From: an uncultured Bacteroidota bacterium
Lineage (GTDB): Bacteria; Bacteroidota; Bacteroidia; Bacteroidales; P3
Direction of reading: 5' to 3'
Length of the DNA: 64,000 nt
Assembly: GCA_902771735.1 (NCBI GenBank)
Contig: CACXXO010000001.1
Span: 124,001-188,000 of the forward strand
Part shown: piece after piece, positions 1 to 64,000 of the stretch
Layout of the letters: the number at the start of each line of letters is the position of its first letter
Position numbering within the stretch: the first letter of the stretch is position 1
Notes under the pieces: generated by a model
The model's input: only the letters and a program-made list of their open reading frames with translations
What the model was told of the DNA's origin: nothing
Databases searched by the model: none
Translations under genes and position numbers: made by a program

Positions 1-438
1 CTGTGGCACCTCAGCAGTGATCTCAAGCGTTTTAAGAAACTCACCATGGGACATCCTGTGGTGATGGGACGCCGCACTTGGGAGAGCCTACCCAAACGTC
101 CGCTGCCCGGCAGACGCAACATCGTTTTTACACAAAATACTGATTTCAAAGCCGACGGTGCCGAGGTGGTGCATAGCGTGAACAGTCTCTTCGAGGTGCT
201 AAAGGATTATGACGACGAGGTCTTCGTCATGGGCGGTGCCTCCATCTACCAGTTGTTGCTCCCGTTTACCAACAGACTTTACGTCACACGAGTCTATCGC
301 GAATTCGACGGCGACGTGTTCTTCCCCGTCATCGACATGTCGGAGTTCAACCTGGTGAGTCTGAGCGACCCCATGTTCGACGAGGAAAGCGGACTGGATT
401 ATGCTTACGAGGAATACGACAGAAAGTTCAGAATATGA
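1..438 (+). CDS. folA: Dihydrofolate reductase, C-terminal part (5' end outside window)
   Basis: The reading frame is open from base 1, so the start codon lies upstream of the window. The visible residues carry the DHFR signature GHPVVMGRRTWESLP, followed by the GRRNIVFTQ strand and the FVMGGASIYQLLLP segment that contributes to the NADPH site. The enzyme reduces dihydrofolate to tetrahydrofolate in the cytoplasm. The ATGA overlap with the next gene at 435-438 implies translational coupling. Only the first few dozen residues are missing. Confidence 0.93.
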   Translation: MWHLSSDLKRFKKLTMGHPVVMGRRTWESLPKRPLPGRRNIVFTQNTDFKADGAEVVHSVNSLFEVLKDYDDEVFVMGGASIYQLLLPFTNRLYVTRVYREFDGDVFFPVIDMSEFNLVSLSDPMFDEESGLDYAYEEYDRKFRI

Positions 439-1676
439 ATGTTACAATAATCAATATAGGCGACGAACTGCTCATCGGGCAGGTGGTCAACACCAATGCC
501 TCGACAATGTCGAAGCTGCTCACCGAGGCGGGCATGGAGGTTCGCAAGACCATGGTGGTGGGCGATGTCTATGACGACATCCGGGCTACCGTCGACGAAG
601 CCATGCACGAGAGCGACGCCGTGCTGGTCACCGGCGGCCTCGGCCCCACCAAAGACGACATAACAAAGAAACTGTTGTGCGAATATTTCAACTCAGAACT
701 GGTTGAAAACGAGATGGCTCTACAGAATGTAAAGCGTATCTTCGAGAGCCGTGGCTACGAGCTGACGCCCGTCAACCGCGCCCAAGCACTCGTGCCTCGC
801 TGCTGCGAGGTATTGAATAACGATTTGGGCACAGCCCCCTGCATGTGGTTTGGAGGAAAGGCCGTGTTGGTCTCCCTCCCAGGTGTGCCATTCGAAATGG
901 AGTGGCTGATGCGCAACCGCGTCATTCCCAAACTACAGGAAACATTCGGCACCGACATCATCATCAACAAGAACATCTTGGTGCAGGGCATCGGCGAGTC
1001 GTTTCTGAGCGACTTGATAGAGCCATGGGAACTCTCTCTGCCGGAGAACGTCAAACTGGCCTATCTGCCCGTAGCCGGGCTGACCAAGCTGAGGCTAACG
1101 GCTAGATTTTCTAGAGATTCTAAAGAAACTAGTATTTCCAGCCTCTTGCCGGGCCTTTATGAACTGGCCGGGAAATACATCGTCGGCGAGGACTGCGAGA
1201 CCCTCGACGAGCTGGTGCACAAAACATTAATCGAGAAAGGTCTCACCCTGGCTACCGCCGAGAGCTGCACGGGTGGCAACATCGCCCGCCTGCTGACAGC
1301 CCAAGCGGGTGCTTCAGCCTACTTCAAAGGCGGCGTGGTGGCCTACAGCAACGAAGTGAAAGAATGTGCCTTGGGCGTGAGACACAGCACATTGGAAACC
1401 CATGGTGCCGTGAGTGAGGAGACCGTCCGCGAGATGGCGGAGGGTGTGCGCCAACGCTTGGGTGCCGACCTGGCCATCGCCACCACCGGCATCGCCGGGC
1501 CCGACGGCGGCACCAAGGAGAAACCTGTGGGGACAGTGTGGATTGCCGTGGCCGACAAAACACATACCGAAGCCAAACTGCTGCAATTCGGCGCCAATAG
1601 GCGGCAGCAGAACATCGACCGCTCGACCAACCAAGCCTACGCAATGCTAATACGTCTGATATGTCAAAAGGACTGA
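435..1676 (+). CDS. cinA: CinA family protein (MoCF domain plus nicotinamide-nucleotide amidase domain)
   Basis: The protein has 413 residues, the usual CinA length. The N-terminal MoCF-like domain is shown by GDELLIGQVVNTNA and VTGGLGPTKDD. The C-terminal PncC-type domain is shown by AESCTGGNIARLLT and FKGGVVAYSNEVK. In the family the C-terminal domain deamidates NMN, and the N-terminal domain can hydrolyse ADP-ribose. The start overlaps the folA stop by 4 bp and the end overlaps the next gene by 16 bp, so this is a tight operon. Competence function is not implied here. Confidence 0.93.
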   Translation: MNVTIINIGDELLIGQVVNTNASTMSKLLTEAGMEVRKTMVVGDVYDDIRATVDEAMHESDAVLVTGGLGPTKDDITKKLLCEYFNSELVENEMALQNVKRIFESRGYELTPVNRAQALVPRCCEVLNNDLGTAPCMWFGGKAVLVSLPGVPFEMEWLMRNRVIPKLQETFGTDIIINKNILVQGIGESFLSDLIEPWELSLPENVKLAYLPVAGLTKLRLTARFSRDSKETSISSLLPGLYELAGKYIVGEDCETLDELVHKTLIEKGLTLATAESCTGGNIARLLTAQAGASAYFKGGVVAYSNEVKECALGVRHSTLETHGAVSEETVREMAEGVRQRLGADLAIATTGIAGPDGGTKEKPVGTVWIAVADKTHTEAKLLQFGANRRQQNIDRSTNQAYAMLIRLICQKD

Positions 1677-2038
1677 TAACCATCCTAATGCTCGTGGTGA
1701 GCAACGTCTTCATGACCTTCGCCTGGTATGGCAACCTGAAGCTGCAGCAGATGAACGTCATCAAAGACTGGCCGTTGATAGCCATCATCGCCCTGTCGTG
1801 GGGATTGGCCTTCTTCGAGTATTCCTTCATGATACCGGCCAACCGCATCGGCAGTCAGATCACCGGCGGCCCCTTCTCGCTGATGGAGCTGAAAATCATC
1901 CAGGAATGCGTCTCGTTGCTGGTCTTCACCATCATCGTAGCCACCGTCTTCAAAGGCGAGCCCATCCGCTGGAACCACCTCGTCAGCTTCGGATGCATTG
2001 TGCTGGCGGTGTTCTTCGCATTCATGAAAACGAAATAG
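1661..2038 (+). CDS. DUF486 / small DMT-family membrane protein
   Basis: A 125-residue protein with four hydrophobic segments. It matches the small DMT-like family DUF486, with an N-terminal VSNVFMTFAWYGNLK segment and the conserved FFEYSFMIPANRIG block. Substrate is unknown for the family. The start lies inside the end of cinA (16-bp overlap), which argues for co-transcription from the folA side. Confidence 0.85.
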   Translation: MSKGLITILMLVVSNVFMTFAWYGNLKLQQMNVIKDWPLIAIIALSWGLAFFEYSFMIPANRIGSQITGGPFSLMELKIIQECVSLLVFTIIVATVFKGEPIRWNHLVSFGCIVLAVFFAFMKTK

Positions 2039-2047
2039 CACGGCGCG

Positions 2048-2605
2048 ATGAGCAACTATGGCGTGACACAGATGATTGTCAGGTCTGTCTTGAACAAGAT
2101 GGACAGTCGCAACCGGCAGCAGCCGCAACTGAAAGATTATGACAAGATCACTGTGTTCAAAGCCCGCGGCGGCGCCTGGTTCACGATTGTTCTCAGTTGC
2201 CTCATCATAGCGATGATGCTGTATTGGCTGATTTTCAGCGACCCTGACTTTTGGATGTATGTAGTGTGCCTATTCTGCATTGTTATTTTCATATTTATCC
2301 TACGCAAGAGTATCTCGATGCTCAAGGCACAGATTATTGTAGGGCCGGAGAAGCTGGTGCTGGACGGCGCTATAGAATACACAACGAAAAGGAAACGGAG
2401 GTATTGGCTCACCGGAGGATTGGAAACGAGCGACCTGGTGGTGGAGATACCGTGGAGCAGCATCTCCCTTCTGGCAACCGATTTTCCCACACTGGTAGTC
2501 AAGAACTATGCCGGAGAATGTTTCTTGATGGAGCTCAGTTACTTCGACATGAAGGTGACACGGGAAATCAGCAAATATCACAAAATAGAAGAAACGGTAT
2601 TATGA
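2048..2605 (+). CDS. PH-like-domain membrane protein of unknown function
   Basis: A 185-residue protein. Residues 1-40 are soluble and basic. Two transmembrane helices follow at about residues 41-85 (WFTIVLSCLIIAMMLYWLIF and MYVVCLFCIVIFIFIL). The C-terminal half is beta-rich, with IIVGPEKLVLDG and VVEIPWSSISLLA resembling bacterial PH-like domains. The stop overlaps the ATG of the following glycosidase (ATGA). No specific function can be given. Confidence 0.7.
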   Translation: MSNYGVTQMIVRSVLNKMDSRNRQQPQLKDYDKITVFKARGGAWFTIVLSCLIIAMMLYWLIFSDPDFWMYVVCLFCIVIFIFILRKSISMLKAQIIVGPEKLVLDGAIEYTTKRKRRYWLTGGLETSDLVVEIPWSSISLLATDFPTLVVKNYAGECFLMELSYFDMKVTREISKYHKIEETVL

Positions 2606-4665
2606 TTATGAAAAAGATATGGATTTTTGCGTTGCCGCTGTTGCTGGCGGCATGTGCAACGAAGCCCGACACGGTGGAACTGACCGAATGGGAGTATTCC
2701 AACACCGAGTGTCTGTTTATAGAAGCCACCGTTCCAGGCTTCATCCATCAGAGCTTGATGGCAGAAGGTGAAATTAAAGATCCATACTATGGCACCAACG
2801 AAGACAGCGTACTCTATCACGGTATTCCCCTAGACAAACTGCATTGGACTTATATGACGGTCGTCCTTCCAGAAGACTTGCCAGAGGGCGACAGTCTGTG
2901 GCTGGTCTTCGATGGGATAGCCGGCAATGCCGAAGTGTTGGTTTTTGACACTATATTCCATTCTCTTGGCCATGTCGACAACATGTTTGTCCAGTATGCA
3001 TTTCCCCTTACGGATATCGACAAAAAGTACGATTTCGAGGTACGGGTACGATTCTCGCCATTGGACGACTCGCTGCGCGAAGCCGCCTACGGCATCCCGC
3101 TGCCCGAGCGGCGCGCCTTCACCCGCATAGCGCCCTACCAGCAAGGCTGGGATTGGGGGCCCAAGCTGCCTACCTGTGGCATCTGGAAGCGGGTGTATAT
3201 CACCAACAAACGGCCAAGAATTCAAAACACTTCCATTATCCAGAATTCCTTAAAAGTCGACCTCCACCAGGAGCCTGACTCCATCGGCCAAAGCTTCACC
3301 TTCTACCGCGACGGCAAGCCCATCTTTATCAAGGGTGCCAACTGGATACCCGTGCATTCTTTCCCTGTGCTGGACAGTGCCAACAAGGCAAGATACCACT
3401 ACCTGCTCTGTTCCGCCAAGGAGGCGGGATTCAATATGATAAGAGTATGGGGCGGAGGCATCTATGAGCACGACTACTTCTACCACCTCTGCGACTCGCT
3501 TGGAATCATGGTGTGGCAAGATTTCATGTTCGCTGGCACCCCCTACCCCGATAGTCCCGAAATGTTGGAAAGCATCCGCAAGGAAGCACGCCAGCAGGTG
3601 AGCCGTCTAGCAAAGCATCCCTGCATCGTCCTTTGGTGTGGCAACAACGAGGTGAAAAATGGCTGGGAAGACTGGGGATGGCAGGGCCAATTCAACTGGA
3701 CACCCAAACAACGTGCCCGTCTGGAGAAGGCTATGGACACCATCTTCGGATACACTAGTTCAACTAGTAATACTAGTTCGACCAGCATCCTTGCGCAGGC
3801 TGTGAAAGATTGCGACCCGCTACAGCGTCCCTATATCACCACCTCGCCGCTTTACGGCTGGGGCCACCCCGAATGCGTCACCCACGGCGACAGCCACTAC
3901 TGGGGCGTCTGGTGGGGCGAGGAGTCGTTCGAGAAATATGCCGAGAAAACCGGTCGTTTCATGTCCGAATACGGTTTCCAAAGCTATCCCATGATGAGCA
4001 CTGTCAGGCGTTTCTGTCCAGAGGACCAGCTCTATATCGACTCTCCCACCCTTCGCAGCCACCAGAAGCATGGCCGCGGCCGCGAGATAATCGACAAGGC
4101 CATGAGGCAATACTATGGTTTCGACAGCCGCAGCCTCTCGTTGGAGAACTATGCCTACGTCAGTCAGCTGCTGCAGGCTTGGGGCGTGGGTTACGGCATC
4201 TATCAGCACATTTCTCAACAGCCCCATTGTATGGGCACCCTCTACTGGCAGCTCAACGACTGCTGGCCCGTGGCCTCGTGGTCATCCATTGACTATTATG
4301 GCAACTGGAAAGCCCTCCACTACCGGGCACAAGCCCTCTTTGCCGACAACGTCGAACTCGACCGCTGGCAACAGTATTATTCCGTCTACCCCAAGGACCG
4401 CACCTATCCAGAACCTAAATACCGCCTCAACCAAGCCTGGCAGTCCGACGGATCCCTCGTCGTAACAATCATGGCCCTCTCCGACCTCTACGACCTCTAC
4501 ATCGACACCGATCCCCACATCGACGGCCACTTCTCCCGCAACTTCGTCGACCTAAAAGCCGGCCAAAAACTCACCTCGAGATTCATCCCTGTCGACCCCA
4601 AGGCCGACCTCTCGAAACTCAAAATCACCGTCCGCACCCTTAACGAACTATACGTCCATCGGTAG
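2602..4665 (+). CDS. GH2-family beta-mannosidase-like lipoprotein, missing the Ig-like domain
   Basis: The protein has 687 residues. The start at 2602 (MIMKKIW) overlaps the previous stop and gives a lipoprotein signal (LLLAACATK). An N-terminal sugar-binding sandwich follows (VPGFIHQSL, GWDWGPKLPTCGIWK), then a TIM barrel with acid/base E350 in LWCGNNEVK and nucleophile E456 in MSEYGFQSYP. Family members are usually near 850 residues. Here the sandwich leads almost directly into the barrel (VDLHQEPDSIGQSF, GKPIFIKGANWIP), so about 100 residues corresponding to the Ig-like domain are absent. A TSSTSNTSSTS loop is encoded around 3763-3789. Probable role is exo-hydrolysis of beta-mannosides. 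The shortened fold makes activity uncertain. Confidence 0.88.
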   Translation: MIMKKIWIFALPLLLAACATKPDTVELTEWEYSNTECLFIEATVPGFIHQSLMAEGEIKDPYYGTNEDSVLYHGIPLDKLHWTYMTVVLPEDLPEGDSLWLVFDGIAGNAEVLVFDTIFHSLGHVDNMFVQYAFPLTDIDKKYDFEVRVRFSPLDDSLREAAYGIPLPERRAFTRIAPYQQGWDWGPKLPTCGIWKRVYITNKRPRIQNTSIIQNSLKVDLHQEPDSIGQSFTFYRDGKPIFIKGANWIPVHSFPVLDSANKARYHYLLCSAKEAGFNMIRVWGGGIYEHDYFYHLCDSLGIMVWQDFMFAGTPYPDSPEMLESIRKEARQQVSRLAKHPCIVLWCGNNEVKNGWEDWGWQGQFNWTPKQRARLEKAMDTIFGYTSSTSNTSSTSILAQAVKDCDPLQRPYITTSPLYGWGHPECVTHGDSHYWGVWWGEESFEKYAEKTGRFMSEYGFQSYPMMSTVRRFCPEDQLYIDSPTLRSHQKHGRGREIIDKAMRQYYGFDSRSLSLENYAYVSQLLQAWGVGYGIYQHISQQPHCMGTLYWQLNDCWPVASWSSIDYYGNWKALHYRAQALFADNVELDRWQQYYSVYPKDRTYPEPKYRLNQAWQSDGSLVVTIMALSDLYDLYIDTDPHIDGHFSRNFVDLKAGQKLTSRFIPVDPKADLSKLKITVRTLNELYVHR

Positions 4666-4725
4666 CGAAACGGAAACTTTTCAACAAGTTATCAACAAGG
4701 CGTCAAGTAGCTATAAACCAGTTAT

Positions 4726-4790
4726 GAACTCCCTACCAACTCCCTACCAACTCCTACCGTGGTAGGAGTTGGTAGGGAGTTGGTAGGGCG
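4726..4790. repeat. 11-nt-periodic dyad element, copy E1
   Basis: A perfect inverted repeat with 28-bp arms (4731-4758 and 4761-4788) and a 2-nt centre GT. The arms are built of 11-nt units of the type CAACTCCCTAC. There is no T-run, so it is not an ordinary terminator. It lies between the GH2 gene and lon. Related elements occur at 16.7, 28.7, 43.6 and 54.4 kb. Confidence 0.85.
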
Positions 4791-4815
4791 ATGGAAGGGT
4801 ATTAATACCTTGTTA

Positions 4816-4832
4816 TTGGCACGGAATTTGCT
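4816..4832 (+). promoter_or_regulatory. Sigma-54-like -24/-12 promoter upstream of lon
   Basis: TTGGCACGGAATTTGCT has GG and GC separated by exactly 10 nt, matching the sigma-54 consensus. It lies about 97 nt before the lon ATG and just after repeat E1. Similar sites precede dnaK and grpE. No activator binding site was identified. Confidence 0.6.
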
Positions 4833-4928
4833 ATAAAGATATACGTGTGCGAAAATATTATTGTGGAGTGATGAAACAAAAGAACGCATTTTACGTTAAT
4901 AGTATATTTAAGATTGAAACTACAAAAC

Positions 4929-7445
4929 ATGAAATATACCGATTTTGATGAGTTGGGAGAGATGATAGCGAGAGGAGGGAACGTGAAGGCCAATATCGTG
5001 CCCGTTGTCGACGAGGGCGACGAGGATGTGCTGCTGAACGACGACAACATCGAGGACGAACTGGCCGTGTTGCCCGTGATGGACCAGGTGCTGTTCCCCG
5101 GAGTGCTCATTCCCATCGCGGCACGCCGCGCCAAAAGCCGCCAACTGCTTGAGGAGGTGAGCGGCACATCGCGCCATATCGCCGTCTTTACCCAGAAAGG
5201 CAACGAGGAAGAGCCCACGGAGTTCGACCTCTATCCCGTGGGTGTGGTGGCCAAGGTGCTGAAAGTGTTCGATATCCGGAGATCCGACACCATCGTCGCC
5301 GTGCTTCAGGGTGTCACCCGCTGCCATTCGCTTAACATCACCTCGAAGACCCCCTATATGAAAGGCACCGTGGAACTGGCTCCCGAAAGCACCGACGGCA
5401 TGGGTACCCAGGCTTTCCACCGGAGAATCACCCTCTTGCGTCGCCAATACGGCGAGATGATGAAAAACCGCATGCAGGACGACGAACTGGCCGGCATGCT
5501 CACCAATATTGGCAGCGACAAGATTTTCATCAACTTCGGCGCCACCCACATGGACGTGGATGCCGAAGTGAAATACTCTTTCCTGGCTTGCGACAGCTAT
5601 CGCACCCGCGTCGACAAAATGCTGGAGCAGCTGAGCACCCTGAAGGGGCTCGACGAACTGCGCCGCGAGATTGACAACAAAACCAAAGACGAGCTTGAAA
5701 AACAGCAACGCGAGTACTACCTGCGCCAGCAGATGAGTGTCATCCAGGAAGAACTGGGTGGCCCGGGCAAAAGCTCCTTCTGGGGCGACAACTCGGGCGA
5801 CGTGGAAGAGTTGCGCAAGAAGGCCGCCGACAAACAGTGGCCCGAGAATGTAGCCAAGGTGTTCGACCGCGAACTGGCCAAACTCTCACGCATCCAGCCC
5901 ATGTCGAGCGACTACACCGTGCAACTGTCCTATCTCGAAACCTTGCTGGAAATACCCTGGACAACCACCGAGGCCGACAAGGAAAACTATGACATCAAGC
6001 ATGCCCGCGAGGTGATGGACAAAGACCATTTCGGCATCGAGAAAGTGAAAGACCGCATAGTGGAATACCTGGCAGTGAGAAAACGGCAGGTGGAGAAAGG
6101 CGTCACCGCCAAAGCCCAAGTGCTCTGCCTGGTGGGACCTCCCGGCACGGGCAAAACAAGCGTCTGCCGCTCGGTGGCAGAAGCCCTGGGCCGCCCCTAT
6201 CGGCGCGTGGCCTTGGGAGGCCTGCACGACGAGGCCGAGATTCGTGGCCACCGCCGCACCTATGTCGGCGCCATGCCGGGCCGCATCATGCAAGAAATAG
6301 TCAAGGCCGGCGTGGCCAACCCTGTCTTTGTGCTCGACGAGATTGACAAGGTACAGAATGGCTCCGTACACGGCGATCCCTCATCAGCACTGCTCGAGGT
6401 TCTCGACCCAGAACAGAACTGCCACTTCCACGACAACTTCATCAACCTCGACTACGACCTTTCGAAGGTGCTCTTCATTGCCACCGCCAACAACGCCGCC
6501 TCCATCCAACCCGCACTGCTCGACCGCATGGAGGTCATCGACTTCAGCGGCTATGTCCTCGAGGAGAAACTCGAGATTGCCAAACGGCACCTGCTGCCGC
6601 GCATCATGAAAGACGCCGTGGTCGACCGCCGGACAATGAAATTCCCGTCCGAGATACTGACTCTGGTGGTCAACGACTACACCCGCGAAGCCGGCGTACG
6701 CCAATTGGAGAAACAACTGTCGAAGGTGGTGCGCCACCGAGTGGTGATGCTCGAGAGCGGCAAAGCATGCAAATGCACCGTTACCGCCGAAGAGGTCAAG
6801 AAAGTGCTCGGGCTGCCCATCCACAACAGCGACCGCCGACTGCCAGCACCCCGCGAAGGCGTGGTGACAGGCCTGGCATGGACCCCCGTGGGCGGCGAAA
6901 TTCTCTTCATCGAAGCCTCGCTCAGCAAAGGTAAAGGCACACTGACAATGACCGGCAACCTGGGCGACGTGATGAAAGAGTCGGCCACACTGGCTTTCGA
7001 ATACATCAAAACCAACAGTGAACACTTCGGTATCAAACCCGAACAAATAGAAAAAAGCAACATTCACATCCACGTCCCGGAAGGTGCTGTGCCCAAGGAC
7101 GGCCCGTCAGCGGGCATCACGATGTTCGTGGCCATGGTCTCTGCTCTGACACATAGGAAAGTACGCCCCGAAATAGCCATGACTGGCGAAATTACGCTAC
7201 GCGGCAAAGTAACCCCCATCGGCGGCGTGAAAGAGAAGATTTTGGCCGCCAAACGCGCCGGCATCACCGACCTGTTGCTGTGCGAGGACAACCGCCGCGA
7301 CGTAGAGGAAATAGAGCCCCGCTATCTGGACGGGCTGAAATTCCACTACATCAATGAGATGAGCGAAGCCATGCCACTTGCATTGGTCGATGAAGTACGT
7401 CCCAAAGGCCGTACCACTCAACGAAAAAAAGGAGAGAAAAAATGA
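4929..7445 (+). CDS. lon: ATP-dependent Lon protease (LonA type)
   Basis: The protein has 838 residues from the first ATG; a TTG five codons upstream is less likely. The order is an N-terminal substrate-binding domain, the AAA+ module (Walker [10 protein letters not shown], Walker [10 protein letters not shown]) and the C-terminal protease with catalytic dyad S727 ([11 protein letters not shown]) and K770 ([13 protein letters not shown]). The 43-residue spacing of the dyad is the one known for Lon. It degrades misfolded and regulatory proteins in the cytoplasm. A sigma-54-like site lies upstream. The stop overlaps the start of the next gene (ATGA). Confidence 0.97.
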
Positions 7446-8935
7446 GGAAGCATGTTTTACAATTGCTGTGCATCAGCATAATATTCAATTTTCAATTATC
7501 CGTTGTCAATCCCGCCTCGGCCCAAGGGTCGGCCTTTGTGGCCAACCAACAACACATGGCCATCCTGCCTGGCAACGTGAAGAATGTCACCTTCATCGAC
7601 GGCGAACTCTACTGTCTCGCCTCGGGTGTGATGCTAAAAGCACAGCGCAGTGGCGAGCAGCTGCTGGGCTTCTGGGCCGACACCGACTACGTGAAGCTCC
7701 AGGAGAACATAGAATATGTGGTACAGCACCCCTCGGGCGACATCTATTTCACCGCACGCGACAAAAAAGGGCGCTCATTCCTTTACCGCTGCGCCGATTT
7801 CGGCAGTAAAAGTCCCAAAGTGAAACAAATCCGTATGGGCGGAGGCCTGTTCAACAAAGGCATGACCGTGGAGCATCCCACCTTTACCGACGACGGCAAG
7901 ATGATTATCTTCTCGTCGAACCATGAACGATACAGTGAAGGCGGCTACGACCTGTGGTACGCCTTGTTCGACGGCAAGCGCTGGTCAAAGCCCGAGAACC
8001 TTGGTCGCCGTATCAACACCCACTCCGACGAAGTGGCCCCCACCGTCTATCACGACTGCCTTCTGTTCTCCTCCAACGGCCACCCCGAAGACAACGGCAG
8101 ATTGAGCCTCTATTCCACACGCCTCATTTCTGACCACGTAGTGGGCGACACCGTGGGCATGATTCAAATAGGGCGCTGCCGCGTACAACGGTTGCCGTCG
8201 CCACTGAATTCCGACTATGCCGATGATTTCGACATCGCCATCGACACTGCAGAAGGATGCGGCTACTGGGTTTCACGACGCGTTGCCACAGACACCGACT
8301 CGCAACTCTTCTCCTTCTCCGGCGCACTCGACGGAGTGCTCCTTTGGGGCACTGTGACCGACCGATTCGACCACCCGCTCCCCGGCGTGGCCATCACCGC
8401 CCGACAAGGCAAGGAAGCAGTGTGCAACACCGTCACCGACCAAGACGGCCAATACCGCATCTATCTCATGTGCAACCAATACTACGACATAGCCTTCCAA
8501 CTCGACAACTTCTTCGTCAGTTTCGAATCGGTGAATACCACCAAAGGAGAAGAGGAGTATCTCATCACCGAATGCCGTCGCGACGTGCAGCTCGACCACC
8601 TGCCGATTGGCCAACGCATCTTCTTTGAGGACCTATTCGGCCCCGATGTCGACGTCGAACTCAGCGAACGAGGCATCGAACTGCTCGCGCCTCTGGTGCA
8701 ATTCCTCAACGACAATCCCTCGATGAAAGTCAGCATGACACTTATCAACGATCTTACCAATAACAAAAATTTCAATCTTATGCTCACCGACGAGCGCATC
8801 CAGTCGCTCGAAAATTACCTCTACCCTCTCCTTCCACCAACGGTCAAAATCGACATTAACAACGGTTGCATCGGTCGTGACGGATGCAGCAACGCCACAG
8901 GAACATCGCGTCTAACGGTATTGATAAACAAGTGA
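7442..8935 (+). CDS. PorE-like envelope protein: beta-propeller, carboxypeptidase-regulatory-like and OmpA_C-like domains
   Basis: A 497-residue exported protein with a signal peptide ending near ASAQG. Residues about 40-290 contain PD40/WD40-like blades (HPTFTDDGKMIIFSSN, GGYDLWYALFDGKRW). Residues about 300-380 form a carboxypeptidase-regulatory-like domain (GTVTDRFDHPLPGVAI). The rest resembles an OmpA C-terminal domain. This order is the one described for the T9SS protein PorE, but the N-terminal TPR region of PorE is absent and the OmpA motif is degenerate. It probably anchors a periplasmic assembly to peptidoglycan. Overlap with lon indicates co-translation. Confidence 0.65.
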   Translation: MRKHVLQLLCISIIFNFQLSVVNPASAQGSAFVANQQHMAILPGNVKNVTFIDGELYCLASGVMLKAQRSGEQLLGFWADTDYVKLQENIEYVVQHPSGDIYFTARDKKGRSFLYRCADFGSKSPKVKQIRMGGGLFNKGMTVEHPTFTDDGKMIIFSSNHERYSEGGYDLWYALFDGKRWSKPENLGRRINTHSDEVAPTVYHDCLLFSSNGHPEDNGRLSLYSTRLISDHVVGDTVGMIQIGRCRVQRLPSPLNSDYADDFDIAIDTAEGCGYWVSRRVATDTDSQLFSFSGALDGVLLWGTVTDRFDHPLPGVAITARQGKEAVCNTVTDQDGQYRIYLMCNQYYDIAFQLDNFFVSFESVNTTKGEEEYLITECRRDVQLDHLPIGQRIFFEDLFGPDVDVELSERGIELLAPLVQFLNDNPSMKVSMTLINDLTNNKNFNLMLTDERIQSLENYLYPLLPPTVKIDINNGCIGRDGCSNATGTSRLTVLINK

Positions 8936-8957
8936 TTGAAAAATATTTGAAAAAAAA

Positions 8958-8989
8958 TTTGGTCAGTATCTAAAAAAGTAGTACTTTTG
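8958..8989 (+). promoter_or_regulatory. Bacteroidota-type promoter for tRNA-Pro
   Basis: TTTG at 8958-8961 and TACTTTTG at 8982-8989 are separated by 20 nt, matching the TTTG-N19/20-TAnnTTTG pattern. A 14-nt perfect palindrome (9025-9038) lies between it and the tRNA, in the transcribed leader. Confidence 0.75.
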
Positions 8990-9059
8990 CACCCGATTTC
9001 GAAAGAGAAATCACCGAGATTGTTCGCTCCGCGGAGCGGCGCGTTCAATTAAAATTGTT

Positions 9060-9133
9060 CGGGGTGTGGCGCAGTTGGCTAGCGCACTTGCATGGGGTGC
9101 AAGGGGTCGAAAGTTCGAGTCTTTTCACCCCGA
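9060..9133 (+). tRNA. tRNA-Pro (anticodon GGG)
   Basis: A 74-nt cloverleaf. The acceptor stem CGGGGTG pairs with CACCCCG, with A as discriminator. The anticodon stem is CTTGC/GCAAG, with loop ATGGGGT giving anticodon GGG. The T-loop is GTTCGAGTC. The C1-G72 pair is typical of bacterial proline tRNAs. CCA is not encoded. Confidence 0.92.
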
Positions 9134-9145
9134 CAATCAAAAAAA

Positions 9146-9178
9146 AGAGAGTTTCAACGGAGACTCTCTTTTTTTTTC
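9146..9178. terminator. Bidirectional terminator between tRNA-Pro and murF
   Basis: The stem AGAGAGT/ACTCTCT is followed by a run of T and preceded by a run of A. It can serve both the tRNA (+) and the converging murF (-). Confidence 0.75.
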
Positions 9179-9213
9179 TTTCTTGGAGACGGGGCTGGCC
9201 CACGTCTCTACAG

Positions 9214-10617
9214 TTAAAGAATCTCTTCCAACGTCCACAATCGATTTGTATTCGACCCCTTGATGAGGATAGTGGCACCGCTGACGGGATGAGACTCCAA
9301 CCATATACGCACCGCAGCAGTATCCGGGAAACGTTGCATCGAAGGTGGGAGCACGATACTGTCAAACTCGGGGCCTATAAGCAAACATTTCTCGAGGTTG
9401 CACTCGGCCAATTGCTCCACCAGCCGCCGGTGCTCCTGATGCTCGTCACGGCCCAATTCATGCATACCGCCAATGATAGCCATAGAGCCTCCCATGGCCT
9501 TAAACGAACTGATGGCAGCCTCCATGGAAGAGGGATTGGCGTTATAGCAGTCAAGATAGAGATGGTTGCCACGAGAGGATTCCTTATACTCTGAACGTTG
9601 GTTGGAAGGCACATATTCCTCAATAGCTTCCTTGATATCCCAAGGATCCACACCGAAATGCAGTCCCACAGCCACGGCGGCCATACAGTTGTCATAATTG
9701 TAGTCACCCAACAGGTGCGTGTGGACGTTGTAGACATTGTCACCCACTTCGAAATAGAAATGCAGGTAAGGTGACTGGGGGTCAGAGTGTCCTGGAGAGT
9801 GTGTAACGAGGGTTCCGCGCACATCGGCTTCCTGTGAGCGGCCATAGGTGAGCATCGAAAGTGGAGTTTTCTCGATAGTGGTGGGAACGAAGGCTGGATT
9901 GTCCGGAGCATAGGCGGGAATGAACGAGCGCAGGCCAGGGATGGTGGCCAGCCGCTCGGCCTCATGCATCAGGCGCTCGTTGTCGGCATTGACGAACACA
10001 AGACCGTGCTTGCCGGCAAGATGACGATAGAGCTCCGTCTTGGTCTGCACCACGCCCTCGAACGAACCGAAGCCTTCGAGGTGCGCACGGCCGACGTTGG
10101 TAATGAGACCACAGTCGGGATCGGCAATACTACAAAGGAATTCTATCTCACCCGGATGGTTGGCGCCCATCTCGACGATAGCAAGCTCCGTTCCCTCGGG
10201 TATGGCCAACAGCGTCAACGGCACACCCATATGATTGTTGAAATTGCCACGCGTGGCCGAGGTTTTGTAACGTTTGGCCAGCACGGCGTGCACCAACTCC
10301 TTGGTAGTGGTCTTGCCATTGGTACCTGTGATGCCGATGACAGGATGCTCAATATGACTACGATGCTCGCGGGCCAGCTCCTGCAAGGCCTTCAGTACGT
10401 CGGGGACAACGATACAACGGTCGTCGACCTTGTATTGCACATCGCTGATAACGCAAAGCGCCGCCCCTTGCTCAAGCGCTTGTGGTGCGAAGGCATTGCC
10501 ATCGAAATGCTCGCCCTTGAAGGCAAAGAAAATACAGCCTGGCGTAATGGCACGCGAGTCGGTGGTGGCGTCATGCGAGGCCATATAGGCTTGATAGAGT
10601 TGCTCAATAATGGACAT
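9214..10617 (-). CDS. murF: UDP-N-acetylmuramoyl-tripeptide--D-alanyl-D-alanine ligase
   Basis: The protein has 467 residues. The start at 10617 (MSIIEQLYQ) is chosen because homology begins there; the frame continues upstream without similarity. It has the Mur-ligase ATP loop GITGTNGKTTTKE, the NFNNHMGVPLTLL motif and VEMGANHPGEIEFL. It adds D-Ala-D-Ala to the UDP-MurNAc-tripeptide in cytoplasmic peptidoglycan synthesis. A second MurF domain exists in this window as a fusion with alanine racemase (33601-36090). The start codon lies inside an 11-bp inverted repeat. Confidence 0.95.
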   Translation of the reverse strand: MSIIEQLYQAYMASHDATTDSRAITPGCIFFAFKGEHFDGNAFAPQALEQGAALCVISDVQYKVDDRCIVVPDVLKALQELAREHRSHIEHPVIGITGTNGKTTTKELVHAVLAKRYKTSATRGNFNNHMGVPLTLLAIPEGTELAIVEMGANHPGEIEFLCSIADPDCGLITNVGRAHLEGFGSFEGVVQTKTELYRHLAGKHGLVFVNADNERLMHEAERLATIPGLRSFIPAYAPDNPAFVPTTIEKTPLSMLTYGRSQEADVRGTLVTHSPGHSDPQSPYLHFYFEVGDNVYNVHTHLLGDYNYDNCMAAVAVGLHFGVDPWDIKEAIEEYVPSNQRSEYKESSRGNHLYLDCYNANPSSMEAAISSFKAMGGSMAIIGGMHELGRDEHQEHRRLVEQLAECNLEKCLLIGPEFDSIVLPPSMQRFPDTAAVRIWLESHPVSGATILIKGSNTNRLWTLEEIL

Positions 10618-10653
10618 GTGCGAAATATTTTTTTTAAGATAACGCACATGTCC
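10612..10653 (-). promoter_or_regulatory. Inverted repeat enclosing the murF start codon
   Basis: GGACATGTGCG (10612-10622) and CGCACATGTCC (10643-10653) form a perfect 11-bp stem with a 20-nt AT-rich loop. In the murF mRNA the start codon falls in the 3' arm. On the minus strand no T-run follows, so translational control is more likely than termination. Confidence 0.5.
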
Positions 10654-10679
10654 TTTTTTTATTGTATGTCGGAAGGTGG

Positions 10680-13600
10680 TTATTGCATCACCACCACCTT
10701 GCGAGCCGGTAGCGAGCCCACCTTGACAAGGTAGACCCCTTTGGAAATTGGTTGACTGTTTGATTGCTTGAAGGCTTGAATCATGCGTCCCATCATGTCG
10801 TACACCTGCACCTCCATGTTGTCGGCGCCATCGACAAAGATGCGACCATTGCAGGAATACACATTCACATGCCGACCCTCGAATGGCACGATGCCTACGC
10901 TGACACTGTCGGTGGCAAAGATATTGACCTCGAAGAGCGCGATGTTCCATGGAGCAAGGTCATTGTCTTTGGGCGCCATGAATCCAAGACGGATGGTCTG
11001 TCCGGCATAATCGACGAGCATGGCGCGGTGTTTGACGATGACACCTTCGGTAATGGAGTCGCTGTAAAGGCTATCCGTGAAACACACCGTCTCGTCGCAG
11101 CCGATGGGCGACACATATACGACGTCAGGACCATAATACCACGTTAAAGCATACATCAGGCTGTCGTCTGGAATGGTTATTTGCGGCGACACCACCCACA
11201 AGGCCGACAATTCGCTTTGATGCGTCGAATTGGCTTGGAGAGAACTGTATTCAAGTGTTTCACTTTCAGTACTTACAGAGGAAATAGACATATACACAAA
11301 AACATTGTCGGCCGTGTCGGAATTGAACACCTGCCAGCAACCGGGGCTTGTGCTATCGGGATGGAATTTTTCGCTGTAGGGGAATTCGTCGATGGCGTAG
11401 CAATCTATGACAGTAACGGCGACGAAGGCGGTATCGATGCCGAAATGGTTGTCGGCCACCACGGAGATGGTATCCACACCTTCGACAAGATAGTTGATGG
11501 TGAGCACGTTACTATCTGTCATCATCGAGGCGTAGCCGGCGTCGACCATGTTACTGTGCCAAGTGTAGTCGACATCGGTATTGTTGCCGAATCGCAGGCC
11601 AGCAGTGACAATGACAGCATCACCCATATGTACGGGATGCTCCACCCCCGTCTGTGCAGCCACAGTGCGCTCGTAGCCGGCAGGTACTGAGAGTTCTGCC
11701 ATCGGCGGGAGGTCGTTGCGCACCTTGATATCGTCGAGCCAGATGATTCCCGTGCCGCTGTGCGACACATGGCAGAAGGCAATCCAGATGGTCTGCCCGG
11801 CATAGGCGTCGAGGCTGAGGTCGGTGCGCGAGAATTCTGTCTCGTTGCGGTTGTTTTCGGTGAGGTCGAGGAGGGTGTCGGTGAAGCAGAGGGTCGACTG
11901 GCGGCCGGTGGTGGAAACCAGCACCTGGAGCGTCGGGGCGGGATTGCTGGTGGGAATCAAAGATTCGACCATTCCTCGGATGAACGAGAGGGTGACTTCG
12001 TTGGCGCCGGCAGGAATCTCGATGGCAGGCGACACCAGCCAGGCGTTGCGCTCCCAACCGCTGGCAAATGAAGAACAAACCATCGTGCTGCCGCCATAGC
12101 TTCCAAACATATCGTCGAGGCGCCAAATCGACACTCCCGAGCCGTCGGTGCTCATGCTCTTCCAGCAGTTCATGCCGTTTTCAAAGTCCTCCTCGTAGGG
12201 AATGGCAACGTGCGGACACATGGGAACATCCACCGTAAAACTCGCCGTATCGGTACCCCAAGCATTAGTAGCATAGGCTGTAAGGGTGTCGATACCGCCC
12301 GTGACATAGGTAATGCGCATGCTGTCACCAAGAGCAGTCATCGTAGCCAACCCGCATTGCACCATCGTCGACTGCCACACCACCGTGTCGTGCGGCTGGC
12401 TACCCAGGTAGAAGTCGTCGTGCACCACGGCGAAGGTGGCAGTATCTTCAGGCAGCACCGTAGCGGGGCCGCTGACGAGCACATGCGGCAACGAATCAGT
12501 CAGAGGCTGCACAATGAGGTTGTCCACCTTCAGGCGACAGTAGTTTCCTCTCCAACGGAAGAGCAGCCAGGCAGGCCCGCCGTAGGTGGTCAGGCTGTCG
12601 GTGGCGAAGGTATAGGTGTGCCAGCCGGGATTCACGCCCCCGGCAACCGTGAGCAGGGTTGTCGCACTGTCCATGTGGTTGGTGTCGACTACAAGTTGCA
12701 GCTCGAAGGGACCGAAGGTGTTGAACTCAGAATGGGTGGGTTCGGATTGCATCCACATATCGAATGAGATACGCCAGCGATCGGCAGGTCCTTGCAGCAG
12801 CGGTGTCATTGCCACAATGGGATAGCGCAGCGTGTTGTAAAGGTTCAGCTCGTGCTGTTGTACTTCGGGAAGGGTATTCGAGTAATAGCTTGGATTCTCT
12901 TCAAAGCCCATCCATCCTGTCGGCATTTGTCCGTTGGCTACGTTGTTAAAGTCTTCGCCATAGGGCACGAGTGTATATCCCCCTGTGTGGAAGGTGGTGC
13001 CGACCGCCTCGGTGGTGTCGCCACCGGCGCAGAGGGCATGGATTCCGACAGTATAGTTGGTGAGCATGGACAAGCCGCTGAAGTCGTAGGTGGTGTCGGT
13101 GACGGTGGCTATGGGAAGGCCGTCGAGCGTTACGAGCCACTGCGTTTCCTCTCCCTGGGGTGTCCAGTAGACATGGACAGAGTCATAGCCCACCACCTCG
13201 GCTGTGACCGAGGCTACGGGACGACATCCGAACTTCTGCATCATGATGTTGTCCACTGCTGCGGGTGGGTTGTTTCCGACACTGGGGTCGTTCACCCAGA
13301 AACAGACAAGGCGGTAGTTGCCGCTGTCGACAGCGAATGTGGTCTCATAGGTCGAGAAATTGTTGCCAGAGCCGTTCAATACATAGTACATACCGAACTG
13401 CGACAGGCTGACCCACCCTTCGGGCAGGTTTTCGGCAAAATCGCGAGCAGTTTGCCATGTGGTGATCATTGTCGTGTCGGGCTGTACGGTGTCGGGTACC
13501 AACGCCACGCGCAGGTAGTCATAGATACTTTCCCCCATACAGCGCCAGCGATAGCTCATGCGGTACATACCTCCGCTCAGTGTCAAGTCTTTGTAAGCCC

Positions 13601-13850
13601 AGGCGCAGGTGACATTGGTGTTGGCATAGGCGTTGGTAGCTCCGCCATCGTTACTGATATAAAGCGAGCGACTGCCGCTGTCGGCCACAGCCGACCCTAT
13701 GTGCCAGCGGTTGGGACCTCCCACCAGCGTCCATGCTGTATCCTCCCCCACCTCGAAGCCCGTCGAATAAACCACCGGGTTCTGCCCTTTCGCCACATTG
13801 CCCGCTAAAACCACCAACCCTATCAAACCTAATAGAAAAATCTTTTTCAT
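10680..13850 (-). CDS. Large secreted multidomain protein with T9SS C-terminal sorting domain
   Basis: The protein has 1056 residues from MKKIFLLGLIG at 13850, with a signal peptide ending at AKGQ. Four choice-of-anchor-J / cleaved-adhesin-like modules can be seen (starts near YSTGFEVGED, YGEDFNNVAN, YEEDFENGMN and YSEKFHPDST). One fibronectin III segment (SVHVYWTPQGEETQW) and two PKD-like segments lie between them. The last 70 residues are a type A sorting domain: VNVYSCNGRIFVDG, VQVYDMMGRMI and KGVYLVKVG, ending in KVVVMQ. Such proteins are moved across the outer membrane by T9SS and usually attached to the surface. No catalytic domain is visible, so an adhesive or binding role is an inference. 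Confidence 0.85.
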   Translation of the reverse strand: MKKIFLLGLIGLVVLAGNVAKGQNPVVYSTGFEVGEDTAWTLVGGPNRWHIGSAVADSGSRSLYISNDGGATNAYANTNVTCAWAYKDLTLSGGMYRMSYRWRCMGESIYDYLRVALVPDTVQPDTTMITTWQTARDFAENLPEGWVSLSQFGMYYVLNGSGNNFSTYETTFAVDSGNYRLVCFWVNDPSVGNNPPAAVDNIMMQKFGCRPVASVTAEVVGYDSVHVYWTPQGEETQWLVTLDGLPIATVTDTTYDFSGLSMLTNYTVGIHALCAGGDTTEAVGTTFHTGGYTLVPYGEDFNNVANGQMPTGWMGFEENPSYYSNTLPEVQQHELNLYNTLRYPIVAMTPLLQGPADRWRISFDMWMQSEPTHSEFNTFGPFELQLVVDTNHMDSATTLLTVAGGVNPGWHTYTFATDSLTTYGGPAWLLFRWRGNYCRLKVDNLIVQPLTDSLPHVLVSGPATVLPEDTATFAVVHDDFYLGSQPHDTVVWQSTMVQCGLATMTALGDSMRITYVTGGIDTLTAYATNAWGTDTASFTVDVPMCPHVAIPYEEDFENGMNCWKSMSTDGSGVSIWRLDDMFGSYGGSTMVCSSFASGWERNAWLVSPAIEIPAGANEVTLSFIRGMVESLIPTSNPAPTLQVLVSTTGRQSTLCFTDTLLDLTENNRNETEFSRTDLSLDAYAGQTIWIAFCHVSHSGTGIIWLDDIKVRNDLPPMAELSVPAGYERTVAAQTGVEHPVHMGDAVIVTAGLRFGNNTDVDYTWHSNMVDAGYASMMTDSNVLTINYLVEGVDTISVVADNHFGIDTAFVAVTVIDCYAIDEFPYSEKFHPDSTSPGCWQVFNSDTADNVFVYMSISSVSTESETLEYSSLQANSTHQSELSALWVVSPQITIPDDSLMYALTWYYGPDVVYVSPIGCDETVCFTDSLYSDSITEGVIVKHRAMLVDYAGQTIRLGFMAPKDNDLAPWNIALFEVNIFATDSVSVGIVPFEGRHVNVYSCNGRIFVDGADNMEVQVYDMMGRMIQAFKQSNSQPISKGVYLVKVGSLPARKVVVMQ

Positions 13851-13864
13851 GATTCTTGTTTTTT

Positions 13865-14971
13865 TTAATTCTTTACCAATCTCACCGGTCCTCCCATCTG
13901 TCTCAGTTCGGCAGTGCCCGTGCCGGTATAGCGTTCCCACACCGAAAGCACATAGGCCTTGTCGCTCCCGAGGCTGTCGGCCAACCAGAAAAGGCCGTAC
14001 TCGTTGAAGTCATAAACCGTCGTCCCGCTGCGGCGCCCGGCCGTGGGGAGAAATACGGCTCCGGCCTCTTCCATCAACTGCCAGTCAGCCATAGTGTACA
14101 GATTGCTGTACCAGCCGTTTTCCTGCAACGATATCGGAGTCTGTCCGTTATAATTTATACCCACCGGCAGCGCCACACCTTCCGGATGGGTGTAGCTATC
14201 GGGGAAGAGGATGAGTCCATGCAAGTTGTTGACCACTGCCAGCGCAAAGCGGGCGTTCGCCACGCCGTTCAGCGTCGAAGCGCTGCGTTGTGTCATCAGG
14301 TAGGTGGCTTCGCTGTGCGTCAGCAATCGCCAGCCCTCCTGTCCATAGGCCGCCGAGTCCCAACTGTGCAGGTCCACCCAGCCATCGTAACCCGGCCCGA
14401 TAAATTCATTGGCGTGCCCCACACAGTCGTACTGCCGCTCGGCAAAGCGCCAGCTGCCGGTCGATGCCTTGTATTGCAATATGCCGCATGAAAAACGCAC
14501 CGTTGTCCCGTCGCCCACCGAGAAGGTCGCAAACGACGCTCCATCCTCGTCGAAAGCTGTGCTGGCATGATGGACGATAGCATAGGCCACTCCGTTCCAC
14601 ACTCCCGTTTCCCTGTCGTAGGTGATGGTCACCGTCATGCCGGCATCCTCCATTCTGGTACACCAGGCTTTCATCTCCTCGCGGTCGGTAGTGCTGAAGC
14701 TCACTGCCTCCTTTCTCTGTGAGGCGACAGCGGCCCGTTCATTGTAGAAAGTCACCGTCACACCTTCTTCAACCTTATTAAGCAATCCTTCAAGCAGTAT
14801 GTTCCATTGGCTGTCGCTGAGTCCGGTCGACTGCTGGTTCTCGCCGTCAACATAGTAGACAATATCGTGCGTCGCCGTTGTCGCGCCTCCATTGTCACTG
14901 CTTTCTTTCTCGCCGCAGGCTCCCATCATCAACGCCACCCCCACCAAACATACAAAAAGAATCTTCTTCAT
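13865..14971 (-). CDS. Lipoprotein with Fibrobacter-major-paralog-like C-terminal domain
   Basis: A 368-residue lipoprotein (signal MKKILFVCLVGVALMMGAC). Residues 40-150 are not recognised. The C-terminal half has the pattern common in Bacteroidales surface proteins: VRFSCGILQYKASTGSWRFA, GWVDLHSWDSAAYG, GWRLLTHSEATYL and AGAVFLPTAGRR. This resembles the Fibrobacter succinogenes major paralogous domain. The gene ends 14 nt before the T9SS cargo gene, so the two are probably one transcription unit. Function is unknown. Confidence 0.7.
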   Translation of the reverse strand: MKKILFVCLVGVALMMGACGEKESSDNGGATTATHDIVYYVDGENQQSTGLSDSQWNILLEGLLNKVEEGVTVTFYNERAAVASQRKEAVSFSTTDREEMKAWCTRMEDAGMTVTITYDRETGVWNGVAYAIVHHASTAFDEDGASFATFSVGDGTTVRFSCGILQYKASTGSWRFAERQYDCVGHANEFIGPGYDGWVDLHSWDSAAYGQEGWRLLTHSEATYLMTQRSASTLNGVANARFALAVVNNLHGLILFPDSYTHPEGVALPVGINYNGQTPISLQENGWYSNLYTMADWQLMEEAGAVFLPTAGRRSGTTVYDFNEYGLFWLADSLGSDKAYVLSVWERYTGTGTAELRQMGGPVRLVKN

Positions 14972-15072
14972 ACAAACAATCTTTATTCTAAAATCTTTAC
15001 ACTATAATAACGTTTTTTCATGCCAAAAAATTACAAAAACCTAAAAAAAAATCTCATTTAATTTTTTCTTTG

Positions 15073-15080
15073 TATCTTTG
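15073..15080 (+). promoter_or_regulatory. Bacteroidota -7 box for the outer-membrane protein gene
   Basis: TATCTTTG followed by CACCC, the classic TAnnTTTG box. The leader to the next start codon is about 155 nt and contains no recognised riboswitch. Confidence 0.65.
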
Positions 15081-15241
15081 CACCCTGAAAAACATAGAAG
15101 ATTCGTATAATAAGCCCGTAATTGACCTGCGTAGCATTCGTAAATTTAGAATTATTCGCCGTTAAAAAACGATATATAGATTTCAAAAAAGAATTTTGCA
15201 GATTTTGAGGCCTTCAGGCCCACCCCTCCAATCCAATCCAA

Positions 15242-16540
15242 ATGGAAATAAAAAGACACCTCCTGCTGATATTCATCGCCCTACTGCCTTTCTCCGCATC
15301 GGCACAAACCACCGACTCCACCGAACGCGAAATTGTCCGAGGCTGGTCCGTCGGCGCATTCCCCACCGTTTCCATCTCCAACACCCTCGGCTTCCAATAC
15401 GGCCTCTTCGGCAGTGTCTTCTTCTACGGCGACGGCTCCACCTACCCCGACCCGCTGCACAAGTTCACCTTCGAGGGCTCTCACTTCACCGGTGGCCGTT
15501 CACGATTCTACCTAACCTACGACTCCAAATACCTCATCCCCAATTGGCGCCTCACTCTCTCGGCTCTCTACATGCTCGACCCCTTGGCCTTCTTCTACGG
15601 CTTCAACGGCGCCGCACAACCCTACGCCGACTCCCTCGACGCACGCAAACACTACTACCTCGACCGCCGCTTCCTCCAAACCTTCGCCAACTTTCAGCGC
15701 CAACTGACCGATAACATGAAAATCGCCGGAGGTCTGACTTTCTCGCACTATGACATCACCGACTACGACTCGGCAAAATACGACGGCTACCCCACATCGG
15801 CACTCTATCGCGAATATGTCGACCGCGGCCTCATCTCCCCCAACGAGGCCCGTGGAGGCAACGTCGTCGAAGCCCGTGCCGGCATAGTATATGATACGCG
15901 CGACATCGAGGCGGCCCCCAACCGCGGCCTGCTGGCCGAAGTGTTCCTCAACGGCGGCCTCGCCCAAGGCAACCACAACTACCTGAAACTCTGCGCCTAC
16001 TTCTCACAGTTCCACCGCATCCCCCTCGGTTTCATCGCCGCCGGCGACCCCGTCTTCGCCTACCGCATTGCCTATACCGGCACCCTCGCCGGCGACGTGC
16101 CCTTCTATATGCAGCAAATCATTCCCATGCTCGTTCCCCATACCATGCTTACCGAAGGCCTCGGCAGCGCAAAAACCATGCGCGGCCTCTTCGAAAACCG
16201 CATCGTCGCCGACGGCGTCGCTTGGGCCAATGTCGAGCTACGCGTCAAACTGGTCAAGTTCTCCCTCCTCAACCAATACTTCTACATCGCCGTCAACCCC
16301 TTCTTCGACTGCGGACTCATCACCCAACCCTATCGCCTCGACCGCCAGGCCCAATCCCTCGGTTACTCCGACTCCCACTCACTGCGCCGTCAGGCACAAC
16401 AACTCGCCACCGCTGCCGGCCTCGGCTTCAAGCTCGCCTGGAACGAAAACTTCATCATCACCCTCGAGCTCGCCCGCAGTTTCGACCCCATCCTCGGCAA
16501 CGACTTCTGGTTCGACGCCGGTGTCAATTATGTATTCTGA
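15242..16540 (+). CDS. Omp85-like (BamA/D15 surface-antigen family) outer-membrane barrel protein
   Basis: A 432-residue protein with a signal peptide ending at ASAQT. There are no clear POTRA domains. Almost the whole chain is alternating beta strands, with VEARAGIVYDTRDIEAAPNRGLLAEVFLNGG typical of the D15/surface-antigen barrel, and it ends in an aromatic residue (NYVF). It probably sits in the outer membrane. Whether it has a translocation role cannot be told. It is transcribed alone; repeat E2 follows. Confidence 0.75.
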   Translation: MEIKRHLLLIFIALLPFSASAQTTDSTEREIVRGWSVGAFPTVSISNTLGFQYGLFGSVFFYGDGSTYPDPLHKFTFEGSHFTGGRSRFYLTYDSKYLIPNWRLTLSALYMLDPLAFFYGFNGAAQPYADSLDARKHYYLDRRFLQTFANFQRQLTDNMKIAGGLTFSHYDITDYDSAKYDGYPTSALYREYVDRGLISPNEARGGNVVEARAGIVYDTRDIEAAPNRGLLAEVFLNGGLAQGNHNYLKLCAYFSQFHRIPLGFIAAGDPVFAYRIAYTGTLAGDVPFYMQQIIPMLVPHTMLTEGLGSAKTMRGLFENRIVADGVAWANVELRVKLVKFSLLNQYFYIAVNPFFDCGLITQPYRLDRQAQSLGYSDSHSLRRQAQQLATAAGLGFKLAWNENFIITLELARSFDPILGNDFWFDAGVNYVF

Positions 16541-16624
16541 ACAGCACAGCCAATCTTCTTAAAAACAGTTAAAAACCAACATCAAACAACTGACCCTCAG
16601 TTACATAAGACATAAAACAACACC

Positions 16625-16743
16625 TAACTGCCTGATTCTTAGTACCAACTCCATATCAACACCGTATCAACTCCGTGTCAACTCCATATCAACTCCTACC
16701 ACAGTAGGAGATGATACGGCTATGGGTCGGTGATGTTACGGCA
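16625..16743. repeat. 11-nt-periodic dyad element, copy E2
   Basis: After a conserved box (TGATTCTTAGTACCAACTCC, about 16633-16652) come units CAACTCCATAT, CAACACCGTAT, CAACTCCGTGT and CAACTCCATAT (16646-16689), then a short hairpin CTCCTAC/GTAGGAG, then purine-rich 11-nt units on the other side. The box and array recur in reverse orientation at 28.7 kb. Confidence 0.8.
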
Positions 16744-16817
16744 GTAAATCCTCTTTGTCATATAATAGTCAGCCACCCGACTGCCAAAATGTCAGTATCC
16801 GTGTCAGTATGTCTATA

Positions 16818-16834
16818 TTGGCACGGATGTTGTT
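16818..16834 (+). promoter_or_regulatory. Sigma-54-like -24/-12 promoter upstream of dnaK
   Basis: TTGGCACGGATGTTGTT shares the first ten bases with the site before lon and keeps the 10-nt spacing, with GT instead of GC at -12. It lies about 118 nt before the dnaK ATG. Confidence 0.5.
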
Positions 16835-16951
16835 ATATGAGGGGTGTAAACATCCCGCCTGACGGCGGAAATCCATAAATCCAATTAGATTTATAGATTA
16901 CGCAAAGCGGGAGAATAATAACAAGCAAACAAAAAAGAAAGGAACAATATT

Positions 16952-18889
<1,938 letters not shown>

Positions 18890-18983
18890 AGAGCCGGTGG
18901 CTCTTTACGATAGCGAAGCGGAGAAAGACACCCTCGCGGTGTCTGCGGTCTCCGGGACCGCTCCGCGGATTCGAATACCGCGG
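18890..18983 (+). repeat. String of four small hairpins in the dnaK 3' region
   Basis: Consecutive stems: AGAGCC/GGCTCT (18890-18904), GACACC/GGTGTC (18927-18943), GCGGTC/GACCGC (18945-18961) and CCGCGG/CCGCGG around ATTCGAATA (18963-18983). None has a T-run. They may stabilise the mRNA end. Confidence 0.5.
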
Positions 18984-19017
18984 TAAGTATAGAGGCTTTG
19001 CAATCACAACTAACAGT

Positions 19018-19047
19018 GAAGGGAGCGTCAAAATTGACGCTCCCTTC
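19018..19047. terminator. Terminator after dnaK, shared with converging minus-strand unit
   Basis: A 13-bp stem GAAGGGAGCGTCA/TGACGCTCCCTTC with a short loop, followed by TTT on the + strand. It is also suitable for the short transcript coming from the promoter at 19199. Confidence 0.75.
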
Positions 19048-19080
19048 TTTATGCCTTCTTGGTGGGTTCTATATGAGTTA

Positions 19081-19146
19081 TTATTCTACACACTTTTTCG
19101 GGTCGCGCGGGTTGACCCTTTGCACTTTGTTGTAGATTAATGGCAT
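19081..19146 (-). pseudogene. N-terminal fragment of an HU-like DNA-binding protein gene
   Basis: A 21-codon frame reads MPLIYNKVQRVNPRDPKK and ends CVE before a stop. The (Y/F)(Y/F)xxVQRxNPxDPxxPKKW pattern is the usual N-terminus of Bacteroidales HU-type proteins, which run to about 120-160 residues. A purine-rich AAAGGAG lies 6-7 nt before the ATG and a good promoter lies at 19192-19199. The gene breaks off after PKK and is followed by a terminator, so it looks like a decayed remnant with its expression signals intact. Confidence 0.5.
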
Positions 19147-19191
19147 AGTTGCTCCTTTCTATTGAGGTTTAACATTCGATGAATACGGATG

Positions 19192-19199
19192 CAAAGGTA
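19192..19199 (-). promoter_or_regulatory. Promoter -7 box before the HU-like fragment
   Basis: TACCTTTG on the minus strand, followed by CATCC. It points toward the fragment at 19146. Confidence 0.6.
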
Positions 19200-19291
19200 C
19201 ACATTATTTCCGAGGTGGCAAAATAAAAAATCTCACAATGACGGGAAACGCCATTCACTGCCACTGATTAATAATTGGTATTCCAATAGAG

Positions 19292-19927
19292 TTAGTACCA
19301 GTTCTTAATCCAAAACTCGTCTATTATTTGGTTGCAGGTTCCATTTTTTCGTTCTTCCTCGGTCAGATTAATTAAATCTTCAAAGGAGATGCATTTCCAG
19401 TTGCCTTTTTCCTCTTTGCATTGGTTTGCGATAGCCTTATAGTTTTCCGTATCACTATCAAAGAAGGTTATCACCCAGTAATGCATTTGTACATCCTGGT
19501 CCTTGTAATAGTCTTCGGTGGCTTCTGCATATCTGCCCAGTTGGCCGTCGTGTATGCCCGTGTATGCCTTGTTTTCGACGACGATAACATGGTGCTTCAT
19601 GCCGCTTCCACAATCGGCCTCCACCTCGGCTATCAAGTCAATTCGCTGCCATTGTTTCCACACCTTGACGCTCTTTAGGTTCAGATTCTCCACCCATCCG
19701 TAAGAATTAGTCTCAGGTGTTTCCCCAATCATTTTCATTAACACACGTTTAGCCAACTCACTGCCATCTTCATAAGTATTTGCTACGCGTAACAAGTACG
19801 ATAGTTGGTAATCAAGCATTGACTCTTTTCCGTGGTCGCCCTCGGAGTCATCGGTCATGAACAGAGATGGCATATCTGCAACAGCAGGTTTCTGCTCATC
19901 GGTTTTCTTTTTGTTGAATAATCCCAT
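19292..19927 (-). CDS. PD-(D/E)XK nuclease superfamily protein
   Basis: A 211-residue soluble protein. The core RIDLIAEVEADCG (acidic residue D in RIDL), HHVIVVENKAYTG (ExK) and DGQLGRYAEAT (conserved Q) is the pattern of the PD-(D/E)XK superfamily, close to the PDDEXK_4-type proteins. Hydrolysis of DNA is known for the superfamily, but members of this group are poorly studied. It follows a zinc-ribbon membrane protein on the same strand. Confidence 0.75.
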   Translation of the reverse strand: MGLFNKKKTDEQKPAVADMPSLFMTDDSEGDHGKESMLDYQLSYLLRVANTYEDGSELAKRVLMKMIGETPETNSYGWVENLNLKSVKVWKQWQRIDLIAEVEADCGSGMKHHVIVVENKAYTGIHDGQLGRYAEATEDYYKDQDVQMHYWVITFFDSDTENYKAIANQCKEEKGNWKCISFEDLINLTEEERKNGTCNQIIDEFWIKNWY

Positions 19928-19963
19928 ATTTTATGATTTATATGTTGTTTGAAGATTTGTTTT

Positions 19964-20230
19964 TCAGAAAATTAAGTTCCACACATAACGAATTCCGTAC
20001 CAAATAGCATAGCCTAAAAAAAGAATTACAACTACTAAGATTCCGATTCCAATCAGTTTAATGGCATCAATAACTCCGTCTGTATCATCTTTTGAGGCTG
20101 ATTGGCCTCTGTTCTTTTCGTATTGCGTTTTGCAACGCATTGAACAGTAATATAACTTGTCCCATCCAATGCCAGACACGTTTTCCGTTTCGTATTTTTT
20201 ACCACACCATCGACATGTTGCTACACTCAT
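19964..20230 (-). CDS. Small zinc-ribbon protein with C-terminal membrane helix
   Basis: An 88-residue protein. CRWCGKKY and YYCSMRCKTQYEK form a likely C-x2-C...C-x3-C zinc site in the first 40 residues. A single hydrophobic helix (IGIGILVVVILFLGYAIWYG) lies near the C-terminus. It may be membrane-attached with the zinc finger in the cytoplasm. It lies 36 nt upstream of the PD-(D/E)XK gene and probably shares its transcript. Function is unknown. Confidence 0.65.
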   Translation of the reverse strand: MSVATCRWCGKKYETENVSGIGWDKLYYCSMRCKTQYEKNRGQSASKDDTDGVIDAIKLIGIGILVVVILFLGYAIWYGIRYVWNLIF

Positions 20231-20389
20231 TTCATATTTGGCCGTTTTATCCTGTTGCCTCTTCAGTTTTATTATGATTAAACAAAATTTCGGCTCCCAG
20301 CCATTGAGCCGGAAGCCGATGTTTGAATAAGGGGCATAAAGAAAGGCGCAAATCCTTTCGATATATTGTCACTTATTCTTTGAGAAGGT

Positions 20390-20493
20390 GGTCTGGAAAT
20401 ACCTTTGTGTAAATAAGTGGGGAAAGAATCCACGCCATCGCGTGAACTATCCGCAATCTTATTTCCACACAGATGTAAATGATTTTCCAGACC
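20390..20493. repeat. Long imperfect inverted repeat (about 104 bp)
   Basis: GGTCTGGAAA (20390-20399) pairs with TTTCCAGACC (20484-20493). Inside, GTGT-AAATAAG pairs with CTTATTTCCACAC with small bulges. It lies in the 5' leader of the transcript that would start at the minus-strand promoter 20585-20592 and run into the zinc-ribbon gene. The 20231-20692 stretch has no convincing gene. Confidence 0.45.
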
Positions 20494-20584
20494 GTTTACT
20501 CAAAGGAAACAAGAGCGTCAAGCTCAATATGTCTTTGTCTATTTCTACGTTTTATGTCATCGTCATTTTATCATTTTCGCGCTG

Positions 20585-20592
20585 CAAAGATA
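20585..20592 (-). promoter_or_regulatory. Promoter -7 box facing the zinc-ribbon/PD-(D/E)XK unit
   Basis: TATCTTTG on the minus strand followed by CAGCG. The leader to the ATG at 20230 would be about 350 nt, unusually long, and includes the inverted repeat at 20390-20493. Confidence 0.55.
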
Positions 20593-20692
20593 CACATTAT
20601 CTTTTTATCATTTTTGCTGCTTTTATTCTATCAATCACGACTGTGTCATCCTCGATATGAAAGATATATACCCATCGTTTATTGTGCGACAC

Positions 20693-20887
20693 TCATGCCC
20701 GTAGGTTCTCACGTTTCGTCAGGTACATGGACCACAATTCATCGAAATACTCATCCACCGACAGGCGTTCATGTTTGCCGCCGATTGGATAACCCTCGTG
20801 CGCAACAGCTGTACGCCCATATACGGCCTCTGGTTCAGATGCTGTCGGCATTGGCTGTTCCTCTGTTTTATATGGTTTTACTGCCAT
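20693..20887 (-). CDS. Small protein of unknown function (toxin-antitoxin-like context)
   Basis: A 64-residue acidic protein. The segment HERLSVDEYFDELWSMYLTKRE resembles a helix often seen at the end of small Bacteroidales proteins that sit beside antitoxin-like genes. It follows the 84-residue gene at 20937-21191 in the same direction, 49 nt apart. No toxin domain is recognisable, so the call is by context only. Confidence 0.45.
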   Translation of the reverse strand: MAVKPYKTEEQPMPTASEPEAVYGRTAVAHEGYPIGGKHERLSVDEYFDELWSMYLTKRENLRA

Positions 20888-20936
20888 GGTATTATAATCT
20901 CTTTTCCTTGACTATATAGGTACAAAACATTTTACA

Positions 20937-21191
20937 TCATAGGCTGTCGAAGTATTGCTGCATCTCCTCCGGCGTACTGCAGACGATGGTCTCGCCATCG
21001 GCCGACTCTTTACGGGCTTTTCTTATCTTGGTGCGCAATGCGGGCGTGACTGTATTGTCGTTCCGAGCCACACGCACCGAAGCAACGCCACGTATCAACA
21101 GCAAAGCCTTCCTGATTTCGGACAGGGCTGCACCATCCTCAAGTGTTACAATCACTTGATTTGTCTGTGGTGTATATGTTCTTGTATCCAT
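20937..21191 (-). CDS. Small antitoxin-like protein of unknown function
   Basis: An 84-residue protein with a regular alternation typical of a small ferredoxin-like fold: QVIVTLEDGA, EIRKALLLIRGVASVRVA, then a basic helix TPALRTKIRKARKES and a C-terminal PEEMQQYFDSL. Similar small proteins occur in Bacteroidales next to RelE- or PIN-like toxins, but none is present here. It is the first gene after the minus-strand promoter at 21214-21221 and probably shares a transcript with the 64-residue gene. Confidence 0.5.
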   Translation of the reverse strand: MDTRTYTPQTNQVIVTLEDGAALSEIRKALLLIRGVASVRVARNDNTVTPALRTKIRKARKESADGETIVCSTPEEMQQYFDSL

Positions 21192-21213
21192 TTTGTTTTA
21201 ATATTTCACGCTG

Positions 21214-21221
21214 CAAAAATA
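21214..21221 (-). promoter_or_regulatory. Promoter -7 box for the 84-residue small protein gene
   Basis: TATTTTTG followed by CAGCG on the minus strand, about 25 nt before the ATG at 21191. It is divergent from the promoter at 21275. Confidence 0.65.
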
Positions 21222-21274
21222 CACATAATTATTCATACACACAAAAAATAATCTTCCATGCGGTGAAAAAATTG

Positions 21275-21282
21275 TATCTTTG
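21275..21282 (+). promoter_or_regulatory. Promoter -7 box for the nucleoside-hydrolase-like gene
   Basis: TATCTTTG followed by CAACA. Its position argues for the ATG at 21313 and against a TTG start at 21280, which would fall inside the promoter. Confidence 0.7.
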
Positions 21283-21312
21283 CAACATCAAATGAACAGA
21301 AACATTTTAACC

Positions 21313-22350
21313 ATGAAACATACGAAGACCTTTATCCTCCTTGCGTTTGCGGCATTTTTGCTATTTGCTTGCAGCAAGGAGGAACCGACGCCGGAGCCGC
21401 AACAGTCGGCTGTGCCACAGATTATCTTCGACACCGACATAGCCAGTTCGACCGACGACCTTTTCGCCATGCAGTTGCTATACCGCTATGCCGCTCAAGG
21501 GCGTTGCAAGCTGCTGGGCGTGGTGGTGGACCGCATGGGCGACACCAACGCCGCCGTCGCCGACCTGATGAACAACTACTACGGCTTCCCCACCCTGCCT
21601 ATCGGGCTGGAACGCAACGGCACCTACGAGCGCTTCGGTTATATCAACTACACCCCCATCGCACAGGCCACCGACACCAACGGCAACCTGCTGTTCGCCC
21701 GCACCTACAGCGACTATTCGTCGCTCCCCGACGGCTATGTCCTCTACCGCCGCCTGCTGGCCAGCGTCCCCGACGGCAGCGTCACCATTATGCTCACAGG
21801 CATCGCCTCGACGATAGCCAACCTCCTCACTTCCGGCGCCGACCAATATTCGTCGCTGTCGGGCGTGGAACTGGTGCGTCGCAAAGTGAAGCGGCTCTAT
21901 TTCATGGCCACCAAGCTGGAGCCCGGCAGTGAGCTGGAGGTCAGCCCTGGATACAACATGATGATGCATCCCGAAGCGGCAAGCACGCTGTTGGAAATGT
22001 GGCCCGACGACGTCGACGTCATCATTTCGCCCAGTGCGCCAGGCAACATGGTGGAATATACTCCCGAACAGGTGATCAGCGATATCAGCTGGACCGACAT
22101 ACATCCGATTAAACAGATATACATGCGGTTCGACTGCAACACCGGGCAGCGCATGTGGGACCCCATGCTCCCGCTGCAGGAGATTGAGGGCGACAGCCTG
22201 ATTGCCCTCTCGCCCCGCGGACATATGACCTTCATCAACAACAAGGTCAGTTTCACCGTCGACCCCGACGGAAACTTCCGCTATCAAATCGCAGGCGACG
22301 AGGCTTGGGCACAGCGTGTGTTGAATCTGATACGTGCATCAAACCGCTAA
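21313..22350 (+). CDS. Nucleoside-hydrolase (IUNH)-like lipoprotein
   Basis: The protein has 345 residues. The start at 21313 gives a lipoprotein signal (FAAFLLFACSKEE). IIFDTDIASSTDDLFAMQLL is a modified form of the N-terminal calcium-binding motif DTDxxxDDxxA of inosine-uridine hydrolases. GVVVDRMGDTNAA and VTIMLTGIASTIANLL also fit the family. Classical members cleave the N-glycosidic bond of ribonucleosides. The extra residues in the DTD loop and the membrane anchor leave the substrate open. It is monocistronic. Confidence 0.75.
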   Translation: MKHTKTFILLAFAAFLLFACSKEEPTPEPQQSAVPQIIFDTDIASSTDDLFAMQLLYRYAAQGRCKLLGVVVDRMGDTNAAVADLMNNYYGFPTLPIGLERNGTYERFGYINYTPIAQATDTNGNLLFARTYSDYSSLPDGYVLYRRLLASVPDGSVTIMLTGIASTIANLLTSGADQYSSLSGVELVRRKVKRLYFMATKLEPGSELEVSPGYNMMMHPEAASTLLEMWPDDVDVIISPSAPGNMVEYTPEQVISDISWTDIHPIKQIYMRFDCNTGQRMWDPMLPLQEIEGDSLIALSPRGHMTFINNKVSFTVDPDGNFRYQIAGDEAWAQRVLNLIRASNR

Positions 22351-22446
22351 CAGGCCGACCATAACCTGTTGTAAAAAGGAAGTGAATTGGGCGGGGCTGG
22401 GGAAAAATATTTTTGGGCGGGGGGAATTTTATTGTAGGATTTTATG

Positions 22447-22454
22447 TATTTTTG
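22447..22454 (+). promoter_or_regulatory. Promoter -7 box for the DUF2147 gene
   Basis: TATTTTTG followed by CAGCG, 26 nt before the ATG. Confidence 0.65.
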
Positions 22455-22480
22455 CAGCGTTAACTAAAAATAAAACAATA

Positions 22481-22942
22481 ATGAAAAAGTTTTTGACAAC
22501 ACTGGTATTCACCATGATTACGTTTATGGGAGCCACGGCACAGAACGCGTTGAACAACTCGGCAGACAATATTGTCGGCGTGTATCAAAGCACACAGAGT
22601 GGCGAGAAATTCAAGGCCAAGATTGTGAAACTGACCAACGGCACCTACCGCGGCCAAATTATCTGGATAGAGAATCCCAACGATGCCAACGGCAAGAAAC
22701 GTCTCGACACCAAGAATCCGGATGAGAAACTGCGCAATGTACCCTGCGACCAAATCGTCCTCTTCAGCGGACTGGAGTACAACGCCAAGAAAAAGCGCTG
22801 GGACGGAACCAAGATTTACGACCCGCAGCGCGGCATGAGAGCCAAGATGACAGCAGAGTTCGAGAAGGATGGACGCTTGAAAATCAGAGGTTCCATCATG
22901 GGCATCGGCGAGAGCGTCTACTGGACAAAAGTCAAAGATTGA
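22481..22942 (+). CDS. DUF2147 family exported protein
   Basis: A 153-residue protein with a signal peptide ending near GATAQN. NIVGVYQSTQSGEKFKAKIVK, YRGQIIWIENPND and GTKIYDPQRGMRAKM match DUF2147, a small periplasmic beta-barrel family that is common in Bacteroidota and unassigned in function. It has its own promoter and ends at a strong bidirectional terminator. Confidence 0.85.
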   Translation: MKKFLTTLVFTMITFMGATAQNALNNSADNIVGVYQSTQSGEKFKAKIVKLTNGTYRGQIIWIENPNDANGKKRLDTKNPDEKLRNVPCDQIVLFSGLEYNAKKKRWDGTKIYDPQRGMRAKMTAEFEKDGRLKIRGSIMGIGESVYWTKVKD

Positions 22943-22959
22943 ATGAGCAACCGCAAAAA

Positions 22960-22989
22960 AAGGCCAGCGATTTTTGAATCGCTGGCCTT
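22960..22989. terminator. Bidirectional terminator between DUF2147 and the efflux operon
   Basis: A 13-bp perfect stem (AAGGCCAGCGATT and its complement) with a TTTG loop, A-run before and T-run after. It serves both converging genes. Confidence 0.85.
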
Positions 22990-23007
22990 TTTTTTATTTT
23001 CACACCA

Positions 23008-24366
23008 TCAGTCTTCCATACCCCTAAGGTCCAACAGTCGACGACGGGCGGTAAGATAGGCTATACGTCTGTCAGTAAGTGCATTCTGAGCCTGGAGAAG
23101 GAGTGTCTGAGCCTGAAGGACGTCGTTGAGGGTGATGGCACCGGCGCTATAGTTTAATCCTGCCAGACGGTAGTTCTCGCGGGCGAGGTCGAGGGCTGCC
23201 GAGTCGCTGCGAATGAGCATGGCGGCATCGATCATGTCGGAGTAGGCTTTTTCTTCCTCGAGGGATAGTTTCTTGCCATAATCTTCCTGCATGGTACGTG
23301 CCTCCTCGATACGAAGATTGTGCTCGCGGATTTTATACGAGGTTTCCCACCAGCCGGTGAGGGGGACGGAGAGCGACAGGAGCGCCACGGCGTTGCCCGA
23401 GGCATAGTTGCGTATGGTGTTGCCATAATAGCCTATACCCACAAGTGCCAGTTGTGGAAGAGCCTCACCGAGAGTAAGCTTCTTCTGCAATTCCTGTACC
23501 TTCAGGTTGATATCGAGGAGTTGGCGTTCGGGACGCCGGGACTCGGTAATCCGTGATGCGTCGGTCAAATCATCATTCTGTATCCTCAATTCTTCATCGC
23601 CGAAATCGATGCCGTCGGAATAGTCGATACCCAGCTGGATGCACAGCAGACGTCGCGAAAGGCGGAGGCCGGAATTGAGCTGTTGCTGCTGGGCCTGGAT
23701 TTCGTTGCGTTTGAGTTCCACTTGCAGTGCATCGGCCCTGGTGGCGAGACCGTTAGCCAAAGCGGCATTGACGGTGCGGGAAAGGGAGTCGATGAGTGCC
23801 AGCGCAGCATCGACGGTGGCTGCCTTCTCTTTGAGACCCACAACAAGGTAGTATGACGACTCGACTTGCTCGAGGATGTCGCGAACCTGCATCTCGGCCT
23901 GAAGGTTTGCTGCCTCAACACCAAGGCTGGCGAGACGGTTGCCATTGATGATACGTCCGCCGGCATAGATGGGTTGAGCCGCTACAAGGGCGCCACCGGC
24001 GCCATGCTCCATTAGTTCGAGGTGGTTATTGACATCAGACTCGGTAGAGAATGCCTCGTAGATGGCTTCCAACAATTCGCGCATGTCGTTGGATTTTATG
24101 TCGTCGACACCGAAACTGACCATCGGCTCTGCAGCGATATAGCCCAATCCGTGAAACTGCACACTAGGGAAATATTTGGTAAAGACCTGGTCCTTGACAG
24201 CCTGGGCTTTCTGCACAGCAAGTTGCGAGGCACGGATGTCGGCGTTGTTGCGACGGGCCAGCGCAAGGCAGCTGTCGAGTGACAACACTTGAGCGGAAAG
24301 CGGAATATGGAAAACGGAAAGCAGGCTGACGCAAACAACCAGTTTCAGAATAATATTATGTTTCAT
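23008..24366 (-). CDS. TolC-family outer-membrane efflux protein
   Basis: A 452-residue protein with a signal peptide (VSLLSVFHIPLSAQ). LDSCLALARRNNADIRASQLAVQKAQ and the mirrored second half (YSAGAITLNDVLQAQTLLLQAQNALTDRRIAYLTA) are typical of the two TolC repeats. It forms the outer-membrane channel of a tripartite pump. It is the last gene of an operon with adaptor and RND pump. A second ATG at 24375, one base after the RND stop, is also possible as start. Confidence 0.9.
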   Translation of the reverse strand: MKHNIILKLVVCVSLLSVFHIPLSAQVLSLDSCLALARRNNADIRASQLAVQKAQAVKDQVFTKYFPSVQFHGLGYIAAEPMVSFGVDDIKSNDMRELLEAIYEAFSTESDVNNHLELMEHGAGGALVAAQPIYAGGRIINGNRLASLGVEAANLQAEMQVRDILEQVESSYYLVVGLKEKAATVDAALALIDSLSRTVNAALANGLATRADALQVELKRNEIQAQQQQLNSGLRLSRRLLCIQLGIDYSDGIDFGDEELRIQNDDLTDASRITESRRPERQLLDINLKVQELQKKLTLGEALPQLALVGIGYYGNTIRNYASGNAVALLSLSVPLTGWWETSYKIREHNLRIEEARTMQEDYGKKLSLEEEKAYSDMIDAAMLIRSDSAALDLARENYRLAGLNYSAGAITLNDVLQAQTLLLQAQNALTDRRIAYLTARRRLLDLRGMED

Positions 24367-24376
24367 GGCTTTCATT

Positions 24377-27300
24377 TTAGCGTTTACCGATTTTGATAGG
24401 ACGGAAGTTGGTGTTTTTCTTCTCGAATGCCACACTATAGGCCACAGGAAGGACGGTGACAACCAGCGGAAGGGTAAAGATGGTGCCAAAACAGACGACA
24501 ACACCCAGTGGCATCCAGAGCAGCGTACCGGCGGTAATCATGGGGATAACACCGAGAGCCGTTGTGGCCGAGGTGAGGAAAATGGGTCGCATACGGCGAA
24601 GGCCGGCATGGTAGGCGGCTTCAGTGATAGACATCTGTTCCTTGGCACGCAACTCGGCCACATAGTCATACATGATGATGGCATTGCGGACAATGATACC
24701 CACCAGAGAAATCACACCCAGCGTGGCCGTCATGGAGAAATCAAGATTGAAGAGCCAGAGTCCGAAGGCTGTGCCGAAAAGACACAGCAAAGCCATGGAG
24801 ATGGAAAGAACGGAGATTCCAATTTTCCCATAGTGGATAATCAGGACAATGAACATGACGAAAAGCGCCGCAATGACAGCCATAACAAGTCCCGGCAGGA
24901 TTTCGTTGGAGAAAGCCACAGCGCCTCCATATTCCCATGTTACACCCTCGGGGAGGTCCATCTCGTCGAGTTGGCGCCCAATGGCCAATTGCTCGCGCAC
25001 CTGTCCGGCTCCGGGCATAGCGTCGGCCGAAACGGTGATGCAGCGCAACCCGTTGCGGTGGGGCATATTGTTGTGGTGGAATCGCGGCACAATGTCGGCC
25101 ACCTGACGCAGCGGCACCCACATGCCGGGATTGGCACAGGGAATGAGCAGGTCGCCGATGGAACTGTATTCGAGATTCTGCGCCCCGTCGCTATATACCT
25201 TGATGGGAATATTGTAGTCCTTTTGCCAAAGCGAGGAGAGCTGTGTGCCGGAAAGGGCAGCGGAGAGGTAGATGGAAAGAGTTGACTGCGTGATTCCAAG
25301 GGGCGTGGCAATGTCGGGCTTGAGGATGACATCGACCATTTCCTCAGTTTCGTCGAAGTCGGAACGGACAAAGAAGAGATTGGGATTGTTCTTCATGATA
25401 TTGAAGAGCGTATCACGCACCACAACCAACTTATCGTAATCATCGCCTTTGATATAGATTTCGAGGGGCGAAGCGGCCATTTGGTAATCGAGCTGCTTGA
25501 AGCGTACCTGGGCATTGGGGAGGAAGTGTTCATAACGTTGGGCAAACTCGCTGATGACAGCCTTGGTAGCATTGTCGTCGGTGGTCTTGACCACAAACTG
25601 GGCATAGTTGTCCGACGGCAGCTGGGGCGCATAGGTGATGTGGAATCGTGGCGACGACATGCCGATAAAGGAGGTGACACTGGTGATTCGAGGGTCGGCA
25701 AGCAGAATTTTCTCCAACGAGTCGGCGGCCATCTCGGTCTCCTTCACCGAGGCCGAGGCGTCAAGATACATCTCGATAGCGAAACTGTCGCGCTCGGCTT
25801 TGGGTAGAATCTGGATATTGATGGTGAGGGCCAACAGCACGCCTACCACCACCGAGCCTGCGCCGATGGCAAGGGTAATCTTCCGGTGACGGAAGCAGAG
25901 CGACAGTAACTTCTGGTAGCCTTTCTGCAGCCCGTTGAAGAAACCCTCCTGCACTTTCTCGAACTTCGTCTTCTTGTCGGCATTCGACGACTTGATCATG
26001 CTGGCCGACATGTAGGGAATGACGAGGATGGAATAGAGAAAACTACAAGCCAGTGCAATAAGGATTGTCCATGGGAAAAGTTTGATGAAATCTCCAAGGA
26101 AACTGCCTTCGAAGATGGGCAGCGTGGGGAAGAACATCAAGGCGATGGACGCCGTGGCGAAAAGCATAGAGGTGGCCAGTCGCGAAGTGGAGACAGCGGC
26201 CGAGTACCACCGCGAATGACCTGCCCGCAACATGTCTATATATCCGTCAATCACCACCACCGAGTCGTCGACTATCATACCCAGCACGACTATGAGGGCG
26301 GCAAGGGTAACGGTGTTGAGCTCAAAACCAATGAAATACATGATTCCGATGGTGGCGGCGATGCAGATGGGCACCGACGTGGAACTCACGATAGCAGTGC
26401 GCAGCGGGAACAGCATCAGCATCACCAGGATGACCACCAGAATGGCCTCGATAAGGTCCTTGAGGAACGACTTCACCGACGCATCCACCACCCGTGGTTG
26501 ATCCGTGATGCGGTGGATATGGATGTCGGGCGTCGACTGCTGTTCGAACTCCGAGATAATCTCCTCCACCTTCTCACCAAAATCCACCACATTGTTTCCG
26601 CTCCTCATCTCGAGCGAGAGCATGATGCAACGATGGCGGTCGGTCGTCGAGTCGCTGTAGCGAATCGACGGCAAGTGCTTGCTGTAGCGTGGCTCAATGG
26701 TGGCCACGTCCCTCAACCGCAGCGTCTGCCCCGTCACCGGGTCCGAGAAGACAATCATGTCGTTCAGGTTATGCAGGCTACCGAAGGGGATCGACACATG
26801 CACCATCGCGCTGCCTTCGTCGTTCGACACTTTGCCCGAGATGGTGCGGAATCCCTGTGCCGCCAACTCAGCCGACACAATCGAGGGCGAGATGGCATAT
26901 TGCGTCAGTTTCACAGGATCCATGTGGATCGCTATTTCCTCCTTCTGGTCGCCCACCACGTTGATTTTTCCCAACTCGGGGATACTGCGCAGGCGTGCCG
27001 AAAGTTTCTTCGAAGCCTCCTCCAACTCGCGTGGCGACCGTTCCTCACTCTCCATCGCCAAAAGCAGCGACGACGAGTTGCCAAAGTCATCTATCACCGC
27101 CGTCGCCACCACTCCCTGAGGCAGGTCCGTGATGCGGAAGAGGGTCATTCCCTCGCGGATGCGCGACCATGTAATTTTCGTGTCCCCGTCGCCATGCACC
27201 ATCGTCACAAACACATACAGCATTCCATTCTTACTGTAGGAGTAGGTCTTCGTCTTGTCCACCTCGTTAAAAGTGAAAAGATAATCCTCCACCTTCGAGG

Positions 27301-27502
27301 CCACCTGTTCCTCTATCTCCTCTGCCGTCGCACCGGGATACACCACGGCCACCACTCCCTGCCTGATAGTGACATCGGGAAACTCGTTCTTCTTCAAATG
27401 CGGCAACGCATACATCCCTATCAGCACCACCGCCACCAGCGTCAGCGCCAGAATGGGGAAGCTACGCATCGCCCCTTCTATCATATTCGTCCTTCTCGCC
27501 AT
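24377..27502 (-). CDS. RND-family efflux transporter permease (AcrB/MdtB-like)
   Basis: A 1041-residue inner-membrane protein with the RND layout. TM1 lies near residues 15-31, followed by the porter loop (FPDVTIRQGVVAVVYPGATAEEIEEQVASKVED). A TM block has VTLAALIVVLGMIVDDSVVVIDGY with acidic residues for proton relay. The second half contains ATLGVISLVGIIVRNAIIMYDY and RMRPIFLTSATTALGVIPM. It exports hydrophobic compounds driven by protons. The upstream adaptor and downstream TolC protein complete the pump. Confidence 0.95.
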   Translation of the reverse strand: MARRTNMIEGAMRSFPILALTLVAVVLIGMYALPHLKKNEFPDVTIRQGVVAVVYPGATAEEIEEQVASKVEDYLFTFNEVDKTKTYSYSKNGMLYVFVTMVHGDGDTKITWSRIREGMTLFRITDLPQGVVATAVIDDFGNSSSLLLAMESEERSPRELEEASKKLSARLRSIPELGKINVVGDQKEEIAIHMDPVKLTQYAISPSIVSAELAAQGFRTISGKVSNDEGSAMVHVSIPFGSLHNLNDMIVFSDPVTGQTLRLRDVATIEPRYSKHLPSIRYSDSTTDRHRCIMLSLEMRSGNNVVDFGEKVEEIISEFEQQSTPDIHIHRITDQPRVVDASVKSFLKDLIEAILVVILVMLMLFPLRTAIVSSTSVPICIAATIGIMYFIGFELNTVTLAALIVVLGMIVDDSVVVIDGYIDMLRAGHSRWYSAAVSTSRLATSMLFATASIALMFFPTLPIFEGSFLGDFIKLFPWTILIALACSFLYSILVIPYMSASMIKSSNADKKTKFEKVQEGFFNGLQKGYQKLLSLCFRHRKITLAIGAGSVVVGVLLALTINIQILPKAERDSFAIEMYLDASASVKETEMAADSLEKILLADPRITSVTSFIGMSSPRFHITYAPQLPSDNYAQFVVKTTDDNATKAVISEFAQRYEHFLPNAQVRFKQLDYQMAASPLEIYIKGDDYDKLVVVRDTLFNIMKNNPNLFFVRSDFDETEEMVDVILKPDIATPLGITQSTLSIYLSAALSGTQLSSLWQKDYNIPIKVYSDGAQNLEYSSIGDLLIPCANPGMWVPLRQVADIVPRFHHNNMPHRNGLRCITVSADAMPGAGQVREQLAIGRQLDEMDLPEGVTWEYGGAVAFSNEILPGLVMAVIAALFVMFIVLIIHYGKIGISVLSISMALLCLFGTAFGLWLFNLDFSMTATLGVISLVGIIVRNAIIMYDYVAELRAKEQMSITEAAYHAGLRRMRPIFLTSATTALGVIPMITAGTLLWMPLGVVVCFGTIFTLPLVVTVLPVAYSVAFEKKNTNFRPIKIGKR

Positions 27503-27536
27503 AATCCTGAAAATTCTCTTTTTTAAACCTTTACCG

Positions 27537-28559
27537 TTACTTCACCCTCACCTTGGCTCCGTTGTACAGCTTCTGCTGCCCGAGGGTAACCACCGTGTCG
27601 CCACTCTCCAAACCCGAATCCACAACCACTCCGTTATGCATAAAATCACTCACTTCGACCGTACGATGGCAAGCCTTTCCATCCTTAACAATCCACACCA
27701 CCGTACCCTCCGGCATCACACTCACACACTCCGACGGAACCACGATGCCCATCTTCGCCTTCAACGCCACCTTTACCTTCGCCACCATGTCGGGCAACAG
27801 TCCCTCCATGTCGCCACCCACAACTGTAGCATAAACCCCGTATGTGTGTCCCAACGGATTGGCCACCAAACTCTTGTCGCTGATACGGAGCGTCAACTCG
27901 CGATTGTCGAGCGCAGGAATCGTCATCCGCGCCTCCGAGCCCACGGGCAACATGCCCACTTCGTGTTCCGGAACTGAGAAACGGACACGCATCCTCTTCA
28001 TATCCAGCACCCTTGCAAAAATTTCCACAGGTTTCATCTCTTCGCCCACATGGTGGTTTCGGCACGACACAACGCCGTCAATCGGAGCCCTCAACGTCGA
28101 CTCCTCCACCCTCTTCCGCGCCGCCACCTCGGCCTGGCGCGCCTTCTCCAGATCAGTCTCCATCTGCACCCAGCGCACATCACTGATGCCGCCTTCGGCA
28201 TGCACCCCCTTCATCCTCTCGTAGGCATCCTCGGCCTGACGCAATGTCGCCATAGCTGTATTGTGCAGGCTCGTCACCGTCGTCGCGTCGATCTCCGCCA
28301 ACAGCTGACCCTTCCTCACCCTGTCGCCGTTCTTCACCGTCACCTTTGTCAACTTTCCACCAAGGGCGAACCCAAGGTCCACCTCCACCTCCGAGCCTAT
28401 TTCGCCCACATACTCACGTTCTCCCGTATTGTTCCCGTCCGAAACCACCATGGCCTCGACCACAATCGTGTCGCTCCATCCGCTATTGCCCTTGTCGCCG
28501 CCATTGCACCCCGTCAATACCGGAATGACCAACAGCAAAGAAATGAAAATACGTCTCAT
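27537..28559 (-). CDS. RND efflux periplasmic adaptor (membrane fusion protein, HlyD/AcrA family)
   Basis: A 340-residue protein starting MRRIFISLLLVIPVLTGCNGG, so a lipoprotein. GSEVEVDLGFALGGKLTKVTVKNGDRVRKGQLLAEID is the lipoyl half-motif. It is followed by a coiled hairpin (ATLRQAEDAYERMKGVHAEGG) and the second lipoyl half (STLRAPIDGVVSCRNHHVGEEM). It links the RND pump to the outer-membrane channel. It is the first gene of the operon, 34 nt before the pump gene. Confidence 0.93.
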   Translation of the reverse strand: MRRIFISLLLVIPVLTGCNGGDKGNSGWSDTIVVEAMVVSDGNNTGEREYVGEIGSEVEVDLGFALGGKLTKVTVKNGDRVRKGQLLAEIDATTVTSLHNTAMATLRQAEDAYERMKGVHAEGGISDVRWVQMETDLEKARQAEVAARKRVEESTLRAPIDGVVSCRNHHVGEEMKPVEIFARVLDMKRMRVRFSVPEHEVGMLPVGSEARMTIPALDNRELTLRISDKSLVANPLGHTYGVYATVVGGDMEGLLPDMVAKVKVALKAKMGIVVPSECVSVMPEGTVVWIVKDGKACHRTVEVSDFMHNGVVVDSGLESGDTVVTLGQQKLYNGAKVRVK

Positions 28560-28610
28560 AATGCTTTTATTCAATAAAATACTATTTTTTCTGCATAATA
28601 TTCTGCAATG

Positions 28611-28618
28611 CAAAGATA
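28611..28618 (-). promoter_or_regulatory. Promoter -7 box for the RND efflux operon
   Basis: TATCTTTG followed by CATTG on the minus strand, about 50 nt before the adaptor ATG. Confidence 0.7.
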
Positions 28619-28691
28619 CATTTTTCCATCAAAAAAACAAAAAAATTTGTCCCAGCCCCACCCATCCATAACGCTTGGCATCTCTACCGTA

Positions 28692-28802
28692 CCATCTCCG
28701 ATCCATCACCGAATCATCTCCGACCCCGGTCGGACTTCAGTCGGACTTGGGTCGGAGTTGAGTCGGACTTGATACGGAGTTGGTACTAAGAATCAGTCAG
28801 TT
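28692..28802. repeat. 11-nt-periodic dyad element, copy E3
   Basis: Nine consecutive 11-nt units from CCATCTCCGAT (28692) to TTGGTACTAAG (28790), changing from pyrimidine-rich to purine-rich around CCCGGTCGG. The right end carries the reverse complement of the E2 box (GGAGTTGGTACTAAGAATCA). It lies between the divergent efflux operon and ffh. Confidence 0.8.
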
Positions 28803-28966
28803 ACATGTTTACTTTTTACGTATAACACACAAATTCAATGCATTAACACTGATTTTTCGCTTGTAACTTACTGATTTCCAATCGCGGCTCGACCAGTAAA
28901 AAAACAGCCGTCAACGGGGTTGAACGGATGTGGAAAAATAAATTTTGCCATGTCGGCCGTTTTTCG

Positions 28967-28974
28967 TACCTTTG
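28967..28974 (+). promoter_or_regulatory. Promoter -7 box for ffh
   Basis: TACCTTTG followed by CAGCG, 27 nt before the ffh ATG. Confidence 0.7.
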
Positions 28975-29001
28975 CAGCGGAAAAACAATGCAGAGCAAAC
29001 T

Positions 29002-30321
29002 ATGTTCGAGAACCTTAGTAGCAAGATAGAGAAAGCGTTACATACCCTTCGAGGGAAAGGGTCGATTACCGATATTAACGTTGCCGAGACCGTCAAGGAG
29101 GTGCGCAAGGCGTTGTTGGACGCCGACGTGAGCTATCCCATCGCCAAAGAGTTTACCGACAAGGTGAAGGCCGAGGCCATGGGACGCAACGTCATCCAGA
29201 GCATCGAGCCTGGCCAGTTGATGGTGAAGATTGTCCACGAGAAACTCACCGAGCTCATGGGCTCGCAGGCTGTGGAAATCAACATCAAAGGACAGCCTGC
29301 CGTGGTTCTCATCGCCGGTCTGCAGGGTTCGGGCAAGACGACCTTCAGCGCGAAACTGGCCAACTACCTGAAGACCAAGAAAGGCAAGAGCGTGATGCTG
29401 GTGGCCGGCGACGTCTACCGTCCCGCCGCCATCAGCCAGCTGCAAACGCTGGGCGAGCAGGTGCAGGTGCCGGTCTATACCGAGGAAGGTTCGAAGAACC
29501 CCGTGGAGATTGCCAAGCATGCTGTCAACGAAGCTAAGGGCCGTGGCTACCAAGTGGTTATCGTCGATACCGCCGGTCGTCTGGCTGTCGACGAGGAGAT
29601 GATGGACGAGATTGCCGCCCTCAAACGCGAACTGCAGCCGCAGGAGACCCTCTTCGTGGTCGATTCGATGACAGGCCAGGATGCCGTCAACACAGCCAAA
29701 GCCTTCAACGACAGGATTGACTTCGACGGCGTGGTGCTCACCAAACTCGACGGCGACACCCGCGGCGGTGCCGCACTCACCATCCGCTACACGGTGGAGA
29801 AGCCCATCAAGTTCGTCGGCATCGGTGAGAAGATGGACGCCCTCGACGTGTTCCATCCCGACCGCATGGCCAACCGTATCCTCGGCATGGGCGACGTGGT
29901 CTCTCTGGTGGAACGCGCACAAGAGCAATACGACGAGATGGAGGCACGCAAGATTCAGAAACGCCTCATCCACAATGAATACAACTTCGAGGACTTCCTG
30001 TCACAAATAGCCCAAATCAAAAAAATGGGCTCTATGAAGGACCTCATCGGCATGATTCCCGGCATGGACAAGCTGACGAAGAACGTGGAGATTGGCGACG
30101 ACGCCTTTGTGCCCATCGAGTCGATGATAGGCTCAATGACGCCCTACGAACGCCAGAATCCGTCGTGCCTCAACGGCAGCCGCAAGCAGCGCATCGCCGC
30201 CGGCAGCGGCCGCTCAATCCAGGAGCTCAACCGCTTCCTGAAACAGTTCGAGGACACCCGCAAGATGATGAAGATGGTGTCGAAGAACGGAGGCAAACTG
30301 CCCATGAGAAAGAGAAGATAA
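29002..30321 (+). CDS. ffh: Signal recognition particle protein Ffh
   Basis: The protein has 439 residues from ATG 29002 ([18 protein letters not shown]). NG domain: [18 protein letters not shown] (G1), [14 protein letters not shown] (G3) and [13 protein letters not shown] (G4). The C-terminal M domain is methionine-rich ([18 protein letters not shown]) with [19 protein letters not shown] for 4.5S RNA binding. It brings ribosomes making membrane proteins to FtsY. folD follows 14 nt downstream. Confidence 0.97.
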
Positions 30322-30335
30322 AAACCAAACGATAT

Positions 30336-31214
30336 ATGACAGAGTTATTGGACGGCAAGGCAATGGCCTTGCAAATCAAGGACGAAATAGCCAACGAGGT
30401 TCGTGCGCTGACCCAACAGGGCCACCGCGCGCCACACTTGGCCGCAGTAATCGTGGGCGAGGACGGGGCCAGCATGACCTACGTCGCCAACAAAGAGAAA
30501 TCCTCCCACGAGGTGGGTTTCACCTCCAGTGTCTACCGCATGAGCGAGAAGACCACTGAGAAACAACTTCTTGAGACCATCGAATTCCTCAACAACGACC
30601 CCGACATCGACGGTTTTATCGTCCAGTTGCCGCTGCCCAAGCACATCAACGAGCAGAACATCATCAATGCCATCTCGCCCGACAAAGACGTCGACGGCTT
30701 CACCCCCATCAACATCGGCCGCATGGTCCTTGGCGAGGATTGCTTCGTGCCCGCCACCCCGATGGGCATCTGCACGCTGCTCAAGCGCTACGGCATAGAG
30801 ACCGCCGGCAAGCACTGCGTGGTTCTCGGACGCTCGAACATCGTGGGCACCCCTGCCGCCAACCTACTGAGCCGCAAAGGATTTGACTGCACCGTCACCA
30901 TTTGCCACAGCAAAACCCAAAACCTCAAGGATCTTACCCGCCAGGCCGACATCCTGGTGGTGGCCATCGGCAAACCTGAGTTTGTCACCGAGGATATGGT
31001 GAAAGAGGGGGCCGTGGTAGTCGACGTCGGCATTCATCGGGTGCCCGACGCTTCGAAAAAGAACGGCTACCGAGTCATTGGCGACGTGAAACACTCGGAG
31101 GTCGACAAGAAGTGCAGCTGGGTTACACCTGTGCCCGGCGGAGTGGGACCGCTGACCATCGTTTCGCTCCTGCAGAACACCCTCCAGGCCTACCACCGCC
31201 ACGAGAAGAGATAA
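30336..31214 (+). CDS. folD: Bifunctional methylenetetrahydrofolate dehydrogenase/cyclohydrolase FolD
   Basis: The protein has 292 residues starting at ATG 30336. The motif [13 protein letters not shown] contains the catalytic lysine. [27 protein letters not shown] and [12 protein letters not shown] are family signatures. It interconverts 5,10-methylene-THF and 10-formyl-THF using NADP. It lies immediately after ffh and ends at a terminator. Confidence 0.97.
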
Positions 31215-31220
31215 AAAAAA

Positions 31221-31247
31221 GAGACGCCTTGAGGGCGTCTCTTTTTT
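31221..31247. terminator. Bidirectional terminator between folD and a lipoprotein gene
   Basis: GAGACGCC/GGCGTCTC stem with A-run before and T6 after. Confidence 0.8.
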
Positions 31248-31262
31248 AGTACTTATTTTACT

Positions 31263-31739
31263 TTACTGCTCGATGACATAGTTAATGGGGGCGGTGGCCA
31301 CAATGCGGAAGGTCATGTCGGGGCAGTTGTTACGGCTGATCTGTGGTTTGAAGCCGTCGAGGTCCTGCATGATGAGGGTCACACGACCCACCTCGAGGTC
31401 GAAGCGCAGGTTCTCGCCAACAATGACGGTGGTGGTGTCATCGATCTCCACAGGGATCGGATAGACATAGGGCAGCGGGTTCTGGCGGTTATCCTCATAG
31501 AGATAGACATTGACGTTGCCGTCGTAGACCACGTGGTCGGTGAGGATATCCCAATCGACGGGGCAATAGACATAGTTGACACCGTCGTCGTCCTTTATCC
31601 AATCGTTGTATTTCACGGTGACCTCATAGACACGTGTGCCGGAACTTTCGAGATAGACGTTGCGGGGCTCCTTGCGGCAGGAAGTGGAAGCAAGGCCGAA
31701 AACAACGGCTACCAGCATCATTAAAGAGATTCTTTTCAT
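31263..31739 (-). CDS. Hypothetical lipoprotein
   Basis: A 158-residue protein with signal MKRISLMMLVAVVFGLASTSCRK. The mature part is mainly beta (RVYEVTVKYNDWI, VNVYLYEDNRQNPLPYVYPI, RVTLIMQDLDGF) and has two cysteines. It resembles small immunoglobulin-like Bacteroidales lipoproteins but no family could be named. It has its own promoter at 31769-31776. Confidence 0.7.
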   Translation of the reverse strand: MKRISLMMLVAVVFGLASTSCRKEPRNVYLESSGTRVYEVTVKYNDWIKDDDGVNYVYCPVDWDILTDHVVYDGNVNVYLYEDNRQNPLPYVYPIPVEIDDTTTVIVGENLRFDLEVGRVTLIMQDLDGFKPQISRNNCPDMTFRIVATAPINYVIEQ

Positions 31740-31768
31740 TGTTATTTGTTTTTAGCGTTTTCCGATTG

Positions 31769-31776
31769 CAAAAATA
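31769..31776 (-). promoter_or_regulatory. Promoter -7 box for the hypothetical lipoprotein
   Basis: TATTTTTG followed by CAATC on the minus strand, about 30 nt before the ATG. The 31777-31958 stretch upstream of rpoD shows no other clear box. Confidence 0.6.
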
Positions 31777-31958
31777 CACATTTTTTCGATAGGAAAAATC
31801 TCTTTTCACAAAATAATTTTCCACGAAACGCTTTGCGCATTGGTTTCTAAAATGTTAAAAATGCAATTTTAAGAAAAAAAAATGCCATACGACGTAACAT
31901 TTTCGATTTTTCTGCGTTATAGGAACAAAAATTAAGGTGTTAATATAACCGGTGAAGT

Positions 31959-32819
31959 ATGAGACAACTGAAGATTACCCATTCGATAACCAACCGCGAC
32001 ATCAAGTCGTTAGACAAATACTTGCAGGACATCTGCAGCGAGGAGCTGCTGACGCCCGAGCAGGAGGTGCAGCTGGCACAGCGCATCAAGCAGGGCGACC
32101 AGGCCGCACTCGAACGCCTCACCAAAGCCAACCTGCGCTTTGTGGTGTCGGTGGCAAAACAATACCAGAACCAAGGGCTTTCGTTGCCCGACCTTATCAA
32201 CGAGGGTAACGTGGGCCTCATCAAAGCCGCCAAACGTTTCGACGAGACACGCGGTTTCAAGTTCATCTCTTATGCCGTGTGGTGGATTCGCCAGAGCATC
32301 CTGCAGGCCATCGCCGAGAACTCGCGCATCGTGCGTCTGCCATCCAACCAACTCGGCGCACTCAACAAACTGAAGAAAGAGATATCCAAACTGGAACAGC
32401 AGTTGGAGCGTCCGCCATCAGAGGAGGAATTGGCCGAATTGCTCGACATCCCCGAGGACAAAATCAAGGCCATCATGGGCATCAGCGGCCGCCACGTGAG
32501 CATCGACGCCCCGTTGGCAAGCGACGAAGACGTCAACTTCGTCGACGTACTGCCCAACGAGGATACCCCCCCGACCGATAGCAAACTGATGCAGGAAAGC
32601 CTCTCGCAGGAAATCGAGCGCAGCCTCTCCACCCTGACCGAATACGAGCGCGAAGTCATCAAGATGTACTTCGGCATAGGCCTCCCCCATCCCCTCAGCC
32701 TCGACGAGATTGCCATGAAATTCAACCTCACGCGCGAACGTGTGCGCCAAATCAAGGAAAAAGGCATCAAACGTCTGAAAACCAGCAGCAAGAGCAAACA
32801 CTTGAAAGCCTATTTGTAA
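31959..32819 (+). CDS. rpoD: Primary RNA polymerase sigma factor (sigma-70 family, Bacteroidota type)
   Basis: A 286-residue protein without region 1.1, the usual size of the Bacteroidota primary sigma. Region 1.2 ([28 protein letters not shown]), region 2 ([39 protein letters not shown] and [11 protein letters not shown]), region 3 and region 4 ([17 protein letters not shown]) are all present. It recognises the TAnnTTTG promoters found in this window. rsmG follows 26 nt downstream. Confidence 0.95.
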
Positions 32820-32845
32820 AGGTTTATGGTTAAAGGTTAAAGCGC

Positions 32846-33466
32846 GTGGATATTATTTTAAAATATTTCCCGGAATTGACAGAGCGGCAACGCGAGCAGT
32901 TTGCCGCTCTGTTGCCTTTGTACGAAGAGTGGAACGCGCAGATCAACGTCATCTCGCGCAAAGACATGGAACATTTTTACGAACACCATGTGCTCCACTC
33001 ACTGGCCATCGCCAAAGCCATACAGTTCAAATCCATGTGCGAGATACTTGATGTGGGCACCGGGGGCGGATTTCCCGGCGTGCCGCTGGCCATCATGTTC
33101 CCCAACGCACGTTTCACCCTGATAGACTCAATCGGAAAGAAAATCAAGGTAGTATCCGACGTTGTCGACCGTCTCGGCCTCACCAACGCCAAAGCCCTAC
33201 AGATTCGCGCCGAGATGCTGGACGGCGAGTTCGACTTCGTTGTCTCCCGTGCCGTCACGACGCTGGGAGAGTTTGTCCCATGGGTTAAAGGCAAAATATC
33301 CAAGACCCAATACCATCCTCTGCGCAACGGCATACTCTATCTGAAGGGCGGCGACCTCACCAACGAGCTCTTCCCCTTCCGCCACAAGGTGAAAACCTGG
33401 GACATCGGCGAATGGTTCGACGAAGAATTCTTCGAGACAAAAAAGGTAATCTACCTACCGATATAA
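32846..33466 (+). CDS. rsmG: 16S rRNA (guanine527-N7)-methyltransferase RsmG
   Basis: A 206-residue protein beginning with a GTG codon. WNAQINVISRKDMEHFYEHHVLHSLAI and ILDVGTGGGFPGVPLAIMFP (SAM-binding loop) are diagnostic, with FDFVVSRAVTTL further on. It methylates G527 of 16S rRNA. It is co-directional with rpoD and ends before a bidirectional terminator. Confidence 0.95.
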   Translation: MDIILKYFPELTERQREQFAALLPLYEEWNAQINVISRKDMEHFYEHHVLHSLAIAKAIQFKSMCEILDVGTGGGFPGVPLAIMFPNARFTLIDSIGKKIKVVSDVVDRLGLTNAKALQIRAEMLDGEFDFVVSRAVTTLGEFVPWVKGKISKTQYHPLRNGILYLKGGDLTNELFPFRHKVKTWDIGEWFDEEFFETKKVIYLPI

Positions 33467-33550
33467 ACCCCAAATCGTCCATGACAGTCCCGAACACCCT
33501 ATCATTTCCTTGTCATTTGGGTTTGTGCAATTGACCCTTTTAAACAAAAG

Positions 33551-33582
33551 AAGGCCGGTTCCGCATCAGCGGAACCGGCCTT
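33551..33582. terminator. Bidirectional terminator between rsmG and murF-alr
   Basis: A 14-bp perfect stem (AAGGCCGGTTCCGC with ATCA loop), T-rich on the minus-strand exit. Confidence 0.8.
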
Positions 33583-33600
33583 AATGGTCACTAAACAAAA

Positions 33601-36090
33601 TCATTCCTGAAAGTATACGCGTTTGACGCGGGGGGAGACGGAAGTGAGCATCTCGTAGGGAATAGTGCCCGAAGCAGCGGCGTTGCGCTGCAGAAGGTCG
33701 CCAAGGCCAAAAATGACCACGGGGTCGCCTTCGCTACATCCTGAGGCTCCCGGTGAACATATGTCAGTGATGTCGACAAAGCACATATCCATACAGATGC
33801 TGCCGATAATCGGGGCTTCCTGACCAGAGATAGAGACATGGCCCTGCTCATGGCCGAGATGGCGGTTGAGGCCGTCAGCATAGCCGATAGGGATGATGGC
33901 TATCTTGGAAGGACGTCGGGCCACCCACTTGCAGTTGTATCCCACGCTCTCGCCTTCGGGGATGTCCTTGATTTGTGAGATGCGGGAGACCAGACGTGAC
34001 ACCTGCTGCAGCTGGGCCTGCACATCGGGTTCGGGAGCGATGCCGTAAAGGCCAATGCCGAGACGCACCATGTCCATTTGAGCCTCGGGGAAACGAGTGA
34101 TGCCCGATGAATTGAGGATGTGGTGAAGAATCTTGTGGGAATGGCGAATGGAGTTATCGAGGCTGTCGCTCCATGCACGAAACTTTTCTATTTGGGAACG
34201 CGTGAAGTCGTCCATCGCGGAATCCTCACTGCAGGCGAGGTGGGAAAAGATGGACCGCACTTCAAGGGTGTCGGTCAACTCGTTGAGGCGGGTGGCAAGG
34301 GCCTCGATGTCGGTGCCGGAAAATCCCAGACGATGCATGCCAGTGTCGAACTCTACATGGATGGCAATGCGCTCGCCGAAAAGGCGCACACGCTGCGAGA
34401 AGAGTTCAAGGATGCGGAAGGAGTAGATATCGGGCTCAAGGTGATATTTGATGATGTCGTCAAAAGAAGCCTCTTCAGGATTCATAACCATGATGGGCAG
34501 GCGAATGCCGTTACGGCGGAGCTCGACGCCCTCGTCGGCATAGGCCACGGTGAGATAGTCGACATGGTTATACTGCAATGCGCTGGCCACTTCTGCCTTG
34601 CCGGCGCCATAGGAGGAAGCCTTGACCATGGCCATGAGTTTGGTAGTGGGGCGGATGCGCGAGCGGTAGTAGTTGAGGTTGTGAATCATGGCGTCGAGGT
34701 TGACTTCCATAATAGTTTCGTGAGATTTGCGCTGAAGGAGCTTGGCCACCTTTTCGAAACCGAACATACGAGCACCCTTGAGGAGAATGGCCTCGTTTTG
34801 GAAGAGGTTGAAGTCGTAGTCGTGGAGGAGGCGCTCGGTGGAGTCGAAGAAGACCGCATCGAGGCCTGCGAAACACTCCTTGCAATGGCACAAGTCTGGT
34901 CCCACACCGACGAGGCGCGTGATGCCACGATGGGCAATGAGTTGCGCTACTTGACTGTAGAGCTCATGGTCGGGCACCCCTGTCTGCATAAAATCACTGA
35001 TGATAAGGGATTTGTTGAAGTGCTGGTGCTCGTGCTGAAGGAAGTCGAGGGCGATGGAGAGCGAGTTGAGGTCGAGGGAATAGGAATCGTTGATGAGCAA
35101 GCAGTTATTGATTCCCTCATTCATCTCAAGACGCATCTCGACGGGGGTAAGCTTGGCGCAACGAGCCACGATAGCCTCGGTGGCATAGCCAAGGTAGAGC
35201 ATCAAAGCGATGCAATGCATGACGTTCTCCTGCGAGGCACGGTCGACAAAGGGTATGGTGACCGTGAAGACCTGGTCCTTGTAGCCAATGGCGAGGGACG
35301 AGTTACGGTCAGCGACGGAGGTGGAGAGCAGACGCACTGTGTTGTCCTTGGATGTGCCCCAAGTGAAAAGATTGATATGGTGGAAACTCTCGATGTTCGA
35401 CAGCACAGAGTGAATCTCCTTGTGATCGGTGGAATAGATGAGCACGTCGCAATGGGTGAAGAGCTGTAGTTTCTCAGCCACTTTCTGTTGGCGGGTGAGG
35501 AAGTTCTCATCGTGGGCGGCTCCGATATTGGTAAAGATGCCGATGGTGGGGTTGATGATGCGCTGCAGTTTATCCATCTCGCCAGCCTCGGAGATGCCAG
35601 CCTCAAAGACTGCCATGTCGTGCTCGGCACCAAGCTGCCATACCGACAAGGGAACGCCGATTTGTGAATTATAGCTGCGGGGGCTGACCACAATACGGTG
35701 ATCGGGGGCAAGAAGTTGCTGAATCCAATCCTTGACAATTGTCTTGCCATTGCTACCAGTGACGCCCACCACAGGGATGCCAAACTGGGCACGATGGTTG
35801 GCGGCAATACGTTGAAGAGCCTCGAGAACATTGCTGACACGCCACACATTGGCCTCGGGCAAAGACAACACACTGTCGATGGGGACGACAAAATTGCGAA
35901 CACCTTCTTTGTAGAGGCCATCGACATATCGGATGCCGCTATTGCGTTTGGTGGGGATGGCGAAAAAAAGCGTACCAGTGGTCTCGGTGAGAGTACGGCT
36001 GTCGGTGAGAAGATGGCGTATAACGTCGTCCGGACGGCACAATTGAGTGTCGGAGCAACGGATAACTGAAGCTATTTCTGATGCTTTCAT
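33601..36090 (-). CDS. Bifunctional MurF-like ligase / alanine racemase
   Basis: An 829-residue fusion known in Bacteroidota. Residues 1-455 are MurF-like with GVTGSNGKTIVKDW as ATP loop and VFEAGISEAGEMDKL. Residues from about 465 are a PLP-dependent alanine racemase: EVNLDAMIHNLNYYRSRI, AMVKASSYGAG with the PLP lysine, FDTGMHRLGF and ESVGYNCKWVA. It would make D-Ala and may ligate D-Ala-D-Ala. A separate full MurF is encoded at 9214-10617, so the ligase half may be redundant. It lies 9 nt downstream of the DUF2851 gene. Confidence 0.93.
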   Translation of the reverse strand: MKASEIASVIRCSDTQLCRPDDVIRHLLTDSRTLTETTGTLFFAIPTKRNSGIRYVDGLYKEGVRNFVVPIDSVLSLPEANVWRVSNVLEALQRIAANHRAQFGIPVVGVTGSNGKTIVKDWIQQLLAPDHRIVVSPRSYNSQIGVPLSVWQLGAEHDMAVFEAGISEAGEMDKLQRIINPTIGIFTNIGAAHDENFLTRQQKVAEKLQLFTHCDVLIYSTDHKEIHSVLSNIESFHHINLFTWGTSKDNTVRLLSTSVADRNSSLAIGYKDQVFTVTIPFVDRASQENVMHCIALMLYLGYATEAIVARCAKLTPVEMRLEMNEGINNCLLINDSYSLDLNSLSIALDFLQHEHQHFNKSLIISDFMQTGVPDHELYSQVAQLIAHRGITRLVGVGPDLCHCKECFAGLDAVFFDSTERLLHDYDFNLFQNEAILLKGARMFGFEKVAKLLQRKSHETIMEVNLDAMIHNLNYYRSRIRPTTKLMAMVKASSYGAGKAEVASALQYNHVDYLTVAYADEGVELRRNGIRLPIMVMNPEEASFDDIIKYHLEPDIYSFRILELFSQRVRLFGERIAIHVEFDTGMHRLGFSGTDIEALATRLNELTDTLEVRSIFSHLACSEDSAMDDFTRSQIEKFRAWSDSLDNSIRHSHKILHHILNSSGITRFPEAQMDMVRLGIGLYGIAPEPDVQAQLQQVSRLVSRISQIKDIPEGESVGYNCKWVARRPSKIAIIPIGYADGLNRHLGHEQGHVSISGQEAPIIGSICMDMCFVDITDICSPGASGCSEGDPVVIFGLGDLLQRNAAASGTIPYEMLTSVSPRVKRVYFQE

Positions 36091-36099
36091 ATTGAGAAA

Positions 36100-37389
36100 T
36101 CAATCTTGGGGAATCTGCTTTATAATGTTGTGACCGATACTGCAAGCAAGACACTGTCGGCTGTTGCAGTAACAGTTTTTCAATTGAATGAGTGCCTGCG
36201 ACTGTGCGGCATTGTCAGGGCTGACACCTGCGGCCTGAAACTGACGGACAATGGTGTTATTCTCGGCAGGCAACTGTTGGAGAAGGCCGATAGCCTGTTC
36301 CTTGTATTGCTGCTGCCCGCGCATTTCGCCATAGACAAAGAGCAATGGAACCCAAGCGTTGATTATCAACAGGTCGGCCTGCATACGTCCAAGACGCTTG
36401 GGACAACTTTTCCCTGTTGATTGGTCGAAACGATAGTGATTGTCCCAATAGTCGGCGGCACAGCAATCGAAAAGTTTCTCCATCTGTCCGGCATCGGTCA
36501 TTTCGAGGAGTGTGGAAAATAAGTTGCTCGACGCAGCCACGAGGTTGGCAAACTGGCTAATTCGCAGCGTGGGGAAAGCCGACGGGCGAATGCGGAAGAA
36601 ATGCCAAAGATAGTTTGCAACAGGTTGAAGCGAGGCGCCGGTGCGAAGAGCTGCGTAATCGGTCTGTAGCTGACGCGGATAGTCGTCCTCAAAGAACCCT
36701 TCGAGCATGCCTGCCTGGCCCATAAGCAATGCCTCAATACGGCGTGGATTATCCTTCCACCGGGCCAAAAGCCGTTGATCGGTGGCCTTGGCAAGGAGTT
36801 CAAACGGAAGGGCATTGACCTTGCCTCCGAAATAGCGAGCCATGAGCCAATAGCAAGTCTGCTCCCAGTTGCCGCGGCTCTCATCGAACAAACGGCGAAC
36901 CACTTGTGACTTGGCTTCGATACGTTCCACCGTCATGCGGTCGAGACAAGAGCCCACTATAAACGAAGAAACCATCGGAAGCCGCTGGCTGCAAGGAATG
37001 TCGTCGGACGACAAAGGTTGCATTAAAGAATCATAATTGGCCACCAGAGCAGGATGGATGAAACGTTTGAGTTCGAGTGTCGGGGGAATATTGCCATTCT
37101 CAAGGTGAATCTCGCAGTCATGCTCATATACGACATGGAGAATGACATTGTTGTAGCATTTGTCGAGGGAGTGGTGATGCGCATTCCAGTCGGAAGAGTG
37201 CAGGTGCACCTCTATGTTGCCCACCCATTCCACGCCGTCGATGCTAAGGTGTGAATTAAAGAAATCGGGGCCTGCATCACGGTTGAGATCGCCAACACGA
37301 TAGACAACAACAGGATGACCATCAGTAGTTTCCAAAGCCTTGGCGACCATCTGATGTTGCCAGATGTAATGCAGGAACGCTTCCGTCAT
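36100..37389 (-). CDS. DUF2851 family protein
   Basis: A 429-residue protein. It starts MTEAFLHYIWQHQMV with VVYRVGDLNRDAGPDFFNSHL, WVGNIEVHLHSSDWNAHHH and NVILHVVYEHDC, the conserved N-terminal block of DUF2851, a Bacteroidota-specific family of unknown function. Conserved acidic and His residues in this block recall nuclease folds, but this is not proven. It lies between dnaJ and murF-alr in one minus-strand run. Confidence 0.88.
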   Translation of the reverse strand: MTEAFLHYIWQHQMVAKALETTDGHPVVVYRVGDLNRDAGPDFFNSHLSIDGVEWVGNIEVHLHSSDWNAHHHSLDKCYNNVILHVVYEHDCEIHLENGNIPPTLELKRFIHPALVANYDSLMQPLSSDDIPCSQRLPMVSSFIVGSCLDRMTVERIEAKSQVVRRLFDESRGNWEQTCYWLMARYFGGKVNALPFELLAKATDQRLLARWKDNPRRIEALLMGQAGMLEGFFEDDYPRQLQTDYAALRTGASLQPVANYLWHFFRIRPSAFPTLRISQFANLVAASSNLFSTLLEMTDAGQMEKLFDCCAADYWDNHYRFDQSTGKSCPKRLGRMQADLLIINAWVPLLFVYGEMRGQQQYKEQAIGLLQQLPAENNTIVRQFQAAGVSPDNAAQSQALIQLKNCYCNSRQCLACSIGHNIIKQIPQD

Positions 37390-37402
37390 ACCTTGTCTGA
37401 TA

Positions 37403-38557
37403 CTAATTGAACATTTCCTTCATCTTATCGAAGAAACCGCGCTCCTGCTTAGTGGGATTAGGCTGGAAATTGTCGTGTTTCTGCAGTTCTTCGAGCATTT
37501 TCTTCTCCTCGCGAGTAAGCTCCTTGGGCACCCAGACGTTGAGACACACAAGAAGGTCGCCACGGCCATAGCCATTGACCACAGGAAGACCTTTGCCACG
37601 CAGACGCACCACACGGCCGGAAGGGGTGCCTGGGTCAATCTTTATTTTCACCTTGCCGTTGAGGGTCGGAATTTCGACGGAAGCCCCTAAAGCGGCATCG
37701 GCATAGGTGATGAATGCATTGTAGTAAAGGTTGGCGTCCTGACGTTCGAATGTGTCGTGTTCCAATTCCTCGACCAGCACGATGAGGTCACCTGCTATAC
37801 CTCCACGGGGAGCCGCATTGCCTTGGCCCTGCATGGCCAATTGCATACCGTCCTGGACACCAGCCGGGATGTTGATGGTAATGATTTCATCGCTCTTGAC
37901 GATGCCGTCGCCATGACAGTCGTGACATTTGTCTTTGACCACACGGCCTTCGCCGCCACATTGCGGGCAAGCGCTCTGGGTCTGCATCATGCCAAGAATG
38001 GTTCGCTTGGTCTCGGTAACCACACCTGTACCATGACAATGGGGACATACGTCGGTCTTACCGTCCTTGGCGCCGCTGCCGCCGCAGGTCTTGCATGGCA
38101 CAAATTTGCTGACCTTGATTTTCTTCTCACAACCATGGTCGATTTCCTCAAGAGTAAGCTTAACTTTGATGCGGAGATTCGTGCCGCGGAGCACACGGCG
38201 TGCAGCGCCGCCACCACCGCCGAATCCAGAGAAGCCGGTACGGAAACCGCCTCCACCGAACAAGTCACCGAAAATGCTGCCAAACTGAGAAAAGATGTCA
38301 TTCATATCCATCCCCCCCTGACTATAGGCACCGTCCATGCCTGCCATGCCAAACTGGTCGTAACGTGCTTTTTTGTCGGGGTTGCTCAGCACATCGTAAG
38401 CCTCAGCAGCCTCCTTGAACTTTTCTTCGGCCTCCTTGTCTCCGGGATTACGGTCGGGATGGTACTGCAAGGCCAACTTGCGGTAAGCTTTTTTCAACTC
38501 GTCGGGAGTGGCATTCTTGCCGACACCCAATACTTCATAGTAATCTCTCTTTGCCAT
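37403..38557 (-). CDS. dnaJ: Chaperone protein DnaJ (Hsp40)
   Basis: A 384-residue protein. J domain with HPD in [18 protein letters not shown], a Gly/Phe-rich linker ([15 protein letters not shown]), then four CxxCxGxG zinc repeats ([32 protein letters not shown]) and the C-terminal substrate domain. It stimulates DnaK ATPase. It lies 19 nt after grpE. Confidence 0.97.
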
Positions 38558-38576
38558 AACTCTTATCTCCTTACTC

Positions 38577-39122
38577 TTAGAATGCCACCACTACTTTTGC
38601 GTAGCGCAGCACCTTGTCATTCAAATAATAGCCCTTCTCAACCACGTCGACCACAGTGCCCTTCTGCGATTCCTCGGCGGCGGGGATACGGGTGATAGCT
38701 TCATGAAGGTTTTCGTCAAATTTCTCACCTTTGACCTCCATGGCCTTCAATCCTTTCTGCTCAAGGATTTTAAGCATCTTATTGTAAATGAGTTGCACAC
38801 CCTCATCCTCAGTAGCAGCCAAAGCGCGTTCAAAATCATCAATGACGGGCAGGATCGCTTTCATCATTTCGCGACTGCCGTTGAACAGCAAGTCGGCTTT
38901 CTCCTGATTAGTGCGCTTGCGATAGTTTTCATATTCCGAATAGAGGCGGAGGTATTTGTCATTGAGTTCAGCCAGTTTTTCGCCCATCTCCTGCACTTTG
39001 TCTGTCTCATTTATTTCGGTCTCCTCTTGGGAAGGATCTGCTTCCTGAGATTCATGGACATCCTGGTTCTCAAGGATTTCCTCTTCCTGTTTTTTTTCTT
39101 TATATTTCTCTTTATTGCTCAT
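38577..39122 (-). CDS. grpE: Nucleotide exchange factor GrpE
   Basis: A 181-residue protein. An acidic N-terminal stretch ([19 protein letters not shown]), a long helix ([23 protein letters not shown]) and the beta domain ending [11 protein letters not shown] are standard. It exchanges ADP on DnaK. It is the first gene of the grpE-dnaJ-DUF2851-murF/alr run, with a sigma-54-like site 33-50 nt upstream. Confidence 0.95.
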
Positions 39123-39154
39123 AATCGGTTTGTTGTTTTATAACTGATATATAT

Positions 39155-39173
39155 ATAGCAAAAAGACTGCCAT
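39155..39173 (-). promoter_or_regulatory. Sigma-54-like -24/-12 site upstream of grpE
   Basis: On the minus strand ATGGCAGTCTTTTTGCTAT has GG-N10-GC spacing with TTTTTGC at -12, close to the site before lon. It overlaps a palindrome that can act as terminator for the OstA-like gene, so part of the match could be coincidental. Confidence 0.4.
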
Positions 39174-39181
39174 TGGCAGTC
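39160..39181 (-). terminator. Terminator after the OstA-like gene
   Basis: GACTGCCA/TGGCAGTC stem followed by TTTTT on the minus strand, about 30 nt after the stop at 39210. Confidence 0.6.
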
Positions 39182-39209
39182 ATACTGACATTTTGTCACC
39201 CTTCCATTG

Positions 39210-40724
39210 TCACCACACAAAGACATCCTTAGGCCTGCGGGGACGTCGAGCTGCCTCCCAACGGAAATCCTTCATCCGGCGCCACTCTTCAGGCAACAGC
39301 GACACTGGGTAGGTCTGCATATCCGGTTTGTCATAGGTAACCACACGCACTGGAGCCCGGGTAGTGTCAAAATAAATGCGGATATCAGAACCCATCCCCA
39401 CATTGACACCTACCAGAGAATAACCGGAAAGGCTGTCGCCCTCCGTGATATAGAAAACCATCTGCGCATTGCCCATCACATCAGCATAGGTAGGCTCTCC
39501 GTTAGCAAAATAGACCACACCCTGACGGCCTTTGAGTTGGTTGAACTTCTCTCGGTCAACCTGTTGAACTGCAAAGCAACTGCTTTTCAGCCACGCCTGT
39601 TTCGCTCCATTAGTATCGTGTTGCACTACAATGGTGTCAGCCACACATTGATAATGCTCATACCAAAGCACTGGATTGCGGTAAAGCGAGAGTAAAGAAT
39701 CCGTGGCACTATAAAAAGCAGAATCACACATTGCCTGGGCATCAGTGCGGAAAACCTTCACCTTGTAGTTGGCACGAACAGTTTGCAAATGGTTACTGTC
39801 GTCGGTGGTGACATAAACGGTGTCGGCATGCAGGAACAACGAATCGCCCTTGTCAACAAAAATGACTAACGCCCGACCTGTGACAAACGAGAAATTGCGA
39901 GTTTGACTGGTCTCTCCATAGTTTCCATTACATGTGATATTGTTCACCGAATCGAAGATGCTGACATGTCCGTGAGCCTTTCCATAGCGTTCCACATCGT
40001 CGTAAAACAATGTGTCGCTTTCTATCTTTCGTCCCTGATTATCCACTCGCGATTTTTTATACGAGATAGCAAAACGTGTTTTGGTGTTGTAGTCTCCCAA
40101 TTCACTGTATATCACAGACGAATCAGTGTAGATATATGTAGGGCTCTCAAAATGAGCCGTTTCGTTTTTGGTGTTATAATACAAGGTGTCGGTGAGCAGC
40201 AACATGGAAGTGTCGGTGAGCCTCACCTCATTGTAAATGAAGAACTCGTCTCGGTCGGAGTTATACTCACCTTGATGGCTGAAAAGTGTGCGATCGCCGC
40301 TGTAGCCATGCCCCCACTGGGTGTAATAAGCTGTGGCTCGGTTGCGCTCATAAGTAAGATGGTTGGCCAACAACTGAGTACTGCCATCGATGAGCACCAC
40401 GGTATCGTCCCATATATCGACCACTCGACTGTTGCCATCATAGAAAAGGTGGTCGCCATAGATAAAAGTGGTGTCGGTGAGCTTGATTGTGACACCGCCG
40501 AAGGCTGTGAAACTGTTTTCACGGGTGTTGTAGTGTGCCGAATCCGACCGCAGTACCATTCCGTCGTGACGGGCCGTCACTCCACGATACAGAATCCAGA
40601 TATCACCGTCGTGCGGGTCACGCGACCCCACGCCTGACGAATACTCAATAAGCTTCTGTGCGCCGACAGAACCGACGGCGCACAGAAGAATTATTCCCAA
40701 AAATAATGTTCTTTTATTCCACAC
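39210..40724 (-). CDS. OstA-like protein (LptA/OstA N-terminal family)
   Basis: The preferred start is GTG at 40724, which gives WNKRTLFLGIILLCAVGSVGAQ as a signal peptide and 504 residues. The frame also has ATG codons upstream inside the previous gene. The mature protein has repeated OstA-type strands (MVLRSDSAHYNTRENSFTAFGGV, DTTFIYGDHLFYDGNSRVVDIWDDTVVLIDG, LLLTDTLYYNTKNETAHFESPTYIYT). Family proteins bind and carry lipopolysaccharide across the periplasm, so a role in LPS export is likely. It overlaps the end of porK by 11 nt. Confidence 0.8.
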   Translation of the reverse strand: MWNKRTLFLGIILLCAVGSVGAQKLIEYSSGVGSRDPHDGDIWILYRGVTARHDGMVLRSDSAHYNTRENSFTAFGGVTIKLTDTTFIYGDHLFYDGNSRVVDIWDDTVVLIDGSTQLLANHLTYERNRATAYYTQWGHGYSGDRTLFSHQGEYNSDRDEFFIYNEVRLTDTSMLLLTDTLYYNTKNETAHFESPTYIYTDSSVIYSELGDYNTKTRFAISYKKSRVDNQGRKIESDTLFYDDVERYGKAHGHVSIFDSVNNITCNGNYGETSQTRNFSFVTGRALVIFVDKGDSLFLHADTVYVTTDDSNHLQTVRANYKVKVFRTDAQAMCDSAFYSATDSLLSLYRNPVLWYEHYQCVADTIVVQHDTNGAKQAWLKSSCFAVQQVDREKFNQLKGRQGVVYFANGEPTYADVMGNAQMVFYITEGDSLSGYSLVGVNVGMGSDIRIYFDTTRAPVRVVTYDKPDMQTYPVSLLPEEWRRMKDFRWEAARRPRRPKDVFVW

Positions 40725-42300
40725 GGGAGCCAAGACGGTCCATAGCGCAACGGAAACCAATCCAAGAGGTGGACTTGTCCTGGTCATAGTAGCGACGGGT
40801 GGCTGCCTGCAGGTAGTAGGCACGGTCTTTCCAGCTACCGCCCTTGACAACGCGGACCTTGTTGTTTACCATCGAGGTAATCTCTTTCTTGTTCTTGGCA
40901 TCGCGGCGATACATCTTGTTGGTCCAGTTGTCTTCGCCACTGAGGACGTCCTCATCCACTTCACCTTCCTCGCCTTCCTCGCCAACTTCCTCTTCACCGC
41001 TTTCGTCGCCCGACTCGTCGTCTTCGCTGGCAGCACCGGGCTCATCAATCCATTTCTCGGTCTGGCCGAGACCCGAAGAACGGTCGCCGTCAAGATAGTT
41101 GGTATTGTCGGCCTGACGATAGTTGCGGCGATTCATCTCATAATCAACGTTCTTGTACTGCATGATACCATCCTCGCCGATAAGGACCTCATTGTCCTCA
41201 TCCAATTCAGGAGTCTTGTAGATGTTACCACGGAAAGGATCAAGATCATCGGCGCCGACGGGATTGACGGTCTTACGATAGACATCCATGCACCACTCGC
41301 TGACATTGCCAGCCATATTGTACAGACCGTAGTCGTTGGGGAAATACCACTTGACAGGGCAAGTGTAGTCCCAACCGTCGTTGAGGTTGCCAGCCACGCC
41401 CATGGCATCGCCACGGGTGCGCTTGAAGTTGGCCAAGAACTGACCATAATATTTCTTGTTGGCTGAACGCAGGCTCTGACCGGCCCAAGGATAGGTCTTG
41501 TGCTCGGTGACACGCTCGTCATAGGTGTTGCCAATCATACCCAGGGCAGCGAACTCCCACTCGGCCTCGGTTGGCAGGCGATAGTAGGGGTAAAGGATTC
41601 CGTCGCTCTTGCGCACCTGACGGTCTTCGCCGCCTGCGGTAGGGTCAAGATTCTCAATTCCCTTCTTGGTCTCACCCTCATAGCGGCCAGCGAGATAGAT
41701 GTCGGTCTGGAAGGCATTGGTTCCCAAGTTCTCCTGGTCAAGCATAAGAATACCCATGTCGACAAGAAGCTTCTCATTGACGCGGTCGGTACGCCAGGTG
41801 CAGAAAGCTTGTGCCTGCTCCCAACTCACTCCCACCACGGGGTAGTCGTGATAAGAGGGACTCTGGAAATAAAGATCGACAAAACTCTCGCGCCATGCCA
41901 GCTTGTCGCGCCAAGCGGCGGTGTCAGGCATCACGAAGGCAACCTTCTCAGGATATTCCTCGCCATAGGCTCGTTTCATCCAATAGACGAACTCGCCATA
42001 CTGCTTGTTACTCACCTCTGTCTCGTCGATATAGAAAGAGGAGACTGTGACGGTATGAGCCACATTGTCCCATGTGTAACGGGTGTCTTCGTTGACGTGA
42101 CCCATCACAAACGAGCCGCCCTCGATAAATACCAGTCCCGGGGCAGCCACCTGATTGGTGCGGTTGGAAACATCATAACCGCCCCACTGGGGGTCATTGT
42201 AGTTCCATCCGGTGGTTTCAGACTTGCCGGCCTTGTTTCCACATGAGGCCAGAACCAACACGGTAGCCAGAATTAGGCTTGAGAATCTGAACATTTTCAT
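40714..42300 (-). CDS. PorK/GldK-family T9SS lipoprotein (SUMF1-like fold)
   Basis: A 528-residue lipoprotein (LATVLVLASCGNK). A formylglycine-generating-enzyme-like domain is present: FIEGGSFVMGHVNEDTRY, VSSFYIDETEVSNKQY, YYRLPTEAEWEFAA, YNMAGNVSEWCMDVY and VVKGGSWKDRAYYLQAATRRYYD. This matches the PorK/GldK ring component. Residues about 440-475 are a strongly acidic insert (DDESGDESGEEEVGEEGEEG). It follows porP, but porL, porM and porN do not follow it. A general SUMF1 lipoprotein is the alternative. Confidence 0.8.
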   Translation of the reverse strand: MKMFRFSSLILATVLVLASCGNKAGKSETTGWNYNDPQWGGYDVSNRTNQVAAPGLVFIEGGSFVMGHVNEDTRYTWDNVAHTVTVSSFYIDETEVSNKQYGEFVYWMKRAYGEEYPEKVAFVMPDTAAWRDKLAWRESFVDLYFQSPSYHDYPVVGVSWEQAQAFCTWRTDRVNEKLLVDMGILMLDQENLGTNAFQTDIYLAGRYEGETKKGIENLDPTAGGEDRQVRKSDGILYPYYRLPTEAEWEFAALGMIGNTYDERVTEHKTYPWAGQSLRSANKKYYGQFLANFKRTRGDAMGVAGNLNDGWDYTCPVKWYFPNDYGLYNMAGNVSEWCMDVYRKTVNPVGADDLDPFRGNIYKTPELDEDNEVLIGEDGIMQYKNVDYEMNRRNYRQADNTNYLDGDRSSGLGQTEKWIDEPGAASEDDESGDESGEEEVGEEGEEGEVDEDVLSGEDNWTNKMYRRDAKNKKEITSMVNNKVRVVKGGSWKDRAYYLQAATRRYYDQDKSTSWIGFRCAMDRLGSRVE

Positions 42301-42367
42301 ATTTAGTAATGTTTGTATTTTCTTTATTAACGTATATATATCAAAAAAGTTTCAATTTTTCGTCTTT

Positions 42368-43381
42368 TTAGAAGGATGGGCAACGAATGGCCTTAATCTT
42401 CTTCTTATGCTCCGGCACCGGCAACAGCACTCCGACAGTGATTTCATGAGCACCCGCTGTACTATTGGCCAACTTCGACACCGTCACATCGTAGCTGTAT
42501 CCCACCTTGAAATAATCCTGCTGCACGCCAGCCTGGAAAATGAATGCATCGGTATTCTCGGTGCCATGTCGGAACCAAACGCCCACCAAGAATGGCATCC
42601 AGTCGAGATAGATACCATAGTTAAAATAGTGGAAACCACCTTGATATTGATAAACAATATTGGGCGAGACAATGGGGGTGCCCAAACCGAGCGACGACTG
42701 GCGACGGCCTTCTTCCGCCACATTAATCAAACCGCCACCATGCACCGTAAACTTCATCGGAACAGGGTCGGTGGAGTAGAACGCCACATTGGGCTGCGTG
42801 AGATGCGCGGCGGCAAAGCCGGCATACCATTTCGACCCACTCACCAAAAGACCTGCATTGAAATCGGGAGTCCACTTGCTCAACTTGTCAGGAGGAGTGG
42901 CACCCGTAGCATAGGAGAATCCCATCTCACGGTCAATCTGATCGGGGAAACGCAAGTATTCATCCCAACGCAAATGAGTGTTTACAATCGAAGCTTGAAG
43001 AGCAATGCTGGCATAGATGTCGCGACTTACCTGGAAACGGAAAGAGTACATCGCACCCAAGGAGTTGGTACTCAGAGCCCCATGGTCTCCAACACGATCA
43101 GTCATCACAATAAAGCCCAAACCACCATGAAGGTCAGGGAAATACTGGTCGTAGGAGGCGGAAACCGTAGTGAAAGCGCTCACCAAACCAGGCCATTGCG
43201 CACGATAAGTCAATGAGATTCGTGGAGCCACGGCGGAACCTGCAAAAGCAGGGTTCAAATAGAGCGGATTAGCATAGAATTGGGAGAAGCCTACATCCTG
43301 GGCACCAGCTGCTGTTCCAAGCAACAACATAGCTCCCAAAATTGCTTTTTTAAATCTCCTTTTCATTCGTGTTTTTAACAT
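42368..43381 (-). CDS. PorP/SprF-family T9SS outer-membrane protein
   Basis: A 337-residue barrel protein. Signal peptide ends near GAQDVG; FSQFYANPLYLNPAFAGS is the family signature after cleavage. The C-terminus ends in KKIKAIRCPSF, the Cys-Pro-x-Phe ending seen in PorP proteins. PorP links T9SS cargo or PorE-like proteins to the outer membrane. Start at 43381, or ATG 43366 (MKRRFKK). It is the first gene of the unit; no clear TAnnTTTG box was found before it. Confidence 0.88.
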   Translation of the reverse strand: MLKTRMKRRFKKAILGAMLLLGTAAGAQDVGFSQFYANPLYLNPAFAGSAVAPRISLTYRAQWPGLVSAFTTVSASYDQYFPDLHGGLGFIVMTDRVGDHGALSTNSLGAMYSFRFQVSRDIYASIALQASIVNTHLRWDEYLRFPDQIDREMGFSYATGATPPDKLSKWTPDFNAGLLVSGSKWYAGFAAAHLTQPNVAFYSTDPVPMKFTVHGGGLINVAEEGRRQSSLGLGTPIVSPNIVYQYQGGFHYFNYGIYLDWMPFLVGVWFRHGTENTDAFIFQAGVQQDYFKVGYSYDVTVSKLANSTAGAHEITVGVLLPVPEHKKKIKAIRCPSF

Positions 43382-43599
43382 ATTATAGGCCTATAATCAA
43401 AACGCAATATTACAAATAATTTTTGAAATAGAACATATTTTACGAAAAATAATTTCCAAACATCATGTTATCAGCAAGATATTTTTTCACTTCAATGCGC
43501 CCCCACACCTTATTTTACCTCTCGGAAATCGCATTTTTTCCGTTTTTTCAACCCTTTTGAAACGACAAAAAACGCACTTGGCACCAACTTGCTGATAAC

Positions 43600-43674
43600 C
43601 ACCTACCAACACCCTACCAACTCCTAACCAAGTCCTACCACGGTAGGAGTTGATAGGGTGTTGGTAGGGTGTTC
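43600..43674. repeat. 11-nt-periodic dyad element, copy E4
   Basis: Units CAACACCCTAC, CAACTCCTAAC and CAAGTCCTACC (43607-43639) face ACGGTAGGAGT, TGATAGGGTGT and TGGTAGGGTGT, forming an imperfect dyad around CCTACCACGGTAGG. Sequence is closest to E1. It lies between divergent porP and the LemA-like gene. The rest of the 43382-43872 gap holds only the promoter at 43834. Confidence 0.8.
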
Positions 43675-43833
43675 AAACGATGTTGACGCCTACCATACAT
43701 CAACACACCACATGGTCATACTTACCTGTGTAAAACAAAAAAATAAACAATGCTAATATCTGATTCCATGATGTTTAGAAGGTTTTTAGGAGCTATACAC
43801 AACAAATAATTATAAAAAAACGATTTTAATTTG

Positions 43834-43841
43834 TATCTTTG
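43834..43841 (+). promoter_or_regulatory. Promoter -7 box for the LemA-like gene
   Basis: TATCTTTG followed by CATTT, 31 nt before the ATG at 43873. Confidence 0.65.
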
Positions 43842-43872
43842 CATTTCTGAAAAGAGGTAGAAATCGCTCGAA

Positions 43873-44382
43873 ATGATTGGTTGGATTATAGTTATCATTT
43901 TTTTGCTGATGCTGTTCCTCATTCCGGTGGGAATAGCGGCATGGGTGCTTTCTATCCGATACAACCGCCAAGAGAAGCTTTTGCGTGATGAGTCGGAAGC
44001 CCATCGGCGCATTCTTGAAGGTACATACGACCGCATTTGGAACAACATCAAACAGCGCGCTGGCATCAAAGAGAAATACCGTCGCTCGTTCAACGACATC
44101 TATCCCGATTTGCTCAACCAATCGATTAATAACGAGGAATTTATCGACTGGATTTTGGAATGCAATTCCGACTTTGACCCCAACGAGTATGTGCCTTTGT
44201 GGGAGACCATCGAACGCGACCGGCAGAAATTCATCGACCATCAGCGCCGAATGCTCTCTCTTATCAAGGAACACCGTATCTTGGTTTCGGGCGTTCCAGC
44301 CAAATGGCTTATCAAAGATACATCGGCTATCCAATACGTCCCCATGGATACTGACTTTGCCCGATGGGGTCGCCGTATCTAA
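43873..44382 (+). CDS. LemA-like membrane-anchored helical protein
   Basis: A 169-residue protein. One N-terminal transmembrane helix (WIIVIIFLLMLFLIPVGIAAWVL) is followed by long helices (RYNRQEKLLRDESEAHRRILEGTYDRIWNNIKQRAGI). DIYPDLLNQSINNEEFIDWILECNSDFDPNEY and DHQRRMLSLIKEHRILVSGVPAKW match the layout of LemA-like proteins often found in phages and Bacteroidota. Function is unknown. It lies 18 nt before the fucosidase gene. Confidence 0.55.
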   Translation: MIGWIIVIIFLLMLFLIPVGIAAWVLSIRYNRQEKLLRDESEAHRRILEGTYDRIWNNIKQRAGIKEKYRRSFNDIYPDLLNQSINNEEFIDWILECNSDFDPNEYVPLWETIERDRQKFIDHQRRMLSLIKEHRILVSGVPAKWLIKDTSAIQYVPMDTDFARWGRRI

Positions 44383-44400
44383 CTGATAGCAAGACCCTTT

Positions 44401-45831
44401 ATGAAACTTTCGTCTCTTTCCAAACTGTCACTCGGACTCACTTTGCTGACAGTTTCTTGTACTATGTCCGACATTGAACCCTACGGTCCTGTACCCACCG
44501 CGCAGCAATTGGCATGGCAACGCATGGAAATCAACATGTTCTGTCATTTCGGTCCCAACACCTTCAGCGGTGCTGAGTGGGGCGACGGCACCGAAGCCGA
44601 AGACCTCTTCAACCCCCACAAGCTGAACTGCAACCAATGGGTCGACGTGGCCGAAGCTGCCGGCATGAAGGGCATCATACTCACTGCAAAGCATCACGAC
44701 GGCTTTTGCCTATGGCCGTCGCAACAGAGCAGTCATACCATAGCGCAAAGCTCATGGAATGAGGGGAATGGCGATGTATTGCGCGAATTTACCGATGCCT
44801 GTCGTGGCAGGGTGAAGGCAGGCGTATACATTTCTCCATGGGACCGCAACCATCCAGCCTATGGCTCCGATACATACAACGATGTGTTCATCAACACCTT
44901 GCGCGAGGTGCATACCACCTATGGGCCGTTCTTCGAGCAATGGTTCGACGGAGCCTGCGGCGAAGGCCCCAACGGCAAGAAGCAGCACTACAACTGGCCA
45001 CTCTTCATGCAGACAATGAACGAGTTGAATCCAAGCGCCATTCTCTTTAGCGACATCGGCCCCGGTTGCCGCTGGGTGGGCAACGAGGAGGGCCGTGCCG
45101 GCGAGACCTGCTGGGGTACCCTCAACACCGAAGGGGCCACTCCGAGTGACAACAAGCCTGCACCGGAAGAACTGACGACAGGCCACCAAGGTGGCAGCCA
45201 GTGGGTTCCGGCCGAGGTGGACGTCAGCATACGCCCGGGGTGGTTCTGGCACCCCGACGAGCATCCCAAGTCGGTGGAGGAATTGATGGAGATATACTTC
45301 AACTCCGTGGGACGCAACGGGTTACTGCTTCTCAACGTGCCGCCGGACACCAACGGCCGCATCTGCGCCGAAGACTCCCTGCGTCTGGTGGAATTCCGTC
45401 GCGAGCGCGACCGTATTTTCTCGAATGATGTTACCCACGGGGGCCATGCCCACGGCAACCATCTGCGCGGACACCAAGCCGACAACGTGCTGGACACAGC
45501 CTATCATACATACTGGGCCGCATCGGGCGCGAACGACACCCTCCACATCGGCATGCCAGATGCCAATGCATTTGATATCATCATGTTGCAGGAATACATT
45601 CCGTTGGGGCAGCGCGTGGCATCCTTCCATATCGACTGCTGGCAACCTTGCCTGAAGGATGGAGCCTGGCAGGTGGGATGGGTTACCGTCGCCAGGGGCA
45701 CAACCATCGGGTACAAACGCCTGCTGCGCATCCCCACCGTCATAAGCCCTCGCCTGCGGATTGTGTTCGACTCCACCCTTGCCGCCCCGATAATCAACCG
45801 CATAGCACTTTTTAACTCGAAAGCCAAATGA
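44401..45831 (+). CDS. GH29 alpha-L-fucosidase, lipoprotein
   Basis: A 476-residue protein with lipobox LTVSC (C20). MEINMFCHFGPNTFSGAEWG, GIILTAKHHDGFCLWPS and YGPFFEQWFDGACGEG with nucleophile D183 identify GH29. A C-terminal discoidin-like sandwich covers about residues 345-476. It removes alpha-linked fucose from glycans, consistent with host or plant glycan use. It overlaps the M23 peptidase gene by 4 bp (ATGA). Confidence 0.92.
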   Translation: MKLSSLSKLSLGLTLLTVSCTMSDIEPYGPVPTAQQLAWQRMEINMFCHFGPNTFSGAEWGDGTEAEDLFNPHKLNCNQWVDVAEAAGMKGIILTAKHHDGFCLWPSQQSSHTIAQSSWNEGNGDVLREFTDACRGRVKAGVYISPWDRNHPAYGSDTYNDVFINTLREVHTTYGPFFEQWFDGACGEGPNGKKQHYNWPLFMQTMNELNPSAILFSDIGPGCRWVGNEEGRAGETCWGTLNTEGATPSDNKPAPEELTTGHQGGSQWVPAEVDVSIRPGWFWHPDEHPKSVEELMEIYFNSVGRNGLLLLNVPPDTNGRICAEDSLRLVEFRRERDRIFSNDVTHGGHAHGNHLRGHQADNVLDTAYHTYWAASGANDTLHIGMPDANAFDIIMLQEYIPLGQRVASFHIDCWQPCLKDGAWQVGWVTVARGTTIGYKRLLRIPTVISPRLRIVFDSTLAAPIINRIALFNSKAK

Positions 45832-47480
45832 CAAAAGTCCTCCGTCTGCTGCTCTGCTTCAGCGCATTAATAAACTCTTGCTTCTCAACCCTCAACTGCC
45901 AAGAGTTACCACAGGGCTATTTCCAGCTGCCGCTCGACGGTGACATCGGCCTCAGCGCCACTTTTGCCGAGTTCCGCACCGGCCATTTCCACGCCGGCCT
46001 CGACATCCGTACCGGTGGCGTAGTGGGCAAGCCCGTCTACGCTGTGGCCGACGGCTACGTGTGCGGTGTCCGCATTTCGCCCTGGGGCGGGGGGAAAATG
46101 CTCTACGTCAAACATCCAAACGGATATACCTCTGTATACATGCATCTTAACGACTATGCAGGCGAGGTGGGTCGCTATGTACGCCGCGAGCAATATAAGG
46201 AACAAAACTATGCCATCGTACGCGACATCCCCGAGGGCGTGCTACCCGTGAAGAAAGGGCAAGTGATAGCCCACAGCGGCAACAGCGGCAGCAGTGGCGG
46301 TCCTCACCTGCACTTCGAGCTTCGACGCGACGGTCGCACCATCAACCCCCTCCTCTTCGGCCTGCCTTATTGCGACAACCTCAAACCCGTCATACGAGGC
46401 ATACGTCTATACCCGTCTACAAATCAACCCATTGACCTCGGAGACCAGGACAACATCAGTGTTGCCGGGCCTTTCCATCTCGGAATCTATGCCACCGACG
46501 CTGCCGAGGGTTCGACGCTCCGAAATGGTGTCGACCGGATAGAAGTTTTTGTCGACGGTATGCTGTTTTTCAAATATATAACAGCAGCGTTCCCTCTTGA
46601 TAGCAGTCGCATTTCCAACGCCCTCATTGACTATCCACACTATGTACGCACCCGAGAGGCCTATCTCCTCACACGGTTACTCCCGGGAGCACAAGGCGAA
46701 TGGATTCCTATATGCCAAAACAATGGTACCATGCATTTTACAGAAGGGTCAACCCACAACATCCGTATACGCGTCGCTGACATCAAGGGCAACTCCGCCG
46801 AACGAATCTTCCAAGTCACCACCACTGGAGCCGCACCTCTTCCCCCCACTTCTCCCAACGAGCGCAACACCTACAACTTTGAATACGACAGACCGCTGAG
46901 AATCAATGGAGAGAAACTCAAAATCCGTTTCCCGGCATTGACGCTCTATGACAACGACCGTATGCACATCATCACCTCTGCCAGCAACGACTACCGTTCT
47001 CCTATATGCACCGTGGAACCTTGTTCTTCTGAACTGCCACCCCATCAATGGTACGACCTTTCCATCAAAGCCACTTCACCGACAGAAAAGGCTGTTATAG
47101 TGCGCATTGATGGCAAACGTCCAACGGCCTACAAAACCACATGTGAAGGCGAATGGTACAGTGCCTCTGTACGCGACTGGGGGCAATATGCCATCACTGT
47201 CGACGATATATCCCCCCGCATCAATCCGGCAAACTTCCGTGAGGGCAAACGCCTTAAAACAAATACTCTACGAGTAAAAATCAGCGACAACCTCAGCGGC
47301 ATCGAGACATACAACTGCTATCTCAATGGGAAATGGATCTTGGCCGAATTTGATGGCAAAAGTGCCACGCTAACCATCGATGCCAACGGTGCCCTGAAGG
47401 CTGGTAACAACAAGCTTCGCATTGTCGTTATCGACGCCTGCGGAAATACGTCCGACGTCACCTACAATCTCCGGAAATAA
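45828..47480 (+). CDS. M23-family metallopeptidase, exported
   Basis: A 550-residue protein with a signal sequence. The peptidase domain is at residues 35-175, with zinc ligands H55 and D59 in HFHAGLDIRTGG and H162 in GGPHLHFELRRDGR. The GNSGSSGG turn is also typical. A long C-terminal region (180-550) is made of beta-sandwich segments that may bind the wall. It is a likely peptidoglycan endopeptidase, but substrate specificity is not visible. It overlaps the fucosidase gene and ends at a terminator. Confidence 0.92.
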   Translation: MTKVLRLLLCFSALINSCFSTLNCQELPQGYFQLPLDGDIGLSATFAEFRTGHFHAGLDIRTGGVVGKPVYAVADGYVCGVRISPWGGGKMLYVKHPNGYTSVYMHLNDYAGEVGRYVRREQYKEQNYAIVRDIPEGVLPVKKGQVIAHSGNSGSSGGPHLHFELRRDGRTINPLLFGLPYCDNLKPVIRGIRLYPSTNQPIDLGDQDNISVAGPFHLGIYATDAAEGSTLRNGVDRIEVFVDGMLFFKYITAAFPLDSSRISNALIDYPHYVRTREAYLLTRLLPGAQGEWIPICQNNGTMHFTEGSTHNIRIRVADIKGNSAERIFQVTTTGAAPLPPTSPNERNTYNFEYDRPLRINGEKLKIRFPALTLYDNDRMHIITSASNDYRSPICTVEPCSSELPPHQWYDLSIKATSPTEKAVIVRIDGKRPTAYKTTCEGEWYSASVRDWGQYAITVDDISPRINPANFREGKRLKTNTLRVKISDNLSGIETYNCYLNGKWILAEFDGKSATLTIDANGALKAGNNKLRIVVIDACGNTSDVTYNLRK

Positions 47481-47483
47481 AAA

Positions 47484-47513
47484 AAGCCGTCCTCCTTCAC
47501 GGAAGACGGCCTT
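47484..47513. terminator. Bidirectional terminator between the M23 gene and rocD
   Basis: GCCGTCCTCC/GGAAGACGGC stem with one mismatch, preceded by A-run. Confidence 0.7.
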
Positions 47514-47529
47514 ATCATGGCTTGTTTGA

Positions 47530-48750
47530 TTACTCGAAAGATTTGATAGCTTGCTTGATAAGCTCCATAGCCTCGCGCAGTTGTTCCTCGGTGATGCACA
47601 GCGGAGGAGCAAAGCGAATGATGTGCTGATGGGTGGGTTTGGCCAACACGCCCAGGTCGCGCATCTTCAGGCAAACATCCCATGCCTCCTTGCCATTGTG
47701 CGGTTTGATAATGATGGCGTTAAGTAAGCCCTTACCACGCACCTTCTCGATCATCGGGCTCTTGAAGTTGCTCATCTCCTCGCGGAAGATCTTGCCGAGA
47801 CGGTCGGCGTTCTCCATGAGGTGCTCCTCCTTGATTACCTGCAGGGCGGCAATGGAAACCTTGGCAGCGATGGGGTTGCCGCCGAAGGTGGAGCCATGCT
47901 CACCGGGCTTGATATTCAGCATGATATCATCGTCGGCCAACACAGCGCTGACGGGCATCACACCGCCACCCAGGGCCTTGCCAAGGATGAGGATGTCGGG
48001 ACGCACACCCTCGTGGTCGCAGGCGAGCATCTTACCCGTACGGGCAATACCGCACTGCACCTCGTCGGCCATGAACAAGACGTTGTATTTCTTGCAGATA
48101 TCGTAGCATTTCTTCAGATAACCCTCGTCGGGGACATACACGCCGGCCTCACCCTGGATGGGCTCCAGCAGGAAGCCTGCCACCTCTTTGCCGTGCTCGG
48201 CGAGGCATTTTTCAAGGGCGTCGGGATCATTGTAGGGGATGCGCAGGAAACCGGGGGTCATGGGGCCGTAGTTGGCGTAGGACTCGGGGTCGTTGCTCAT
48301 GGTGATGATGGTGATGGTGCGGCCGTGGAAGTTACCCTCGCAGCAGACGATTTTCACCTTGTCGTTGGGGATACCTTTCTTTACCACACCCCAGCGGCGA
48401 GCCAGCTTCAGGCCGGTTTCGTCGGCTTCGGCACCGGTGTTCATGGGCAGCACTTTGTCGTAGCCGAAATACTCGGTGACGTATTTCTCCCACTCGCCGA
48501 GGCAGTCGTTGTAGAAAGCGCGGCTGCTGAGGGTCAGCAGGTGGGCCTGGTCGCACATGGCCTTGACAATCTTCGGGTGGCAGTGGCCTTGGTTGACAGC
48601 GCTGTAGGCCGAGAGGAAGTCGAAATACTTCTTTCCCTCGCAATCCCACACGAAAGCGCCCTCTCCCTTGGCGAGAACGACGGGCAGCGGATGATAGTTA
48701 TGGGCGCCATATTTGGCTTCCATTTCCATGAATTGTTCTGATTTTGTCAT
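47530..48750 (-). CDS. rocD: Ornithine--oxo-acid aminotransferase
   Basis: A 406-residue class III aminotransferase. [22 protein letters not shown] and [17 protein letters not shown] are typical of ornithine aminotransferases. [16 protein letters not shown] carries the PLP-contacting Asp, and [16 protein letters not shown] has the PLP lysine. It converts ornithine and 2-oxoglutarate to glutamate semialdehyde and glutamate. It is monocistronic with its own promoter. Confidence 0.95.
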
Positions 48751-48797
48751 AGTTGTAATGTATTTGTTGTATATAAATTTGTATCGTTATCGGAGTG

Positions 48798-48805
48798 CAA
48801 ATATA
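48798..48805 (-). promoter_or_regulatory. Promoter -7 box for rocD
   Basis: TATATTTG followed by CACTC on the minus strand, about 48 nt before the ATG. Confidence 0.65.
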
Positions 48806-48823
48806 CACATTATTTTTGAATGA

Positions 48824-48979
48824 GCACAAATTATTTTTGAACACAACGGTTTTGGTGGTAGATTCGCCTGGTATAAATCTGAAAGCTTTTTAGAGGAAAA
48901 ATTGGAACAACGCTTGGAGGCTATTGGGAAGATTGCAAAAGATTCTTCTCTCCAAGTGGCACAAAGAGCTGCAAATTAG
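48824..48979 (+). pseudogene. Possible remnant of a coding segment (51 codons, no start)
   Basis: The frame is open from after a TGA at 48821 to TAG 48979 and has no ATG. It reads GRFAWYKSESFLEEKLEQ then RLEAIGKIAKDSSLQVAQRAAN, a plausible charged helix. It lies at the edge of the restriction island, convergent with hsdR. An open stretch of this length can occur by chance, so this is tentative. Confidence 0.2.
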
Positions 48980-49008
48980 CGAGAGGGGCGATGCATTTCA
49001 GCGTTTCA

Positions 49009-52000
49009 TCAGTTTTCCATATTCTCTTCTGCAGCCAACGGTAATGAGTATTCTTCGTCAATTTGGTAAGGCATAACTGCATGTAAATATGTGGCTAATC
49101 TATTCTTCTTAAAATTCTCGGCTTGCTCGAAGATGGCCTTGAAAACTTCGTCGCGTGTGGCCGGTGGATATTTATGTTTGGCGAGGGTAAGGATGATCTG
49201 CACCTTTAACTGCGCCTTGATGTCGGCTTTCTTGTCCCAGTCAATATACTGGGTCTTGTCATCCACCACCTCTTTCACATCCGTTGCAAGGGCAATATAT
49301 TGTTCCTCTGTGTATTCGTCGACAAAGCCGTATTGCTCTGCCACCGACTTCAGTATGTCATAAAAGGCTTTCACCTCGATATTGGGAATGCCGTCAGGCA
49401 ACACGCTGTCTTTCTTGATTTCCTCGAAGAGGTCAGCCAGTTGTTTGGCGACTTCCGTCACTATCTCGTCGGCCAACACGATGTCGTCTGAGCGATCGTT
49501 GTATTTGTCAATGATACCGTTCAGTCTTTCTGTGAAGCTCACCGCTTTCACCTTGTTGACCTTCTTCACGCTGTCGATGACCCGTTTCAGCAGTTGCTCC
49601 ATCAGTTTCACCTTCGTGTTCTTGTAGGGCAACTTCTTCAGCTTCTCCATATACTGTGTGGCCAGCAGGTCAATCTGTTCGCTGTTATCGAGCCGCATCG
49701 TGTTGATGGCCACCACCTCCTCAGAAATCAGCGCTTCGTTGACAAGCTTCAGCACGTGGCGGTTCATCTGCGAGGCATCGGGCGAATCGCCCGTGGTGGT
49801 CTTGTAGATGACCGAACGTACTCCCGTGAAGAAATGCACGTCATCGACTTCTGATTTTTCTATACGCTCGTCGTTGTTGCACATATTGTAGGCCGACTTC
49901 ATGATGGTGGTGTGCTTCATGAAGCGTTTCTCCAGTTCGTCGGTCTGCTGTATGCGCTCTGCGGCCAGTTGCAAGGTGTCCAGTTGCTCCAATGGGGTGC
50001 CGGTAAAGAACCTGGTGTAGTCGATGTCGTGGAACATCCGGCGTAGCACATCTAGCTCGTCTTTAAACAGTTTGACGGCACTGTCGATGGTCTCCACCGG
50101 CGTCTCGTTCTGTCCGCCGTTGGCATATCTCTTCATCGCTTGGTTGAACTTCTTCTTGATGCCTAGGTAATCGACAATCAAGCCTTTGTCTTTGCCGGGA
50201 TAGTTGCGGTTCACGCGGCTGATGGTCTGGATAAGGGTGTGCATCTGCAACGGCTTGTAACAGTACATCGTGTCGAGACAGGGCACGTCGAAGCCCGTAA
50301 TCCACATGTCCACCACGATGGCAATCTTGAAGTTCGACTTCTCTTCCTTGAATTGCAAGTCGAGCTTCTTGCGGTCTTCGTCGGTGCCGAGCAGGTTGTA
50401 CAGCTCTTCGGGGTCGTCTTTCTGACGGATGAAGACCATCTTGACCTTCTCCATCGGCTTAATTTTCTCGGCCTCCTCTTTGCTGAGTTCTTCCCCGTCG
50501 CCACAAACTTTCACCTCCGCCCAATCTGGACGCTGGGCGACAATCTCCTTGTAGATGGCGTAGCCTATCTCACGGGTGGCGCAGACAATCATCGCCTTGC
50601 CTTTCACGGTGCTGCCCTCTTCTGCGCGACGTTCATAGTGCTGTATGAAATCGACAGCCAGCCGATGGATGAGGTCGGGACTGTTGAGCAGTACGCTCAT
50701 CTGTGTCATCGCCCGCTTGCTTTCCTCAATCTGGTAGTCGGTCGAGCCCTCTTCGGCACATTTGTCGTAGTAGGCTTCTATCTGCTTGATGAGTTCGCTG
50801 TCGGCGAAGACGTGCGAGGCGCGTCCCTCATACATGATGGTCTTGGTGATGCCGTCGTTCACGGCCTCTATCATCGAGTATTCATCCACTATGGGGCCGA
50901 AGACCTCGAGCGTTGGGTCGATGGGGGTGCCGGTGAAGCCCACGTAGGTGGCGTTGGGCAGCGAGTCGCGCAGGTATTTGGCAAAGCCATACGAGCGGCG
51001 CACACCCTTGTCGGTAATCTCCACCTTTTCCTCAAGGCCTGTCTGTGAACGGTGCGCCTCGTCGCTGATGCAGATGATGTTGGCGCGGTTGGAGAGCAGG
51101 TTGATGTCCTTGGAGAACTTCTGTATGGTGGTGAGGAATACGCCACCGCTGGTGCGTCCCTGCAGCTTGTTCTTCAGGTCTTCGCGACTCTCCACCTGCT
51201 CTATCACGCTGTCGCCTACAAACTGCTTGGCGTTCAGCAGCAGGCGCGAAAGCTGGTCGTCCAAGTCGGTGCGGTCGGTGATGAGGATGATGGTAGGGCT
51301 GCACAGGGCCTTGCTCTTCATCAGCAGTCGCGCGAGAAACAGCATCGTCAGCGATTTGCCGCAGCCGGTAGCACCGAAGTAGGTGCCGCCCTTGCCGTCA
51401 CCGCTGGGGTTGAGCTTGCTGTGGTTGAGGATATTCTGGTATAGGGCTCGGGCAGCGAAATACTGCGGATAGCGGCAAATGAACTTGCGCTCGTCTTTCG
51501 AGGTGTCGGGGAAATAGATGAAGTTGTGGACGACATCGATAAGGCGGTCCTTACGAAACAATCCTGCCACCATAGTCTTCAGCGAGGGGATGCCGTTGTC
51601 GGCCTTGTCCTTGGCGTTGACTTTGCGCCAGGCGTAGAAGAATTCGTAGGGGGTGTAGAGTGTGCCGAACTTGTTGTTCACACCGTCGGAGATGACGATG
51701 AAGGCGGTGTATTTGAACAACGCAGGTATGTCGCGGCGGTAGCGGATGGTCAGCTGCTTGTAGGCGTCTTCGATGGTGGTGTTTTGCTTGATGGCGCTCT
51801 TGAACTCAAACACCACTACAGGCAGGCCGTTCAGGAAGATAATGGCATCCGGTATGCGATGCTGGTTCCCTACGATGTCGTATTGATTGACAATCTTGAA
51901 GATATTGTGTTTCTGCTGACTCTCTTCGAAAGCGATGGGTTGGATATAGAGGTTCTGCCGGGTTGCGTCCTCGCGCTTCAGCGAGAAGCCGTCCATTAGC

Positions 52001-52257
52001 AGGTTCATAGTGTGGCGGTTCTCTTCATACAGCGAGCCGCCCGTCCGCTGGGTGATGACGCGGATGGCTGCCTCCACTTCCTGCTCCGTGATGCCGTCGT
52101 TCTTGTAGCGGCTGTGCAGATAGGCCGCAAGGTCGTCGCGCAGCACCACCTCATCGAGGTTGCGCACGATGTCCTCACCCTTGATGTAGTCATAACCCTG
52201 CTCCTGCAGCAGGGTGACAATCGACATCTCTAACTGGCTTTCGTTGAAGTACGGCAT
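49009..52257 (-). CDS. hsdR: Type I restriction enzyme, R subunit
   Basis: A 1082-residue protein. N-terminal nuclease with D137 and E151-x-K153 (RIPDAIIFLNGLPVVVFEFK). Helicase motor with Walker A YFGATGCGKS near residue 295, DEAH box in CISDEAHRSQTG, VGFTGTPID, and QTISRVNRNYPGKDKG (motif VI). It cuts DNA after translocation when sites lack methylation. It is last in the island and begins 2 nt after the stop of the AlbA gene, so it is translationally coupled to it rather than to hsdM/hsdS. Confidence 0.95.
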   Translation of the reverse strand: MPYFNESQLEMSIVTLLQEQGYDYIKGEDIVRNLDEVVLRDDLAAYLHSRYKNDGITEQEVEAAIRVITQRTGGSLYEENRHTMNLLMDGFSLKREDATRQNLYIQPIAFEESQQKHNIFKIVNQYDIVGNQHRIPDAIIFLNGLPVVVFEFKSAIKQNTTIEDAYKQLTIRYRRDIPALFKYTAFIVISDGVNNKFGTLYTPYEFFYAWRKVNAKDKADNGIPSLKTMVAGLFRKDRLIDVVHNFIYFPDTSKDERKFICRYPQYFAARALYQNILNHSKLNPSGDGKGGTYFGATGCGKSLTMLFLARLLMKSKALCSPTIILITDRTDLDDQLSRLLLNAKQFVGDSVIEQVESREDLKNKLQGRTSGGVFLTTIQKFSKDINLLSNRANIICISDEAHRSQTGLEEKVEITDKGVRRSYGFAKYLRDSLPNATYVGFTGTPIDPTLEVFGPIVDEYSMIEAVNDGITKTIMYEGRASHVFADSELIKQIEAYYDKCAEEGSTDYQIEESKRAMTQMSVLLNSPDLIHRLAVDFIQHYERRAEEGSTVKGKAMIVCATREIGYAIYKEIVAQRPDWAEVKVCGDGEELSKEEAEKIKPMEKVKMVFIRQKDDPEELYNLLGTDEDRKKLDLQFKEEKSNFKIAIVVDMWITGFDVPCLDTMYCYKPLQMHTLIQTISRVNRNYPGKDKGLIVDYLGIKKKFNQAMKRYANGGQNETPVETIDSAVKLFKDELDVLRRMFHDIDYTRFFTGTPLEQLDTLQLAAERIQQTDELEKRFMKHTTIMKSAYNMCNNDERIEKSEVDDVHFFTGVRSVIYKTTTGDSPDASQMNRHVLKLVNEALISEEVVAINTMRLDNSEQIDLLATQYMEKLKKLPYKNTKVKLMEQLLKRVIDSVKKVNKVKAVSFTERLNGIIDKYNDRSDDIVLADEIVTEVAKQLADLFEEIKKDSVLPDGIPNIEVKAFYDILKSVAEQYGFVDEYTEEQYIALATDVKEVVDDKTQYIDWDKKADIKAQLKVQIILTLAKHKYPPATRDEVFKAIFEQAENFKKNRLATYLHAVMPYQIDEEYSLPLAAEENMEN

Positions 52258-52259
52258 AG

Positions 52260-54152
52260 TTATTGTTCTTTTACTTTATATTTTTGACCGGGATGATTCT
52301 CTTTTGGAAATAACATCTGTAATACATCCGACATTTGAGGAAGAACCCTATTTCGAATATATGGTTTCGTTTTCCCCAAATACTCAGCGATTTCTGTCGC
52401 CGTTCTCCATTCAGAGCAGTAGGCTATTATCTCACCACGTAGCTTATCTTTGCTCATTCTCGCCGACAATGAGGTTGCACCCTTAGAACTCGAGGTTGCA
52501 CCCTTAGAACTCGAGGTTGCACCCTTGGCGTCCGAGGTTGCACCCTTAATATCCGAGGTTGCACCCTTGGCGTCCAGGGTTGCACCCTTAATATCCGAGG
52601 TTGCACCCTTAGGTCCCGAGGTTGCACCCTTAGCATCCGAGGTTGCACCCTTTAGCGTATAAGTAGTACCACGACCATGTCCCGTTGAATCCAAGAATTC
52701 ATCCTTACATAGTTTTTGCAACAGATGGGTGATGTCTGCAGGATGCATGGCCAACACGTCACGCAGCCGTTCGTTGTTGATGACCTTTTCCGTCAAAGCC
52801 AACGAAAGTACCATAATATCAGATTGTTCCCTATTCTTAAGCCTCGTTCCAAAAGCATGGTTAAGCTCCAAAAGCACCTTTTCGTCAAGCAAGGATTCCA
52901 GGGGCATAACTAGCTCCACCTTGTTGGGTTGGGCTTTTTCTATAGGATATGGACGTTTCCAATTCAGCGTTTCCCATCCTTTTAATATTTTGTCCACTCC
53001 GCTGCCTGCTTTTTCTGCCGATCCTATCATCATGAACATCTGTTGTAGGCTCTTATTTCTACAGACGCTCTCACCTCCTTGATAGTATTGCTGTCTTGAA
53101 ATAAGCATTGTGCCAGGATTGGAGAAGACTATTCTATGAGCATATTTGTTAACCAATAACGAAGACTCTTCGCTATAATCGGCATGAACACATAAGTTGG
53201 CAAAAGCCTCTCGTATAGATTCGTGTGCAGGGGTTTCGTCCCGACGTTGATTGCCTTCCAGTAGAAACGGGGTAGGTATCACCTGCTGTAGCTTAGGCAA
53301 GACTCTACGATAGAACTGGAATAGGTTTGCCTCCCATGTCCCATCCGGACATACGCGGTCCAACCATCTTGTTATAGAAGTATCATCTGGGATCTCCTTG
53401 TAATCGGGGAAGAAATGTGGTGCGCAACTCTGGTCAACGATAGAATCATATTTGCCAAACATAAGCAATCCAGCTAGTGTGAACCCCTCTTCCCCGGTCT
53501 CTCTGTCTTTCCGATAACCACCCAATTTCCGCATCAAAGCTTCGTCGCTCAATGTATGCCAAGGGTGACTGGGCCTTGCTGTAGCGAACAAACGGCGGTA
53601 TTGCTCAAAAGAGGACATGTCGATATCGTCCCACGTGTAGTTCTTCAAGATTCTGCCATCGGCAGGCCTCGTAATATCGGCATCGGCAAACATGCGACTC
53701 ACTTCAACACGACCACACAAGTAGTCTCCCTCGTAGTTGCGGCGGAAAGTACCGTTGAATGCATCCAATGTACAATGTACAGGTCTCTGTTCTCGCTGGG
53801 CTTGGGGTATGTAGAACAATATCACCTTTGCGCCTTCAATCTCCGCCACTTGCACGTCACTGCTCTTCACCAAACAGGAATTAATAGTGTTCTTGTTGTG
53901 TACATTGCTCCAGAAGTCTTTTTGCAATTTGTCGACTTCTTCATCTGTCAAATGATTCAGCGTGTATGTATCGTCCTTCTCTTTCACACCAAGTACTATG
54001 ACACCGCCGTGTGTATTAGCAAAAGCAGAATATGTTTCCCAGAAACTTTTGGGGAAACCGCCTTTGGCAGATTTGAATTCCACTTCATCTGTCTCCCTAT
54101 TCTTCATCAAATTGGAGACAAATATTTGCATATCGTTATAATCGTATGTCAT
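52260..54152 (-). CDS. AlbA/Schlafen-type ATP-binding protein with KGATS heptad repeats
   Basis: The protein has 630 residues from ATG 54152 (MTYDYNDMQIF); ATG 54191 is also possible. The AlbA_2/Schlafen domain is shown by RETDEVEFKSAKGG, FWETYSAFANTHGGVIVLGVKE and LVKSSDV. A GHKL-like C-terminal part of the same family follows (HESIREAFANLCVHADYSEES, IVFSNPGTMLIS, SAEKAGSGVDKILKGW). Then come nine KGATSxx heptads and a final winged-helix (RTATEIAEYLGKTKPYIRNRVLPQM). Such proteins are often called ATP-dependent helicase-like or transcriptional regulators; a defence or regulatory role is inferred from its place inside the type I RM unit. Confidence 0.85.
   Translation of the reverse strand: MTYDYNDMQIFVSNLMKNRETDEVEFKSAKGGFPKSFWETYSAFANTHGGVIVLGVKEKDDTYTLNHLTDEEVDKLQKDFWSNVHNKNTINSCLVKSSDVQVAEIEGAKVILFYIPQAQREQRPVHCTLDAFNGTFRRNYEGDYLCGRVEVSRMFADADITRPADGRILKNYTWDDIDMSSFEQYRRLFATARPSHPWHTLSDEALMRKLGGYRKDRETGEEGFTLAGLLMFGKYDSIVDQSCAPHFFPDYKEIPDDTSITRWLDRVCPDGTWEANLFQFYRRVLPKLQQVIPTPFLLEGNQRRDETPAHESIREAFANLCVHADYSEESSLLVNKYAHRIVFSNPGTMLISRQQYYQGGESVCRNKSLQQMFMMIGSAEKAGSGVDKILKGWETLNWKRPYPIEKAQPNKVELVMPLESLLDEKVLLELNHAFGTRLKNREQSDIMVLSLALTEKVINNERLRDVLAMHPADITHLLQKLCKDEFLDSTGHGRGTTYTLKGATSDAKGATSGPKGATSDIKGATLDAKGATSDIKGATSDAKGATSSSKGATSSSKGATSLSARMSKDKLRGEIIAYCSEWRTATEIAEYLGKTKPYIRNRVLPQMSDVLQMLFPKENHPGQKYKVKEQ
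52474..52652 (-). repeat. 21-bp tandem repeat, 8.5 copies, coding for KGATSxx heptads
   Basis: Units begin at 52474, 52495, 52516, 52537, 52558, 52579, 52600, 52621 and 52642, each with GTTGCACCCTT constant on the + strand and the last ten bases variable (AGAACTCGAG, GGCGTCCGAG, AATATCCGAG and others). Because 21 is a multiple of three, copy changes keep the frame. Confidence 0.95.
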
Positions 54153-54194
54153 TGTGAACTGTTTATTATTGTTCGTATGCGACCAAGTCATTAA

Positions 54195-54332
54195 TTATCT
54201 CATATGGTCCGAAACCGTACGATTATCTACGGCCTGCAAGCCGATGGCGACGCTCCAAGCCTCCGCTCTTTCACGTTGTGCCGGCTCCCCCTGGCGTATA
54301 TACTCGTCAAAATTTAAATATCCATCCTTCAT
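54195..54332 (-). CDS. Short VbhA-like (Fic antitoxin) protein, apparently truncated
   Basis: A 45-codon frame reads MKDGYLNFDEYIRQGEP then AQRERAEAWSVAIGLQAVDN and ends RTVSDHMR. The YLxFDEYIRQGEP and AxxWxxAIGLQxVD blocks match the N-terminal part of Bacteroidales VbhA-type antitoxins. Those continue for about 25 more residues to a helix with NIEGEI that blocks the Fic site. Here that helix is missing. It starts with a good ATG and lies 42 nt before the AlbA gene start, so it could still be translated. Confidence 0.55.
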   Translation of the reverse strand: MKDGYLNFDEYIRQGEPAQRERAEAWSVAIGLQAVDNRTVSDHMR

Positions 54333-54415
54333 TGTCTTATCTTTAAATTATCACATTTTTCTACCAAAATAATATCAAAAAATCACATTTTTCACAATTC
54401 GATTTATTCGTTACT

Positions 54416-54525
54416 CCTTCTATGTCCCTTCTATGATCCTTCTATAACCCTTCTACGATCCTTCGATGATCCTTCGACGATTCTTTATCACTTGTCCTGT
54501 ACTTGTCCCGAACTTGTCTTGCACC
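54416..54525. repeat. 11-nt-periodic element, copy E5 (tandem, no dyad)
   Basis: Ten units in exact 11-nt register: six of the type CCTTC(T/G)A(T/C)GAT (54416-54481), then TCTTTATCACT, TGTCCTGTACT, TGTCCCGAACT and TGTCTTGCACC. All are pyrimidine-rich on the + strand and the mirrored half seen in E1-E4 is absent. It lies exactly between the two VbhA-like fragments. Confidence 0.75.
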
Positions 54526-54529
54526 CAAA

Positions 54530-54676
54530 CTATGATTCCGACACCTGCAGCCCGTCCACCGCCTGCAAGCCGATAGCCACCTTCCAGGCCTCTGCTCGTT
54601 CCCGCTTATGCGGTTCGCTCGCAACAATATACTCGTCAAAGTCCAAATATCCGATCCTTGGTATATCGTTGAATGC
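54530..54676 (-). pseudogene. Second VbhA-like antitoxin fragment, without start codon
   Basis: The frame reads IPRIGYLDFDEYIVASEP then HKRERAEAWKVAIGLQAVDG and ends LQVSES and a stop. It is about 60% identical to the fragment at 54195-54332 and is cut at nearly the same residue. No ATG, GTG or suitable TTG precedes the conserved part. Together the two look like remains of a duplicated antitoxin gene. Confidence 0.5.
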
Positions 54677-54685
54677 TTATCGACA

Positions 54686-55105
54686 TCATCTGATTATTAT
54701 TTGAACGACAATTGCAATCAACGATAATCCCAGCGAAATAAGAGACACTACCAGTGCACTTTTACTTCTTTTATTGCTTTCTATTGCGGTGCGAACATTT
54801 TCGTCCTGCAAATCCAATCTTTCTCTCTCTTTTTGATAACCGCCATCCTGTATGAACTTTATTCCCTTTTGTGTGATATTGGGTATTTGTACATTGTTCA
54901 CGGATATCATCTCGACGTATTTGTCCCCAATCAATCTATCTTGCAAAAACTTTACTTCCCACGGGGCCATAGCCTCATCCTTAAACAATGCAGAGCATAG
55001 AAAATCAAATGTTAGGACACAAAAATCATTCCCGGAAGCATTTCTTTGCGGGACTCGCGATAGCAAGCTATACAGTAGCATATCTAACTTCTGATTGTGC
55101 GTCAT
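54686..55105 (-). CDS. Small wHTH-like protein with C-terminal membrane helix
   Basis: A 139-residue protein. Residues 1-85 look like a winged helix (KLDMLLYSLLSR, YVEMISVNNVQIPNITQKGIKFIQDGG). A charged helix follows, then one transmembrane segment (SALVVSLISLGLSLIAIVVQIII) at the C-terminus. No family could be named. It starts one base after the hsdS stop, so it is translated together with hsdS, which suggests a role linked to the RM island. Confidence 0.6.
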   Translation of the reverse strand: MTHNQKLDMLLYSLLSRVPQRNASGNDFCVLTFDFLCSALFKDEAMAPWEVKFLQDRLIGDKYVEMISVNNVQIPNITQKGIKFIQDGGYQKERERLDLQDENVRTAIESNKRSKSALVVSLISLGLSLIAIVVQIIIR

Positions 55106-55106
55106 T

Positions 55107-56312
55107 TCAATTAATCTTATTATTCCCCATCTTTGCCAAAAGCAAAGATTGTAAATCGGTTAGCTTCGTGTTTTCTTGTTGCATGTTTTTTATGGCACCA
55201 TCTACGATGCCAATATTCATATCGAATTTGGATAATACTGACTTGTTAGGCACAATCACTTCCAATTTTTCAATATTGTAAATGGGCAACTTCGCCTGTA
55301 CTCCCCCGACCATACTCTGTTCTATCGCCTGCTGCCCCTCGTTCGACGAAAGGAACGCATAGAGATAATGATACGATACGCCACGAAGGTCTATCAACTT
55401 CACGCAGTTTTCCGTCAGGTTTGCATTGTCTAACGACTCGTCAATTACGTTCACTCTGCCAATAGTGCCGACAATCGACAATATTATGTCGTTCATATTA
55501 ACTATATATTGCCGTATCTGTTTCTGTACCGCATCACTCACATATTGAAAAGACGAGGTCAGTAGCACATATTTGGAGTTGCACATATCAGCCACCTTGA
55601 TATAGGGGTGGTCGGTTCTTTCTGTTTGCAATTCATCGCCTTTTGGAAGGCGTTTCCCTCCCTTTATTGTTGCAACTTCTCCGAGTTTGGCGAGGTGCCA
55701 GCCGTCGGGAAGGTTTTGTTTGTCGATGCCGGAGACGAAGGTATTGTGGTAGATGGCTTGGGCGGTGGCTTCGAGTTTTTCAATCATCTGATTGTTGAGG
55801 CGGATGCGGCGCGTCAGCGTCTCGTATTCCGACACGATTTCCCGCTGCCGCTCAATGCTTGGAAAATATATAGGCATATCACAAAATGCCTCATAGTTCA
55901 CACCTCCACGCACATCACCACCAGAATAGAACCATAACTCTCTGTCAAACTCTGGACGACTCAACCACATCATTAAATATTCCGGCAACAATTCATTTGG
56001 GTCATTCACCTCAAAAGCATAGTATGCTGACGAGATAATGGCAGGTTCATCATCTTCAAGAATTGATACTGGCAAAATTCCATCACGGCCCACGCTCATA
56101 AACTTGCACCCAAATTGTCCTTTCTTTATCACCTTGTAATTGGAAAGGTCCGTCCCGATAATATTAGCAATCGACGGAAAGAATTTCTTTTCCAATCCAA
56201 CACCCAATAACCGCGTCACCTTCAAATCCCGGTTGCGGACATTCACCTCGCGGATATAATCGCCTAATCTATGTGTTTCGTTTTTCAATATTGTTGCTTT
56301 TATTCTTTCCAA
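55107..56312 (-). CDS. hsdS: Type I restriction enzyme, S (specificity) subunit
   Basis: A 401-residue protein with two target-recognition domains, each ending in a conserved helix (PSIERQREIVSEYETLTRRIRLNNQMIEKLEATAQAIY and the C-terminal SKFDMNIGIVDGAIKNMQQENTKLTDLQSLLLAKM). LPDGWHLAKLGEVATIKGG starts the second half. It reads the bipartite DNA site for HsdM and HsdR. The first available start is TTG at 56312, inside a 39-bp repeat; no ATG lies near the expected N-terminus. The true start may have been changed by insertion of the fic gene. Confidence 0.9.
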   Translation of the reverse strand: MERIKATILKNETHRLGDYIREVNVRNRDLKVTRLLGVGLEKKFFPSIANIIGTDLSNYKVIKKGQFGCKFMSVGRDGILPVSILEDDEPAIISSAYYAFEVNDPNELLPEYLMMWLSRPEFDRELWFYSGGDVRGGVNYEAFCDMPIYFPSIERQREIVSEYETLTRRIRLNNQMIEKLEATAQAIYHNTFVSGIDKQNLPDGWHLAKLGEVATIKGGKRLPKGDELQTERTDHPYIKVADMCNSKYVLLTSSFQYVSDAVQKQIRQYIVNMNDIILSIVGTIGRVNVIDESLDNANLTENCVKLIDLRGVSYHYLYAFLSSNEGQQAIEQSMVGGVQAKLPIYNIEKLEVIVPNKSVLSKFDMNIGIVDGAIKNMQQENTKLTDLQSLLLAKMGNNKIN

Positions 56313-56345
56313 TTCTTTCCAATCTTTTCAAAATTGGAAAGAATT
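56307..56345. repeat. 39-bp repeat A, between fic and hsdS
   Basis: Contains a 12-bp inverted repeat ATTCTTTCCAAT/ATTGGAAAGAAT. It is identical to repeat B (57707-57745) except for one base, and exactly 1400 bp away. Confidence 0.9.
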
Positions 56346-56346
56346 A

Positions 56347-57666
56347 TCAATTCAGAGTTGCCAGTAGTGAATCAAAATTTATGCCCTTGATATAACCTTT
56401 TTTTACCTGGTTTAGAGCGATTTCCTTCAGCAATCCACGCTCCACGAGGCTAACAATATCCTGCTTTGCAGTGGTTGGACTTATGCTGAAGCGTTCTTGG
56501 AGGTCTTTCACCGTAAGAATCTCATTGGCGTCATCCACATACCGTTGTATCACTTGTGCCTGCCTCTCATTGATATATCCCAACCGCATATATTGGTGCG
56601 AATTTCTCTTTTCTGATTGTTTCCGTTGTATATATTCCTTTAATTCACGATAGGCTTGCTCCAATACTTTCATATTGTAGTTTATAAAATAACCCAAATC
56701 CAATCCATCAGCTTCACAATAGAGATATGCTTTCTCGTAGGCATTTTTCGATTTGGCAATCACACGGGAAATGGAAAGGTATTCGGTCATCCAATAGCCT
56801 TGCTTCAACATATACCAATAAAACAATGCGCGCGCAGTACGTCCATTTCCATCAACAAAAGGATGATAGAAGCCTATCATGAAATGGATAACAATACCAC
56901 GAATGACGGGATGGACATAAGGAGTGGAGTTGCTATCGTTAAAGTAGTCGCAAAGGTCTTTGGCAAACTGCTGAATCTCGTCTGCATCAGGGGGAGTATG
57001 TACCGTTTCTCCCGCCATGACATTATATACAACAACGTCGTCCTCTGCTGTTCTGAAACGGCCGGCGTCGTCTTCGTTCTTCAAAGTCTTATCGGTCATT
57101 AGCCGATGAATTTGGAGTAACAACTCGACAGATAGGGGGGTGTCCTTTTGGCTGGAGATGAATTGGATGGTCTTATAATTGTTAACGATCATCTGCTGAG
57201 ACCGATCCTTGGGCTGTTTGTTCTTGCGAAGCATCTCCTTCGCAACTTTTCGGGTAGTGGCTGCACCTTCCATCATACTGGAGTATATTGCCTCCTCCAT
57301 CAAAGAGCTTTTCAAATATTGTTTCTTGCTGTCTTCCGTGATTTCAGGATGGTACATCCAACCTTGCCCGAAGTTCATATCGAACTCATGGCAAAGGCGT
57401 TGCATCTTATTGGTAAAACCAAAAGAAACTGCATATTTATCCCATGTGTATGCAGTCATGAGTATGCGAGAAACCTTTATCCGCTTCCATAATTCCTCTG
57501 CAGAGCAGTTTTCTGGACGTTTTTTGTACTTTACAGTGTCCCAATACTCATACTCTTCATTGGCTTTGTCAATCAAGACATTGACATCGGAATCCTTTCT
57601 GTATCCGTTATTTAGAAACAGTCTTGAAAGGTCTTTCTGCGCTAATTTCGGTGCTAATTCAATCAT
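56347..57666 (-). CDS. Fic-family protein (probable AMPylase) with C-terminal winged helix
   Basis: A 439-residue protein. The Fic core HPFVDGNGRTAR has catalytic H268. An internal inhibitory motif of the (S/T)xxxE(G/N) type lies N-terminal to it (S129 to E133-G134 in IYSSMMEGAATTR), so it is a class II Fic. The C-terminus is a winged-helix (LTVKDLQERFSISPTTAKQDIVSLVERGLL). Fic proteins move AMP or related groups onto target proteins. It lies between hsdM and hsdS with its own promoter and bounded by 39-bp repeats. Confidence 0.92.
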   Translation of the reverse strand: MIELAPKLAQKDLSRLFLNNGYRKDSDVNVLIDKANEEYEYWDTVKYKKRPENCSAEELWKRIKVSRILMTAYTWDKYAVSFGFTNKMQRLCHEFDMNFGQGWMYHPEITEDSKKQYLKSSLMEEAIYSSMMEGAATTRKVAKEMLRKNKQPKDRSQQMIVNNYKTIQFISSQKDTPLSVELLLQIHRLMTDKTLKNEDDAGRFRTAEDDVVVYNVMAGETVHTPPDADEIQQFAKDLCDYFNDSNSTPYVHPVIRGIVIHFMIGFYHPFVDGNGRTARALFYWYMLKQGYWMTEYLSISRVIAKSKNAYEKAYLYCEADGLDLGYFINYNMKVLEQAYRELKEYIQRKQSEKRNSHQYMRLGYINERQAQVIQRYVDDANEILTVKDLQERFSISPTTAKQDIVSLVERGLLKEIALNQVKKGYIKGINFDSLLATLN

Positions 57667-57689
57667 AATTTACCATTTGTTTCTGACTG

Positions 57690-57697
57690 CAAAGATA
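57690..57697 (-). promoter_or_regulatory. Promoter -7 box for the fic gene
   Basis: TATCTTTG followed by CAGTC on the minus strand, 24 nt before the ATG at 57666, directly after repeat B. Confidence 0.75.
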
Positions 57698-57706
57698 CAA
57701 AAAGTT

Positions 57707-57745
57707 TTCCAATTCTTTCCAATATTTTCAAAATTGGAAAGAATT
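57707..57745. repeat. 39-bp repeat B, between hsdM and fic
   Basis: It abuts the hsdM stop codon (57746-57748). One base differs from repeat A (A instead of C at 57724). The hairpin could end hsdM transcription, but has no T-run. Confidence 0.9.
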
Positions 57746-59317
57746 TTATAGTTTATACCCTAATTTTTCAAACAGGTCTTTCAAGTCTTTTGTGCTTTCT
57801 TCCTCCTGTTTCAGCAGGTCGCGCAGGTCGGTTTGCAGTTCTCGCATCTTGGCTTCGAAGTCTATCTGCTCGTCGCGGTTGCAGAACTCGATGTACTTGC
57901 TGGGGACAAGGCTGTAGCCTTTCTGTTCTATTTCTTGGCGTGTGGCGGAGTAGCAGTATTCGGGTTCGTTGTGGTAAGTCAGCTCGTAGCCTGCACGCTG
58001 CCAATTGTGGTAGGTGTCGGCAATGTCGCGTATCTGCTCCGGAGAGAACTGGATGTATTTCTTCTCGAAAGGCTCGCCTTTCTGCCGCAGGTCGATGAAG
58101 AGCACTTCGCCCTCGCGGTCGCGGTAGTGCACCTCTTCGCCGTTCTTGGTCTCCACACGGCCTTTCTTGTTGTTGTTCAATATCCAAAGCGTGACGCTGA
58201 TGTCGGTAGAGTAGAACATATTGCGCGGCAGTATGATGATGGCCTCCACCTTGTCGTTCTCGATGAGTTTGCGGCGTATGGCCAATTCCGTGCCGTCGGC
58301 ACTCAGCGCACCGTTGGCCAGCAGGAAGCCCGCCACACCTCGGGTGGAGAGTTTCGACAGGATGTTCAATATCCAGCCGTAGTTGGCGTTGGAAGTGGGT
58401 GGCACATCGTAGCCGCTCCAGCGCGGGTCGGAGGTTAGCTGGTTGGCCTCGCGCCAGTCTTTCTGGTTGAAGGGCGGATTGGCCATGATGTAGTCGGCCT
58501 TGAGGTCGGGATGGTGGTCGTTGTGGAAGGTGTCGCCCTGACGGATGTCGGCCGAGATGCCCCGGATGGCGAGGTTCATGCGCGCCAGCTTGAAGGTGGT
58601 GTTGGTGTTCTCCTGTCCATAGACGCTCACGTTCTTCATATTGCCGTGATGGGCTTTGACGAACTTCATCGACTGCACAAACATACCGCCCGAGCCGCAG
58701 CAGGGGTCGTAGATCTTGCCGTCGTAAGGCTCGATAAGCTCAGCGATGAGGTTGACTATCGATTTGGGCGTATAGTATTCGCCCTTGCCCTTGCCTTCGG
58801 CGATGGCGAACTTGCCAAGGAAATACTCATACACGCGGCCGATAAGGTCGTTCTCGGCATCGGTGACGGTGTCCAGTTTGTTGATTTCGTCGAGCAACGA
58901 GGCGAACTTAGTCTTGTCCAAGCCTAGGTTGGAATAGTAGTTGTAGGGCAATGCACCCTCCAGCTGCTTGTTCTTCTTCTCGATATCGACAAGTGCGTCA
59001 TCGATAATTTGGAAGATGTTGGGCTGCTTGGCGTTCTCCATAATATACGACCAACGACACTTGGGCGGAAGATAGAAGACATTCTCGGCCGTGTAGAACT
59101 CCACCTGGTCGACATACTCCTTCAAACCCTGCGCTATGAGTTCCTGCTGCCGCTGCTCGAAGCGGTCGCCGGCATACTTGAGGAAGATAAGGCTCAGCAC
59201 CACGTGCTTGTATTCTGCCGGTTCGACGGCACCACGCAGTTTGTTGGCCGACTCCCACAAGGCCGCCTCCATACTCTTTGACGGTTTCTGTTTTGACTGA
59301 TTAGCTATTCTTGGCAT
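57746..59317 (-). CDS. hsdM: Type I restriction-modification, M subunit (N6-adenine methyltransferase)
   Basis: A 523-residue protein. The N-terminal HsdM helical domain (LWESANKLRGAVEPAEYKHVVLSLIFLKYAGDRFEQR) is followed by GEYYTPKSIVNLIAELIEP, the SAM loop DPCCGSGGMFVQS and the catalytic NPPF in YIMANPPFNQKDW. It methylates adenine in the sites read by HsdS. It lies 9 nt downstream of the DUF2971 gene and 80 nt upstream of fic. Confidence 0.96.
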   Translation of the reverse strand: MPRIANQSKQKPSKSMEAALWESANKLRGAVEPAEYKHVVLSLIFLKYAGDRFEQRQQELIAQGLKEYVDQVEFYTAENVFYLPPKCRWSYIMENAKQPNIFQIIDDALVDIEKKNKQLEGALPYNYYSNLGLDKTKFASLLDEINKLDTVTDAENDLIGRVYEYFLGKFAIAEGKGKGEYYTPKSIVNLIAELIEPYDGKIYDPCCGSGGMFVQSMKFVKAHHGNMKNVSVYGQENTNTTFKLARMNLAIRGISADIRQGDTFHNDHHPDLKADYIMANPPFNQKDWREANQLTSDPRWSGYDVPPTSNANYGWILNILSKLSTRGVAGFLLANGALSADGTELAIRRKLIENDKVEAIIILPRNMFYSTDISVTLWILNNNKKGRVETKNGEEVHYRDREGEVLFIDLRQKGEPFEKKYIQFSPEQIRDIADTYHNWQRAGYELTYHNEPEYCYSATRQEIEQKGYSLVPSKYIEFCNRDEQIDFEAKMRELQTDLRDLLKQEEESTKDLKDLFEKLGYKL

Positions 59318-59326
59318 ATTTTATCG

Positions 59327-60082
59327 TTATATCAGTTCTTCTTTCAGCCGGAAGGCTTCAGGATTTATTGTCATTTGGTATATTTTGATATCGGGGTTGC
59401 ACTTACGGGCAACCTTGATTGTCTTTTCCTTATCTTTCTCCTTCATGTTCACACCCAAATAGACAGATTCAAAGCATTCGCCGCCGATGTTGAGAAAGGC
59501 ACGGACTTCTTTATCAGGAATTGGACCATCTTTGTCATTCTGATTGGGTAAAAGCCACATATGCATTGGCGAAGGTTTGTAAGCTATTAACCGAACCTCT
59601 TGTTCGTGTTGCCACTCTTTGGCTTTGGTGGCAAAATGATAGCAAAGGAAGTCGTTGGGGTCTTTCATTGAGCTTGGCTCATTAATCACATCCCTGTATT
59701 GTACTTCTAGTTCGGGACAACCAAGAAAGAAACCCGACATGCGGTTTAGATACGACCTCGTTTTTTCCATATCCAATCCGATGCAGACACCCGAATGCTT
59801 AGAATAGTAACTCCACATCAAAATGGAGTCGTAGACTTTCGAAAGACTGCAGATATAAGTTTTGTCTCTACGGTTCAGTTCTTTCTGGTATTCCATTTGG
59901 GAATAGAAATCGGCGGGTATACCATGATACAAGCCTGATGCATCAGGAGAAAGATCGACAAAAGCAGGATGACAATCAAATGGGTCGTTCAACTGAGTGG
60001 CATTGGTGAATTGAAGCGTCTTGTTGTTCAACATCGCTATTCCACCATTGGAGTCGAGATATTTATATAGCTTGTCTGCCAT
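59327..60082 (-). CDS. DUF2971 family protein
   Basis: A 251-residue protein from ATG 60082 (a TTG one codon upstream is possible). LYKYLDSNGGIAMLNNKTLQFTNATQLNDPFDCHPAF, YICSLSKVYDSILMWSYYSKHSGVCIGLD and AKEWQHEQEVRLI match DUF2971, a family often found near mobile or defence genes and without known activity. It is the first gene of the RM run, with a promoter at 60108-60115. Confidence 0.85.
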   Translation of the reverse strand: MADKLYKYLDSNGGIAMLNNKTLQFTNATQLNDPFDCHPAFVDLSPDASGLYHGIPADFYSQMEYQKELNRRDKTYICSLSKVYDSILMWSYYSKHSGVCIGLDMEKTRSYLNRMSGFFLGCPELEVQYRDVINEPSSMKDPNDFLCYHFATKAKEWQHEQEVRLIAYKPSPMHMWLLPNQNDKDGPIPDKEVRAFLNIGGECFESVYLGVNMKEKDKEKTIKVARKCNPDIKIYQMTINPEAFRLKEELI

Positions 60083-60107
60083 CAAGATGCTTTTTATAAA
60101 TAATCTG

Positions 60108-60115
60108 CAAAATTA
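60108..60115 (-). promoter_or_regulatory. Promoter -7 box for the DUF2971-hsdM unit
   Basis: TAATTTTG followed by CAGAT on the minus strand, 25 nt before the ATG. Confidence 0.65.
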
Positions 60116-60168
60116 CGAAGAATTATTCATACTGCAAAATTTTTTGTGGCTTCTTGCGTTATGGTTGT

Positions 60169-61842
60169 GTGAATAGGAATAATATACTTGAAGTAACGGG
60201 GCTCTCGATTGCCTTCGAGGGACGCAAGGTGGTGGAGGATCTGAGCTTCACGCTGGGACGCGGGGAGACGCTGGGCATCGTGGGCGAGAGCGGCAGCGGC
60301 AAGAGTGTCAGCACGCTGGCGCTGATGGGGCTGCTGCCGACAAAGGCGTCCATCACGGGCAGCGCCCTGCTGGAGGGCACCGAGCTCCTCGCGCTCGACG
60401 AGGAGCAGATGCGGGAGGTGCGCGGCAAGCGCATCAGCATGATCTTCCAAGAGCCGATGACGAGTCTGAACCCCGTGCAGAAATGCGGAGAGCAGGTGGT
60501 GGAGATGATGCGGGCGCACGGAGAGACGGGAGACGAGCGGGAGAAAGTGATAGCACTGTTCAAAGAGGTGCTCCTCCCCCGCCCCGAGAAGATTTTCGAC
60601 AGCTATCCACACGAGATCAGCGGCGGACAGAAGCAACGCGTGATGATTGCCATGGCGCTCATCAACCACCCCGACATCATCGTGGCCGACGAGCCGACGA
60701 CGGCCCTCGACGTGACGGTGCAGAAGACCATCCTGGAGCTGTTGAAGCAGCTACAGCAGAAATATGGCACAAGCATCATCTTTATCACCCACGACCTGGG
60801 GGTGATCAGCCAGATAGCGGACAGGATCATGGTGATGTATCGCGGCAAGGTGGTGGAACAAGGACTTGCAAAAGACATTCTCCACAACCCTAAAGAGCCT
60901 TACACCAAAGGGCTCCTTGCCTGCCGCCCGCCATTGGACAGCCGACCTGAGCGGTTACCGACGGTAGAAGAGTTTTTAAATGAGACTGGAAAAGAGAGTA
61001 AGCATGAGATTGTGACTCCAGCCTCTCGGGCGCACAATCCCACTGTTGCTCAGCCTCTCATCACCGTCAAAGATTTAACCGTGGAATACACTCTGAAAAA
61101 GAGCATCTTCGGGAAACCGTTGCAGACGCTCAAAGGCGTGGATGGCATCTCGTTCGATATCATGGAGGGAGAAACCCTCGGCCTGGTGGGCGAGAGTGGT
61201 TGCGGCAAGAGTACCCTCGGACGAGCATTACTGCGCTTGATAGACCATAGTGCCGGTAATATCAGCTACCGGGGTACTTCATTAGACAAAATGAGCAGTA
61301 AGGAGATGCGTGCTCTGCGGCCAAAGTTGCAAATAATATTCCAAGACCCCTATTCAAGCCTCAACCCAAGAATAACCATCGGCGATGCGATAGCCGAACC
61401 ATTGAAAGTTCATCGGGGGATTCTGAATAATCAAAGCAATCCGAAAGATGCAGTCCTCGAGCTCATGGAACAGGTGGGGCTGCAAGCAGACTGGTACAAC
61501 CGCTACCCGCACGAGTTCAGCGGCGGTCAGCGCCAGCGTGTATGCATAGCGCGGGCATTGATCCTGCAGCCGGAGCTGGTGGTGTGCGACGAGAGCGTGT
61601 CGGCGCTGGACGTCAGCGTGCAGGCTCAGGTGCTCAACCTCCTCAACGACCTCAAGCGCCAATACCATTACACCTATCTCTTTATCACCCACGACCTTTC
61701 GGTGGTAAAGTTCCTCTCCGACCGAATCATGGTGATGCAAAAAGGAAAAATCGTCGAGTATGGTACACCCGAAGAGATTTTCCACAACCCACAGACCAAC
61801 TACACCCAAACTCTCATCGACGCCATTCCACGCATTGACTGA
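60169..61842 (+). CDS. Double ABC ATPase of the oligopeptide/dipeptide (OppD-OppF) type
   Basis: The protein has about 557 residues; the start is uncertain (GTG 60169 or TTG 60154). Two ABC domains lie in tandem. First: GESGSGKSVS, signature ISGGQKQRVM and VADEPTTALD. Second: GESGCGKSTLG, signature FSGGQRQRVC and VCDESVSALD. Both are of the peptide/nickel subfamily, with the C-terminal PYTKGLLACRPPL and NYTQTLIDAIPR segments. Fused OppDF ATPases power peptide uptake or related transport. No permease or binding protein is adjacent. Confidence 0.9.
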   Translation: MNRNNILEVTGLSIAFEGRKVVEDLSFTLGRGETLGIVGESGSGKSVSTLALMGLLPTKASITGSALLEGTELLALDEEQMREVRGKRISMIFQEPMTSLNPVQKCGEQVVEMMRAHGETGDEREKVIALFKEVLLPRPEKIFDSYPHEISGGQKQRVMIAMALINHPDIIVADEPTTALDVTVQKTILELLKQLQQKYGTSIIFITHDLGVISQIADRIMVMYRGKVVEQGLAKDILHNPKEPYTKGLLACRPPLDSRPERLPTVEEFLNETGKESKHEIVTPASRAHNPTVAQPLITVKDLTVEYTLKKSIFGKPLQTLKGVDGISFDIMEGETLGLVGESGCGKSTLGRALLRLIDHSAGNISYRGTSLDKMSSKEMRALRPKLQIIFQDPYSSLNPRITIGDAIAEPLKVHRGILNNQSNPKDAVLELMEQVGLQADWYNRYPHEFSGGQRQRVCIARALILQPELVVCDESVSALDVSVQAQVLNLLNDLKRQYHYTYLFITHDLSVVKFLSDRIMVMQKGKIVEYGTPEEIFHNPQTNYTQTLIDAIPRID

Positions 61843-61849
61843 CTTTACA

Positions 61850-61886
61850 AAAAAAAGAGACCGCCACGGTATACGGTGGCAGTCTC
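61850..61886 (-). terminator. Terminator downstream of the DksA-like gene
   Basis: GAGAC-GCCAC/GTGGC-GTCTC stem with an 8-nt loop. The minus strand shows a run of eight T after it, so it mainly serves the minus-strand unit. Confidence 0.7.
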
Positions 61887-61933
61887 GGGGATTGTCAAAG
61901 TTTATATATGTTGGGTTGTGAATGTTCTCTCTC

Positions 61934-62335
61934 CTATCGACGTTTTTTACTGGCCTCCTTGGCCTCGACAGTCATAGTGGCGTGGGGCACAATCATCAAG
62001 CGCTCCTTGGGAATGAGTTTTCCAGTGGCCTGGCAAATACCGTAAGTGCCATTTTCTATACGAATGAGGGCGGCACGAAGGTCTCGGATAAACTTCTGCT
62101 GACGAGCGGCGAGTTTCTGGTTTTCCTCTTTCAACAGCACATTGCTGCCCTCTTCGAGAGTCTTAAAGGTGGGAGCGGTGTCCGTCACATCGTTTTCGCT
62201 GCCAGCTACAGCTTGCTGAAGCATCTCCAAATCTTTCTCAGCCTTGGCTATCTTCTCCAATATCAACGACTTAAATTCCTGCAATTCCTCGGGGGAGTAG
62301 CGGTTCTTCTCTTGGTGTTTAGTCTTTGCTTCCAT
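61934..62335 (-). CDS. TraR/DksA-family protein without the zinc site
   Basis: A 133-residue protein. Long helical hairpin (SPEELQEFKSLILEKIAKAEKDLEMLQQAV, KLAARQQKFIRDLRAALIRIENGTYGICQATGKLIPKERL). The GTYGIC..TGxxIPxERL motif is that of DksA, but only one of the usual four cysteines is left. It probably enters the secondary channel of RNA polymerase. It lies about 70 nt downstream of rimM in the same direction. Confidence 0.85.
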   Translation of the reverse strand: MEAKTKHQEKNRYSPEELQEFKSLILEKIAKAEKDLEMLQQAVAGSENDVTDTAPTFKTLEEGSNVLLKEENQKLAARQQKFIRDLRAALIRIENGTYGICQATGKLIPKERLMIVPHATMTVEAKEASKKRR

Positions 62336-62406
62336 CGTTCTATAGTTATTTTTTCAACGGCAAAAATAGACATTTTTTCACACATGGCGCGAAAAACATT
62401 TCAACA

Positions 62407-62940
62407 CTATATGTTTATATCCCCGAGATACAAATCAATCAACCCCTTAGGAGCAGATATGTAAAGTTTTTTTTGCTCGCGATCTACTTTTTTTATCACT
62501 TCATCGATGACAGGAATGAGCACTTCGACACCATTTTTCATCACCTGAAAGATGGGTTGTGCGGGATACTCGATGACTTGTTCGAGAGTGCCAATATCAC
62601 CTTTTTCATCATCTATCACATTGAATCCCACCACCTCATGGAAATAGAACTTATTTCCCTCAAGTTTGGGCAAAAGGTCGAGCGGCAGGTAAAGCTCATG
62701 GCCCACAAGTGCCTGAGCCTGTTCAGTGCCAATTTCCTCAAAAGTCACAATCGCCTTATTGCCGTTGAGTTGGTCTATATGGAAGAAATAGGGAACCAGC
62801 TTGCCTTTGACCTCAACGAAAGCGGAGTCAAGTTCCGCATATTCTTCAGGTGAATCGACATCGAGAAACAACACCATCTGTCCTTTCACACCCCAAGGCT
62901 TGGTGACACGACCCAAATAGAAACATTGATCAATAGTCAT
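62407..62940 (-). CDS. rimM: Ribosome maturation factor RimM
   Basis: A 177-residue protein. FYLGRVTKPWGVKGQMVLFLDVDSPEEYAELDSAFVEV is the N-terminal domain, and FHEVVGFNVIDDEKGDIGTLEQVIEYPAQPIFQV is the PRC barrel. It assists 30S maturation near S19 and fits its position after rpsP. Confidence 0.95.
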   Translation of the reverse strand: MTIDQCFYLGRVTKPWGVKGQMVLFLDVDSPEEYAELDSAFVEVKGKLVPYFFHIDQLNGNKAIVTFEEIGTEQAQALVGHELYLPLDLLPKLEGNKFYFHEVVGFNVIDDEKGDIGTLEQVIEYPAQPIFQVMKNGVEVLIPVIDEVIKKVDREQKKLYISAPKGLIDLYLGDINI

Positions 62941-62956
62941 ACATTATTATATAATA

Positions 62957-62982
62957 TAGAGACGCAGCATGCTGCGTCTCTA
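62957..62982. repeat. 26-bp perfect palindrome, REP-like
   Basis: TAGAGACGCAGCA and its exact complement without a loop. It lies between rimM and rpsP and has no T-run. Similar TAGAGACGC palindromes are scattered in several bacterial genomes. Confidence 0.7.
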
Positions 62983-63003
62983 CAATTCAAAAAATCAACG
63001 GAT

Positions 63004-63552
63004 TTAAGCCTCGGCAGGAGCCTCGGTCTCAGTAGCCTCTCCTTCGGCAGCGGCCTCGGCCTCAGCCTTAGCGGCAGCGGCAGCCTCGGCAGCAGCCTGA
63101 CGCTTGGCGGCGACAGCGGCAGCCTTAGTCTCGTTGGCTTTCTTTTCAGCCTCGAGACGAGCCTTGCGGGTGTTGCGGGCGTTGTTCTCAACGTCGCTCT
63201 TCTTGTTGTTGATTTTGGCCTCTTTAGCCTGCAGCCACTCGTTGAAACGCACATCGGCAGTTTCCTGGCTGATAGCACCCTTCTCGACACCAATCTGGAG
63301 GTGGCGACGGAGCAGGACACCCTTATAGCTGAGGATGCGACGGACAGTGTCGCTGGGCTGGGCACCATTCTTCACCCACTCGACTGCACGGTCGAAGTTG
63401 AGGTCGATGGTGGCGGGGTTGGTCAACGGATTGTAAGTGCCAAGCTTCTCGATAAATTTTCCATCTCGAGGTGCACGACCATCCGCAACAACGATGTGGT
63501 AGAAAGGCTGATTCTTTTTACCATGACGCTGAAGTCTAATTCTTGCTGGCAT
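63004..63552 (-). CDS. rpsP: 30S ribosomal protein S16 with extended alanine-rich tail
   Basis: A 182-residue protein. Residues 1-80 are S16 (MPARIRLQRHGKKNQPFYHIVVADGRAPRDGKFIEKLGTYNP, FDRAVEWVKNGAQPSDTVRRILS). The rest is a Lys/Ala/Glu-rich tail (about residues 115-182, KAAAVAAKRQAAAEAAAAAKAE), a known extension in Bacteroidota. It is the first gene before rimM and has its own promoter. Confidence 0.96.
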   Translation of the reverse strand: MPARIRLQRHGKKNQPFYHIVVADGRAPRDGKFIEKLGTYNPLTNPATIDLNFDRAVEWVKNGAQPSDTVRRILSYKGVLLRRHLQIGVEKGAISQETADVRFNEWLQAKEAKINNKKSDVENNARNTRKARLEAEKKANETKAAAVAAKRQAAAEAAAAAKAEAEAAAEGEATETEAPAEA

Positions 63553-63605
63553 AATTGTTTGTTTTTTAAATGTTTATTAATACTTGTTATAAAATTAACA
63601 GACTG

Positions 63606-63613
63606 CAAAGATA
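63606..63613 (-). promoter_or_regulatory. Promoter -7 box for rpsP-rimM
   Basis: TATCTTTG followed by CAGTC on the minus strand, about 55 nt before the rpsP ATG. Confidence 0.7.
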
Positions 63614-63733
63614 CGAACATTTTTCGAATTGACAAATTTTTTTTTCATACTCTTTCCCTAATTACCAGTATGGATGCCGCCGGATTTGAAAAAAATTCCA
63701 ACCATAGTTTTTTTCTTCTTCTGAAAAAAAAAG

Positions 63734-63741
63734 TATCTTTG
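63734..63741 (+). promoter_or_regulatory. Promoter -7 box for the gene at the right edge
   Basis: TATCTTTG followed by CAATC, 11 nt before the ATG at 63753, giving a very short leader. Confidence 0.65.
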
Positions 63742-63752
63742 CAATCCGAAAG

Positions 63753-64000
63753 ATGAACCGAATATTGCGACATATTGCGCCTTTTGTTCTGTTGGCCAGC
63801 TACTTGCCAATGGCAGCACTGTCTTCGATTCATGTGCATCACGAGACTATTGATGCCCCTGACGACTGTCTGCAATGTGTTGGGCACATCAAAACGGCTC
63901 ATCAACACGACCACGACTGTCTGTTTTGCACCTTCCTCAGCCTGAACTATCTTATATCAGACCAGGGACAGCCAGCCGCCATCCTCTCCGTAACGGAACA
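63753..64000 (+). CDS. His/Cys-rich exported protein, 3' end outside window
   Basis: 82 codons are visible: MNRILRHIAPFVLLASYLPM is a signal-like helix, followed by SSIHVHHETID, DDCLQCVGHIKTAHQHDHDC and LFCTFLSLNYL. The clusters of His and CxxC pairs suggest metal binding. Similar short proteins in Bacteroidales often precede a TonB-dependent receptor. The gene runs out of the window. Confidence 0.65.
   Translation, partial: MNRILRHIAPFVLLASYLPMAALSSIHVHHETIDAPDDCLQCVGHIKTAHQHDHDCLFCTFLSLNYLISDQGQPAAILSVTE

What the first reader, a model, noticed from the sequence alone, without database searches (positions are those of the whole stretch)
4726..4790. A dispersed family of 11-nt-periodic intergenic elements (five copies in 64 kb)
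Elements at 4.73, 16.65, 28.69, 43.60 and 54.42 kb all consist of units of exactly 11 nt, while the unit sequence differs between copies (CAACTCCCTAC, CAACTCCATAT, TTGGGTCGGAC, CAACACCCTAC, CCTTCTATGAT). Four have dyad symmetry in which pyrimidine-rich units on the left mirror purine-rich units on the right; E1 has perfect 28-bp arms. Keeping the period while changing the unit suggests selection on structure (one helical turn, or a long RNA hairpin) or a copying process. I know no named family with these properties.
Basis: seen in the sequence. Interest (0 to 1): 0.78.

Follow-up and report, generated by a model that had tools for sequence, protein, structure and literature searches.

The report
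Dispersed hairpins of 11-base units
An uncultured gut Bacteroidales genus carries many short DNA hairpins between its genes, built from blocks of exactly 11 bases whose spelling drifts from species to species while the block length stays fixed; no earlier description turned up in the searches made.

Summary
Period 11 is the only period from 7 to 20 with strong arrays in the window (5 regions; 0 in 100 shuffles). A 464-kb sample of the same genome has 30 such regions; 71 of 110 period-11 regions in 15 congeners are palindromic. E1-E4 fold as DNA hairpins and are one family; E5 does not fold and is a different, direct array. Whole ordered elements recur at unrelated sites. Eight of 9 sites are occupied in the nearest relative sampled, but in 4 of 4 ortholog pairs a paralog is more similar than the ortholog. 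Congeners have their own unit spellings. A model of one subfamily hits 35 of 59 congeners and 0 of 148 other genomes of the order; similar direct arrays were seen in two viral contigs and one Pedobacter locus. No gene-orientation preference and no G·U excess: selection on an RNA hairpin is not supported. Best reading: a non-coding DNA-level dispersed repeat, MITE/REP-like in behaviour but member of neither, whose module is about one helical turn. Its mover is unknown.

The parts
4731..4788 (.). E1: symmetric element; perfect 28-bp arms 4731-4758 and 4761-4788, units CAACTCCCTAC / CAACTCCTACC mirrored
   Evidence: DNA fold z -10.5; element at the same place in G029
16624..16749 (+). E2: outer-end subfamily element; conserved outer end 16624-16646, then five units, centre, opposite arm
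   Evidence: DNA fold z -3.9; not found in the larger orthologous gap of G029
28679..28804 (-). E3: outer-end subfamily element; outer end 28782-28804, TCGG-type units
   Evidence: DNA fold z -6.0
43585..43673 (.). E4: 11-nt hairpin with one extra unit looped out near the apex
   Evidence: DNA fold z -7.0
54415..54518 (.). E5: direct 11-nt array of another sequence family (CCTTCTATGAT-type, then ACTTGTCCCGA-type units), no dyad
   Evidence: DNA fold z +0.28; by eye similar units at L045:549 and L044:10588

Best explanation
E1-E4 are copies of a non-coding dispersed DNA repeat of one genus of uncultured gut Bacteroidales. Shown: copies recur as whole ordered series of 11-nt units; one subfamily has a conserved outer end; they sit between genes without regard to gene direction; they are kept at orthologous sites among near relatives; they differ by whole units; and unit spelling differs between species. 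Inferred: the element behaves like a MITE or REP and is moved or exchanged by an unidentified DNA-level factor that reads the array one helical turn at a time or as a cruciform, so that length is held at 11 while spelling drifts; unit turnover towards the apex and conversion between copies homogenise the spelling. Not shown: the factor, any single transposition event, any benefit to the cell.
For: Genome-wide abundance; 50 near-identical pairs (at least 75 nt, 85%) among 38 own elements, and in the four copies aligned with flanks the similarity falls off outside the element; outer end always with an array, 18 of 18 in 792 kb; length differences of exactly one unit; 8 of 9 sites shared with G029 and 3 of 4 with G053; closer best paralog than ortholog in 4 of 4 pairs; species spellings; tandem/divergent/convergent gaps 36/20/10 v 103/75/38 gaps of at least 150 bp; no G·U excess; subfamily in 35 of 59 congeners and 0 of 148 other genomes.
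Against: No mover found: the genome has no Y1_Tnp, RVT_1 or DDE_Tnp_1 domain and a single rve domain. Only one end is conserved, no target duplication was seen, and the one presence/absence site has no sharp edges. Concerted change is clear for G029 only: in G000 the median paralog is closer than the ortholog in 2 of 4 pairs, mean identity within G000 (0.774) equals that between genomes (0.776), and the best paralog is the best of several. Farther relatives lack the element at 4 of 4 compared places, which fits gain or loss. AACTCC-type direct 11-nt arrays in two viral contigs, one with 32% GC, and a similar one in Pedobacter are not explained by a genus-bound element. Unrelated-sequence 11-nt families in the genus need the same factor or another cause.
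Confidence: 0.5

Rival explanations
1. The elements are binding arrays for a chromosome-organising or regulatory protein that sits on one face of the helix, 11 bp apart; the AACTCC half is contacted, the other half drifts, and spellings follow co-evolution of protein and sites.
For: Fixed 11-bp step, intergenic place (66 of 85 in called gaps, which are 7.5% of the DNA), sites kept between species, AACTCC half less variable than positions 7-10 of the unit (partly circular since units were chosen by that half).
Against: Families with unrelated units coexist in one genome; whole ordered copies at unrelated sites point to spread; no protein known.
Confidence: 0.22
2. A by-product of replication: polymerase slippage and template switching at hairpins create and perfect 11-nt tandem palindromes; 11 reflects the helical turn and no mover or selection is needed.
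For: Dyads and tandem units together, one-unit length steps, extra units looped out towards the apex in E3 and E4, unrelated spellings with one period, direct-only arrays such as E5.
Against: Shared outer end and long ordered copies at unrelated loci; 0 arrays at this threshold in 154 kb of eight congeners and 196 kb of eight other families.
Confidence: 0.17
3. Transcribed RNA hairpins (terminators, small RNAs or mRNA-end structures) kept by selection on RNA pairing.
For: Stable folds and paired changes in the arms.
Against: No G·U excess; no gene-orientation preference; no Rfam match at the elements; ordinary T-run terminators stand beside some copies (sequence).
Confidence: 0.07

Closest known systems
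BrickBuilt, minisatellite-bearing MITE of Porphyromonas gingivalis (PMC4596501; abstract, outline and passages seen)
   Same: Bacteroidales; intergenic, dispersed, tandem units without spacers, predicted long stem-loops
   Different: 23-nt unit of one sequence, 19 copies, leader and tail with inverted-repeat ends; here 11-nt units with drifting spelling, one conserved end, genus-wide
REP/REPIN repeats moved by RAYT (Y1) transposases (PMC3116915 and PMC3733652 seen in search listings; details recalled)
   Same: Many short intergenic palindromes per genome
   Different: Here longer arrays of 11-nt units, and no Y1 domain found in this genome
Cyanobacterial STRR heptamer repeats (recalled)
   Same: One unit length with different unit sequences, intergenic
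   Different: 7 nt, and to my recollection without the dyad
Integron attC sites (recalled)
   Same: Recognised as a folded single strand with sequence free to vary
   Different: attC sites follow gene cassettes; these are scattered singly. Not tested here

Membership tests
REP/RAYT | Y1 (REP-type) transposase in the genome | tested here: not met
   0 PF01797 matches in G000, 96% complete; 17 of 21 genomes searched have one
REP/RAYT | 20-40-bp palindromes, many, between genes | tested here: not met
   Between genes and many, but arrays of about 60-130 nt or more
MITE | Short, non-coding, multi-copy, dispersed | tested here: met
MITE | Terminal inverted repeats at both ends | tested here: not met
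   The outer-end subfamily has one conserved end; the other is variable
MITE | Target-site duplication | tested here: inconclusive
   One presence/absence site, edges not sharp
MITE | Related autonomous transposon | tested here: inconclusive
   No Y1, DDE_Tnp_1 or RVT_1 domain, one rve domain in G000; other transposase families not searched
BrickBuilt | 23-nt unit with leader and tail | tested here: not met
   Period 11; definition from PMC4596501
STRR heptamer repeats | Heptamer unit | tested here: not met
   Period 11; definition recalled
Intrinsic terminators | Preference for gene 3' ends / convergent gaps | tested here: not met
   10 of 66 in convergent gaps, 38 of 216 gaps of at least 150 bp are convergent
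Integron attC | Integron integrase and cassette array | not tested
   No integrase search was made

The most novel reading that the evidence does not exclude
A mobile or exchanging element addressed by geometry rather than sequence: a DNA-level machine that recognises dyads and steps of one helical turn, so that unit spelling is free to drift or be replaced altogether while the 11-bp step is under strict selection, with several unrelated-sequence families served by the same machine in one genus.
Probability: 0.17. Interest if true: 0.87.

Novelty: new variant of a known kind. Interest (0 to 1): 0.62.

Why it matters
Bacterial dispersed repeats are normally held by sequence recognition (established knowledge). 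Here the conserved character is a length, 11 nt, plus a dyad, while the letters differ between species. That is a satellite-like pattern in a small bacterial genome in which three of four transposition-related domains searched were absent, and it offers a natural test of whether a bacterial element can be maintained by shape and helical phase.

Tried and rejected
Sigma-54 enhancer arrays: 6 of 28 relaxed -24/-12 matches in the G000, G029 and G043 stretches lie within 150 nt of an element (3 of 8 strict ones), including ones before lon and dnaK, but this leaves most elements of those stretches without one; rejected as the general explanation.

RAYT/REP: rejected for lack of a Y1 domain. Copying by a reverse transcriptase of the chromosome: no RVT_1 domain found. 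RNA hairpin: no G·U excess, no orientation bias. Phage or plasmid carriage: E1 has no match among 50,697 phage records and one 30-base match (Vibrio) among 72,556 plasmid records. Against a strictly genus-bound view: an exact two-unit pattern is in 2 viral contigs, both within 11-nt arrays, and Pedobacter planticolens has one similar array (L135); unexplained.

Paper searches (seven) listed no description of such a family. Passages of PMC4060949 (it reports 6-11-bp tandem repeats over-represented between genes of some archaea) and PMC8040213 (palindromic candidate RNAs, some in Bacteroidetes, not compared with ours), and outline with abstract of PMC4666352, were seen.

Biases and dropped rows: one search used a crude longest-ORF caller; 19 of 85 elements fell outside called gaps, 16 in called ORFs (several short) and 3 at stretch ends. 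Most congener stretches were chosen around lon and ffh, and the G053 and stretches around model hits, so their densities are not unbiased. G008 (20 kb) had no region. At a looser threshold (28 of 44) G045, one of the eight empty congeners, has one AACTCC-type array. One search scored at most 59 candidates per genome, and some palindromic copies count on both strands. Two of 18 outer-end matches (L191:5801, L037:16524), which carry one unit more, were left out of alignment A1. Unused: one genome search, three paper searches, seven viral scans.

Full report
OBSERVATION. The five places are real. A sliding comparison of each base with the base p positions on finds 5 regions at p = 11 in the window, the five named, and none at any other period from 7 to 20; 100 dinucleotide shuffles give none. 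E1 has perfect 28-bp arms. Folded as single-stranded DNA, E1-E4 form hairpins (z -10.5, -3.9, -6.0, -7.0) and E5 does not (z +0.28). E1-E4 share one unit type, AACTCC followed by a variable half; E5 is a different direct array.

SCALE. The window is G000:C1:124001-188000 of a 2.29-Mb, 37-contig genome, 96% complete. Two consecutive consensus units with up to 2 mismatches match 64 times, some of them overlapping or in the two arms of one element; the reversed pattern matches 0 times. In 464 kb of that genome there are 30 period-11 regions at 30 of 44 (38 at 28 of 44), against 36 for periods 5-24 other than 11 and 22 together. Simple extrapolation gives about 150-190 per genome. In 1.61 Mb from 15 congeners there are 110 regions at period 11, 71 with arms of at least 22 of 33; period 7 has 77 regions, 11 with such arms; period 22, the harmonic, 50 and 29. 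At 29-30 of 44 there were 0 in 154 kb of eight other congeners and 0 in 196 kb of eight other families; at 28 of 44 one of those congeners has one.

ANATOMY. Sixteen of 18 copies with a shared outer end were aligned: a 23-nt outer end (consensus CTAACTGCCTGATACTTAGTACC), four or five 11-nt units, a centre CCNACC-NN-GGTNGG in most, and an opposite arm of about three units. Three of 16 have one unit fewer, and the two left out have one more. The outer end was not found without an array (18 of 18 matches with up to 6 mismatches in 792 kb). Other copies are symmetric (E1) or carry other outer ends. Units are most alike near the centre. Mirror identity exceeds identity with the mirror shifted by one unit at each of units 1-7 (0.82 v 0.63, 0.74 v 0.66, 0.70 v 0.54, 0.45 v 0.35 for units 1-4; the centre was chosen to maximise the first three) and is similar to identity between neighbouring units of one arm (0.65, 0.74, 0.63, 0.47). 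Sixty-six of 85 elements have at least 20 of 33 arm matches, against 6 of 85 control places.

HOW IT SPREADS AND CHANGES. Fifty pairs among 38 own elements (60-nt flanks included) align over at least 75 nt at 85% or more; in the four copies aligned with flanks similarity falls off outside the element. For G000 elements with both flanks collinear in the sampled DNA, G029 holds an 11-nt array at 8 of 9 places (not at E2, where its gap is 2.9 kb), G053 at 3 of 4, and the more distant G043 and G002 at 0 of 4; in the other direction 4 of 4 G029 elements have one in G000. At shared places spelling differs: at L031:17819 units A2-A5 and B1 carry G in G000 and T in G029 (alignment). In 4 of 4 outer-end pairs the ortholog (0.75-0.82) is less similar than the best paralog in either genome (0.88-0.92) and than the median paralog in G029 (0.85-0.88). 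The G000 median (0.71-0.82) exceeds the ortholog in 2 of 4, and mean identity within G000 (0.774) equals that between genomes (0.776), while within G029 it is 0.861. So homogenisation is clear in G029 and only partial in G000. One gap holds an AACTCC array in G000 and an unrelated-sequence palindromic 11-nt array in G029; a second does so between G043/G000 and G002. With 66 elements in gaps and 216 gaps of at least 150 bp, two arrays in one gap are not remarkable in themselves. A presence/absence site (G053 and G043 with, G002 without) has no sharp edges.

SPELLINGS AND RANGE. The sequence model of the outer-end subfamily matches 35 of 59 genomes of the genus, the own one included (E up to 0.001; 57-61 matches, at the cap, in nine), and of 149 genomes across the order only the own one (E up to 1e-5, stricter filters). 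Copies fetched from six congeners show one architecture with their own commonest units: AACTCCTACTC in G036, AACTCCGACAC in G011, AATTCCGACTC in G003, AACTCCGAGTC in G031, AACTCCCTATC in G023 (3 copies), ATCTTCTTATC-like in G061 (3 copies). The six matches in G021 include near-identical window-type ones; the two listed are on one contig, so misbinning is possible. Named relatives are uncultured Bacteroidales MAGs such as UBA3684 and RGIG10247. Two viral contigs, one with 32% GC, hold AACTCC-type 11-nt arrays, and one Pedobacter locus a similar one; I cannot explain these.

WHAT LEVEL IT ACTS AT. Elements sit in tandem, divergent and convergent gaps 36/20/10 times, close to the share of gaps of at least 150 bp (103/75/38). 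Arm mismatches are not biased to G·T over A·C (20 v 32 sense strand, 22 v 25 outer-end orientation, 77 v 97 over all). Paired changes exist (columns 41-83: GC 5, UA 5, CG 3; 30-94: CG 8, GC 5), but three rival pairings all covary above their shuffles (scores 0.085, 0.126, 0.163), as expected if units change together. B1 is most complementary to A5 (0.877) and B2 to A1 (0.773, against 0.55-0.62 for A2-A4), so the units between look like later insertions towards the apex; E3 and E4 likewise fold with inner units looped out. This favours DNA-level unit turnover over selection on an RNA.

MACHINERY. No Y1_Tnp, RVT_1 or DDE_Tnp_1 domain and one rve domain were found in the genome; other transposase families were not searched. 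E1 has no match in the phage collection and one 30-base match in the plasmid collection. The factor is unknown.

VERDICT. A real dispersed repeat with a fixed 11-nt module, abundant in one genus. It works like a MITE or REP but fails a tested defining feature of each. Its nearest described relative in make-up and host order is BrickBuilt (PMC4596501). Seven paper searches listed no description of it.

Noticed in passing
window 4817-4831 and 16819-16833: Sigma-54-type -24/-12 promoter matches (TGGCACGGAATTTGC, TGGCACGGATGTTGT) shortly upstream of the lon and dnaK genes; a dnaK-side counterpart is in G029 (L188:7262).
   Followed up: partly
window 52471-52658: 21/42-nt tandem repeat inside the open reading frame 52260-54191 (-) of a Schlafen/AlbA_2-domain protein, so a coding 7-residue repeat.
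   Followed up: no
sampled stretches of 15 congeners: Period-7 arrays are the next commonest class: 77 regions in 1.61 Mb, 11 of them palindromic.
   Followed up: no
G003 loci L336-L343: Very long 11-nt arrays (up to about 235 nt) with CCACAAAAGCCGG-like or GGCTTTTGTGGG-like centres.
   Followed up: no
L377:312-414, L378:2805-2965, L135:10408-10473: 11-nt arrays with AACTCC-like units in two viral contigs, one with 32% GC, and a similar array in Pedobacter planticolens.
   Followed up: partly
L140:606-829: A 224-nt 11-nt-periodic direct array in a rumen Bacteroidales MAG.
   Followed up: no
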